Assembly: GCA_030148915.1 (NCBI GenBank)
Contig: JASBSN010000072.1
Location: 1-48,699 of the forward strand
Length of the DNA: 48,699 bases
Reading direction: 5' to 3'
DNA from: Thiogranum sp.
Lineage (GTDB): Bacteria > Pseudomonadota > Gammaproteobacteria > DSM-19610
Shown: one piece after another, positions 1-48,699 of the stretch
Position numbering within the stretch: the first letter of the stretch is position 1
How the letters are laid out: the number at the start of each line of letters is the position of its first letter
The notes under the pieces: generated by a model
Databases searched by the model: none
Seen by the model: the letters and a program-made list of their open reading frames with translations, nothing else
Told to the model about the DNA's origin: nothing
Position numbers and translations under genes: made by a program

Positions 1-235
1 TACCTACGCTGACACGCTGAGCACCCTGCGCCCGCGCATCATGGTCAACGGTGATCCGCTGCGGTTGCAGGAAACCGACGTCGCCCGGCAGATCCGCGCC
101 TTACTGTTGGCGGCCATGCGCTCGGTAGTCCTGTGGCGCCAGTGCGGCGGTACCCGCCTTGGGCTGCTGCTGCAGCGGCGCAAGCTGAGCGAACATGCGC
201 GCGCGTTGCTGAAATCGGACTATACATTACATTAG
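1..235 (+). CDS. hflD: HflD family protein, C-terminal part (5' end outside window)
   Basis: The frame is open from base 2 and ends in TAG at 233-235, so only about 77 C-terminal residues are visible. They carry the HflD (YcfC) tail signature: an LRPRIMVNG-like strand, then an IRALLLAAMRS helix and the VLWRQCGGTRLGLLLQRRKL segment. HflD is a small helical, membrane-associated protein named in E. coli for its effect on lambda lysogenisation; its housekeeping role is unclear. In gammaproteobacteria it normally sits between mnmA and purB. Here purB is 2.9 kb downstream, with acnA and a palindromic element in between. Family assignment is confident; the N-terminus cannot be judged. Confidence 0.85.
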   Translation, partial: TYADTLSTLRPRIMVNGDPLRLQETDVARQIRALLLAAMRSVVLWRQCGGTRLGLLLQRRKLSEHARALLKSDYTLH

Positions 236-346
236 GGAAGCTCTGATTAATTCGTCATTCCGGCGCATGCCGGAATCCAGTGCACCGAATCTTACTGGAT
301 TCTGGCATACGCCAGAATGACGGAAAAGGAATTAATCAGGACTTTC
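236..346. repeat. MITE-like palindromic element after hflD
   Basis: This is a long imperfect inverted repeat. The left arm (236-281) begins GGAAGCTCTGATTAATT and continues with GTCATTCCGGCGCATGCCGG. The right arm (294-346) mirrors it and ends AATTAATCAGGACTTTC. The loop is about 12 nt (282-293). Each arm contains its own small palindrome (CCGGCGCATGCCGG on the left, CTGGCATACGCCAG on the right). The tetranucleotide TTAG flanks the element at 232-235 and 347-350 and could be a target-site duplication; the left copy contains the hflD stop codon. It has no coding capacity. It may also act as a transcription terminator for hflD. Confidence 0.7.
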
Positions 347-504
347 TTAGATATACGATATATATTATTGTTATTTATATAAATAAAATAGCGTTTTTGT
401 TCGCTCGCCTGGCCCCGGTCAGGTGTTCTGTGTGCCCCTACCCAGTCGATTTTAAATAGCTCATAATGGCGCGTTCAGTTTCGTATTCGTAGCAGGAGCT
501 TTGA

Positions 505-4553
<4,049 letters not shown>

Positions 4554-4572
4554 TCTATCGGCAAAGGCCGCC

Positions 4573-6273
4573 TCAGCGCTGCGACTGCAAGGAGAGCATC
4601 CAGTGCTCGCCGTGCCACCGGCTGGAGCGAATCCACGCCGCCAGCGAGGCCGCGGGCAGCGGCGGGCGGATAAAGTAGCCCTGCGCGGTATCGCAACCGA
4701 GCATTTCCAACAGATCCCAGACATCGGTGCTCTCGACTCCTTCGGCGACCACTCTCAGCCCGAGGTTGTGCGCCAGATCGATGGTGGCGCGCACGATCAC
4801 CGCGTCGTTTTCATCCTGGTCCATTTGCGTGACGAAGGACTTGTCGATCTTGATTTCGTCTACCGGCAACTGCTTCAGATAGGCCAGAGAAGAATAACCG
4901 GTGCCGAAATCGTCGATGGAAAGATGAAAACCGATATTCGACAAACGCCGCATCACCCGGCGGGCGGTCATCGGATCGGACATGATGGCGCTTTCGGTAA
5001 TTTCCAGAATCACCGCTGCGGGATCCACCTGATAACGATCGACCAGTTTCTGCACTTGTGCTGGCAAGCCGCGATCCTGCAGACAGTGCACTGATAAGTT
5101 GATACTGATGGACAACTCCAGGCCGCTCAACGCCCATTGTTTGACCTGCAGCAACGCCCGGTTGATCACCCACAGCGTCAGCGGTCGAATGGCGCCGGTC
5201 TGCTCGGCCAGGGAGATGAAGTTTTCCGGGGGAATCAACCCCAATTGCGGATGACTCCAGCGTACCAGCGCCTCGGCGCAGAAAATCCTGCCGGTCTTGA
5301 CGTCCACCATCGGCTGGTATTCCAGCTTCAGTTCGTCGTTGGCCACGGCATCACCGAGTTCGGCCGACAGCCCCAGCCGGTTGATCGCCTGGGTGTCATT
5401 GCTCGGCCGATAATAGGCGAAACCCTGCTGCTTGCGTTTGGCCTCGTACATGGCGATATCGGCCGCGCGCATCAGCAGCGTGGCGTCGGCGCCGTGTTCC
5501 GGATATTGCACCACGCCGATACTGATCGCGGTACGCAGACGCAGATCATCGATGCGTAACTGAGCCTCCATCACCGAGAGGATCTGGCGACAGACGGAAA
5601 GACTGCGCGAGCGATCGGCGCCGGGCAGCAACACGGCGAACTCATCCCCGCCGAGCCGGGCGACGGTGTCGGTGTCGCACAGGACCGATTCCAGACGACG
5701 CCCGACCAACTGCAAGAGACGATCGCCCACCTGGTGGCCGAGCGTGTCGTTGACCTCTTTGAAGCGATCAAGGTCCATGAGAAATAACGCCAGCGGCGTG
5801 TCATGATCACAGGCATGCTGCAAGGCGCTTTCCAGGCGTTCCAACAACAGGGAACGATTGGGCAGACTGGTCAACCCGTCGTGCTGTGCCTGGTATTCCA
5901 ACGCCGAGGTCTCGGCGATGACCTCCTCGCTGAACCGCTGCAAGCGGTTTTCCAGGCGCTGCAGCGCATCACCGCGGGTACGTCGCGGCAGCGCCAGCCC
6001 CATACAGCCGGCATAGTGATCGAGTGTGGCGTGGATGCGCCCCAGGCGATATTTCAACCACAGGGCGACCGCCCCCAACAACAGCATCGGCACCGAGGCG
6101 GCCCACTTGGGCGCCTCGTCGAGAAGCGCTCTCAGGGGTTCGCTGTCACCGCTCAACCACCACCCGACCAGTAACCCGAACGCCGTCAGTAGCAGGATTT
6201 TCACGCTCAGGCGTGCGCCCGGCTGCTTGAACCACCTGCGCGGCAAATCGGCCACGCTGCTCCTTTTTGGCAT
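4573..6273 (-). CDS. Membrane-anchored GGDEF-EAL protein (c-di-GMP turnover)
   Basis: 566 residues. Two hydrophobic segments (about 23-40 and 60-76) anchor the N-terminus with little periplasmic sequence between them. A short linker leads to a GGDEF domain with an intact GGDEF motif at 208-212 and then an EAL domain with intact EAL at 334-336, a downstream DDFGTGYSS loop (from 454) and KIDKSF. Both diguanylate cyclase and phosphodiesterase activities are therefore possible. The inhibitory I-site (RxxD before GGDEF) reads CDTD, so product inhibition at that site is probably lost. No recognisable sensory domain. A GGGGA Shine-Dalgarno precedes the ATG. Function in c-di-GMP metabolism is confident; net activity is unknown. 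Confidence 0.92.
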   Translation of the reverse strand: MPKRSSVADLPRRWFKQPGARLSVKILLLTAFGLLVGWWLSGDSEPLRALLDEAPKWAASVPMLLLGAVALWLKYRLGRIHATLDHYAGCMGLALPRRTRGDALQRLENRLQRFSEEVIAETSALEYQAQHDGLTSLPNRSLLLERLESALQHACDHDTPLALFLMDLDRFKEVNDTLGHQVGDRLLQLVGRRLESVLCDTDTVARLGGDEFAVLLPGADRSRSLSVCRQILSVMEAQLRIDDLRLRTAISIGVVQYPEHGADATLLMRAADIAMYEAKRKQQGFAYYRPSNDTQAINRLGLSAELGDAVANDELKLEYQPMVDVKTGRIFCAEALVRWSHPQLGLIPPENFISLAEQTGAIRPLTLWVINRALLQVKQWALSGLELSISINLSVHCLQDRGLPAQVQKLVDRYQVDPAAVILEITESAIMSDPMTARRVMRRLSNIGFHLSIDDFGTGYSSLAYLKQLPVDEIKIDKSFVTQMDQDENDAVIVRATIDLAHNLGLRVVAEGVESTDVWDLLEMLGCDTAQGYFIRPPLPAASLAAWIRSSRWHGEHWMLSLQSQR

Positions 6274-6556
6274 GTATCATCCCCGTCACCGGGCCGGAGC
6301 GGTACCTGTAACGCGGCCGGCCGGCATGGCGCCACGAACGGGCGGCGCCACGGACGAACCATCCGCTCCGGCTTGATAAGACTCGCTGGAAGCTTCCGGG
6401 CGGAGGCGCCCGGATGGCCTGTTTTTCCTTAGATTGCATCCACTTGCCTGCTATCCTTGAGAACATCGTTGCAAGCGGATAGTAAGGTAACGGCGGCAGG
6501 CGGGGAAAATTTACCGCGACTGTACAGCCGCCGGGCGGCGCAGTAATCTCTAGCCC

Positions 6557-7087
6557 ATGGACAGCCAGGAAAATTTCCGCCAGTTCACCGAGTTGTTGCT
6601 GGGCATTTCCGCCATGGACATCGACTTGCATACCCGCGAAGAAACCCGTCACGCGACGCAACTGATGACGCATCAGTGCGGGCACACCGTGGAAATCTTC
6701 AGCCGCGACCTCGATGCCCCGTTGTACGATCAGAAGGGCTTCCTGCAAGCGCTTGGGGCGCTGTGCCTGCGCAACCGCAAGGCCCGCATACGCATCCTGG
6801 TGCAGGAACCCAAAGCTGCGATCCAGGGTGCTCACCGCCTGATCGAGCTGGCGCGCCGCCTGAGCAGCTCGATCGAACTGCGCCAGCCGCACAGCGATTA
6901 CCGCGCTCACAACGAAGCCTTCCTGATCGCCGATCACTGCGGCCTCATCCAGCGCCCATTGGCGGATCGCTACGCCGGCAGCGCCAATTTCTACCATCCG
7001 ATCGACGCCGGGCGCAAACTCGAGTTTTTCACCGAAGTATGGGAGCGCAGCGAAGCTCACCCCGAGTTCCGACGGCTGTACCTCTGA
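6557..7087 (+). CDS. Conserved hypothetical protein (DUF7931-like)
   Basis: 176 residues, soluble, no signal peptide or membrane segment. The sequence has an EIFSRDLDAPLYD strand-loop, a basic helix rich in Arg around residues 72-80 (LCLRNRKARIRILVQ) and a late AHNEAFLIADHCG segment, an arrangement that recalls a phospholipase-D-like fold without clear HKD motifs. I believe it belongs to the gammaproteobacterial family DUF7931, but function is unknown. No clear Shine-Dalgarno is visible before the ATG. The next gene starts with the base after this stop codon (TGA-ATG), which implies co-transcription with the secretin-N-like protein. Domain assignment is from memory and tentative. Confidence 0.75.
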   Translation: MDSQENFRQFTELLLGISAMDIDLHTREETRHATQLMTHQCGHTVEIFSRDLDAPLYDQKGFLQALGALCLRNRKARIRILVQEPKAAIQGAHRLIELARRLSSSIELRQPHSDYRAHNEAFLIADHCGLIQRPLADRYAGSANFYHPIDAGRKLEFFTEVWERSEAHPEFRRLYL

Positions 7088-7900
7088 ATGAAAACGCTGT
7101 GCGCACTGCTGCTGTGCTTGCTGATAGCGCCCGCCGGGGCCGAGAGCATCAGCACGATGGAACTACACCACCGACCGGCCGCCGAACTGATACCGGCGAT
7201 CAAACCGTTGCTGGGCGCCGGTGACTCGATCACCGGTCAGGGCTTCGTGCTGTTTCTGCGCGCGCCCGCCGCCACCCGTCAACAGGTCGAACAGATAGTC
7301 GCCAGGCTCGACGTGGCCGCGCAGATGCTGCTGATTTCGGTATTCCAGGGCAGCGACCGTGACTTGCGCGCGCTGCACCTAGACACTCAGCCGGTGCAAC
7401 CAGGAGCCGATCCCGGCGTAGTGCGCGGAGACGAGGGGCGCCGCGACGATAACGCCGAGATCTCCCTGGCCGCCACGCGCGGGCGTGTACGGGACAATCC
7501 AGTGCACCGCTTGCGCGTCACGGAAGGGCAACCGGGCTTCATCGAAACCGGACGTTCCATCCCCTACTTTTCCGCCATCCCCTGGCAGGCGCCGGGCGCT
7601 GTTATCGGCGGCCTCGAGTACAAAGACGCCACCACCGGCTTCTATGTATTAGCGCGCCGCCACGGCGATCAGGTTACTATGCAGATCAGTCCATTCAAAC
7701 AGTCGTTGGACCCGCAGCGCGCCGATGCGCTCACCACCGAGCGGGCGCACACCACCCTCACCGGGCGGCTGGGTGCATGGCTGGTGCTCGGCGGCAGCAT
7801 GGAGCAAACCCGGGAGTCGGCAAGCGCTATCGGCGCTTACCATTCGACCGACAGCCGCAGCAGTGCAAATATCTGGATCAAGGCCGAGCCGCTGGAGTGA
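7088..7900 (+). CDS. Exported secretin N-domain (NolW-like) protein
   Basis: 270 residues. A signal peptide (KTLCALLLCLLIAPAGAES) is followed by a short repeat domain of the kind found at the N-terminus of secretins: MELHHRPAAELIPAIKPLL, then a V/I-rich strand and VEQIVARLDV. The rest (about 90-270) is beta-rich, with VTEGQPGFIETGRSIPYF resembling the linker into a secretin pore, but it is far too short for a complete secretin barrel. It is probably a periplasmic or outer-membrane-associated protein. It starts immediately after the upstream stop and is probably translationally coupled to it. There is no type II, III or IV secretion cluster in the window, so its partner is unknown. Confidence 0.75.
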   Translation: MKTLCALLLCLLIAPAGAESISTMELHHRPAAELIPAIKPLLGAGDSITGQGFVLFLRAPAATRQQVEQIVARLDVAAQMLLISVFQGSDRDLRALHLDTQPVQPGADPGVVRGDEGRRDDNAEISLAATRGRVRDNPVHRLRVTEGQPGFIETGRSIPYFSAIPWQAPGAVIGGLEYKDATTGFYVLARRHGDQVTMQISPFKQSLDPQRADALTTERAHTTLTGRLGAWLVLGGSMEQTRESASAIGAYHSTDSRSSANIWIKAEPLE

Positions 7901-7974
7901 ACGTACCCGGGTGCGGCGAGGGCTCAGCCGGACAATAATTACTACACGGTAACTTCATTAGGAGAGCGTCGCTC

Positions 7975-8907
7975 ATGTTCGGTTTTCAGGAATTCGTTAT
8001 TCTCATTCTGGTGCTGGCGGTGGCACTGGTCATCATGGGCGTCAAATCGATACCCCAGGGGATGGAATACACCGTTGAGCGCTTCGGGCGCTACACCCGC
8101 ACGCTGCGCCCGGGCCTGAACCTGATCGCCCCCGTGGTCGATCGCATCGGCGCCAGGCTGAACATGATGGAGCGCGTCATGGACGTACCCTCGCAGGAAG
8201 TCATCACCCGCGACAACGCCATGGTCACGGTCGACGGCGTGGTGTTCTTTCAAGTGCTGGACGCCGCCAAAGCCGCCTACGAAGTCAGTCAGCTGGAACT
8301 TGCGATTCTCAACCTGACCATGACCAATGTGCGTACCGTCATGGGCTCCATGGACCTCGACGAGTTGCTCTCGCAGCGCGACAAAATTAACGCCCAACTG
8401 CTGCACGTGGTCGACGACGCCACCACTCCCTGGGGCGTAAAAGTCACACGCATCGAAATCAAGGACATCACCCCGCCGCGCGATCTGATCGACGCTATGG
8501 GCCGGCAGATGAAGGCCGAACGGGAAAAGCGCGCCAATATTCTCGAAGCCGAGGGCTTCCGGCAGGCCGAAATTCTCAAAGCCGAAGGCGAAAAGCAGTC
8601 GGCGATTCTCAGTGCCGAAGGCAAACGCCAGGCGGCGTTCCTGGAAGCGGAAGCCCGCGAACGGCAGGCCCAAGCCGAAGCCAAGGCCACCGAAATGGTC
8701 TCTCAGGCCATCGCCAAGGGCGACATCAACGCCGTCAACTACTTTGTCGCCACGAAATACATCGAATCGCTGCAGGCGATCGCCCTGTCACCCAACGAGA
8801 AACTGGTGTTGATGCCGCTGGAAGCCTCCAGCGTCATCGGCGCGCTCGGCGGTATCACCGAACTTACTAAAGACGCACTGAGCCGCCAACAAGGCGCTCA
8901 TGCATGA
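7975..8907 (+). CDS. qmcA: SPFH/band-7 protein, QmcA (stomatin-like)
   Basis: 310 residues. One N-terminal membrane helix (about 6-24, FVILILVLAVALVIMG) is followed by the SPFH/band-7 domain (VERFGRYTRTLRPGLN, then VFFQVLDAAKAAYEV) and an Ala/Glu-rich coiled coil (about 180-235) with repeated AEGEKQ/AEGKRQ units, which drives oligomerisation. QmcA-type proteins form large membrane-bound assemblies and are linked to membrane quality control with FtsH in E. coli. The start has a good Shine-Dalgarno (TTAGGAGAGCG). It overlaps the NfeD gene by 4 bp (ATGA), the standard stomatin/NfeD operon. Confidence 0.93.
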   Translation: MFGFQEFVILILVLAVALVIMGVKSIPQGMEYTVERFGRYTRTLRPGLNLIAPVVDRIGARLNMMERVMDVPSQEVITRDNAMVTVDGVVFFQVLDAAKAAYEVSQLELAILNLTMTNVRTVMGSMDLDELLSQRDKINAQLLHVVDDATTPWGVKVTRIEIKDITPPRDLIDAMGRQMKAEREKRANILEAEGFRQAEILKAEGEKQSAILSAEGKRQAAFLEAEARERQAQAEAKATEMVSQAIAKGDINAVNYFVATKYIESLQAIALSPNEKLVLMPLEASSVIGALGGITELTKDALSRQQGAHA

Positions 8908-9359
8908 GCATGGAGGCCATCAGCTACTGGCACTGGTGGATCCTCGCCGCGGCCCTGGTGATTCTGGAGGTCTTTGCCCCCGGCGCTTTTTTCCTCTGGC
9001 TGGGTATCGCGGCGGCGGCACTCGGCCTGTTGGTGTATGCGTTTCCCGCAATGGGATGGGAGTACCAGGTACTGATATTCTCGCTGCTCTCGGTGATCAG
9101 CATCATCCTCTGGCGGCGCTTCTTCCGCAGCCGACCCGGTGACACCGATCAACCGGCGCTCAATCGGCGCGGCGAACAGTACATCGGCCGGCACTTCACC
9201 CTCGGCGCGCCACTGATCAACGGTGTGGGTAAAATACGCGTCGACGATTCCACCTGGAAAATCCACGGCGAGGACTGCCCCGCCGGGACCCGCGTGGAGG
9301 TCATTGGAGTGGAAGGCACTGTTTTGAAAGTCGAACGCCGCGACGAGCATGCCGGCTGA
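8904..9359 (+). CDS. NfeD family membrane protein (YbbK partner)
   Basis: 151 residues. Two to three membrane helices (about 8-80, including WHWWILAAALVILEVFAPGAFFLWLGIAA as hydrophobic start) are followed by a small beta-barrel OB-like NfeD domain (RRGEQYIGRHFTLGAP ... GEDCPAGTRVEVIGVEGTVLKVE). This short NfeD form lacks the N-terminal ClpP-like protease domain of long NfeD proteins. It overlaps qmcA by 4 bp and is presumably translationally coupled with it; the two proteins are thought to act together in the inner membrane. The stop lies inside a hairpin shared with the convergent folE gene. Confidence 0.9.
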   Translation: MSMEAISYWHWWILAAALVILEVFAPGAFFLWLGIAAAALGLLVYAFPAMGWEYQVLIFSLLSVISIILWRRFFRSRPGDTDQPALNRRGEQYIGRHFTLGAPLINGVGKIRVDDSTWKIHGEDCPAGTRVEVIGVEGTVLKVERRDEHAG

Positions 9360-9376
9360 GCGGCGCGGCGCTCAGC
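9355..9376. terminator. Hairpin between convergent nfeD and folE
   Basis: GCTGAGCG (9355-9362) pairs perfectly with CGCTCAGC (9369-9376) around a 6-nt GC-rich loop. It spans the nfeD stop and reaches the end of folE. Neither strand has a clear U-run after it, so a bidirectional terminator is plausible but not proven. Confidence 0.4.
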
Positions 9377-9926
9377 GGCCGATCAGTTTGAGGAACTCGG
9401 TGCGGGTGCGATAGTTTTCGCGAAATGTGCCGGTCATCATCGACGTCACGGTTTCTGAATTCTGCTTCTCCACGCCGCGCATCATCATGCACAGATGGGC
9501 GGCCTCTATGACTACCCCCACGCCGCCGGCGCCGGTGGCTTCATGAATGGCGTTGGCAATCTGGGTGGTCAACTGCTCCTGGATCTGCAAGCGACGCGCG
9601 TACATATCGACAATCCGCGCGATTTTTGACAAGCCGATAACTTTGCCCTGCGGCAAATAGGCCACATGCGCTTTACCGATGAACGGCAACAGGTGATGCT
9701 CGCACAAGGAGTACAACTCGATGTCCTTGACGATCACCATCTGGTCATTGTCGGAGGGAAACACCGCGCCGTTGAGCACTTCCTCGAGGTTCTGCTGATA
9801 GCCGCGGGTCAAAAAAGCCATGGCCTTGGCGGCGCGCTCCGGGGTCTTGATTAAACCGTCGCGGCTCGGGTTTTCGCCGATGGCGCCGATGATGTCGCGG
9901 TAACTGGTGGTCAGATTTTCGATCAT
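9372..9926 (-). CDS. folE: GTP cyclohydrolase I
   Basis: 184 residues. It converts GTP to 7,8-dihydroneopterin triphosphate, the first step of tetrahydrofolate synthesis. Zinc ligands are visible as Cys75 and His78 (LCEHHLLPF) and Cys146 ([10 protein letters not shown]). The core motif [29 protein letters not shown] and the terminal TRTEFLKLI are typical of FolE type I rather than FolE2. It lies 30 bp downstream of the amidase gene, so it may be read from that operon. Folate supply is relevant to metH 3 kb away, though no direct link is shown. Confidence 0.96.
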
Positions 9927-9956
9927 TCGCGTGAGTCTCTTTTGCTAAGGCCGAGC

Positions 9957-11546
9957 TCAGTTCGGCAACGGGCCGAACCGGGCAGGCGGTTTGCGGTGCT
10001 GCGTGGCCTGTTCGTAGGCATAGGCATACTGCAACAGCTTACCCTCCTCGAAGGGTCGCGCAAGGAGTTGCAGGCCCAGTGGCAAACCACTTGCGGTGAA
10101 GCCCATCGGTACGGTGATAGCCGGCTGTCCGGTATGCGGTGCGATAACCGGGCTGTTGTTGCCGTGGGGGCTGTCGAGATCGCCGAGTTTGCGCGGCGGG
10201 TTGGTCCAGGTGGGGTAGATAATGGCATCGATAGCGGCCTGGTCCATGGCCGCCAATACGCCGTCGAGAAATTCTTTGCGGCGCGGGTCGCCCTGGACGT
10301 CGACGCAAGGCGGTTGTTGCGCTTGTGGCGGACCGTCCTGATTCATCGCCCACTGCATGGCCTCTTCGCTGCCCGGCAGGTAGAGTTTACGCGCGGCCAC
10401 CTCGTCCAGCGAATGAATCGGCGCCGACGCGCCGCGCCCGGCCAGATAGTGTTTCAGGTCATAGCGAAAGCGGCTGCAAAAACCGGTGGCGCTGCGCAGT
10501 CGACCGAAATCGGGGATGCCGAAAGGATCGACGATCACCGCCCCGGCCGCTTCCAGCTCCTTGATCGCACGATCCATGGCGGCCACCACTTCCGGATCGG
10601 CATCACTGGTATTGACCAGGGTGCGAAGCACGCCCAAACGGGCACCCACCAGGCCGTCCGGGCGCAGATAACGGGTGTAGTCGTCCGCCACCCGTCCGGC
10701 TGCCGCCGCAGTGGCGGGATCGGCCGGATCGACCCCGGCGATCACCGAAAACACAATCGCGGTATCTCTGACCGTGCGCATCAAGGGCCCACCGACATCG
10801 CGGTTGAGCAGCAGCGGCACAATACCGTCGCGGCTGGTGGCACCGATTGTCGCGCGCAGCCCCACCAGATCCAGGTGCGAGGCCGGGCCGCGGATCGAGT
10901 TACCCGTGTCGGTGCCCATGCCGATAATGCCGAAGTTGGCCGCAATAGCCGAAGCCGTGCCGCCGCTGGAACCCGCCGGCACCCGCGACAGATCATAGGC
11001 GTTACGGGTTTCACCGTGCGTCGAGCTGATGGTCTGATAGGGACTGAACGCCCACTCGGCCATGTTCGATTTCGCGATAACGATAGCCTGGGCGGCGCGC
11101 AGCCGTTTCACCATAAAGGCATCGTCCGGCGCCATGGCGCCGCGCATCGCCACCGAGCCGGCCTCGGTCGGCATGTCGGCGGTATCGAAGTTGTCCTTGA
11201 GGATCACCGGTGCGCAGAACAGCCGTTGCATATGGCCGCTGCTGTGAAACTGCCGATCGAGCTGTCGCGCCCGCTCAAGAGCGTTGGGGTTGAGGTAAAC
11301 GATCGCGTTCAAACCACTCGGTTGATCATAAGTCTCAATACGCCGGATGTAACGCGCGGTGAGTTGCTCGCAGCTGATGCGCTGCTCGCGAATCGCCCGC
11401 TGCGCGCCGTCGATGGTCAGTTCAATAACATCGACCGGCTCGGGTGTACCGTCCGGGTGCAGGGCGCAGCCCGCGCCGAGCAGCAGGATGAGGGAAAACG
11501 TCAGGCCGGCGAGCGCACGGACCCTTGAGGGAACAGAAAGCGGCAT
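9957..11546 (-). CDS. Amidase-signature family protein, predicted lipoprotein
   Basis: 529 residues. The N-terminus is a signal peptide ending in LLLGAGC, so Cys27 is probably lipidated, although Gly at -3 is not the best lipobox. The amidase-signature catalytic set is intact: Lys117 (PVILKDNFDT), cis-Ser193 (GSSGGTAS) and nucleophile Ser217 (GTDTGNSIRGPAS), with the usual 24-residue spacing between the serines. It hydrolyses an amide bond; substrate unknown. Export excludes a role as GatA. It follows a TlpA-like gene (25 bp) in a leftward operon. Family certain, substrate not. Confidence 0.92.
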   Translation of the reverse strand: MPLSVPSRVRALAGLTFSLILLLGAGCALHPDGTPEPVDVIELTIDGAQRAIREQRISCEQLTARYIRRIETYDQPSGLNAIVYLNPNALERARQLDRQFHSSGHMQRLFCAPVILKDNFDTADMPTEAGSVAMRGAMAPDDAFMVKRLRAAQAIVIAKSNMAEWAFSPYQTISSTHGETRNAYDLSRVPAGSSGGTASAIAANFGIIGMGTDTGNSIRGPASHLDLVGLRATIGATSRDGIVPLLLNRDVGGPLMRTVRDTAIVFSVIAGVDPADPATAAAAGRVADDYTRYLRPDGLVGARLGVLRTLVNTSDADPEVVAAMDRAIKELEAAGAVIVDPFGIPDFGRLRSATGFCSRFRYDLKHYLAGRGASAPIHSLDEVAARKLYLPGSEEAMQWAMNQDGPPQAQQPPCVDVQGDPRRKEFLDGVLAAMDQAAIDAIIYPTWTNPPRKLGDLDSPHGNNSPVIAPHTGQPAITVPMGFTASGLPLGLQLLARPFEEGKLLQYAYAYEQATQHRKPPARFGPLPN

Positions 11547-11571
11547 ACTGCTCAGACCCCGGTAGTGGTGC

Positions 11572-12102
11572 TCACTGACCGATCAGACCCTTGATGAAAT
11601 TAAGATACGGCGGTGTATCCCACGGTCGTCCGCCCAGCGCCAGGTAACGCAGCCGGCCTTCGGGATCGACGAAAAATGAAGCCGGCAGACCACGCGGCTG
11701 CCAACGCTCGGTGACCTGGCCATCGTTGTCCATCAGCGGCACGATATCCGGCGCCACGGCGGCCAGAAAACTGAATACCGTGTCTTCATCCTCGGCGGTG
11801 TTGACAATCGCCAGCTCCAGTTTGTCGGCATCGAGCTGCGGCACCAAGGCCTGGATGGTCGGCATTTCCTTGCGACAGGGTCCGCACCAGGTGGCCCAGA
11901 AATGCACCAGTACCCAGCGCCCGCGGGACTCGGCGATATCCCAAGGTTCGCCGTCCATGTTCTGCAGCACCAGTGGCGGTGCAGCACGACCGTCAAGCTT
12001 AAGGATACCTTTGGGCAAGGCGATGTCGCCGGCGCCGACCGTCCACGACCACAGCAGACAGCCCAATGCCGGAATCAAGGTGCGGGGGAAGAGTTTGTAC
12101 AC
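11572..12102 (-). CDS. TlpA-like thiol-disulfide oxidoreductase
   Basis: 176 residues. An N-terminal hydrophobic segment (about 8-24) serves as signal peptide or anchor, then comes a thioredoxin fold of the TlpA/ResA type with WATWCGPCRKEMP (Cys73 and Cys76) and a late LPASFFVDPEGRL strand containing the cis-Pro region. It probably acts as a periplasmic thiol reductant or oxidant. It overlaps by 28 bp with the end of the upstream gene (12075-12689) and lies 25 bp before the amidase lipoprotein, which places all three in one transcript. Its client is unknown; cytochrome c maturation genes are absent here. Confidence 0.9.
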   Translation of the reverse strand: MYKLFPRTLIPALGCLLWSWTVGAGDIALPKGILKLDGRAAPPLVLQNMDGEPWDIAESRGRWVLVHFWATWCGPCRKEMPTIQALVPQLDADKLELAIVNTAEDEDTVFSFLAAVAPDIVPLMDNDGQVTERWQPRGLPASFFVDPEGRLRYLALGGRPWDTPPYLNFIKGLIGQ

Positions 12103-12689
12103 TGCAGATCCTCGAAGACCAGGGTTTTCACCGGGCCCTGTTTATTGGCGCCTGTCGGCAAGCGCATGGTCAGAGTAAAAGGCCGATCCTGCCGCGGTAT
12201 CACCACGCTGCCGCCGGCGCCTTCGTCCGGGCGCAGGTCGCGCACCTCCGGCAGCAGCGTCCAGCCAAAAGTGGACTGTTGCGCCAGCGGCAATTCGGCC
12301 TCGGCCCAGCGCGCTGTCCAGTAGTCGCGCCCGAGGCGCGGGATATCCTTATCGCCGCGACTGAAGCGCCAGTCGTCCAGTGTCAGCCACAACACATCGG
12401 TGGTTTTATTGTGCACGATCGGGGTCAGGAAACAGGTGGCCAGAATCTGATCGATGGCCGCCTGGTTGAAGCCGCGGCCCAGATAGAAGGCGGTCAGTTG
12501 ATCCGGCGTGCGCAATACCATGCGCACCATCAGGCTATCGTCTTCATAGCGCGGGCTCGCCACACCGCGACTGGGCACAATCTGCCTCAGCGCCTCGCCC
12601 CGCTCGCCGGCCATGGGCGTCCCGACCGGCGCCAGGGCCAGGCTCACGGGCAATAGGGCACCCCGAAATAACAGCTTCAAACGGCTCAT
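12075..12689 (-). CDS. Exported protein of unknown function
   Basis: 204 residues from the ATG at 12689. An in-frame upstream start at 12764 would add 25 Gly/Arg-rich residues with no Shine-Dalgarno and would push the signal peptide inside, so I prefer the shorter form. The N-terminus ([19 protein letters not shown]...AG) is a signal peptide. The mature part has [23 protein letters not shown], then [14 protein letters not shown], a WLTLDDW strand and a late [20 protein letters not shown] strand, consistent with a small beta-rich periplasmic domain. I do not recognise the family. It heads the TlpA/amidase operon and overlaps the TlpA gene by 28 bp. Confidence 0.75.
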
Positions 12690-12770
12690 GGAACGCCATC
12701 CTACCGGGAGCCGGCCGCGCCCGCCAGCGCCCCACCCCCTGCCTGCTGCACAGAGCCGAGCCAAAGCTGT

Positions 12771-12776
12771 TACAAT
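12771..12776 (+). promoter_or_regulatory. Extended -10 candidate for metH
   Basis: TACAAT preceded by TGT makes an extended -10 (TGnTACAAT). The predicted start site near 12783 gives metH a leader of about 22 nt. No good -35 is visible at 17 bp. The leader is too short for a cobalamin or SAM riboswitch. Confidence 0.4.
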
Positions 12777-12804
12777 GGGTTTACCTTTTCAGCAATCCAA
12801 CTCT

Positions 12805-16500
<3,696 letters not shown>

Positions 16501-16552
16501 GCGATAGAGCGGCTCCTGGGGCCGCGGCGCGCGCTTTCAACGATGGCTTGAA

Positions 16553-17050
16553 TCACTTAGCGCAGCATTTTTTATATTTCCTGCCGCTGCCACAGGGACA
16601 GGGCTCGTTGCGGCCCGTTTTCGCGGCATCGCGACGAAACTGTACGGGGCCGACATTTTTGCCACCGCAGTACCGCCAAGCGCCGTCGATCTTTCGAAAC
16701 CGGGATACTTCACGGTGCTCCTGTATCACGCCATCGCGCTCATAGCGGGCCTTGAATTCCACGCTGCCGTCTTTGTCCTCGGGAGTACCGCCAGCGGTGT
16801 TGAGGATCTCGAGGCCCATCCAGGTGGAGTCCTGGGCCCATTTCGCCGTGCCGTCTTTGTCAAAGCTTTGCAGCTCACCCGAGTCCAGGGAGGACGCCAG
16901 ATAGTTAATGTCTTGCAGGGTATAGGCGGTGTAGCGCGAGCGCATCAGCGCTTCGGCGGTGGCTGCTTTCGCGCTACCATCGATCACCGGCTTGCAGCAG
17001 GCGCTCAGAGACAACCCGGAACCACAGGGACAAGGATTATTTTCACTCAT
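16553..17050 (-). CDS. YchJ family SEC-C motif protein
   Basis: 165 residues. It has SEC-C-like zinc motifs at both ends: [15 protein letters not shown] near residue 5 and [16 protein letters not shown] at the C-terminus. In between is the YchJ (UPF0225) NTF2-like domain with [18 protein letters not shown] and a final [14 protein letters not shown] strand. Its function is not established; SEC-C motifs bind zinc and can contact SecB in other proteins. It converges with metH and is divergent from the small gene at 17086. A TAGAAT hexamer lies 7 nt before the ATG and no Shine-Dalgarno is visible. Confidence 0.88.
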
Positions 17051-17057
17051 GGGCGGT

Positions 17058-17063
17058 ATTCTA
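17058..17063 (-). promoter_or_regulatory. Possible -10 of a leaderless ychJ-family transcript
   Basis: On the minus strand TAGAAT is followed by 7 nt and then the ATG. Transcription starting about 7 nt after the hexamer would begin at the start codon. There is no strong -35. Confidence 0.3.
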
Positions 17064-17085
17064 GCGTAAGTTAAAGGACATCCCT

Positions 17086-17361
17086 ATGAAAACCGAGCCC
17101 GAAGAGCTTTTAAAAAAGCACCCACAGTTAGTCCATTCGGATGCCGTAAAGGTGACTTCGCACGTCCAACGCGAGCAGGGAGAGTGGTTCCTGAATACCG
17201 TGATGATCGAAGGTTGCGAGGTCCCGTTTAAATATAAACGCCGCAAAAAATATAAGAGTCTGCGGGGACAACGTGTCAATCTGACCTACTATCCCGGTAC
17301 GCAGACGGTCGCGGGGCTGGCGTTTGAGATTATGCAGGTAGTACGCATTCGGATCGCCTGA
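17086..17361 (+). CDS. Small conserved hypothetical protein
   Basis: 91 residues, basic, no signal peptide. It contains HSDAVKVTSHVQREQGEWFLNTVMIEG, a central basic patch FKYKRRKKYKSLRGQRV and a terminal VAGLAFEIMQVVRIRIA strand. The strand-rich pattern with a lysine/arginine hairpin suggests a small OB- or SH3-like domain that could bind nucleic acid, but this is inference. I recall similar proteins in other gammaproteobacteria, without a known function. The Shine-Dalgarno AAAGGA lies 8-9 nt before the ATG. It is divergently transcribed from the YchJ-type gene 35 bp away. Confidence 0.75.
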   Translation: MKTEPEELLKKHPQLVHSDAVKVTSHVQREQGEWFLNTVMIEGCEVPFKYKRRKKYKSLRGQRVNLTYYPGTQTVAGLAFEIMQVVRIRIA

Positions 17362-17761
17362 CAGGCAACCAACAATTTCTTGGCGCTAGAGTGACAAAAT
17401 ACCCGTGGTGGGCTCGGTGTCACGCCGGGGAAGCATCGGAAGGAGGCGCAACGCTCCTACTAACCCGTTGATATCAAAATCGTTACTCATTTTTCGTGCC
17501 GCTTGGCATTAGCCTTGCTACAGGTTTTATCAAGACAGGTATCATCGATTCAAGCATCGATGGCGAGCATCAGTCTTCTGTGGCATGAGTCCGGCGAACT
17601 TTGAACTCAAATTTTTCTGAGCCATGCCGGGCGGTTGTTGACACGGTGTGTAGATCCGCAAGACGGAACTCCTGAAGTGTCACTCGGCCCATATAGGTGA
17701 GTCGGACAGGTTCAAATACTCGGACTCATGCCACAGCGGATTAGCCCCGTCAGTCGAACAT
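17362..17761. other. Intergenic stretch with an inverted-repeat element, no convincing gene
   Basis: About 400 bp without a gene I would defend. It holds a 159-bp inverted-repeat element (17578-17736, listed separately) and a small hairpin around GGAGGCGCAACGCTCC near 17440-17460. A 40-codon minus-strand frame (17570-17692) runs across the element but has no Shine-Dalgarno and no family I recognise. The motif GGTTCAAAT at 17709 looks like a tRNA T-loop, but no cloverleaf can be built around it. Confidence 0.6.
17578..17736. repeat. 159-bp element bounded by a perfect 16-bp inverted repeat
   Basis: CTGTGGCATGAGTCCG at 17578-17593 is repeated in perfect inverse orientation at 17721-17736. After a short mismatch (6 nt left, 4 nt right) the complementarity resumes with TTTGAAC / GTTCAAA, giving terminal repeats of nearly 30 bp. 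No clear target-site duplication. It could be a MITE (internally deleted insertion sequence) or a long-stem structured RNA. It lies between two small genes and encodes no transposase. Confidence 0.6.
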
Positions 17762-17917
17762 TCAGAGGTCACTCTTTTCGTCAGTGGGTGGCTCGGGCGG
17801 GTCCTGCGCGGGCCGCTCAGCTGTCGCCGCGGCTTTTCGCTGCCGCTTCTCTTCTTTTTTCTTTTTCTTGGCTAGGTCTTTCTGCCGTTTTTCAAATGCG
17901 TAGTTGGGTTTGGCCAT
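17762..17917 (-). CDS. Small lysine/arginine-rich conserved protein (51 aa)
   Basis: 51 residues, read on the minus strand from ATG 17917 to TGA 17762. It begins MAKPNYAFEKRQKDLAKKKK, continues with a run of charged residues (KEEKRQRK) and ends in a Pro/Asp/Glu-rich tail (QDPPEPPTDEKSDL). Short proteins with a MAKPNY-FEKRQ-ELAKKKKKEEKRQRK start are found as stand-alone genes in many proteobacteria; I know no function. An AGGA Shine-Dalgarno precedes the start at good spacing. The charged helix suggests RNA or ribosome association, which is inference. The opposite-strand frame over the same DNA is Ser/Arg-rich and looks like a shadow. Confidence 0.72.
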   Translation of the reverse strand: MAKPNYAFEKRQKDLAKKKKKEEKRQRKAAATAERPAQDPPEPPTDEKSDL

Positions 17918-18011
17918 TAGCTATCCTGAATAAACTGTGGCAACACCGATAAGTGCTGGCTTTCAGTGGGAAGGGTTATTAAGCTTCCCTCTCCACCAGG
18001 AGGGACAGCTT

Positions 18012-18230
18012 ATGAAACTTCAAAATGCCAGTACGCCCATGCGCGCGCTCTTTTTCATGCTAGCCGCACTCATCTGGATCGGAATTTGGCTCTCGGGCTA
18101 CAATACCGTTCACTGGGTGCTCTATCTGCCAGCCATCGCCCTAACCTTCGCCGCCGTAACCGGTATCTGCCCCGGCCTGCACATCTTTGCCAGGCTGTTC
18201 GGAAAAACGCATACGACCGCCAGTAGTTAG
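18012..18230 (+). CDS. Small inner-membrane protein, DUF2892/YgaP-TM-like
   Basis: 72 residues from ATG 18012, chosen because GGAGGGAC lies at Shine-Dalgarno distance; an in-frame start at 17937 would add 25 unrelated residues. Two hydrophobic helices (about 13-30 and 34-52) are separated by a tight turn (SGYNTVHWV), followed by GICPGLHIFARLFG, which matches the G-x-CP-x-x-x-x-L end of DUF2892 proteins (the membrane part of YgaP). Such small proteins often accompany rhodaneses or sulfur genes; none adjoins it directly here. The role is unknown. Confidence 0.72.
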   Translation: MKLQNASTPMRALFFMLAALIWIGIWLSGYNTVHWVLYLPAIALTFAAVTGICPGLHIFARLFGKTHTTASS

Positions 18231-18260
18231 GGTCGAACTACACGCGCCGTTTCGAGTAGC

Positions 18261-18305
18261 GGGGTCGGTGACAACTGAGTACCTGCGCAGTTTGTCACCG
18301 ACCCC
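18261..18305. repeat. REP-like palindrome (GGGGTCGGTGACA...)
   Basis: GGGGTCGGTGACAACTG and CAGTTTGTCACCGACCCC form a nearly perfect 17-bp stem (one extra base) around a loop of about 10 nt. It sits between two convergent genes (ends 18230 and 18331). Palindromes starting GGGGTC and ending GACCCC are typical of REP sequences mobilised by RAYT transposases in gammaproteobacteria. It could also act as a bidirectional terminator or mRNA stabiliser; there is no U-run. Confidence 0.65.
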
Positions 18306-18330
18306 GGTGTGCTGATCGGGTCGACAGCTG

Positions 18331-18768
18331 TTATTTAGAACCGCCGCACTTGCCTTCACCGGCTTTACCCGCTTTGCCGGATTTCATCGATTCCATCATG
18401 TTCATCATCTGCTTCATGTGCGCCTCGCCCTCTGCTTTATCGATCACACCGTCAGCATTCTGATCCATGCTTTTAAACATGCCTTCCTGACCCTTCATAT
18501 ACTCGCTTTTGGTAACTTTGCCATCACCGTTGGCGTCCATGCGAGACAGGCCGCACATGCCCTCTCCGCCTTTGCCGGCGCCGCACTTGCCTTCGCCACA
18601 CTTCCCTTCGCCCCCTTTGCTTTCCGCCAGGACCATATAACCGCTGGAAAGGGACTGCATGCCGAAAGGATTGTCGGCGGCACTGGCTAAGGGGATATTG
18701 GCCAGGCTTACCGTGAACACAGCGCCCAAGGCTGCCGTTAAAGAGTTGCTAGCCGGTTTCTTTGACAT
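18331..18768 (-). CDS. HvfA-like modified-cysteine metallophore precursor with two EF-hands
   Basis: 145 residues. A signal peptide (to about residue 31, PLASAADNPF) is followed by the HvfA-type opening NPFGMQSLSSGYMVLAE and a pentad repeat: EGKCG (54-58), EGKCG (59-63), AGKGG (64-68) and EGMCG (69-73). Next come two EF-hand loops, DANGDGKVTKSE (78-89) and DQNADGVIDKAE (102-113), a Met-rich helix (MKQMMNMMESMK) and a final EGKCG (138-142). Cysteines are 57, 62, 72 and 141. In known HvfA systems EGKCG cysteines are converted to oxazolone/thioamide by the MNIO enzyme HvfB (DUF692) with HvfC (DUF2063); no such genes adjoin it. Shine-Dalgarno AGGATGAG precedes the ATG. A plain EF-hand Ca-binding protein is the alternative. 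Confidence 0.75.
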   Translation of the reverse strand: MSKKPASNSLTAALGAVFTVSLANIPLASAADNPFGMQSLSSGYMVLAESKGGEGKCGEGKCGAGKGGEGMCGLSRMDANGDGKVTKSEYMKGQEGMFKSMDQNADGVIDKAEGEAHMKQMMNMMESMKSGKAGKAGEGKCGGSK

Positions 18769-19053
18769 ATTATCTCATCCTGTTGAGTGGTCCGAAGGCC
18801 CATCATAGAACATAGACCGTATACGATGGAAGCCGTTGGGAACGAATCAGGCCATTGTCGTGTTCACCGCCGGGATTTCAGGCGATCCGCCTCCCACCGT
18901 AGAGGCGCTTGAAACCGGTCGTGCTCGGCTGAGGCACCACCGGGTCCGCCGCATGAACACCCGGCGACCTCAGTGTGTTATCGTTGCCGGCATAGCTGAA
19001 CCCGGATAGTGGGCCAATAGCAAAAGGATTTGAAGACAGAAGGGCTGTTTTCA

Positions 19054-20343
19054 ATGCGCCACGAGTTACACACTGCACCGTCGCGACAACATGCCGACGA
19101 TGACCTGTCGCGTCGTTCGCAACTTTCCGGCCTGGCCTATCTGACACTGTTCGGTATAATTCTCACTTTTACTCCCTATGCGCAGGATCACACCGCCCTC
19201 GCGATCGCGGTGTCGGCCATTATCGCGACTTGCGCGGGGTTGCGTTTCCTGCTGATATATCATTTTAACCGCTTCTACCCCCGCTTTCCGCAGCGATGGC
19301 TGGCGTGCTTTAGTTTGCTTACGCTCACGTTGGCGGTCACCTGGGGGCTGTTTAGTGCCCACACACTCCAGTATTACAGTCTGGAGTGGACGGCCATGCT
19401 GGCCCTGTTGAGCACCGCGGGTATTTCTTCCGGCGCTATCACCACGCTTTCCATTCACCGACCGCTGGTTTCCGCGTATCTGGCCCTACTACTGTTGCCG
19501 CCGATAGTGGCGGCGCTACTTTTGCAGTCCAAAGAGGGTTACGCGATAACCCTGGTGCTCCTGGTTTATTACACGTTCATGCTCAGCGTCGCGAAAGGCA
19601 TCAACAGCGCCTACTGGAGCGCACTGAACAACACCCTACTGCTCAACCAACGTACACGAGAACTGGAAGCGAGCAACCAGGAGCTGGAAACCTACAGCTA
19701 CTCCATTGCCCACGATCTGCGCACTCCGCTGCGATCAATTATCGGTTTCAGCCAGATTCTCAAGGACAAATGCAGAGACAAGCTGGGGGCGGACGACTAC
19801 GACGGGCTCGAAAGGATTATACGGGCCGGGAAACACATGGCTCTGCTGATCGACGATATTCTGGATTTGTCACGTATCACCCGACGCAACATTGAGCAGC
19901 GTGATATCGACCTCAGTCGGCTGGTTCAAAAACAGGTGGATATACTGGCCGACATTGCGCCAGGACGCGCTATCAGTATAAACATTCAGCCTGAACTGAG
20001 CGCCCGAGGGGATTACCGCCTGTTGTCCGTGGCACTCCAGAACCTGATGGAAAACGCCTGGAAGTTCACTCTCAATCAACCGCGCGCCGAAATCACCTTT
20101 CGGTCACAACAACAGGATCGGCAAACCGTTTATTGCCTCTGCGATAACGGTGTGGGTTTTGACATGGAGCATGCGGGCAATCTTTTCAAACCCTTCGAGC
20201 GCTTGCACCGGAGCGGCGAATTTCCCGGCACCGGCATTGGTCTGGCCACTGTGCAACGGGTCATTGCTCGCCACGGCGGGCGTATCTGGGCCGAATCAGC
20301 GCCTGACAAGGGCACATGTTTTTACTTCACTCTCGGACCCTAA
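19054..20343 (+). CDS. Membrane sensor histidine kinase
   Basis: 429 residues from ATG 19054, which has an AAGGG Shine-Dalgarno about 9 nt upstream; a TTG at 19030 in frame is too close to its own AGGA. About six membrane helices (residues ~25-195) form the sensor part with no large periplasmic loop. A short coiled-coil (LLNQRTRELEASNQELETY) leads to a HisKA domain of the SYSIAHDLRTPLRSI type (phospho-acceptor His220) and a HATPase domain with N-box NLMENAWKF, DNGVGFD and GTGIGL. The HisKA motif is that of phytochrome-like kinases. There is no response regulator next to it, so it is an orphan kinase with unknown signal. Confidence 0.9.
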   Translation: MRHELHTAPSRQHADDDLSRRSQLSGLAYLTLFGIILTFTPYAQDHTALAIAVSAIIATCAGLRFLLIYHFNRFYPRFPQRWLACFSLLTLTLAVTWGLFSAHTLQYYSLEWTAMLALLSTAGISSGAITTLSIHRPLVSAYLALLLLPPIVAALLLQSKEGYAITLVLLVYYTFMLSVAKGINSAYWSALNNTLLLNQRTRELEASNQELETYSYSIAHDLRTPLRSIIGFSQILKDKCRDKLGADDYDGLERIIRAGKHMALLIDDILDLSRITRRNIEQRDIDLSRLVQKQVDILADIAPGRAISINIQPELSARGDYRLLSVALQNLMENAWKFTLNQPRAEITFRSQQQDRQTVYCLCDNGVGFDMEHAGNLFKPFERLHRSGEFPGTGIGLATVQRVIARHGGRIWAESAPDKGTCFYFTLGP

Positions 20344-20613
20344 CCCGACCCACCCCATTAGAGAAAAAGAAGCTTTAGAACACGGCCCGCGCGCGGCGAG
20401 GATTCGTCGTAAAAGCAAGCGGCGCGACTTTACTCAGCGGGTCACGGCGGTCAAAATGAACGCGCACGGAGCAGCGCCTCTCAGGAGTGACGGGCCACCA
20501 TGCGGCAGCGCTATAGCCGGGACATATTCCGGCAAAAGGCGGCGCCTAGAGGTTGCAGGAATAGCCCTAAAGTATTAATTTACGCTTGATAATCAATAAT
20601 AAAGGGCAACAAA

Positions 20614-22578
20614 ATGATAAATGCCATTAACTCGAAACCGGGTCCCGAAACCCATGACGTCGATGACGCCGCTGCGTATCTGGCCGACCGGGTTTCTCTG
20701 TTGTTCAACTCTCTGCCACTGGCCCTGGCCGGTGTTCTGATCAACAGCGCAATACTTTCCGCGGTGCAGTGGCGCGCGGTAAACCAAGCCAACGTCTCGA
20801 TCTGGTTCGGCCTGATACTGGCAGTATCCTCGTTTCGCCTGGGTCTGTATTACCGCTTTCGCCACAAAGCCGATAGCACGGATGCAGGCCCCTGGTTCAA
20901 ACTGTTTCTGATCGGCGTGCTTTGCTCGGGCTTGTTGTGGGGCAGCGCAGCCTACTTGCTTCTTCCCGACAACAACCCCACGCACCAGTTGTTCGTCATC
21001 TTCGTACTCGGGGGTATGTCCGCCGGCGCGGTTACCACGCTGGCCGCCTCGCTCCAGGCCGTGCTGCTGTTTTTGCTCCCGGCGATCGGACCGCTCATCG
21101 TGCGCCTGGTACAGCTCGATTCGCCGCTCAGCAATGTAATGGCAGGCATGGTCGCGCTGTTTCTGTTAATGGTCTCCATCGCCGCCTGGCGATCGAGACA
21201 GCTGATCACCGAGTCCCTGCGACGACGCTATCGGCACGAGCGCGCCGAAGCGGCGATGGAGTTTCAGGCCTACCACGACAGCCTGACGGAGCTACCCAAC
21301 CGCCGCCTGCTGGTACAGCGCCTGGAGCAAGAGATCTCGCGCTCCAAACGTCACCAGTATTTCGCCGCCGTGCTGTTTATCGACATTGATCGCTTTAAAA
21401 CCATCAACGACTCGCTGGGCCACGCCGTCGGCGATGGGCTGCTGCGCGAGGTCGCCAGACGCCTGAAGCGCAACGTGCGCGAAGAGGACACGGCAGCCAG
21501 ACTCGGCGGCGACGAGTTCGTGATTGTGCTGTCCGAGTTGGGTACCAACGACACGTTGGCGGTGAGAAAGACCCAGCGCCTGGCAGAAAAACTCGACAAC
21601 CTCCTCTCGGAGCCCTACGCTGTGGAAGGCCATACCCTGCACACCACGCCGAGCATCGGTATCGCCATGTTTCCGGTCGATAGCGCCGATGCCGAAGAGG
21701 TCCTCAAACAGTCGGATATCGCCATGTACCGGGCCAAACAGCTGGGGCGTAATACCATCCAGTTTTATCTGCCGTCCATGCAACAGACGGCCAAACTGCG
21801 TCTGGATATCGAAAACGAATTGCGCGAGGCGCTAAATCGCAACGAAATGGAATTATATTTTCAGCCGCAACTACAGGCCGACGGGCGTCTGGTCGGTGCC
21901 GAAACGCTGCTGCGCTGGAATCACCCGCAGCGCGGCATGGTGTCGCCGGCGGAATTTATCCCGGTCGCCGAGGAGACCGGCACGATTCTGGTCCTGGGCG
22001 AATGGGTGCTGCGCGCGGCCTGCTTGCAGCTCAAGAGCTGGATGGACGCCGCGGACCCCGATAGCGCACACAGGTTTCCAAATCTTGCCATCAACGTCAG
22101 CCCAAAGCAGTTCCGTCAGCAGGACTTTTTTCAGCGCGTTCTGCACATCATCAAGCAGACCGGTGTCGATCCCAACTACGTGGAACTCGAGCTCACCGAA
22201 GGCATGCTGATCGAGAACATTGAAGATACGGCGGCCAAGATGGAGCAACTGTCCGATCTGGGCGTGCGGCTGTCAATTGACGATTTTGGTACCGGATACT
22301 CCTCGCTGCACTATTTGACGCGCCTGCACCTGGATCGAATAAAAATCGACCAGTCCTTCGTCCGCGATGTGCCGGCGGTCAGTCGCAGCGCCGTTATCGT
22401 CGAAACCATTATCATCATGGCGCGCAACCTCGGCCTGGATGTAATCGCCGAAGGGGTGGAAACAGAATCGCAGCTTAACTTTCTCAGGGAAAACGGCTGT
22501 TACACTTATCAGGGCTTTTATTTCAGTAAACCGCTACCGTGCGATAAGTTTTTACGCTATCTGCAGGCGGCCAACTGA
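20614..22578 (+). CDS. Polytopic GGDEF-EAL protein (c-di-GMP turnover)
   Basis: 654 residues. About six membrane helices (33-192) make a MASE-like membrane sensor of a type I cannot name. The GGDEF motif is intact at 298-302, and an RxxD inhibitory site (REED, 289-292) lies the right distance before it. The EAL domain has ETL instead of EAL at 430-432, keeping the metal-binding Glu, and keeps DDFGTGYSS and KIDQSF, so phosphodiesterase activity remains possible. AAAGGG is the Shine-Dalgarno. It follows the histidine kinase by 270 bp, in which I see no gene. It differs from the protein at 4573-6273 in topology and in the I-site. Confidence 0.92.
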   Translation: MINAINSKPGPETHDVDDAAAYLADRVSLLFNSLPLALAGVLINSAILSAVQWRAVNQANVSIWFGLILAVSSFRLGLYYRFRHKADSTDAGPWFKLFLIGVLCSGLLWGSAAYLLLPDNNPTHQLFVIFVLGGMSAGAVTTLAASLQAVLLFLLPAIGPLIVRLVQLDSPLSNVMAGMVALFLLMVSIAAWRSRQLITESLRRRYRHERAEAAMEFQAYHDSLTELPNRRLLVQRLEQEISRSKRHQYFAAVLFIDIDRFKTINDSLGHAVGDGLLREVARRLKRNVREEDTAARLGGDEFVIVLSELGTNDTLAVRKTQRLAEKLDNLLSEPYAVEGHTLHTTPSIGIAMFPVDSADAEEVLKQSDIAMYRAKQLGRNTIQFYLPSMQQTAKLRLDIENELREALNRNEMELYFQPQLQADGRLVGAETLLRWNHPQRGMVSPAEFIPVAEETGTILVLGEWVLRAACLQLKSWMDAADPDSAHRFPNLAINVSPKQFRQQDFFQRVLHIIKQTGVDPNYVELELTEGMLIENIEDTAAKMEQLSDLGVRLSIDDFGTGYSSLHYLTRLHLDRIKIDQSFVRDVPAVSRSAVIVETIIIMARNLGLDVIAEGVETESQLNFLRENGCYTYQGFYFSKPLPCDKFLRYLQAAN

Positions 22579-22628
22579 ACCTCATGGAGCCGACGCTCAT
22601 CCCGGTTCGTTGATCGCCACCCCCGGCG

Positions 22629-22634
22629 TATAAT
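22629..22634 (+). promoter_or_regulatory. Consensus -10 (TATAAT) of a probably leaderless transcript
   Basis: A perfect TATAAT ends 6 nt before the ATG at 22641, with no Shine-Dalgarno. Transcription would start at or next to the start codon. No good -35 at 16-18 bp. Confidence 0.4.
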
Positions 22635-22640
22635 CCCGCC

Positions 22641-23216
22641 ATGGAAAGTCCCCGATTACCCGCCATATTCTATGCCGCGCTCGAACAGGAACTGGCCGCT
22701 CATCCCCAGGGGATGAGCGAGTACGAGTTGATCAGAGCCCTGCGGGCACACGGCTTTTTCGCTTTTCTGCCACCACCGCCCGCCGCGCCTGAGTTGCTGT
22801 TCCGGGCGCATTTCATGCTCTTTCACGCGCTCTACGAACTCAGAGACCGTCTGTCGTGCGCGGAACTGGGTTGGCTGGAAATCGGCGCCTTGTGTATTCG
22901 CCGGTTGCCCGGGACAGCCTCGGAAAGAGCGTTGGCGCAGCCCGACAATCTGCGTCAGTACTACCTGGATTGGTCGAACCTCGATCTCAGCACCGGGGAC
23001 ACGATCGCCGAATTGATCGATTCGTTCTGGCGGCGGCTGGCGCGGATCGAGGGGCGTGCAGAGGCCCTGGCGCAGCTTGGCCTCGAAGACCCGGTCGACG
23101 ATCAGACCATTAAACTGACCTGGCGGCGCCTGGCCATGGCATACCATCCGGATCGCGGCGGCGACAAAGCGCGCCTGCAGGCCATCAACGCAGCGCTGGG
23201 CTGTCTGATTAAATAA
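22641..23216 (+). CDS. DnaJ-related protein with C-terminal J-domain
   Basis: 191 residues. The first two-thirds is the DNAJ-related region (LPAIFYAALEQELAAHPQGMSEYELI, with helices containing FRAHFMLFHALYELRD). A short C-terminal J-domain (about 143-191) carries the HPD motif at 169-171 (AYHPDRGG), needed to stimulate Hsp70 ATPase. It is probably a DnaK co-chaperone with a dedicated client; the client is not known. No zinc finger or Gly/Phe region, so it is not DnaJ or CbpA. It lies between a c-di-GMP protein and a carbonic-anhydrase-like gene with no operon signs. Confidence 0.88.
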   Translation: MESPRLPAIFYAALEQELAAHPQGMSEYELIRALRAHGFFAFLPPPPAAPELLFRAHFMLFHALYELRDRLSCAELGWLEIGALCIRRLPGTASERALAQPDNLRQYYLDWSNLDLSTGDTIAELIDSFWRRLARIEGRAEALAQLGLEDPVDDQTIKLTWRRLAMAYHPDRGGDKARLQAINAALGCLIK

Positions 23217-23474
23217 TCGGGAATCTGTACTTCGCATACCGTTTGGCTTAAACAACGGTACAGGCCACTGATTAAAAAAACATTTCTTACCCCTCGCTGT
23301 TTCTTCCGCGGAAACAACGCTACCCGCCTCCTCTCGCGCAAAACTTCAAGCAACTGATTTAAAACAATTTTTACAGTCGGCATAAAAGATGCTCTGTAGA
23401 TACTCGTCTCCGTGCAGAGACTCTGGCCCGTGGAAATCATTGTGGCCGGACATTCAAGATTTGAGGAGCAACCT

Positions 23475-24128
23475 ATGAGTACATTGAAGCAAGAGTTGGA
23501 AAGCCGGATCAAGGAAACCACGCGTTGGGAAACGCGCCGCCAGTTTGCGGCTGACGGCCCGAATATGCGTAAACTTTGGGTGCTGGCCTGTATGGACGAG
23601 CGTTTGCCGGTGGACCGGGCACTGGGCATCTGCGCTGATAGCGTAGTTTGCGGTGGGGATGCGCACTTGTTTCGCAATGCCGGGGGCATCGTCACAGATG
23701 ACGCCATACGGTCGGCCATGTTGACCATCAATTTCTTCGGTACGCGTGAAATCGTTGTTCTGCAGCATACCGGCTGCGGAATGCTGTCCGCCAACGGCCA
23801 CGATCTTGAAAAAGCGCTGCGTGACAAGGGCATCGACGTGGACAACATCCCGATCGATCCCTCGCTGCCCGAGCTCAGCCTGGAAAAAGGCGCCTTTGCC
23901 AAGTGGATAGGCATGATGGATGACGTCGACCAGACCTGCATCAAGTGTGTCGACCAGTTGCGCAACCATCCGCTGATCCCCAAGGATATCACCGTCAGCG
24001 GCTGGGTCTGGGAAACCGAATTCCACCGCCTGCGTGCGCCTGACCCGAACGCACCGACCCGCGCAGTATCCCAGCCGACCGCCGCTTCCATGAACGTAAA
24101 GGGCAAGCAGCCGCCGCGCTGGAGCTGA
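23475..24128 (+). CDS. Beta-carbonic-anhydrase-like zinc enzyme (carbonic anhydrase or COS hydrolase-like)
   Basis: 217 residues from ATG 23475, which has GAGGA at Shine-Dalgarno distance. The zinc site of beta-carbonic anhydrases is complete: CMDER (Cys39, Asp41, Arg43) and HTGCG (His98, Cys101), with FRNAGGIVTDDAIRS between. It therefore hydrates CO2, or COS/CS2 as related clade-D enzymes do. In favour of the latter are the sulfur genes 3.6 kb downstream and the two-cysteine insert TCIKC near 154-158. This is inference. The C-terminal tail (PTRAVSQPTAASMNVKG) is unusual. An intergenic stretch of 258 bp precedes it, so it likely has its own promoter. Confidence 0.82.
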   Translation: MSTLKQELESRIKETTRWETRRQFAADGPNMRKLWVLACMDERLPVDRALGICADSVVCGGDAHLFRNAGGIVTDDAIRSAMLTINFFGTREIVVLQHTGCGMLSANGHDLEKALRDKGIDVDNIPIDPSLPELSLEKGAFAKWIGMMDDVDQTCIKCVDQLRNHPLIPKDITVSGWVWETEFHRLRAPDPNAPTRAVSQPTAASMNVKGKQPPRWS

Positions 24129-24223
24129 GGCGGGGTACCCACCCCTAAACCCTACAGCGGCCAGTGTCCCGGATGGACTCTGGCCCGCTTTTCCACCCAG
24201 TGAATTTACCGGAGACGGAAACG

Positions 24224-24439
24224 ATGCCGACCTATGACTACCGCTGCGCAGCCTGTGGCGGCCGACGCGAGCTACGCCAGTCGATGAGCGCACCCGCACC
24301 GAGCTGCGCGCAATGCGCCACGCCTATGCAACAGTGGATTTCCACGGCCCCGGCGGTCCACGGAGCCGCGGCCTCAGGCCGCGAGCGGGCTGTGCGTTCG
24401 CTGCCGCAATGCGGCAAAGGCTGTCGCTGCTGTCCTTAG
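24224..24439 (+). CDS. FmdB-family zinc-ribbon protein
   Basis: 71 residues from ATG 24224, where GGAGACGG is the Shine-Dalgarno. It opens MPTYDYRCAACGGRRELRQS with the CxxC knuckle and a second pair CAQCATPMQQW, the FmdB/CxxC_CXXC_SSSS zinc ribbon. The C-terminal half ends in CGKGCRCCP, a Cys cluster more like a metal-binding tail. FmdB was named as a putative regulator of formamidase, but most members are of unknown role. It is 42 bp before the MerC-like gene and may be in an operon with it; both contain metal-type cysteine motifs. Confidence 0.78.
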   Translation: MPTYDYRCAACGGRRELRQSMSAPAPSCAQCATPMQQWISTAPAVHGAAASGRERAVRSLPQCGKGCRCCP

Positions 24440-24481
24440 CGTCATTCGTTACCGAGATGCAAAAATAATGAGGCATACATT

Positions 24482-24937
24482 ATGAATACATTGAGTCAGA
24501 CCATGAAGAAAAAAAACTATTGGGACAAGGCGGGTATCGGTGCTTCACTGCTTTGCCTCCTGCATTGCCTGGCCACCCCGTTCCTGATTACCGCGCTGCC
24601 GATACTCGCCGCCACCGAGCACCAGACACACAGTGTACTGGCGGTGTTCATGCTGCTTATCGGTCTGCTGGCTTTCTTACCCGGTTACCGTAAGCATCGC
24701 CGCAAGGCCATCCCCGGGGCCGGCGCCATCGGCCTGGCGGCGATAATCGCCGCGACGCTATTACCAGAGATGGAAGGCAGGGAGACCATCGAGACCCTGA
24801 TGGTCGTCGGCGGTGGCGTCATCCTTATCGCCTCACACCTGCGCAACAGCTACTGGTGCCGGTTTTGCAGTGTCTGCGGTGATCAGTCCTGCGCTTTGCA
24901 GGAAGGGCGCGCCCTCCCCGGTCGGTCGACGCAATAA
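24482..24937 (+). CDS. MerC-domain membrane protein
   Basis: 151 residues. Four membrane helices spaced over about 20-125 carry the MerC-type first-helix pair CLLHCLATP. MerC is an inner-membrane mercury transporter, but MerC-domain proteins away from mer genes are commonly linked with zinc or other metals. The C-terminus has a second Cys cluster (WCRFCSVCGDQSC) on the cytoplasmic or periplasmic side, not usual for MerC of mer operons. No merR/T/P/A is present in the window. The following outer-membrane gene starts 1 bp after the stop, which suggests translational coupling. Confidence 0.82.
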   Translation: MNTLSQTMKKKNYWDKAGIGASLLCLLHCLATPFLITALPILAATEHQTHSVLAVFMLLIGLLAFLPGYRKHRRKAIPGAGAIGLAAIIAATLLPEMEGRETIETLMVVGGGVILIASHLRNSYWCRFCSVCGDQSCALQEGRALPGRSTQ

Positions 24938-24938
24938 T

Positions 24939-26195
24939 ATGTCGGAACAAATAGCGACTATGTCACCTACTCAAGTGGCACCACCGCCGTTGGGGACAGG
25001 GGCTGCTTGTCGATGCTGCGCACTCGGCGCGCTTCTCATCATCAGCAAAGTGTCAGCCGTGACCGCAGCCACCGGTCATGAGCCTGTCCACCACAGCGGC
25101 GCGCCCGGCGCACCAACCTGGTCGCTGTCCGGCCTGGTGGCGGCGGGGGGTTCCAGCGCCCGCGCAGCCGAACTGGAACAACTCCAGGGAGGATCCCACG
25201 ACCCGCGCAAAAACGGTTTCACCATTCAGGCCCTGGCGCTGGCCGCCCATGCCGAGCTCGACGCGCACCTGGATGCCACCGCCGGCGTCGTTTTCCATGT
25301 CGAACCCAACGGTGAGAATGTGACCGAACTGGAGCAGGCCTACATCCGTTACCGACGCCCGCCCCGGGGGCTCACCGCCATTGCGGGTCAGTTCTTCGTC
25401 GGGTTTGGAGAGGAGAATCAGCGCCATCCGGACGATTGGGATTTTGTCGACGTGCCCTTTGCCCTGACCCGTCTGTTCGGCGCCGACAAGCTGCGCACCC
25501 AGGGTCTGCAGGTGACATGGGCGGCGCCTTTGCCGTGGTCGTCAAGCTTTCAGTTTGGCGCCTACAACCCCAACGGTGAAGCGGCGACCAGCTTTCTCTT
25601 TACACCCGGCGAAACGCTGGCCGGGCATGTTCTGCAGAAACGCGATGTCGACGCAGTGGGGGATTTGCTCTACCTGCTGCGCTGGTCACACCGGCTAGGC
25701 GCGTCGTCCGGGCAACGCCTGGGGATGGGCATCTCGGCACTGTTCGGACCCAATGCCTCGGGCCGCAACACCAATACGCAGATTTACGGCCTGGATTTAC
25801 ATTGGACCCGCTATCGGCCTCACACCTCGCAAACGCCTGTGCTCGACTGGCGTACCGAAGTGATGTGGCGGCGTTACGAAGCGGCGGACACCCAGGATCC
25901 GAATCATGAAACCCTGCTCGATTACGGCGCCTTCACCCAGGCAGTGTGGCAAATCAAGGAGCAGTGGTCGAGCGCGTTACGCGCCGAATTAGGCGACGGC
26001 AACAGGAACAGTGGCGACGATCCTTTTCGCGGCAACCGCAAACGCCTGTCGCTCAATCTGACTCATCGGTACTCATCGGCGGTGAAGATCCGTATGCAAT
26101 ACAACCAGGACTGGGCCGATTACCTGCGCGACGGACGCGCCAGCAGTGTGTGGTTGCAGCTCGTCTATCAGGCCGGTACGCACACCGAGCACTAA
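24939..26195 (+). CDS. Predicted outer-membrane beta-barrel protein linked to MerC
   Basis: 418 residues from ATG 24939, one base after the MerC-type stop. A signal-like hydrophobic region (about 28-45) is preceded by CRCC. The remainder is alternating beta strands with frequent aromatic girdles (DWDFVDVPFALTRLFGADKLRTQ, WSLSGLVAAGG, RMQYNQDWADYL), consistent with a porin-like barrel; the ending (LVYQAGTHTEH) is not a classical aromatic C-terminus. Histidines near residues 46-54 and a Glu/Asp-rich loop could bind metal. I cannot place it in a precise family. Coupling to MerC suggests metal uptake across both membranes. Confidence 0.7.
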   Translation: MSEQIATMSPTQVAPPPLGTGAACRCCALGALLIISKVSAVTAATGHEPVHHSGAPGAPTWSLSGLVAAGGSSARAAELEQLQGGSHDPRKNGFTIQALALAAHAELDAHLDATAGVVFHVEPNGENVTELEQAYIRYRRPPRGLTAIAGQFFVGFGEENQRHPDDWDFVDVPFALTRLFGADKLRTQGLQVTWAAPLPWSSSFQFGAYNPNGEAATSFLFTPGETLAGHVLQKRDVDAVGDLLYLLRWSHRLGASSGQRLGMGISALFGPNASGRNTNTQIYGLDLHWTRYRPHTSQTPVLDWRTEVMWRRYEAADTQDPNHETLLDYGAFTQAVWQIKEQWSSALRAELGDGNRNSGDDPFRGNRKRLSLNLTHRYSSAVKIRMQYNQDWADYLRDGRASSVWLQLVYQAGTHTEH

Positions 26196-26349
26196 CGGAT
26201 AAAGCGTCGATGGCGAACCTCAAACGATCCTTAGCCTACGCCGCCCGTGCCGCTCAGCAACGAACAGGCACTACGCGCGCGGAACTGTAACTTCCTGCAT
26301 TACCGGCGGCGCTCTCGGTTAACTGGCTGAGCGAACAGGTTATTTGAAA

Positions 26350-26366
26350 TTGGCACAACGTCTGCA
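26350..26366 (+). promoter_or_regulatory. Sigma-54 (-24/-12) promoter upstream of ompW
   Basis: TTGGCACAACGTCTGCA matches the RpoN consensus: GG at -24, then 10 nt, then GC at -12, with TGGCAC complete. The predicted start near 26376 leaves a leader of about 26 nt before the ompW ATG. A sigma-54 activator gene lies 3 kb downstream (29635-31257). Confidence 0.72.
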
Positions 26367-26401
26367 TTGCATCGTGCAGCACAAAACAGTGGAGGAAACC
26401 T

Positions 26402-27064
26402 ATGAATAAGCGACTACGAACACGGGCATCGATCCTTACCGGTGTGTTGGCCGGTCTGGGGTGTACAGCGGCGATGGCCGACGCGGGAGACCTGCTGGTG
26501 CGCTTGCGTGCGCTGCACGTCAGCCCCAACGATGACAGCAGCGCTATCGGTGACATCCCGGGTTCCAGCGTCAGCGTTGATCCCGACACCACGATAGAAC
26601 TCGATCTGTCTTATTTTTTTACGCGCCACCTGGCAGTCGAGGCCATCTTCGGTACCAGCCGGCACGACATCAACGGCAAAGGTAGCGTGGCGGGCTTGGG
26701 CAAATTGGCAAAAATACGCACCCTGCCACCGACCGTGACCCTGCAATATCACTTTTTGCCGGAAGGCCGCATCCGACCCTATGCCGGCCTCGGCGTCAAC
26801 TACACCCTATTTTATGATGAGCAGGCCTCGAACAGTCTGGAAAGCGCGCTCGGACCGACCAACGTCGATCTCTCCAGCTCCTGGGGACTGGCCGCTCAGG
26901 CCGGTGTGGATATCGCGCTGAAAAACGAGTGGTTCGTCAATTTAGACGCCAAATATATCCGTATGGACACGACCGCTACGCTGAATTCCGGTGGCGTGGT
27001 GCGTAAGGCCAATGTCGACATCGATCCCTGGTTCATCGGCATCGGAGTGGGACGACGCTTCTGA
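26402..27064 (+). CDS. ompW: OmpW family outer-membrane protein
   Basis: 220 residues with a signal peptide (to about 27, CTAAMADAGD). The mature part is an eight-stranded barrel of the OmpW family: LLVRLRALHVSPND, TIELDLSYFFTRHLAVEAIFG, TVTLQYHF, IRPYAGLGVNYTLFYDE and a final PWFIGIGVGRRF ending in Phe. OmpW proteins form a hydrophobic channel for small apolar molecules. GGAGG lies at Shine-Dalgarno distance from the ATG. It is the first gene after the sigma-54 promoter, and the sulfur-relay genes follow at 74 bp. The coupling suggests passage of a hydrophobic or sulfur-containing compound (inference). Confidence 0.92.
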   Translation: MNKRLRTRASILTGVLAGLGCTAAMADAGDLLVRLRALHVSPNDDSSAIGDIPGSSVSVDPDTTIELDLSYFFTRHLAVEAIFGTSRHDINGKGSVAGLGKLAKIRTLPPTVTLQYHFLPEGRIRPYAGLGVNYTLFYDEQASNSLESALGPTNVDLSSSWGLAAQAGVDIALKNEWFVNLDAKYIRMDTTATLNSGGVVRKANVDIDPWFIGIGVGRRF

Positions 27065-27138
27065 TCGCCACAAATACTTAGGCAACGACATCCGTGCGGC
27101 ATCGCGCGTTACCGTCGTCACAGCAGAGAAAAGACCTT

Positions 27139-27528
27139 ATGACAACAAAATTCAATATTATCTGTATTTCCGGACTGCGCGAAAATCTGCAAATGGCGGC
27201 GATGTTCGCCGCCACCGCGGCCGTCAGCGGCAGCTCGGTTACCGTATTTATGTCCATGAACGCCCTGCAGTACTTCGTCAGAGGCAAACACCTTCCAGCA
27301 CCGGCCGAGGGCAACATCGGCCATTTCATGGAGATGAAACACGTCCCTCCCTTCGAGGATTTATTCCGCCAGGCCGCCGAGCTCGGCGATGCAAAGATCT
27401 ATCCCTGCTCCATGGCAATGGAAGTGCTCGATATTCCGGACGGACAGCTGCAACCCTATTTCGAAGCGCCGCTGGGTTTGACCAAGTTTATTTCCGATTG
27501 TGAGGATGCACACGTTGTCACCTTTTAA
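27139..27528 (+). CDS. DsrE-family sulfur carrier/relay protein
   Basis: 129 residues from ATG 27139. DsrE/DsrF-like fold: FNIICISGLRENLQMAAMFAATAAVSGSSVTVFMS at the N-terminus and a conserved Cys90 in YPCSMAMEVLDIP, followed by TKFISDC. The cysteine at this position carries persulfide in DsrE2-type proteins. It precedes a TusA-type protein by 42 bp, the usual partner in sulfane-sulfur trafficking. No dsrAB, dsrC or rhd genes are present, so this is not the full Dsr pathway; a relay from the quinone oxidoreductase-like enzyme downstream is plausible. Confidence 0.88.
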   Translation: MTTKFNIICISGLRENLQMAAMFAATAAVSGSSVTVFMSMNALQYFVRGKHLPAPAEGNIGHFMEMKHVPPFEDLFRQAAELGDAKIYPCSMAMEVLDIPDGQLQPYFEAPLGLTKFISDCEDAHVVTF

Positions 27529-27570
27529 TTCAACCGATCAGCAGACGTTTTTATCTATAGCGAGGTACCC

Positions 27571-27801
27571 ATGAGCGACTCTCAGCGCGTTGACGCACGT
27601 AACTCCTTTTGCCCGGGGCCGCTGATGGAGTTGATCGCGGCCATGAAGCTGGCCAAGGTCGGAGATGAACTGGAAGTTCTGTCAACCGACAAAGGTTCCG
27701 CCCACGACATACCGGAATGGATCGCCAAAGTCGGGCACGAACTCCTCGGCACGCGCGAAGAGGACGGCGTTTACTACATTCAGGTACGCAAAAGCAAGTA
27801 A
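27571..27801 (+). CDS. TusA-family sulfurtransferase
   Basis: 76 residues, TusA-type fold. The sulfur-carrying Cys14 is in FCPGPLMELIAAMK, the CPxP motif, with VGDELEVLSTDKGSAHDIPEW as the typical second half. It accepts and passes sulfane sulfur by persulfide transfer. It stands between a DsrE-type protein (42 bp) and an SQR-like flavoprotein (36 bp). GCGAGG is a weak Shine-Dalgarno. Not the housekeeping TusA of tRNA thiolation, as judged by its operon context, but that cannot be excluded. Confidence 0.92.
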   Translation: MSDSQRVDARNSFCPGPLMELIAAMKLAKVGDELEVLSTDKGSAHDIPEWIAKVGHELLGTREEDGVYYIQVRKSK

Positions 27802-27837
27802 ACAAGCAGCGCTTTTAACCCCATTGGAGGTGACCAC

Positions 27838-28974
27838 ATGAAGAAAATCGTTATCGTTGGAGGCGGCACCGGCGGCACCATCCTGGCCAACAACCTTGCC
27901 CGCCGTCTTGCCACGGAGCTGGCTTCCAACCAGGTTCGCATCACCATGCTCTCGGCGACCGATAAGCATATGTACCAGCCTGGCCTGTTATACGTGGCGT
28001 TTGGTCGCATGGCCGCGGAGGATCTCTACCAGGATCAGCGCTCGCTGCTCGAGCCCGGTATCACTTTTCACGTCGATCCGGTGAAAACCTTTGACCTGGA
28101 GCATAACCGGGTGGAAACCCAAGCCGGAGTCAGTCACGCCTACGATTACCTGGTCATCTGCACCGGTTCGCGGCCCAATCCCGAGAGCGTGCCGGGGCTC
28201 GCCGAGCACGCCAATCACGTCTACACGCTGGAGGCGGCGCAGAAAACCTTTGCCGCCTTGCAGCAGTTCAAGGGCGGACGGGTGGCGATCGTTACCGGCG
28301 TTCCGCATAAATGTCCGATGGTGCCACTGGAGCTGACCTTCATGATGCACGATTATTTCAAAGATCGCGCCATGTTGGACCAGGTGGAGTTCTATTACAC
28401 CTACCCGATCGGCCGCCTGCACTCACTGGAAAATGTCGGCAAATGGGCGCAGAGAGAGTTCGACAAGCTGGGAATCAATTATGAAACCCTGTTCAATGCC
28501 AAAGAGGTCGACGGCGCCAAGCAGCAGGTACACAGCGAAGAAGGCAGTGTGCTCGATTACGACCTGCTGATCACCGTACCCCCCCACAACGGCATGTCGG
28601 TCATTCTGGAAAATGAGTTGGGCGCGGGCGGCTGGATTCCCACCGACCCCGCCACGCTGCAAATGCAGGGAACTGAGAACGTATTTGTGCTCGGTGACAC
28701 CACCAACATCCCGATCAGTAAAGCCGGCTCGACCGCCCATTACGAGGCCGAAACGCTGGGTGAAAACCTCAGCACTTTGGTCAGGCAGGGCACCATGGTC
28801 AGGGCTTATGAGGGCAAAGTCTTTTGCTTTATCGAGGCCGGTAAAGACCGTGCTACCTACGCCTCGTTCGACTACCTGCACCCGCCTCAGCCGCAATCAC
28901 CGACACAGATGATCCATTGGTTCAAGCTTGCTTACAACAAACTTTACTGGAACTCGGTACGCGGACTTCTGTAA
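27838..28974 (+). CDS. Sulfide:quinone oxidoreductase-like FAD protein
   Basis: 378 residues. The Rossmann FAD motif GGGTGGT starts at residue 8, the second FAD contact is VFVLGDTTN (about 282-290), and YDYLVICTGSRPNP is typical of SQR/FCSD flavoproteins. Of the three redox cysteines of canonical SQR, Cys159 (PHKCPMVPLELTF) and Cys330 (GKVFCFIEAG) align; the third, near 124-128, is absent. The C-terminus (HWFKLAYNKLYWNSVRG) is an amphipathic membrane-binding helix. It probably oxidises sulfide or a persulfide and passes electrons to quinone. GGAGGTG is a strong Shine-Dalgarno. TusA and DUF1641 genes flank it tightly. Confidence 0.85.
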   Translation: MKKIVIVGGGTGGTILANNLARRLATELASNQVRITMLSATDKHMYQPGLLYVAFGRMAAEDLYQDQRSLLEPGITFHVDPVKTFDLEHNRVETQAGVSHAYDYLVICTGSRPNPESVPGLAEHANHVYTLEAAQKTFAALQQFKGGRVAIVTGVPHKCPMVPLELTFMMHDYFKDRAMLDQVEFYYTYPIGRLHSLENVGKWAQREFDKLGINYETLFNAKEVDGAKQQVHSEEGSVLDYDLLITVPPHNGMSVILENELGAGGWIPTDPATLQMQGTENVFVLGDTTNIPISKAGSTAHYEAETLGENLSTLVRQGTMVRAYEGKVFCFIEAGKDRATYASFDYLHPPQPQSPTQMIHWFKLAYNKLYWNSVRGLL

Positions 28975-28998
28975 CCAGACCCCCACGGAGACAATCAC

Positions 28999-29616
28999 AT
29001 GAGTACCGAAGCAAACCAGGCAGTCGCCAACCCCGATGAGCAGACCAGCGCCGAGTTGCGCCGCCTGCTCACCGGCATGCAGGACGCCCTTACCGACGAA
29101 ATGGTCACCCGCCTAGCGCAGACGCTGGCCGGCGGTGCCGGCTTGCTCGATCAGATCGAGCGCAGCGGCGCGCACCGGGCCATCCCGCTGCTCACGACCA
29201 TGCTCGATAACGGCGATCTGCAGCGTGTCGCCCAATTGGCACGGGTGATCGGCGCGGTTCAGGACGCACTCAGCGACGAAATGATTGTGCGTCTGGGCGA
29301 GCTTGTCAGCGGCAGTATGACGCTATTGGATCGGCTCAACAGATCGGGGCTGGACCGAGTTTTACCGGCATTACCCGGTCTGGTCGAGGCGCTCGACCGG
29401 ATGCTGCAACAACATCTGCTCGAAGATATGCTCGTCTGCATGGACGAGGCGACGGCACACGCCGGGCGCGCCACCCCGGCGGGCGGCGGGTTAAAGGGCC
29501 TCTGGTCGATAGCCCGGGAGCCGGAAACCCAGGAGACGCTGCGTTTTCTATTACAGATCGGTCAGCAGTTTCGCGCCTGTCGCGCTGCGCGCCAGTCAGC
29601 GCAGAGCGGCGACTGA
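28999..29616 (+). CDS. DUF1641 protein
   Basis: 205 residues, all-helical. Two internally similar blocks occur: TGMQDALTDEMVTRLAQTLAGGAGLLDQIERSG (about 25-57) and IGAVQDALSDEMIVRLGELVSGSMTLLDRLNRSG (about 82-115). The DUF1641 signature GGLKGLWSIAREPETQETLRFLLQI is near the C-terminus. DUF1641 proteins often follow SQR-like flavoproteins with DsrE/TusA genes, but I know no biochemical function. It starts 24 bp after the flavoprotein stop with a CGGAGA Shine-Dalgarno and converges with the activator gene. The repeat suggests an internal duplication and a scaffold-like role. Confidence 0.85.
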   Translation: MSTEANQAVANPDEQTSAELRRLLTGMQDALTDEMVTRLAQTLAGGAGLLDQIERSGAHRAIPLLTTMLDNGDLQRVAQLARVIGAVQDALSDEMIVRLGELVSGSMTLLDRLNRSGLDRVLPALPGLVEALDRMLQQHLLEDMLVCMDEATAHAGRATPAGGGLKGLWSIAREPETQETLRFLLQIGQQFRACRAARQSAQSGD

Positions 29617-29634
29617 AGCCTTTTCATTGCAGCA

Positions 29635-31257
29635 TCAGGCCAGATCTGCGGGCGGCGTTTCAACTTTTCTGCGATAGGTCGACGGGTCGATGCCATGAGA
29701 TTTCATCTTCTGGTGCACCGCCCGCGGTGTAATGCCCATGGAACGGGCGACCTTGCTGACATTTCCGGAAAAACGGTTCAGCCCGGCGTGGATGATCTTT
29801 CTTTCCAGCGCCATGGTGGCGTTCTTTTTTACCGCGCGCAAATCGAAGTTGGCCATGGCCGCAGAAGCGCCGGCCGCGTCCGCCTCCTCGGCGACATCCA
29901 GCGTGGCGATGACCTGGCCCTGGGTAAAAAGAAAAGCGCGTTCGAGAATGTTTTCCAATTCACGCACATTTCCCGGCCACGAATAGCCCATGGCCATGAG
30001 CCAGGCCGATTCGTTCAACACTTTTGGTTTGCACTTGTACTTATCGGCGAGCTTACGCAGGAAGTGACTGACCAGCGCGGAAAGATCCTCCGGGCGTTCG
30101 CGCAGCGGTGGAATGTGAATCGGGATAACGCTCAGCCGGTAAAACAAATCCTGACGGAAATCGCCGGATGTCACCAGCGAGCCGATATCGCGGTTCGAGG
30201 CACAGATGGTGCGAACGTCCGATTTCAACGTCTGTCTGCCCCCCACCCGCTCGAATTCACCTTCCTGCAGAATGCGTAACAGGCGCGCCTGGGCCGAGAC
30301 CGGCAGCGAGTCTATCTCGTCCAGAAACAGCGTACCCTTGTCGGCGCGCTCAAAATAGCCGTGATGAACGTTATAGGCGCCGGTGAAGGCCCCTTTTTCG
30401 TGCCCGAACAGCGCACTTTCGATCAGGCTCTCGGGGATAGCCCCGCAGTTGACGGCCACAAAGGGTTGCTCCCAACGATCGCTGAGCGCGTGCGTGGCGC
30501 GCGCCACCCACTCTTTTCCGACGCCGGTTTCGCCGGAGATCTGTACGCTGGCGCTGGCGCTGGCGCTGGCTACCATTTCAACCGTCTTGAAGATTTTGCG
30601 CATCGCCGCCGATTCGGCTACTACAAATGTTTTGGGACGATTTTTTTCCCCCGCATCGTGGGTATGACACCAATACTTGTGCAGGCCCTCCTCGACACGA
30701 ACCGCACTGCCCGACTCGACCGATTTTGACACCACGACGCCCGCCTCGCTCTCATATTCATCACCGTCGAACTCGGCGGCACTTTCGCGATCGGTATAAA
30801 TACACACCTCGCACATGCCGTCATTGGTCGCCAGGCGCTTTTTCAACGCTACTTTGGCGTAACCAAAGTTACGCGCCGCAATACCGCCAAACACACTGGA
30901 GGTCATGCGACACAGCTCGGGTGCCTCTTTTACCGCATCGCCGAACGGGCAGCGGGTGTTGACCACGCGCACCACGCCGGGATCACTCGAGGCGCGGGAA
31001 AAGTTACCGCCGATCTGATTTTTGATACTGACGATAAGGTCCGAGTACTGATTGAGGTCGATCTTGCCGCACAACTCATGAGTGTCGCGATAGGACAACT
31101 CAAAACAGCTGCTGGCGGACAGCCCGAGGTATTCGATATACGAAAGGTGGCTCTGACAGCTCGGGCAGCCGAACTGACCGGCAACCTTGACACTCTGGGT
31201 GACGAAGGTTTGCAGAAAATTAATCGGATTGAGATCTACTAAAGGCTTTTCACTCAT
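29635..31257 (-). CDS. Sigma-54-dependent activator with Cys-rich N-terminal sensor (MetOD1-like)
   Basis: 540 residues from ATG 31257, with GGGGACGG as Shine-Dalgarno; a longer in-frame form has no support. The N-terminal 200 residues hold a GCPSC pair (Cys31/34), TRCPFG (Cys103), ELCRMTS (Cys116) and GMCEVC (Cys149/152), a pattern I recall as methanogen output domain 1. The AAA+ domain is complete: Walker A GETGVGKE (242-249), GAFTGA (289-294) for sigma-54 contact and LFLDEI (310-315). A Fis-type helix-turn-helix closes it ([18 protein letters not shown]). It faces the ompW-DUF1641 operon and is divergent from nothing coding, so it most likely controls the two sigma-54 promoters found here. 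Confidence 0.93.
30547..30570. repeat. Hexanucleotide microsatellite in the activator gene
   Basis: Four perfect copies of GCTGGC (GCCAGC on the coding strand) encode Ala-Ser repeats in [12 protein letters not shown], just before Walker A of the sigma-54 activator. The stretch between VA and the VLI-like strand is two residues longer than I expect for NtrC-family proteins. In-frame slippage would change the length by two residues per copy. Confidence 0.75.
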
Positions 31258-31671
31258 AACCGTCCCCACAGCTACTGAATCATGACTAAGGCGCCGCCCA
31301 AACCTGACGGCGTAGCGTATCCGCACGATGACGGGCAAAACGGGAAATATCCTTATGAGTCCAGATGCCGGGCCACCCCTTTGCTGGGTGACACAAGAGG
31401 TTGTGCGAATTTTTCTATCTACTTTTATTTACAGTGTAGACCAGTGCCGCCCTGCGCTGATCTGCATCGGTATGACTTCCACTGAAGCACGTTTCTTGCC
31501 AACAGAATTATATAAAATAAACAATAGGTTGTAAAAAGGGGTTGCGGGCAATCGGAAGCTGGCCTTCCGACATTTTTGCCGGTTGCTGTTATTTATTATT
31601 AGTTTTTATGGCGTTACGCACGACGATATAACTTCGTCATAGGAAATAATACTTCTCACTTTTTGCTCCCC
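31258..31671. other. Intergenic region, AT-rich in part
   Basis: About 414 bp with no convincing gene; short frames here have neither Shine-Dalgarno nor recognisable sequence. It must hold the promoter of the activator (minus strand), which I cannot pinpoint. There is a partial sigma-54 match on the plus strand at 31370-31385 (GG, 10 nt, GC with TTTGCT) and a hairpin with a following T-run at 31552-31576. CACAAGAGGTTGTG near 31391 is a small palindrome and could be an activator site. Confidence 0.55.
31552..31576 (+). terminator. Possible rho-independent terminator
   Basis: TCGGAAG (31552-31558) pairs perfectly with CTTCCGA (31564-31570) around a 5-nt loop, followed by CATTTTT. It points rightward, but no coding gene ends before it. 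It would fit a short noncoding transcript starting near 31395. Confidence 0.4.
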
Positions 31672-32130
31672 TCAACCGCCAAAAACCGCCCCGGGATTGA
31701 GATCGGCGGCGATAAACCCCAAGGCGACGGGGCCCGAAGTGACCCCGTAGAGCAGCGTAACGCAGGGGCGGTGAGTCACCTGACTGATATAAGTATCACA
31801 GAGAAAGACGCCTTGGAATGCCGCATTATTCAATACTGCCGTGGGTATGGCATAAGGACGCCGGGACAGATCCTGATGATAGGCGTCCCGATCGAGCACC
31901 GCGGTGTAAACATTGGAGCTGACCTGGCGGCCTTGCGTATCAATCGCATAGATCAAATCGCAGGGTAAAGGCGGCTGTAGCGCCCAAGCGCCGGACAAGG
32001 CCTGGTCGAGTCGATCGCGATTAAACCAGACACGCACCGCGCGCCTGGCCAGGGCGCGTACGGGTGCTTCGACCAAGGCGCAGACCGCCGCATGATCCTG
32101 CTGCAGAGTATCTTTTACTGACTGAGACAT
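31672..32130 (-). CDS. PDC/Cache-like sensor domain protein
   Basis: 152 residues, no signal peptide or membrane helix. The sequence follows a PDC (Cache) domain: LIYAIDTQGRQVSSNVYT, DLSRRPYAIPTAVLNN, FLCDTYISQVTHRPCVTLLYGV and the closing ALGFIAADLNPG. Such domains bind small ligands and are usually extracellular; here it is stand-alone and apparently cytosolic. It has a well-matched sigma-54 promoter 37 nt upstream (32167-32183), like the ompW operon. The neighbouring sigma-54 activator is the obvious regulator. It may sense or buffer the signal for this regulon; partner unknown. Confidence 0.78.
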   Translation of the reverse strand: MSQSVKDTLQQDHAAVCALVEAPVRALARRAVRVWFNRDRLDQALSGAWALQPPLPCDLIYAIDTQGRQVSSNVYTAVLDRDAYHQDLSRRPYAIPTAVLNNAAFQGVFLCDTYISQVTHRPCVTLLYGVTSGPVALGFIAADLNPGAVFGG

Positions 32131-32166
32131 ATGACTCGCTCGGTGGCTCTATTGATGGAAAAAATT

Positions 32167-32183
32167 TGCACTATGTGTGCCAG
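32167..32183 (-). promoter_or_regulatory. Sigma-54 (-24/-12) promoter upstream of the PDC-like gene
   Basis: Read on the minus strand, CTGGCACACATAGTGCA has TGGCAC at -24 and GC exactly 10 nt after the GG. The predicted start near 32156 gives a leader of about 26 nt, the same as for ompW. Confidence 0.72.
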
Positions 32184-32256
32184 TTTTAGCGGATGGGGTA
32201 AGCGACTGTAGCAGCGCACGATTCTGTCAGACGGAAGAAAACCGATCGGGGCAAAT

Positions 32257-32273
32257 CGCCCGGTTTTCGGGCG
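32257..32273 (-). terminator. Hairpin after the ABC exporter genes
   Basis: CGCCCG and CGGGCG pair around a 5-nt loop some 70 bp after the permease stop. On the minus strand only ATTT follows, so termination is uncertain. Confidence 0.3.
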
Positions 32274-32339
32274 CGGTGGCCTTGAGCGGCACAGTGACGG
32301 CGCAAAAAGGGCACAATGGCTGTTGCGGTGCCAGCCGCT

Positions 32340-33101
32340 TTACTGCCGCAGCCGGTAGCCGGTGCGAAACATCCACCAGACCACCAGCAGACACAGCCCG
32401 AGAAACAACAACACAATGCTCAGGCTGGTACCCACACTGACATCGGAAACCTCGAAAAAACTCCAGCGAAACCCGCTGATCAGATAAACCACCGGGTTGA
32501 ACAGCGTCACCGTCTGCCAGGTAGGCGGCAGCATGCTCACTGAATAAAAACTGCCGCCGAGAAACACCAGCGGCGTAATCACCAGCAGTGGAATAAGCTG
32601 GAGTTTCTCAAAATCCTTGGCCCACAGACCGATGATGAAGCCGAACAGACTGAAAGAAATACAAGTGAGCAGCAGAAAAGCGCACATCCATACCGGGTGG
32701 GCGATCTCAAGCGGGACAAAAAACCCCGCCGTGGCCAGGATGATCAAGCCGATGATCAGTGATTTGGTCGCGGCGGCACCCACGTAACCGAGCAGAATCT
32801 CCATGAACGACACCGGCGCGGACATCACCTCGTAGATGGTACCGGTGAACTTGGGAAAGAAAATGCCGAACGAGGCGTTGGCGATACTCTGCGTCAACAA
32901 GGCCAGCATCATCAGACCGGGCACGATGAATGAGCCGTAGGCCACGCCGTCAACCCGCTCGATGCGCCCGCCTATCGCCGAGCCAAAGACGACAAAATAC
33001 AATGCCGTGGAAATCACCGGCGAGGCAAAACTCTGCAACAGCGTTTCCCAGGCGCGCAGCATTTCGTATTTATAGATGACTTTTACCGCCTGGATATTCA
33101 T
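32340..33101 (-). CDS. ABC-2 type transporter permease (YadH-like)
   Basis: 253 residues with six predicted membrane helices, an ABC-2 permease of the YadH type: [16 protein letters not shown] near the start, [25 protein letters not shown] in the middle and the [32 protein letters not shown] segment at the end. It forms an exporter with the ATPase encoded just upstream (ATGA overlap at 33098-33101). The substrate is unknown. A second pair of the same type is at 45720-47425, with conserved lengths and motifs, so this looks like a paralogue. It exports an unknown lipid, polysaccharide or drug (inference). Confidence 0.9.
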
Positions 33102-34024
33102 GCTTTGCCTTTTACCAGACCGACAAAAATCTCTTCCAGAGAACTCTGCGTGGTTTTAAAATCCTTTAGCAGCAGACCGGCTTCGCTGATCGCTTGCAAC
33201 AGGCCGGGTATCCCGGTGCGCGCGCTCCGCGGGTCATACGTATAAGTAAGCTGACAACCGTCGCCCGACAGCTCGAGCCCCCAGACCGCCAGCGTGTCCG
33301 GCACACGAGCGAGCGGTTGTTCCAGTTCGATAATCATCGCTTTTCGTCCCAGCTTCTGCATCAGCGCCTGTTTATCGTCGACCAGTATCAAGCGGCCGTC
33401 AGCGATAATGCCGACGCGATCGGCTATTTCCTCGGCCTCTTCGATGTAATGTGTGGTGAGAATGATGGTCACTCCGGATTCGCGCAGACCGCGCACCAGC
33501 CCCCACATGTCTTTACGCAGATCGACATCCACCCCCGCAGTCGGCTCGTCGAGGAACAATACCCGGGGTTGGTGCGACAACGCCTTGCCGATCAGTACGC
33601 GGCGTTTCATGCCGCCCGAAAGCGCCATGATTTCCGTATCGCGTTTGCTCCACAGCGACAGATCTCTAAGCAGCCGCTCAAGATAGGCCGGATCGGGTTT
33701 TTTACCGAACAGCCCGCGACTGAAGCATAGGGTATTCCAGACCGTATCGAAATGACCCAGAGTGAGTTCCTGGGGCACCAGTCCGATCAATTCGCGGGTA
33801 CGGCGATAGTCTTTAATAATATCATAACCGCCTACCCTGACCGACCCTTCGCTGGCGTTGACAATGCCGCAGACAATCGAAATCAGGGTGGTTTTACCGG
33901 CACCGTTAGGGCCCAACAGGGCCAGAATCTCGCCTTCGGCGATTTCCAGACTGACGTCGTTCAGTGCCCGATAGCCACCGGCATAGGTCTTTGACAGGTT
34001 ACTCACGGAAACAATCGATGACAT
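33098..34024 (-). CDS. ABC transporter ATP-binding protein (YadG-like)
   Basis: 308 residues. Walker [10 protein letters not shown] near residue 40, signature LSGGMKRR near 140, Walker [10 protein letters not shown] and the H-loop ILTTHY are intact. The C-terminal extension (about 220-308) is the substrate- or permease-contacting region of this exporter class. It overlaps the downstream permease by 4 bp. The start has no strong Shine-Dalgarno; a DUF502 gene precedes it in the opposite reading sense only by 34 bp on the same strand, so a shared transcript is possible. Confidence 0.92.
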
Positions 34025-34058
34025 GGAACGGACCGCAATAGGTGGGCGCTTGCCGGGG

Positions 34059-34709
34059 TTAACGGTAACGGAAATGATCCGGCGCCACCGCGCCGCCGGA
34101 GATAATAAACGTCATTGCCTCGTCCATGCTCCAGTCAGTCTGCACCAGATGCTTCACCGGAACAATTTCCAGATACCCCGAAGTCGGATTGGGAGTGGTC
34201 GGCACATACACGGCGGCCAACTCTTCGCCGGTATTATCATCGATCAGCACACGCATCACAAAGCCCACTGCTTTCATGTCCGGGGAAGGAAATTCAATCA
34301 GCACCACGCGTTCGGCGCCTTCCGGTTTCTGTTGAATCGCCTGCATCATCTGCTTGGTGGCACTATAGACTTTCTGCACCAGGGGGATGCGCGCGATGAT
34401 ACTGTCAAAAAAGCCAATCGCGCGACGGCCTATCACCTGCGTCGCGAGCCAGCCCAAGAGGTAAAAAGCCAGTAGGGTCAGCACGACGGCCAGCGTCGAC
34501 TGAAACCAGGCAGCCTGCACCCAGCCGGTAAGATTCGGCCACTGGCCCTGAAACTGCTCGACCATGGCGTTGGCCCATGGCCGGCCGACGCGTGAGAGCT
34601 GTTCGAGCGTGAAAGTGAAAATCAGCCAGGTGATCCACAGGGGAACGGCGGTGAAGATGCCGGTAATGATATAGCGCTGCAAGCGGCTCCAGAAAGAAGG
34701 TGCGGACAT
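34059..34709 (-). CDS. DUF502 family inner-membrane protein
   Basis: 216 residues. Two membrane helices: about 12-32 ([20 protein letters not shown]) and about 68-90 ([20 protein letters not shown]), with [27 protein letters not shown] and a soluble beta-rich C-terminal part ([16 protein letters not shown] ... [16 protein letters not shown]). This is the DUF502 arrangement. Function is not known in bacteria. It lies 8 bp downstream of the exported NTF2-like gene and 34 bp before the ABC ATPase, so the four leftward genes 32340-35296 may be one operon. Confidence 0.9.
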
Positions 34710-34717
34710 AAACTATA

Positions 34718-35296
34718 TCACTCGGGGGTACTGTCACCGACCAGGGTCTGACTGTCGATATTCACAATCACGGCGCGGCCGTTCTCCAGACCATAGCGGG
34801 CGTATTCCCGGACCTTGCTGAGCATTGCTCTACCGTCGATATCGAAGCGTTCGATAACCGTGGAAAAAGACTCGCCGCTGTCCCCTGCAGGCGACAGATT
34901 GATCGTCACATCCTCGCGCCGGTACTGATAGCTGCCGGTATTTTTCCAACCACGCTCGATCATCTCCAGGTATTGCTGTTTATTCATTCGGGCTGTGGCC
35001 GGCAACGGCTCGGCGGGTATGGCGATGTATTTATAGAAACCGCTGCCGAGTGCGGCGCCGATCGCCGCCGTGTCGCGTTGCATGGAAGCCTTATCGGTGC
35101 TTTCCATCAGGGCGCGAATCATCTCCCGTGTCAACTCGCCTTCGGCGTGCGCGCAACGCACCCACAACAGCGCCCAGAGAGCGAAAAAGGCCACCAACCC
35201 CACCACCTGCGCCGGCTGCCGGGGCAGTAAATACCGCGACCACCTGCCGCGCCGCAGCACCCCTACCGCAGTTGAGCCAGAATGTAAATCATTCAT
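34718..35296 (-). CDS. Exported NTF2/SnoaL-like protein
   Basis: 192 residues from ATG 35296, where AAGGAG gives a clear Shine-Dalgarno; a longer in-frame form at 35317 is unlikely. One N-terminal hydrophobic segment (about 30-50) ends in CAHAEG, consistent with a signal or anchor. The mature part (EMIRALMESTDKASMQRDTAAIGAALGSGF ... YQYRREDVTINLSPAG ... VIERFDIDGRAMLSKVREYARY) looks like an NTF2/SnoaL cone fold of about 130 residues. No catalytic motif can be named. It is divergent from the GH17-GT2 gene, separated by 148 bp, which probably contains both promoters. Confidence 0.72.
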   Translation of the reverse strand: MNDLHSGSTAVGVLRRGRWSRYLLPRQPAQVVGLVAFFALWALLWVRCAHAEGELTREMIRALMESTDKASMQRDTAAIGAALGSGFYKYIAIPAEPLPATARMNKQQYLEMIERGWKNTGSYQYRREDVTINLSPAGDSGESFSTVIERFDIDGRAMLSKVREYARYGLENGRAVIVNIDSQTLVGDSTPE

Positions 35297-35444
35297 TGCC
35301 CCTCTCCTTATTGTCAATGGCCAGCCCCGGTGGATTCTGAACCGTAGCCCACCGCTTTTCCAGTACCACTATATTCGTTGTTTCAAATTTTCCCTCATTA
35401 CGGCGATAATAGGCGCCCGATGTTCCCGCCCTTGCCGCTTTTCG

Positions 35445-38072
35445 ATGACTCGATTTAACCTGATTATCGCCGCCACCATCGCCGCTATCACCGTTACGCT
35501 CTGGGCCTATATCAACAGCCCCGAGACCGAGGCCCCGTGGCCCGAGGTCATCCAGGGTTTTTCCTTTTCACCCATGCAGGCCGACGACGACCCGATCCAG
35601 CACAAGCTGCCGAGCCGGGAAGACATCGAGGCCGATCTGGCCCTGCTCTCGGGCACCACCTTCGCCGTGCGCACCTACCGCATGGAAGGCGCATTCGCCG
35701 AGATACCGGCGATGGCGCGCAAGTACGGTATCAATGTCGCCCTCGGCGCCTGGCTGGACAAAAACCTGCAGCAGAACGAGTCCGAAGTACAGCGGCTTAT
35801 CCAATACGCCGATCGCTACCGGCGCAACGTCGTGCGCGTGCTGGTCGGCAACGAAGTCCTGCTGCGCGAGAACCTTAGCGTCGACCAGCTGATCGGCTAT
35901 ATCCGCCGGGTGCGCGCCCAGGTGGGCATGCCGGTCAGTACCGCCGAACCCTGGCATGTCTGGCTCAAACACCCCGAGCTGGTCAAGGAAGTCGATTACA
36001 TCGGTGTGCACATGCTGCCCTACTGGGAAGGCGTGAACATCGACGACGCCGTGGATTTCATCGTCGAGCGCATGAATGAGCTCAAAGCCAAGTACCCTGA
36101 CAAGCCGATAGTTATCGCCGAAGTCGGCTGGCCAAGCAACGGGCGCACACGCCGTGGCGCTGTCGCGTCGGAAGCCAACGAAGCGATCTTTCTGCGTCGT
36201 TTTCTGCAGCGCGCCGATCAGGAGAACTACGTTTACTACGTAATGGAAGCGTTCGATCAGCCATGGAAAACCCGTATCGAAAGCGGCGTGGGCGCGTACT
36301 GGGGAGTATTCGACACCTATCGCAAACCCAAGTTCGAATTCACCAAACCGATCGTCGAGATTCCACAATGGCGCGAACTGGCGGGGCTCTCGGTGGTGCT
36401 CGCGCTGGTGGTCTTCGCCTTGTTGCTGATCGACGCCAAGACGCTGAATAACCGCGGCCGTGGGTTTCTCGCCGTCATCGCCTACGCGCTGGCCACAGCG
36501 ATGGTCTGGATTGTCTATAACTACACCCAGCAGTACCTGTCGCTGAGCGCCATTATCGTCGGCATCCTGATGCTGATCGGTATGATCGGCGTGATTCTGG
36601 TGGTACTGGTCGAATCTCATGAATGGGCCGAGGCGCTGTGGGTCAAGGAGCGCCGCCGTCAGATCGTGCCCAAGCCGGTCGAGGACAGCGAACTGCCCAT
36701 GGTGTCCATCCATGTGCCGGCCTACAACGAACCTGCGCAGATGCTGATTAAAACGCTGGATGCGCTGGCGCTGCTGGACTATCCGCATTACGAAGTCCTG
36801 GTGATCGACAACAACACCCGCGACCCCGAGGTATGGAAACCGGTGCAGGCGCACTGCCGTAAGCTTGGCGAGCGCTTCCGGTTTTTCCATGTCGACCCTC
36901 TCTCGGGGTTCAAGTCGGGCGCCCTGAACTACGCCCTGCAGCGTACCGCGGCCGAAGCCACTGTCATCGGTGTGATCGATAGTGACTACGTCGTGGCATC
37001 GAATTGGCTGCGCGACCTGGCGCCGCAGTTCGAACGCGAGCAGATCGCCGTGGTGCAGGCCCCGCAGGACTACCGCGACGTGGATGAAAACGCCTTCAAG
37101 GCGATGGCGTACGCGGAATACCGTGGTTTCTTCTACATCGGCATGGTGACCCGCAACGAGCGTAACGCCATCATCCAGCACGGCACCATGACCCTGGTGA
37201 GACGCTCGGTGCTGCAAGAGGTAGGCGGCTGGAGCGAGTGGTGCATTACCGAGGATGCGGAACTGGGCCTGATGATTTTCCGCGAAGGCCACGAAGCGAT
37301 GTATATCGCCAAAAGTTATGGCAAGGGCCTGATGCCCGACACCTTCCAGGGTTACAGCAATCAGCGTTTCCGCTGGGCTTACGGCGCCATGCAGATCATT
37401 CGCCACCATATCGGCGATCTGTTGGGCTTCAACGGCGGCAAACTGTCATCCGGCCAGCGCTATCACTTCATGGCCGGCTGGTTGCCGTGGATCGCCGATG
37501 GCGTCAATCTGCTGTTCAACCTGGCCGCCCTCGGCTGGTCTGTGGCGATGATCCTCTACCCGCTGCGCATCGACCCGCCGCTGATTATTTTCTCGGCCCT
37601 GCCGCTGGTGCTGTTCAGTTTCAAGATCGCCAAGGGTCTCTATCTGTACCGTGGTGCGCGCATCGTCGGCACGATCACCCAGACCCTGGCCGCGTCGCTG
37701 GCCGGCCTGGCCTTGTCGCACACCATCGCCAGAGCCATGTGGCTGGGCCTGTTCACGCGCAACAAGCCGTTCATGCGCACGCCGAAAATGGCCCGCGCCA
37801 GCGCCTTGTTCAAAGCCCTGGCCGTGGCGCGCCAGGAACTGCTGCTGATGGTCGCGTTGTGGACGATGGCCGGGGTGCTCGGCAGCCGCTACGAAACCGG
37901 CACGCTCGACCTGCTGCTGTGGATTATTGTGCTGCTGGTTCAGTCGATCCCCTATCTGGCGACCGTTGTGGTGTCGATGGTCAGCGCGTTTCCCAGCCTC
38001 AGCGCGAATTTAGTCTGTGGCGGCTCGTGCGAAGAGCAGCGTACCCGACCGGCCGGTGGCACACAGCTTTGA
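35445..38072 (+). CDS. GH17-GT2 fusion membrane protein (NdvB-like beta-glucan synthase)
   Basis: 875 residues from ATG 35445; an upstream in-frame start would overlap the divergent gene and is not credible. Domains in order: one helix (about 4-22), a GH17-like domain (about 40-310) with acid/base Glu137 (GNEVLLRE) and nucleophile Glu226 (IAEVGWPS), two to three helices (about 315-400), a GT2 cytosolic domain with DSD (512-514), TED (602-604) and QRFRW (640-644), then four or more C-terminal helices. Pseudomonas aeruginosa NdvB, which makes cyclic glucans, has this arrangement. It probably makes and remodels a periplasmic or secreted beta-glucan; linkage unknown. Confidence 0.9.
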   Translation: MTRFNLIIAATIAAITVTLWAYINSPETEAPWPEVIQGFSFSPMQADDDPIQHKLPSREDIEADLALLSGTTFAVRTYRMEGAFAEIPAMARKYGINVALGAWLDKNLQQNESEVQRLIQYADRYRRNVVRVLVGNEVLLRENLSVDQLIGYIRRVRAQVGMPVSTAEPWHVWLKHPELVKEVDYIGVHMLPYWEGVNIDDAVDFIVERMNELKAKYPDKPIVIAEVGWPSNGRTRRGAVASEANEAIFLRRFLQRADQENYVYYVMEAFDQPWKTRIESGVGAYWGVFDTYRKPKFEFTKPIVEIPQWRELAGLSVVLALVVFALLLIDAKTLNNRGRGFLAVIAYALATAMVWIVYNYTQQYLSLSAIIVGILMLIGMIGVILVVLVESHEWAEALWVKERRRQIVPKPVEDSELPMVSIHVPAYNEPAQMLIKTLDALALLDYPHYEVLVIDNNTRDPEVWKPVQAHCRKLGERFRFFHVDPLSGFKSGALNYALQRTAAEATVIGVIDSDYVVASNWLRDLAPQFEREQIAVVQAPQDYRDVDENAFKAMAYAEYRGFFYIGMVTRNERNAIIQHGTMTLVRRSVLQEVGGWSEWCITEDAELGLMIFREGHEAMYIAKSYGKGLMPDTFQGYSNQRFRWAYGAMQIIRHHIGDLLGFNGGKLSSGQRYHFMAGWLPWIADGVNLLFNLAALGWSVAMILYPLRIDPPLIIFSALPLVLFSFKIAKGLYLYRGARIVGTITQTLAASLAGLALSHTIARAMWLGLFTRNKPFMRTPKMARASALFKALAVARQELLLMVALWTMAGVLGSRYETGTLDLLLWIIVLLVQSIPYLATVVVSMVSAFPSLSANLVCGGSCEEQRTRPAGGTQL

Positions 38073-38075
38073 GCC

Positions 38076-39653
38076 TTAGGCGAACGCGATCACCAGCCAG
38101 GCGGTTGCCAGTAGCAGCAACAACGCCTGCAGGCGAAAACCGCCGTACCAGCGCACCGGCGCGGCCGACGAGGCCTCCTGCCCGGCGGCGTTCCACAACA
38201 ACGCCTCGATGTCGCCACGCCGTACGCCACGCCGGCTTACCACCACCAGCAACACCACACTGAGAACAAACAGTATCAGCGGTACATAGAGAAACTGGAG
38301 GTGCAGCAGCGGCGTCACGACGTTGAGATAAAACAGCAGCGCGCCCGCCAGCAGCCCCCCGAGCAGTGCGGCCACGGCGCCGTTGGCGGTTGCGCCGCGC
38401 CAGAATACGCCCAGCACCAGCACCGCCACCACCGGACTGACGCTGTAAGCCAGCACCTGTTGAAGATAATTGAACAGTGAACTGAAACGGGCGATCTGCG
38501 GTGCCCAGGCCATGGCCAGTAGCATGAACAGCACCGTTACGCCGCGCCCGACCCACATCAGCGAGCGCCGGCTGAGACCGGGCGCACGGGTATGGATAAA
38601 ATCCATGGTCACCAGCGTGGAGGCGGAATTGAGGGTGGAATCGATACTCGACATCAGCGCCGCCAACAGACCTACAAAGACCAACCCCAACAGACCCGGA
38701 GGCAGCAGATCAAACATCATCACCGGGAACACCAGATCCTGATCGGCCAGATCCGGGTAGAGCACACGCGCCATGAGGCCGGGCATGACCATGACAAACA
38801 ACACCGAGAGTTTCAGCAGCCCCGCCAACAGCGCGCCGCGGCGCCCGTGTTCGAGGCTGCGGGCGCTGAGCAGGCGCTGCACCATGAACTGGTTCATCCC
38901 CCAGAAGTAAAAGCCGATCAGCAGCACCCCGGTGAACAGCCCCGGCCACGGCAGGTGCGGGTCATCGGCCGGCAGGATCAACGACAGCTGTTGCGCAGGG
39001 GTTACCGCCAGGATAGCGTCCCAGCCGTCGATGCGCTCCCACGCGGTCCAGGCAATCACGCACGCCCCGGCACTCAACAGCAGCGCCTGCAGCGCATCGG
39101 TGTACATCACCGCCGCCAGACCGCCGGCTGCGGTATACAGACCGGCGACCAGTGTCAGCGCACCGATAATCTGCCACAGCGGCACATCCGGCAAGATCAG
39201 CTGCACCACCAGCCCACCGGCGTACAGGCTGCCGGCGGTGTCGACGACAATATTCAGGAACAGCGTGAGTGCGGAAAAATAATAGCGCACGCGACGGTCG
39301 AAGCGGCGTTCGAGAAATTCCGGAATGGTGTAGACACGGGCGCGCAAATAAGCCGGTAGAAAAAACGCCGCGACAATCACCAGCACCAACGCCGCCATCC
39401 ATTCGTAGTTGAACACCGCGATCCCCTGCCCATAGGCGTTACCGGACAGCCCGATTAACGTGGTACTGGAGATGTTGGAGGCAAACAGCGAGATCCCGAT
39501 CAGCGGCCAGGTCATACGCCGCCCGGCGAGAAAATACTGCTCGGCATCGTGCTCGCGGCGGGCAAAATAAACGCCGATAGCCAGCACCACCACCGCGTAC
39601 AAGGCGATGGTTATATAATCCACAGTACTGAGCGTAAAGGCGGGCATGGGCAA
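38076..39653 (-). CDS. Sodium:solute symporter (SSS family)
   Basis: 525 residues with about 13-14 membrane helices. The SGLT-type core has AEQYFLAGRRMTWPLIGISLFASNISSTTLIGL near the start, FLERRFDRRVRYYFSAL after helix 3 and MSSIDSTLNSASTLVTMDF around residue 320, the conserved segment of the second Na+ site. It lacks a kinase or STAC domain, so it is a plain transporter. The substrate (sugar, proline, carboxylate or similar) cannot be read from sequence. Its 3' end is 3 bp from the end of the glucan synthase gene, with which it converges. A nearby start two codons later is possible. Confidence 0.9.
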   Translation of the reverse strand: MPMPAFTLSTVDYITIALYAVVVLAIGVYFARREHDAEQYFLAGRRMTWPLIGISLFASNISSTTLIGLSGNAYGQGIAVFNYEWMAALVLVIVAAFFLPAYLRARVYTIPEFLERRFDRRVRYYFSALTLFLNIVVDTAGSLYAGGLVVQLILPDVPLWQIIGALTLVAGLYTAAGGLAAVMYTDALQALLLSAGACVIAWTAWERIDGWDAILAVTPAQQLSLILPADDPHLPWPGLFTGVLLIGFYFWGMNQFMVQRLLSARSLEHGRRGALLAGLLKLSVLFVMVMPGLMARVLYPDLADQDLVFPVMMFDLLPPGLLGLVFVGLLAALMSSIDSTLNSASTLVTMDFIHTRAPGLSRRSLMWVGRGVTVLFMLLAMAWAPQIARFSSLFNYLQQVLAYSVSPVVAVLVLGVFWRGATANGAVAALLGGLLAGALLFYLNVVTPLLHLQFLYVPLILFVLSVVLLVVVSRRGVRRGDIEALLWNAAGQEASSAAPVRWYGGFRLQALLLLLATAWLVIAFA

Positions 39654-39677
39654 CTATCCGGCGGCGTTAACAATCAC

Positions 39678-39986
39678 TCAGGGGCAGCGGTACACCGCAA
39701 ACGACTGGTTGCCGCGGTCGATGGCGCCAATAGGCACAATGGCGTTGCCCTGCAGTTGCAGCGCGCTGCCTTTGGCCAGCATTTCCAGCTCGTGGCGCAC
39801 CGCGCCGTCGATCTGCTGCAACGACCCCAGCCGGTCCTCGACCGACACATGCACCGAGCCGGCGGTCCTGCACTCGGTGACCTGCGCGGCATCCAGCACC
39901 CGCACCACCGGCGCGGCGCGCTCCCCGGGCCACCCGGCGCACGCCGTCAGCAGGACGGGGAATACCATGAGAAAGATGATTTTCAT
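39678..39986 (-). CDS. Small lipoprotein, DUF4156-like
   Basis: 102 residues from ATG 39986. The signal ends in LLTAC, a good lipobox, so Cys16 is lipidated. The mature domain (VVRVLDAAQVTECRTAGSVHVSVEDRLGSLQQIDGAVRHELEMLAKGSALQLQGNAIVPI when read through in pieces) fits DUF4156, small outer-membrane lipoproteins with two conserved cysteines; here they are in TECRTAG and at the end (YRCP). Function unknown. It lies 24 bp upstream of the symporter gene on the same strand. Confidence 0.8.
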   Translation of the reverse strand: MKIIFLMVFPVLLTACAGWPGERAAPVVRVLDAAQVTECRTAGSVHVSVEDRLGSLQQIDGAVRHELEMLAKGSALQLQGNAIVPIGAIDRGNQSFAVYRCP

Positions 39987-40126
39987 TGATTTTTTCACTC
40001 TTACCCACCTGCATCGTAGCCTCGGCCCTGGCCCACGACAGAGCATGGTATTTTTTTATCCGGCTGTCACCCTTTCGCCGCCTTGGGCGTTAACAGGCCA
40101 GGTGTAATGCATTCCAGGAGCCTTCC

Positions 40127-40582
40127 ATGCGATCACCTGCAATCCGAATCGGCCAGCTAGTGCTGACCACCGTCCTGGCGACCGGCTTCCAATCCGGTTC
40201 GGCGGACGACCGTTACCGAGAACCGCATCACCGGCCTTTTCACGACTACCATCATGCCCCGCACGGCGGCTACCGCTATCGGGCACACGACAGCGACGAC
40301 GATGAAAAACTGGTCTACGGTCTGCTGGTGGGTGGCCTGTTCGGCTATGTGATCGCCAATTCACGCCAGGAGTCCTATCCGCCACCCGCCTACCCGCCGC
40401 GGTCCTATGCGCCCCCGCAGCGCCGTTATCGCCCCGGCGCACCGGCGGCGAGCTGTCTGCAGGAGCGTGAATACCAGATGACGGTCATTGTCGGCGGCAA
40501 GGAGGCCCAAGCCTATGGTACCGCCTGCCTGCAACCGGACGGCTCCTGGTACCGCGGACCGGCGCAGGTCGTCTCGCGCTGA
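40127..40582 (+). CDS. Exported glycine-zipper/surface-antigen-like protein
   Basis: 151 residues. The signal peptide (IGQLVLTTVLATGFQSGSA) is followed by a His/Tyr/Arg-rich stretch (YREPHHRPFHDYHH), then a short glycine-zipper-like helix (YGLLVGGLFGYVIANS), a Pro/Tyr-rich linker and a C-terminal domain SCLQEREYQMTVIVGGKEAQAYGTACLQPDGSWYRG with two Cys that may form a disulfide. Proteins with this C-terminus occur in many proteobacteria, sometimes called 17-kDa surface antigen-like; function unknown. CAGGAG is the Shine-Dalgarno. His-rich start could bind metal (inference). Confidence 0.75.
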   Translation: MRSPAIRIGQLVLTTVLATGFQSGSADDRYREPHHRPFHDYHHAPHGGYRYRAHDSDDDEKLVYGLLVGGLFGYVIANSRQESYPPPAYPPRSYAPPQRRYRPGAPAASCLQEREYQMTVIVGGKEAQAYGTACLQPDGSWYRGPAQVVSR

Positions 40583-40629
40583 GCGCCGCACAACGGACCG
40601 GCACCGTGGTCAGACGGCGACACATCGCC

Positions 40630-40635
40630 TATCAT
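40630..40635 (+). promoter_or_regulatory. -10 hexamer of a probably leaderless hydrolase transcript
   Basis: TATCAT ends 7 nt before the ATG at 40643. TGGTCA lies 17 bp upstream (40607-40612), matching 4 of 6 bases of the -35 consensus. No Shine-Dalgarno is visible. Confidence 0.45.
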
Positions 40636-40642
40636 CAAGTGC

Positions 40643-41533
40643 ATGCCGATCTTGTCGCAGGACGCTCCGACGGCCCTCAGTCTGACGCTGGCCGACGGCC
40701 GACGGCTGGGCTATGCGCAGTACGGTGCACCCGCGGGACGGCCGGTGCTCTATCTTCACGGTCTGCCCGGCTCGCGCCTGGAATGCCGCCTGATCGACAG
40801 CGGCGCGCGCGCCGCCGGGCTGCGCGTAATCGCACCCGACCGTCCAGGCTACGGTCTGAGCACACCGCGAGCTGACGAGTCTCTGCTGGCCTGGACCGCC
40901 GATGTTGCCGCGCTTTGCCGGTCGTTGGCTATCGAAACTTTTCAGATTATCGGCGTATCCGGCGGTGCGCCCTGCGCGCTGGCTTGCGCCCATGCCTTAC
41001 CCACCCAGGTGCAACGGGTACTACTGGTGGCCGGTCTCGGCCCCTTGCACGACGCTGCCTTGCGCGGCGAAATGCGCGCTTCGGTGCGTCTGCTGATTTA
41101 TCTTGCGCATCGCCACCCGCGTCTGTTCAGGCTAAGCATCGGCCGGCCGGTGGCCGCCTTGGGAGCTTGGGCACCCGCGCTGCTGATCCGCGCCATCGCC
41201 CTGCTCAACGGCGGCCGCGACCGGCAGATATTGTCGCGGCCCGACATCCGCGCGGCGTTCCTGCCCAGCCTGCGAGCCTGTTTCGCCCAGGGCAGCGCCG
41301 GCAGCCTCAAGGATCTGCGCCTGTTCCGCCAACCCTGGGGGTTTGAACCGGCCGACATTCAGCGGCCGGTTCAGCTCTGGCACGGCACCTGCGATCGGGT
41401 CGTGCCGCTGTCTCACAGCCAGTATTTGCACGCCCGGTTAGCCGACTCGACGCTGGAGGTGGTACCCGGCGCGGGGCATTTTTCTTTACCCCTCGAGCAT
41501 ATGGCGCTGATTCTGTCCAGCCTGACCGAGTGA
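40643..41533 (+). CDS. Alpha/beta hydrolase
   Basis: 296 residues. Alpha/beta-hydrolase fold with oxyanion-hole segment LYLHGLPGSRLE, nucleophile Ser106 (GVSGGAP), acid Asp251 (GTCDRVVP) and His279 (GAGHFSLP). The cap region (about 135-225) contains SLKDLRLFRQPWGFEP, a feature common in proteins annotated simply as alpha/beta hydrolases. Substrate unknown; no signal peptide. It appears to have its own leaderless-type promoter and to lie at the head of nothing: the next gene is on the other strand. Confidence 0.9.
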   Translation: MPILSQDAPTALSLTLADGRRLGYAQYGAPAGRPVLYLHGLPGSRLECRLIDSGARAAGLRVIAPDRPGYGLSTPRADESLLAWTADVAALCRSLAIETFQIIGVSGGAPCALACAHALPTQVQRVLLVAGLGPLHDAALRGEMRASVRLLIYLAHRHPRLFRLSIGRPVAALGAWAPALLIRAIALLNGGRDRQILSRPDIRAAFLPSLRACFAQGSAGSLKDLRLFRQPWGFEPADIQRPVQLWHGTCDRVVPLSHSQYLHARLADSTLEVVPGAGHFSLPLEHMALILSSLTE

Positions 41534-41543
41534 GCGGGCGGGC

Positions 41544-41957
41544 TCAAACGTAGCTGGCGCCGGCGACCACCGGCATGCCTTCTTCGACCCAGCGGACAAA
41601 GCCGCCGTCGAGACTGGTGACGTGCTTGAACCCCATCTGTTGCAAGGTGTCGGCGGCCATCGCCGAACGCCCGCCGGTGGCGCAATACAGGACCAGATGA
41701 CGCTCGCGGGCCGAGGACAGCTCGGGGACCTGCTTGGGGTAAGAGGGGTCGGCGGCCGCTTCCAGAATACCGCGCGGCACCAGTAACGCATTGCGGATAT
41801 GCGCCTGTTCGTATTCGGCCGGTTCGCGGACGTCCACCACCAGCAGATCCTCGGCGCCCTCCAGGCTGTCTTGCAGCGCCCGTGGACTCACTTCGCTGAT
41901 CCGGGTCTTGGCTGCCTTGACGAAATCCATTAAAGACAGGGGGGTACGGGTATTCAT
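41544..41957 (-). CDS. Rhodanese-like sulfurtransferase
   Basis: 137 residues, one rhodanese domain. The active-site loop is CATGGRS with Cys92; the domain starts with DLLVVDVREPAEYEQAHIRNALLVPRG and ends GGFVRWVEEGMPV. The six-residue loop with Gly after Cys is typical of single-domain rhodaneses rather than Cdc25-like. It can carry sulfane sulfur from thiosulfate or persulfide to acceptors. GGAGGT gives a good Shine-Dalgarno. It is 14 kb away from the DsrE/TusA operon, so a functional link is only possible. The neighbours are unrelated. Confidence 0.92.
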   Translation of the reverse strand: MNTRTPLSLMDFVKAAKTRISEVSPRALQDSLEGAEDLLVVDVREPAEYEQAHIRNALLVPRGILEAAADPSYPKQVPELSSARERHLVLYCATGGRSAMAADTLQQMGFKHVTSLDGGFVRWVEEGMPVVAGASYV

Positions 41958-42079
41958 GAACTACCTCCGAGCAATCACTGTAGCGCAAAAATCAATCGTC
42001 TATTTTACCCCAGCAGGTCGGCGATGTCTCATCGGCAAATCCGGTATGATGAAGGCTCGCGGACCCACCCGAGCGCTTC

Positions 42080-43108
42080 ATGACTCAGCACCAGGACGCC
42101 TCCAGACCCGCCGCCGTGCTGTATTCGCCGGCGCTCTATCTCGGCCGCGTGACGGTCACCGAGCCCGCCGCACGGCCTGCCTCTTTGCTCAGCGGCACCC
42201 GCCTCAAGGCGCTGGCCTTCCCCGCGCTTCACTGGTTGATCGGCCACACGCCACCCGCTATCGCACTGCTGCCGGCGCGCCTGATCACGGCTTTGTTGCG
42301 CCTCGCCTATGCCCTACCCGGATACCGCTTGCGCGGCGCCTGCGAGGACGTGGCACGGCTTGCAGGGAGCGCGGACGCACGGCGGATTCACCGCCGTTTT
42401 CTGACCAATGCGCTGGGGATTATCGACAATTTTTTCCGTCTCTACCGGCAGGGCGAGCAGGCAGCGCTGGCGCGTATTCGCATGGCTCCGGAGGATCGGG
42501 AGCGCCTGCGCCAACTGATCGAAACCCATGGCGGCGCGGTGCTGGCGGTACCGCACAATGTCGGCAGCGCCTTCTCGGCCCTGCGCATCGGTCACAATTT
42601 CGACATGCTGCTGGTGGCCAAGAATCCGGCCACCCCGGCGCGCACCCGTATCGCGCTGGATTTCTACGAGCGTATGAAGCTCTGCGTGCTGATGGTGCGC
42701 GGCGGTAATCCGTTCGAGCTGTCGCGGGCGATGTTCAAGGTCTTGCGCCAGGGCAAACTGGTGGCGGCGACGCTGGACAACCAGGACCGCTCCGCCCAAC
42801 GCGTTGCGGTGCGCATGTTTGGTCAGGAGGTGGGGCTGCCGGGTTGGGCAGCGCGCGTCTCGGTGCGCATGCGGGTGCCGATGATACCCGCCTGGTTTCA
42901 CTCCTCGGGACGCCGGCTGACGGTTATCGTCGGCGAACCGCTGCTGTGCAACGATGTGCAAACGGCCGTGCAGCACTACGCGCGGTTTTTCGAGCAACAG
43001 ATTCTTGCCGATCCCGCCAGTTGGGCCTACCTGGCGGACAAACACTGGCAGGCCCTGCTCCGCCGGGCTGCCGAAGCCTCGGCACCCTCTCACCACGGAC
43101 CTTCGTAA
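42080..43108 (+). CDS. LpxL/HtrB-like lysophospholipid acyltransferase family protein
   Basis: 342 residues. Resembles the LpxL/LpxM lipid A acyltransferase family: a hydrophobic N-terminal part (about 43-80), FLTNALGIIDNFFRLYRQ, a motif-like region around His159 (AVPHNVGSAF), KVLRQGKLVAATLDNQDR and RMRVPMIPAWFH. In catalytic LpxL the motif is HxxxxD/E; here position +5 is Ala164, so the acidic residue is missing or shifted. It may be a divergent but active branch or a non-enzymatic paralogue. TATGAT at 42047-42052 may be the -10, giving a leader of about 20 nt. No Lpx genes adjoin it. Confidence 0.75.
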   Translation: MTQHQDASRPAAVLYSPALYLGRVTVTEPAARPASLLSGTRLKALAFPALHWLIGHTPPAIALLPARLITALLRLAYALPGYRLRGACEDVARLAGSADARRIHRRFLTNALGIIDNFFRLYRQGEQAALARIRMAPEDRERLRQLIETHGGAVLAVPHNVGSAFSALRIGHNFDMLLVAKNPATPARTRIALDFYERMKLCVLMVRGGNPFELSRAMFKVLRQGKLVAATLDNQDRSAQRVAVRMFGQEVGLPGWAARVSVRMRVPMIPAWFHSSGRRLTVIVGEPLLCNDVQTAVQHYARFFEQQILADPASWAYLADKHWQALLRRAAEASAPSHHGPS

Positions 43109-43345
43109 ACCCTCCCTCGACAAGAGTCTTCATCGCTAAACCCGCGGCCGCCGGAACCCCGCTACCGGATTAGTATTTGCATTAACTTTAATTCTATACA
43201 TATTGTTAAATATAATATTTGTTGTAACAATTTATTAGAAGAGCCAGGGCAATCCCGCCCCGCGGCACGACGGGCGGCTGGGAGTCGGGCCCAACGATAG
43301 GTTAAACTTAGCTTCACGTTGGTCGCCTCGGAGGTGAATAAAACC

Positions 43346-43720
43346 ATGAGCCAGAAACCACCGGCATCCGCCGGCAGTCGACTCGATCAGCTGGTTGCCG
43401 AAACTCACCGCAACCGCGATGCCCGTGAGCTCGGTTACCGCGAGAAGTCGTTAAAGCTGTATCCGTGGATCTGCGGACGCTGTCGGCGCGAGTTCAACCG
43501 CGACAATCTGCACGAACTCACCGTGCACCATCGCGACCATAACCACGACAACAACCCCGACGACGGCAGTAACTGGGAACTGTTGTGTCTGTACTGCCAC
43601 GATAACGAGCACCAGCGGCTGCTGGAAGCCGATCAGTCGGGGTCTGCCGGCACCGAGACCGAGACCGAGACGGCGACCCATCAGCCGTTCGCCGCGCTGA
43701 AAGCATTACTGAAAAAGTGA
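43346..43720 (+). CDS. yajD: YajD family HNH nuclease
   Basis: 124 residues from ATG 43346, preceded by GGAGGTG at 9 nt; a TTG at 43319 in frame is less likely. After a variable N-terminus comes YREKSLKLYPWICGRCRREFNRDNLHELTVHHRDHNHDNNPDDGSNWELLCLYCHDNEHQR in pieces: the zinc knuckles CGRC and CLYC and the HHRDHNHDNN catalytic HNH core. It is the same layout as E. coli YajD. Its cellular role is unknown. The C-terminus has an odd run of Glu/Thr repeats (TETETETAT). It is followed 3 bp later by the end of the convergent slyX. Confidence 0.9.
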   Translation: MSQKPPASAGSRLDQLVAETHRNRDARELGYREKSLKLYPWICGRCRREFNRDNLHELTVHHRDHNHDNNPDDGSNWELLCLYCHDNEHQRLLEADQSGSAGTETETETATHQPFAALKALLKK

Positions 43721-43723
43721 CGC

Positions 43724-43939
43724 TCAATAATGCGGCGGGCGCTCGTGCACCGCGCCACCGGCACCGGCGTCCTGCAGGGCGCGCACCTGCGCCTCGAGCC
43801 GTTGCAGCCGCTCAGCCTGCTCGGCGCAGTGTTTTTCCATAGCAAGCAGAGTGCGGGTGAGGGTCTCCAGGGCGGCCTCCTGGTGCGCGTTGCGCCCTTC
43901 GAGTTCTTCCACGCGCGCCGCCAGCCGCTCGACAGTCAT
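43724..43939 (-). CDS. slyX: SlyX family protein
   Basis: 71 residues, an almost continuous coiled coil (LAARVEELEGRNAHQEAALETLTRTLLAMEKHCAEQAERLQRLEAQ when read in heptads) ending with the conserved PPHY. SlyX is of unknown function, usually near slyD or fkpA. Here it is downstream of the truncated peroxiredoxin gene and overlaps its stop by 4 bp (ATGA at 43936-43939), so translation is coupled. Confidence 0.9.
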   Translation of the reverse strand: MTVERLAARVEELEGRNAHQEAALETLTRTLLAMEKHCAEQAERLQRLEAQVRALQDAGAGGAVHERPPHY

Positions 43940-44379
43940 GGCGCCTCCCCGGCCGCCTCGGCGGCGCCCAGTGCGATCAGATCACGAAGCACTTGCTCGC
44001 TGTCGGCCAGCAGCGGGAACGGCAAGGCGTATTTTTCCGCAAACGCGCGATGACTGGCGACGCTGTCCAGGCTGATGCCGAGCAGGGCTACGTGCATCCG
44101 CTGCAACTGACGCAGATCATCACGAAACGCACAAGCCTCGGTGGTACACCCCGGCGTATCGTCCTTGGGATAGAAATACAACACGACCCAGCGACCGCGA
44201 TAATCCGCCAGCGCGTGCGGCTGACCCTGCTGGTCGGTCAACTGAAACGCCGGCGCGGGTTCCCCGGGCGCCAACGTCTGCGCCCTGGCCGCGAACACCG
44301 CAAACATCAAGCAGCCCGCCCACAGAGCGCTGCGGCGGCGCTCGTGGCGTAACCGGCCACCACTATGATTTGTGCACAT
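43936..44379 (-). CDS. Exported BCP-type peroxiredoxin, C-terminally short
   Basis: 147 residues from ATG 44379; the start is uncertain, with another ATG only 25 codons further in that would remove the basic part of the signal. A signal peptide (RRSALWAGCLMFAVFAARAQ) precedes a peroxiredoxin fold with FYPKDDTPGCTTEAC: Cys78 is peroxidatic and Cys83 the resolving residue of atypical 2-Cys BCP enzymes. It then reads LLADSEQVLRDLIALGAAE and stops, where full-length BCP proteins continue for about 50 residues with a TFLID strand. The slyX start overlaps the stop. It is either a natural short form or a truncated gene. Confidence 0.75.
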   Translation of the reverse strand: MCTNHSGGRLRHERRRSALWAGCLMFAVFAARAQTLAPGEPAPAFQLTDQQGQPHALADYRGRWVVLYFYPKDDTPGCTTEACAFRDDLRQLQRMHVALLGISLDSVASHRAFAEKYALPFPLLADSEQVLRDLIALGAAEAAGEAP

Positions 44380-44522
44380 TCGGGACACCGCGCTGCTCGA
44401 CTGTTTGCCGCCATAAGCGTCATGGTACGGCAACAAACGCCAGGCACAATAGTGTTTTGTCCTCATCACCCGCATAAGACCGTCCGACACGCAGGCGCGG
44501 CGAAACCGGCCGCGCGGAGATC

Positions 44523-44837
44523 ATGACGCTGAAACTATCGACCACGCTGTTACGCCTCGCATGTTTACTGTTCCTGGCGCTGCCGGCGCACGCTGAGCTG
44601 CACTATCGTTGCGAGGACCTCGCCGCAATGGCGGGACGTTTTCAGGGCCTGAAGGCCCGTCAACGTTCGCTCGAGGAAGTGCTCGATGTCGTGCAGCGGG
44701 CCGCAGCGGGCAATCCCGACAAGGAGACGCTATTGTCGAACCTGGCGATCGAGATCTACATCGACCCGGCCATCGAGACCGCCGCGCAGGCGCGCGCGCT
44801 GGCCAACAAACGCTGTCGCGCGGCCCGCGCGGACTAG
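44523..44837 (+). CDS. Small exported protein of unknown function
   Basis: 104 residues. The signal peptide (TTLLRLACLLFLALPAHA) is followed by ELHYRCEDLAAMAGRFQGLKARQRSLEEVLDVVQRA, a helical part and KRCRAARAD at the end, with two cysteines that could pair across the mature protein (CED and KRC). It is a predicted helical periplasmic protein; no family recognised. CGGAGA precedes the ATG. The TAG stop overlaps the TAG of the convergent moaB gene: both use the sequence CTAG at 44834-44837. Confidence 0.7.
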   Translation: MTLKLSTTLLRLACLLFLALPAHAELHYRCEDLAAMAGRFQGLKARQRSLEEVLDVVQRAAAGNPDKETLLSNLAIEIYIDPAIETAAQARALANKRCRAARAD

Positions 44838-45355
44838 CGCTCGGTCAATCGCGGCATCAATTCAACCAGATTGCACGGCCGGGTGCGATAATCGAGCTGG
44901 TGGACAATCAGCCGGTCCCAGGCGGTCCGGCAGGCGCCGCTGGAGCCCGGCAGGCAGAAAATGAACGTCCCGTTGGCCACCCCTGCCAGCGCACGCGACT
45001 GCATGGTCGAGGTGTTGATTTCCTCGTAAGAGAGCATGCGGAAGAGTTCACCGAAGCCCTCGATGCGTTTGTCCAGCAGCACCTCCACCGCTTCCGGCGT
45101 GCCGTCGCGCCCGGTGAGGCCGGTGCCGCCGGTGGCGATCACCGCCTGGACCTCGGCGTCTGCGATCCAGCGCGAGACGACGGCGCGGATCGCGTAAATG
45201 TCATCCACCACAATGGCCTTTTCCGCCGCTCGGTGGCCGGCCGCGCTGAGGCGCTGGTGCAGCGTTTTTCCGGATGTATCGGTGGCTTCGGTGCGACTGT
45301 CGGAGACGGTCAGAATGGCGATGTTGAGGGGGACAAAACGACGCTCTTCACTCAC
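44834..45355 (-). CDS. moaB: Molybdenum cofactor biosynthesis protein B
   Basis: 173 residues from a GTG at 45355, chosen because AGGAGAG lies 8 nt before it and the product then begins at the usual SEERRFVPLNIAILTVSDSR; an ATG 23 codons upstream would add a Cys-rich N-terminus of no known kind. MoaB/MogA fold: ATGGTGLTGRDGTPE binds molybdopterin, and MLSYEEIN and LPGSSGACRTAWD close the site. It is thought to adenylylate molybdopterin or be a MogA-like protein without proven activity. No other moa/moe genes are near. The stop overlaps the convergent gene. Confidence 0.92.
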   Translation of the reverse strand: MSEERRFVPLNIAILTVSDSRTEATDTSGKTLHQRLSAAGHRAAEKAIVVDDIYAIRAVVSRWIADAEVQAVIATGGTGLTGRDGTPEAVEVLLDKRIEGFGELFRMLSYEEINTSTMQSRALAGVANGTFIFCLPGSSGACRTAWDRLIVHQLDYRTRPCNLVELMPRLTER

Positions 45356-45446
45356 GGACCGACTCTCCTGCGATTGACACACTGGGCAGTGCAGCGATGT
45401 TACACACCGCGGGCGAGCTTGCAAACAGCCAGGGCCATTTAAGTGC

Positions 45447-45452
45447 TACAAT
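45447..45452 (+). promoter_or_regulatory. Extended -10 of a probably leaderless transcript
   Basis: TGCTACAAT (extended -10, TGn plus TACAAT) ends 6 nt before the ATG of the small membrane protein at 45459, with no Shine-Dalgarno. A start about 7 nt after the hexamer would fall on the ATG. Confidence 0.45.
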
Positions 45453-45458
45453 GGCTGC

Positions 45459-45650
45459 ATGGAAAGCATGGCTCTGTGGGAAAAACTGCTGCTTGGCGTG
45501 CTGGTCGTCGTGGTGTTGCTGTGGTTTCGACCGGGCCTCAAGGCGGCTTTCAAGGAGCGTCGCGCCGCCAGTCAGGCCGAATGGATCAGCGCCTTGATAC
45601 CCATTGCGTTGGTCGCCGCCTTTGTCGTATTGCTGATTGTTTTCAGCTAG
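45459..45650 (+). CDS. Small two-helix membrane protein
   Basis: 63 residues. Two hydrophobic helices (about 8-23, LLLGVLVVVVLLWF, and 44-62, LIPIALVAAFVVLLIVF) are joined by a basic/polar loop (RPGLKAAFKERRAASQAEW). Small membrane proteins with this layout are conserved as unknowns in related bacteria. The expected start is supported by the extended -10 six nt upstream. The next gene, an ABC ATPase, follows 69 bp later; it may be part of that transporter unit, but that is only proximity. Confidence 0.68.
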   Translation: MESMALWEKLLLGVLVVVVLLWFRPGLKAAFKERRAASQAEWISALIPIALVAAFVVLLIVFS

Positions 45651-45719
45651 AACGCACGCCGCTGCTCGCCGCGCCCGCCGGTACGGATCTGCGCGGGGGC
45701 TGTGTTAAAATCCTCGCTG

Positions 45720-46655
45720 ATGAACCACGCCTTATCCATCGAAAATCTTACCAAAACCTACGCCAACGGCTTTCAGGCGCTGAAAGGCGTCAGCCTGGAT
45801 GTCGGCGAAGGGGACTTCTATGCCTTGTTGGGCCCCAATGGCGCGGGGAAATCCACCACTATCGGTATTATCAGTTCGCTGATCACCAAGACATCCGGCC
45901 GGATCCGTATTTTCGGCCACGACATCGACGAGGATTTCAGCGCCGCCAAGCGGCTGCTGGGCCTGGTGCCGCAGGAATTCAATTTCAATGTCTTCGAGCC
46001 GGTCGAGGAAATTCTGGTCAACCAGGCCGGTTATTTCGGTATTGAGCGCAAAGCGGCCTTTGCCCGGGCCGAACAGGCCCTGCACCAGCTCGGCCTGTGG
46101 AGCAAGCGCCGCGAGCAGGCGCGTGATCTCTCAGGCGGTATGAAGCGTCGGCTGATGATCGCCCGCGCCCTGGTCCACCAGCCAAAGCTGCTGATTCTCG
46201 ACGAACCCACCGCGGGCGTGGATATCGAGATCCGGCGTTCCATGTGGACGTACCTGCGTGAGCTCAACGCCAGCGGCACCACCATCATACTGACCACTCA
46301 CTACCTCGAGGAAGCGGAAAGTCTGTGCCGGCATATCGGCATAATCGATGAGGGCGAGTTGATCGAGAACAGCGGCATGAAGCAGCTGCTGAGTCAGTTG
46401 CACATGGAAACCTTTGTGCTGGATATCCGCGAGCCGGTGCAGGCGCTGCCGCCGGCGATCACCGACTGTGTGCGCATGATCGACGATACCACGCTGGAAG
46501 CGGATATATCGCGGGGCAAAAGCATCAATTTTCTCTTCGAGGCGCTGTCGCAGCACCGCATTGAAGTCCTCAGCATGCGCAACAAAACCAACCGGCTGGA
46601 ACAACTGTTTGTGCACATGCTGGAAAACAACGCCGGCAACACCGCCACGCCATGA
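45720..46655 (+). CDS. ABC transporter ATP-binding protein (YadG-like)
   Basis: 311 residues from ATG 45720; a GTG at 45702 is an alternative with no Shine-Dalgarno. Walker A GPNGAGKSTT, signature [17 protein letters not shown] and TTHYLEEAES are complete. TAAAAT at 45706-45711 with a preceding TGT (extended -10) ends 8 nt before the ATG, so the mRNA may be leaderless. It overlaps the permease by 4 bp. Closely similar in layout to the ATPase at 33098-34024 (both read [14 protein letters not shown] and SGGMKRR), indicating an old duplication. Confidence 0.92.
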   Translation: MNHALSIENLTKTYANGFQALKGVSLDVGEGDFYALLGPNGAGKSTTIGIISSLITKTSGRIRIFGHDIDEDFSAAKRLLGLVPQEFNFNVFEPVEEILVNQAGYFGIERKAAFARAEQALHQLGLWSKRREQARDLSGGMKRRLMIARALVHQPKLLILDEPTAGVDIEIRRSMWTYLRELNASGTTIILTTHYLEEAESLCRHIGIIDEGELIENSGMKQLLSQLHMETFVLDIREPVQALPPAITDCVRMIDDTTLEADISRGKSINFLFEALSQHRIEVLSMRNKTNRLEQLFVHMLENNAGNTATP

Positions 46656-47425
46656 CACTGACCGAACAGTACATCGCCTTCAAAGGGATCGTCATCAAGG
46701 AAGTGCTGCGCTTTGCGCGCATCTGGGTGCAGACGATCGTACCGCCGGTGATCACCATGTCGCTGTATTTTGTCATCTTCGGCAATCTGATCGGCTCACA
46801 GATCGGCAGCATGGACGGCTTCCGTTATATCGACTATATCGTCCCGGGGCTGATCATGATGGCGGTGATCACCAATTCCTATGCCAATGTGGTGTCGTCG
46901 TTCTATGGCAGCAAATTCCATCGGCACATTGAGGAGATGCTGGTCTCGCCGTTGCCGTACTGGCTGATCATTCTGGGCTTTGTCTCCGGCGGCGTGGCGC
47001 GCGGCATGGCGGTCGGTCTGGCGGTCAGCCTGGTCTCGCTGCTGTTTACCCACCTGGCGCTGCACAACCTGCTGGTGATCGTCAGTACCGTCGTGCTCAC
47101 CTCCATGCTGTTTTCGCTGGCCGGCCTGATCAACGCGGTGTTCGCCAAAAGTTTCGACGATATCTCCATCGTGCCGACCTTCGTGCTGACGCCGTTGACC
47201 TACCTTGGCGGAGTGTTCTACAGCATCAGTATGCTGCCGGAGTTCTGGCAGCATGTCTCGCGCATCAATCCCATACTGTATATGGTCAACGCCTTCCGCT
47301 ATGGCTTTCTCGGCGTCTCTGATATCGACATCGGGCAGTCCTACGCGATTATTATCGGTTTTATTCTTCTGCTCTATGGCCTGGCGCTGTATCTGCTGAA
47401 AACCGGCTACGGTATTCGCAAATAA
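46652..47425 (+). CDS. ABC-2 type transporter permease (YadH-like)
   Basis: 257 residues, six membrane helices, ABC-2 family: IVPPVITMSLYFVIFGNLIGSQI, PGLIMMAVITNSYANVVSSFYGSKF and GGVFYSISMLPEFWQHVSRINPILYMVNAFRYGFLG. It pairs with the ATPase just upstream. It shares these motifs and length with the permease at 32340-33101. The two are probably paralogous exporters for different substrates. The gene ends 1 bp from the convergent AI-2E family gene. Confidence 0.92.
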   Translation: MTLTEQYIAFKGIVIKEVLRFARIWVQTIVPPVITMSLYFVIFGNLIGSQIGSMDGFRYIDYIVPGLIMMAVITNSYANVVSSFYGSKFHRHIEEMLVSPLPYWLIILGFVSGGVARGMAVGLAVSLVSLLFTHLALHNLLVIVSTVVLTSMLFSLAGLINAVFAKSFDDISIVPTFVLTPLTYLGGVFYSISMLPEFWQHVSRINPILYMVNAFRYGFLGVSDIDIGQSYAIIIGFILLLYGLALYLLKTGYGIRK

Positions 47426-47426
47426 T

Positions 47427-48479
47427 TCAGCTGTGCTCCGCGACGTTGAACTCGCGAATGAAAATACCCCAGAACGCGGTAAATAACACCGCGATCAGCG
47501 GACCGATGACAAAACCGTTCATGCCGAACAACACGATACCGCCCAGCGTCGAGAGCAGCACCATGTAATCGGGCAGCTTGGTATCCCGGCCCACCAGAAT
47601 CGGGCGCAGCAGATTGTCCACCAGCCCGATCACGCCGACGCCAAAGACGCTGAGCACCAGCCCCTGGACCCAATCGCCCACAGCAAACAAATACACCGCC
47701 ACAGGCGCCCAGATCAGCCCGGCGCCGATCAGTGGAATCAACGACAAGAGGATCATCGACACGCCCCACAACAGGGCCCCGGGGATGCCGAGGATCCAGA
47801 AAATCAGACCGCCCAGGGTCCCCTGGACCGCGGCGACAACCAGATTGCCCTTGATAGTGGCGCGGGTGACCTCGGCGAACTTGGCGAACAGCAGGCGTTC
47901 GCGCTCGTCGCCCAGCGGCAGGGCCCGCACCAACTGGGCGACCAGCTTGGGGCCGTCGCGCAGCATGAAGAACGCCAGATAGAGCATCAGCCCGAGGCTG
48001 ATGAAAAATTGCAATGTGCCCTGCCCCAACTGCACAGCGTGCTGGGCAATGAAGCGGCTGCCGGCGATGGCGGTGTCGGCGAACTGGGTCTTGAGGTTGT
48101 TAATATCCACGCCCAGTCGATCGAGCAGGTGCTGGAGCAGCGGGAAGGCGTTTTTGATTTTATCCAGATACGATCCGGGGTCCAGTTCGCCGCTTTGCAG
48201 CTGTTGGTATAGCCCCACGCCTTCCTGGAAAAACGACGCCAACACAAACAGCACCGGGATAATCACCATCACCAGACAGACCGTCAGGGTCGCCAGCGCC
48301 GCCAGGTTGCGCCGATCGCCCAGGCGCTGCGACAGCCGCCGAAACAGCGGATAAAACAGCACCCCGATAACACAGGCCCAAAACACTGCCCCGAAGAACG
48401 GTTTGAGCAGGTAGAGAAACAGCAGCGTCACCAGCACCAGCATGAGCAGAAAGGAGCGTCGCTCCAGCATCTCTTGCAT
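47427..48479 (-). CDS. AI-2E family transporter (PerM/YdiK-like)
   Basis: 350 residues with eight predicted helices: FLLMLVLVTLLFLYLLKPF near the start, ACVIGVLFYPLFRRL, LPLGDERERLLFAKFAEVTRATIKGNLVVAAVQGTLGG in the middle and the PILVGRDTKLPDYMVLLSTLGGIVLFGMNGFVIGPL region typical of the family. The family covers the AI-2 exporter TqsA and Na+/H+ exchangers, so the substrate is not defined. Its start follows 90 bp after the partial gene on the same strand. It converges with the ABC permease. Confidence 0.9.
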   Translation of the reverse strand: MQEMLERRSFLLMLVLVTLLFLYLLKPFFGAVFWACVIGVLFYPLFRRLSQRLGDRRNLAALATLTVCLVMVIIPVLFVLASFFQEGVGLYQQLQSGELDPGSYLDKIKNAFPLLQHLLDRLGVDINNLKTQFADTAIAGSRFIAQHAVQLGQGTLQFFISLGLMLYLAFFMLRDGPKLVAQLVRALPLGDERERLLFAKFAEVTRATIKGNLVVAAVQGTLGGLIFWILGIPGALLWGVSMILLSLIPLIGAGLIWAPVAVYLFAVGDWVQGLVLSVFGVGVIGLVDNLLRPILVGRDTKLPDYMVLLSTLGGIVLFGMNGFVIGPLIAVLFTAFWGIFIREFNVAEHS

Positions 48480-48567
48480 CAGCTATCCTCCGCGAACCAT
48501 CATTGGCAGCAGCCCGCCTGCCTGCTGCGCCGGGCCGACCCCAGGCGGATAAAAATTCATGACCAGA

Positions 48568-48699
48568 TCAGTCTTTCATCCAGTCTTCCAGCGCCTCGAT
48601 GATGGCGCGCGCCTGATCGCGGCTGGAAATATTGAACTTGGACTTCTGCGAATACTGGCCGTTGCGCTTCTGGTAGCGGCGGATACTGTACTTATCCGG
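48568..48699 (-). CDS. C-terminal part of a small protein, 5' end outside window
   Basis: 43 residues visible: PDKYSIRRYQKRNGQYSQ, then KSKFNISSRDQARAIIEALEDWMKD and the stop. Basic first half and an amphipathic last helix; the pattern RYQKRNG-x-KSKFNISS could be a small beta-hairpin plus helix, possibly a nucleic-acid binding unit. I do not recognise the family, and the start is outside the window. It is the gene upstream of the AI-2E family permease. Confidence 0.55.
   Translation of the reverse strand, partial: PDKYSIRRYQKRNGQYSQKSKFNISSRDQARAIIEALEDWMKD

Follow-up and report, generated by a model that had tools for sequence, protein, structure and literature searches.

The window, the whole stretch of DNA analysed here (48,699 nucleotides), is the entire contig C114 of the Thiogranum genome G000 (3.2 Mb, 135 contigs). 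On its minus strand an open reading frame with an ATG start codon runs from position 18768 down to 18331 and encodes a protein of 145 residues, with the following parts.

18331..18768, minus strand: coding sequence, 145 aa, EfhP-like / Buf_EGKCG|EF-hand precursor (open reading frame, Pfam and NCBIfam profiles, orthologues)
18676..18768, minus strand: residues 1-31, putative Sec-type signal peptide, probably also the RiPP leader (homology to HvfA leaders; leader role as in PMC13419390)
18637..18672, minus strand: residues 33-44, NPFGMQSLSSGY, conserved HvfA-type motif 3' of the signal peptide (leader alignments)
18550..18609, minus strand: residues 54-73, block EGKCG EGKCG AGKGG EGMCG with Cys57, Cys62 and Cys72 (NF050137 and script indexing)
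18502..18537, minus strand: residues 78-89, EF-hand loop 1, DANGDGKVTKSE (EF-hand_5 and script)
18430..18465, minus strand: residues 102-113, EF-hand loop 2, DQNADGVIDKAE (EF-hand_5 and script)
18373..18420, minus strand: residues 117-132, Met-rich helix 3' of EF hand 2 (orthologue alignment, structure model)
18343..18357, minus strand: residues 138-142, C-terminal EGKCG with Cys141 (orthologue alignment and script)

Indexing of the protein by script placed the EGKCG units at residues 54-58, 59-63 and 138-142, the variants AGKGG and EGMCG at 64-68 and 69-73, respectively, and the cysteines at positions 57, 62, 72 and 141. The three units and two variants that an earlier, sequence-only reading had named stand exactly where it put them, and the two EF hands it mentioned are there; its coordinates and motifs for the reading frame were also right, and the strand, which it left unstated, is the minus one. 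Both EF-hand loops (starting at residues 78 and 102) carry, judging from their residues, a canonical Ca2+-loop pattern. The Pfam profile EF-hand_5 matched two stretches of the protein with 38 bits (cut-off 25.9, E 9e-10) and the NCBIfam profile NF050137 'HvfA family' scored 21.6 bits (cut-off 19.5); the equivalog NF050188, which stands for HvfA proper, stayed below its cut-off (12.8 bits vs 95). The sequence of the N-terminus and its homology to HvfA leaders are consistent with a signal peptide or membrane helix. The earlier proposal of an HvfA-type leader and repeats, with EF hands set within the precursor, is supported. The model from structure prediction is of low confidence, with a mean pLDDT of 52.6 (58-78 in the EF region). 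Nothing speaks for a lanthanide binder, since the PDB sequence search matched generic EF-hand proteins and lanmodulin only, over the EF hands; XopAW and lanmodulin identities were likewise rejected, with NCBIfam scores far under cut-off. Immediately 3' of the gene, a 47-base inverted repeat (CGGGGTCGGTGACAA...TTGTCACCGACCCCG, window positions 18260-18306) may be a terminator or a repeat element.

By its sequence the precursor is a member of the already described EfhP / Buf_EGKCG|EF-hand family. EfhP (PA4107) of P. aeruginosa holds two EF hands, and its gene shares an operon with DUF692 and DUF2063; the EfhP homologue of P. fluorescens Pf0-1 lies outside any such operon (PMC4053335). Binding of Ca2+ by EfhP was measured at 13.7 uM (PMC9132961), a 2024 paper pointed out its EGKCG repeats (PMC11559002), and its authors have proposed a dual sensing of Ca2+ and Fe (PMC11559002). 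Antoine et al. 2025 (PMC12452194) already proposed for such RiPPs that precursors may stand alone and be modified by enzymes encoded elsewhere in the genome. The combination of EGKCG with two EF hands, taken earlier for a new variant, is thus published, stand-alone copies included (PMC4053335, PMC11559002, PMC12452194). Our protein shares with EfhP a probable N-terminal export or membrane segment, EGKCG repeats and two canonical EF hands, in a family whose homologues are operonic or unlinked; it differs in its host, a Thiogranum-like gammaproteobacterium, in its HvfA-like NPFGMxxLSSGY leader, in having one more EGKCG beyond the EF hands and in its stand-alone location near metH and ychJ. With Buf_EGKCG|EF-hand_5 (PMC12452194) it has in common a probable signal peptide or membrane helix, two EF-hand_5 domains and a short EGKCG domain without 17-residue repeats, but that architecture was described with C-terminally fused EF hands, whereas the window precursor and many homologues add EGKCG afterwards. 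The precursors of HvfA/oxazolin, fontiphorin and gonophorin resemble it in its putative signal peptide/leader and EGKCG repeats, with MNIO, DUF2063 and DoxX present in the genome; unlike it, they have no EF hands and their genes lie in an operon.

The local 'orphan' character claimed for the gene was borne out by a profile search: no DUF692 or DUF2063 gene adjoins it, nor is there one anywhere on the 48.7-kb contig. The genome encodes four MNIO (DUF692) and four DUF2063 genes, paired on contigs C2, C27, C80 and C118 (MNIO and DUF2063 were named by profiles, HvfA repeats by NF050137 and the other genes of these clusters by sequence reading). Since these four pairs exist, the genome is not devoid of DUF692 genes, and the distant modification enzyme suggested earlier is plausible. 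The cluster on C2 comprises an HvfA-like precursor, MNIO, DUF2063, DoxX and a P-type ATPase. Its precursor shows 51-52% identity to the 145-residue protein where aligned, mainly in the leader and first repeats, and both carry the leader stretch NPFGMxxLSSGYMV; a matching enzyme pair is present in the genome. The C118 cluster contains an ECF sigma factor, a probable zinc-type anti-sigma factor, an HvfA-like precursor, MNIO and DUF2063, and the pair on C27 is accompanied by a DUF2282-like precursor. The MNIO of C118 seems to be split by a frameshift (L018 ~2956-3850, minus strand), from either a pseudogene or an assembly error. On C80 (L017 ~4250-8120), the neighbours of MNIO and DUF2063 are a mercuric-reductase-like gene and one for a MerC-like membrane protein whose Cys-rich tail resembles a bufferin.

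A stand-alone EF-hand/HvfA gene was found in 10 of 16 congeners (named records: Thiogranum sp., Thiohalobacter sp. and unclassified gammaproteobacteria), and the nine well-covered orthologues that were aligned are 43 to ~70% identical to the precursor. No MNIO was seen near these genes in any fetched locus, several of the loci being short contigs. For eight of the congeners that carry the stand-alone gene, the sole MNIO found adjoins an HvfA-like precursor; in one of them, the single-contig genome G004, it lies beside HvfA and 0.56 Mb from the EF-hand gene. The location is partly syntenic in three genomes, with ychJ nearby in G004 and the window and metH in G005 and the window. The unlinked state of the EF-hand precursor is thus real and recurrent in the genus. 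Overall pN/pS across the nine orthologues was ~0.28 (signal peptide 0.40, N-terminal KCG block 0.25, EF hands 0.21, tail 0.24), values that are rough since synonymous sites are close to saturation; leader, KCG blocks and EF hands are under purifying selection. The two family profiles, the congener orthologues and this ratio make the architecture more than a product of chance. Nearly all orthologues place the EF hands between two KCG blocks, Cys57 and Cys72 are invariant across ten orthologues, and Met118, Met121 and Met125 are nearly invariant. Most congeners have a tandem, KEGKCGEGKCGG, as their C-terminal block, and from it the window copy has lost one Cys (KAGKAGEGKCGG); G005 and G017 have lost either LSSGY from the leader or the bulk of the N-terminal repeats.

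The stand-alone genes also stand apart in their upstream regions. In most of the operons read in the genus, hvfA follows an ECF-type promoter-like box, GGAAACTTT-N13-GGTCGTA or a near variant of it. The window's genome has one exact match (C2:71373-71401; L016 ~4374-4402), and the operon-borne EF-hand precursor of L066 is preceded by such a box with two mismatches. The reading of this box would agree with the situation in H. influenzae, where the ECF sigma factor RpoE2 controls the corresponding DoxX/UPF0276/DUF2063 operon (PMC7907618). In contrast to the HvfA-type genes of many genus members, the window gene has no box: the 300 bases upstream of each stand-alone gene held nothing beyond shuffled sequence, and alignment of these upstream regions gave no conserved motif except the ribosome-binding site. 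Its expression may therefore not coincide with that of the enzymes. That the gene is repeatedly unlinked in the genus, evolves under purifying selection and lacks the ECF-type box is a small addition to what has been published.

Outside the genus the same architecture lies directly 5' of MNIO in several families (L066, L100, L144, L145, L148, L149, L154), Lysobacter pythonis being among the species, and elsewhere directly before MNIO and DUF2063. In Pseudomonas the precursor directly precedes MNIO in 9 of 30 loci; the remaining ones showed no MNIO within ~1.5 kb, nor within up to 8 kb in the larger loci. Where the copy is unlinked in Pseudomonas and Nitrosospira, the genome still encodes MNIO; no HvfA-type precursor was seen beside it, and one of these genomes has a DUF2282-like precursor there. 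MNIO occurs in 26 of 26 tested fusion-bearing genomes, and the class as a whole gives 222 of 369; this co-occurrence is only weakly informative, because relatives are non-independent, linked copies are trivial and a base rate of 60% applies. Two MNIO-less genomes (G032, G044) gave as matches EF-hand proteins that lack KCG; since most other matches of this kind came from genomes with MNIO, they do not serve as a co-occurrence test. In Nitrosospira sp. Nsp2 (L071 8001-8375) a homologue with HvfA-like leader and EF hands has lost nearly all EGKCG cysteines.

The reading we favour, somewhat better than evenly, is that of an exported EfhP-like precursor that would be modified in trans by the C2 enzymes and act as a periplasmic Cu(I)/Ca2+ binder. 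The HvfA-like signal peptide/leader of this precursor would be recognised in the cytoplasm by the DUF2063-RRE partner and the MNIO of the C2 hvf operon; HvfBC prefers full-length HvfA including the signal peptide (PMC13419390). These enzymes would oxidise EGKCG cysteines to 5-thiooxazoles (-4 Da per Cys), the product to which the oxazolone/thioamide chemistry named earlier has since been reassigned (PMC12668002, PMC13419390). In related bacteria such cysteine motifs become copper-binding groups. The tandem at residues 54-63 would be more likely to be modified than the lone EGKCG at the C-terminus, because FonBC modified a two-repeat substrate and left a one-repeat substrate unmodified (PMC12668002). 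Export by Sec and cleavage near ASA/ADNPF would deliver a copper(I)-binding protein to the periplasm, where the EF-hand pair may bind Ca2+ and couple metal buffering or sensing to calcium. Work on EfhP, seen as a calcium sensor, and on HvfA, seen as a copper RiPP, has run in largely separate literatures, and trans modification of unlinked precursors is a point left open by the published survey. For it this genus offers a clean setting, in a single-contig genome where the one MNIO and the EF-hand precursor gene lie apart.

A less probable reading, though still a serious one, takes the protein for an EfhP-like periplasmic calcium sensor, possibly of iron too, whose cysteines stay unmodified as thiols or disulphides behind an inherited HvfA-like front that is no longer processed. 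The absence of linked enzymes and of the shared ECF box points this way, as do the Nitrosospira homologue that keeps its EF hands with nearly all Cys gone, the fewer cysteines of the window copy and the dual Ca2+/Fe sensing proposed for EfhP (PMC11559002). It is opposed by the purifying selection still acting on KCG blocks and leader, the invariance of Cys57 and Cys72, and the MNIO/DUF2063 enzymes encoded in the genome. Modification in trans also has a special case, which we regard as doubtful: a calcium-gated copper buffer in which Ca2+ at the EF pair would draw the thiooxazole blocks of both termini, along with the Met-rich helix, into a single site for Cu(I). The position of the EF hands between two KCG blocks and the near invariance of Met118/121/125 would fit, but the conserved Met may be merely the core of an EF-hand helix, the structure model is of low confidence, and the C-terminal block of the window copy has one Cys. 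The most far-reaching reading, likewise doubtful, is a lineage-wide, stably unlinked precursor that would be trans-modified by the hvf enzymes while its own expression lay outside the ECF regulon of those enzymes, with Ca2+ at the EF hands controlling Cu(I) at flanking thiooxazoles. A decaying, non-functional remnant of a precursor gene split from its operon, suggested by the stand-alone location and partial loss of cysteines, is very unlikely given the intact reading frame, the low pN/pS over nine orthologues and the partly syntenic site in three genomes.

A further fusion was seen from L062 6972 onward (G010 C31): it joins an HvfA-like NPF leader and CGG motifs to a cytochrome c-like domain (CTQCH), and a gene resembling a copper P-type ATPase lies nearby.
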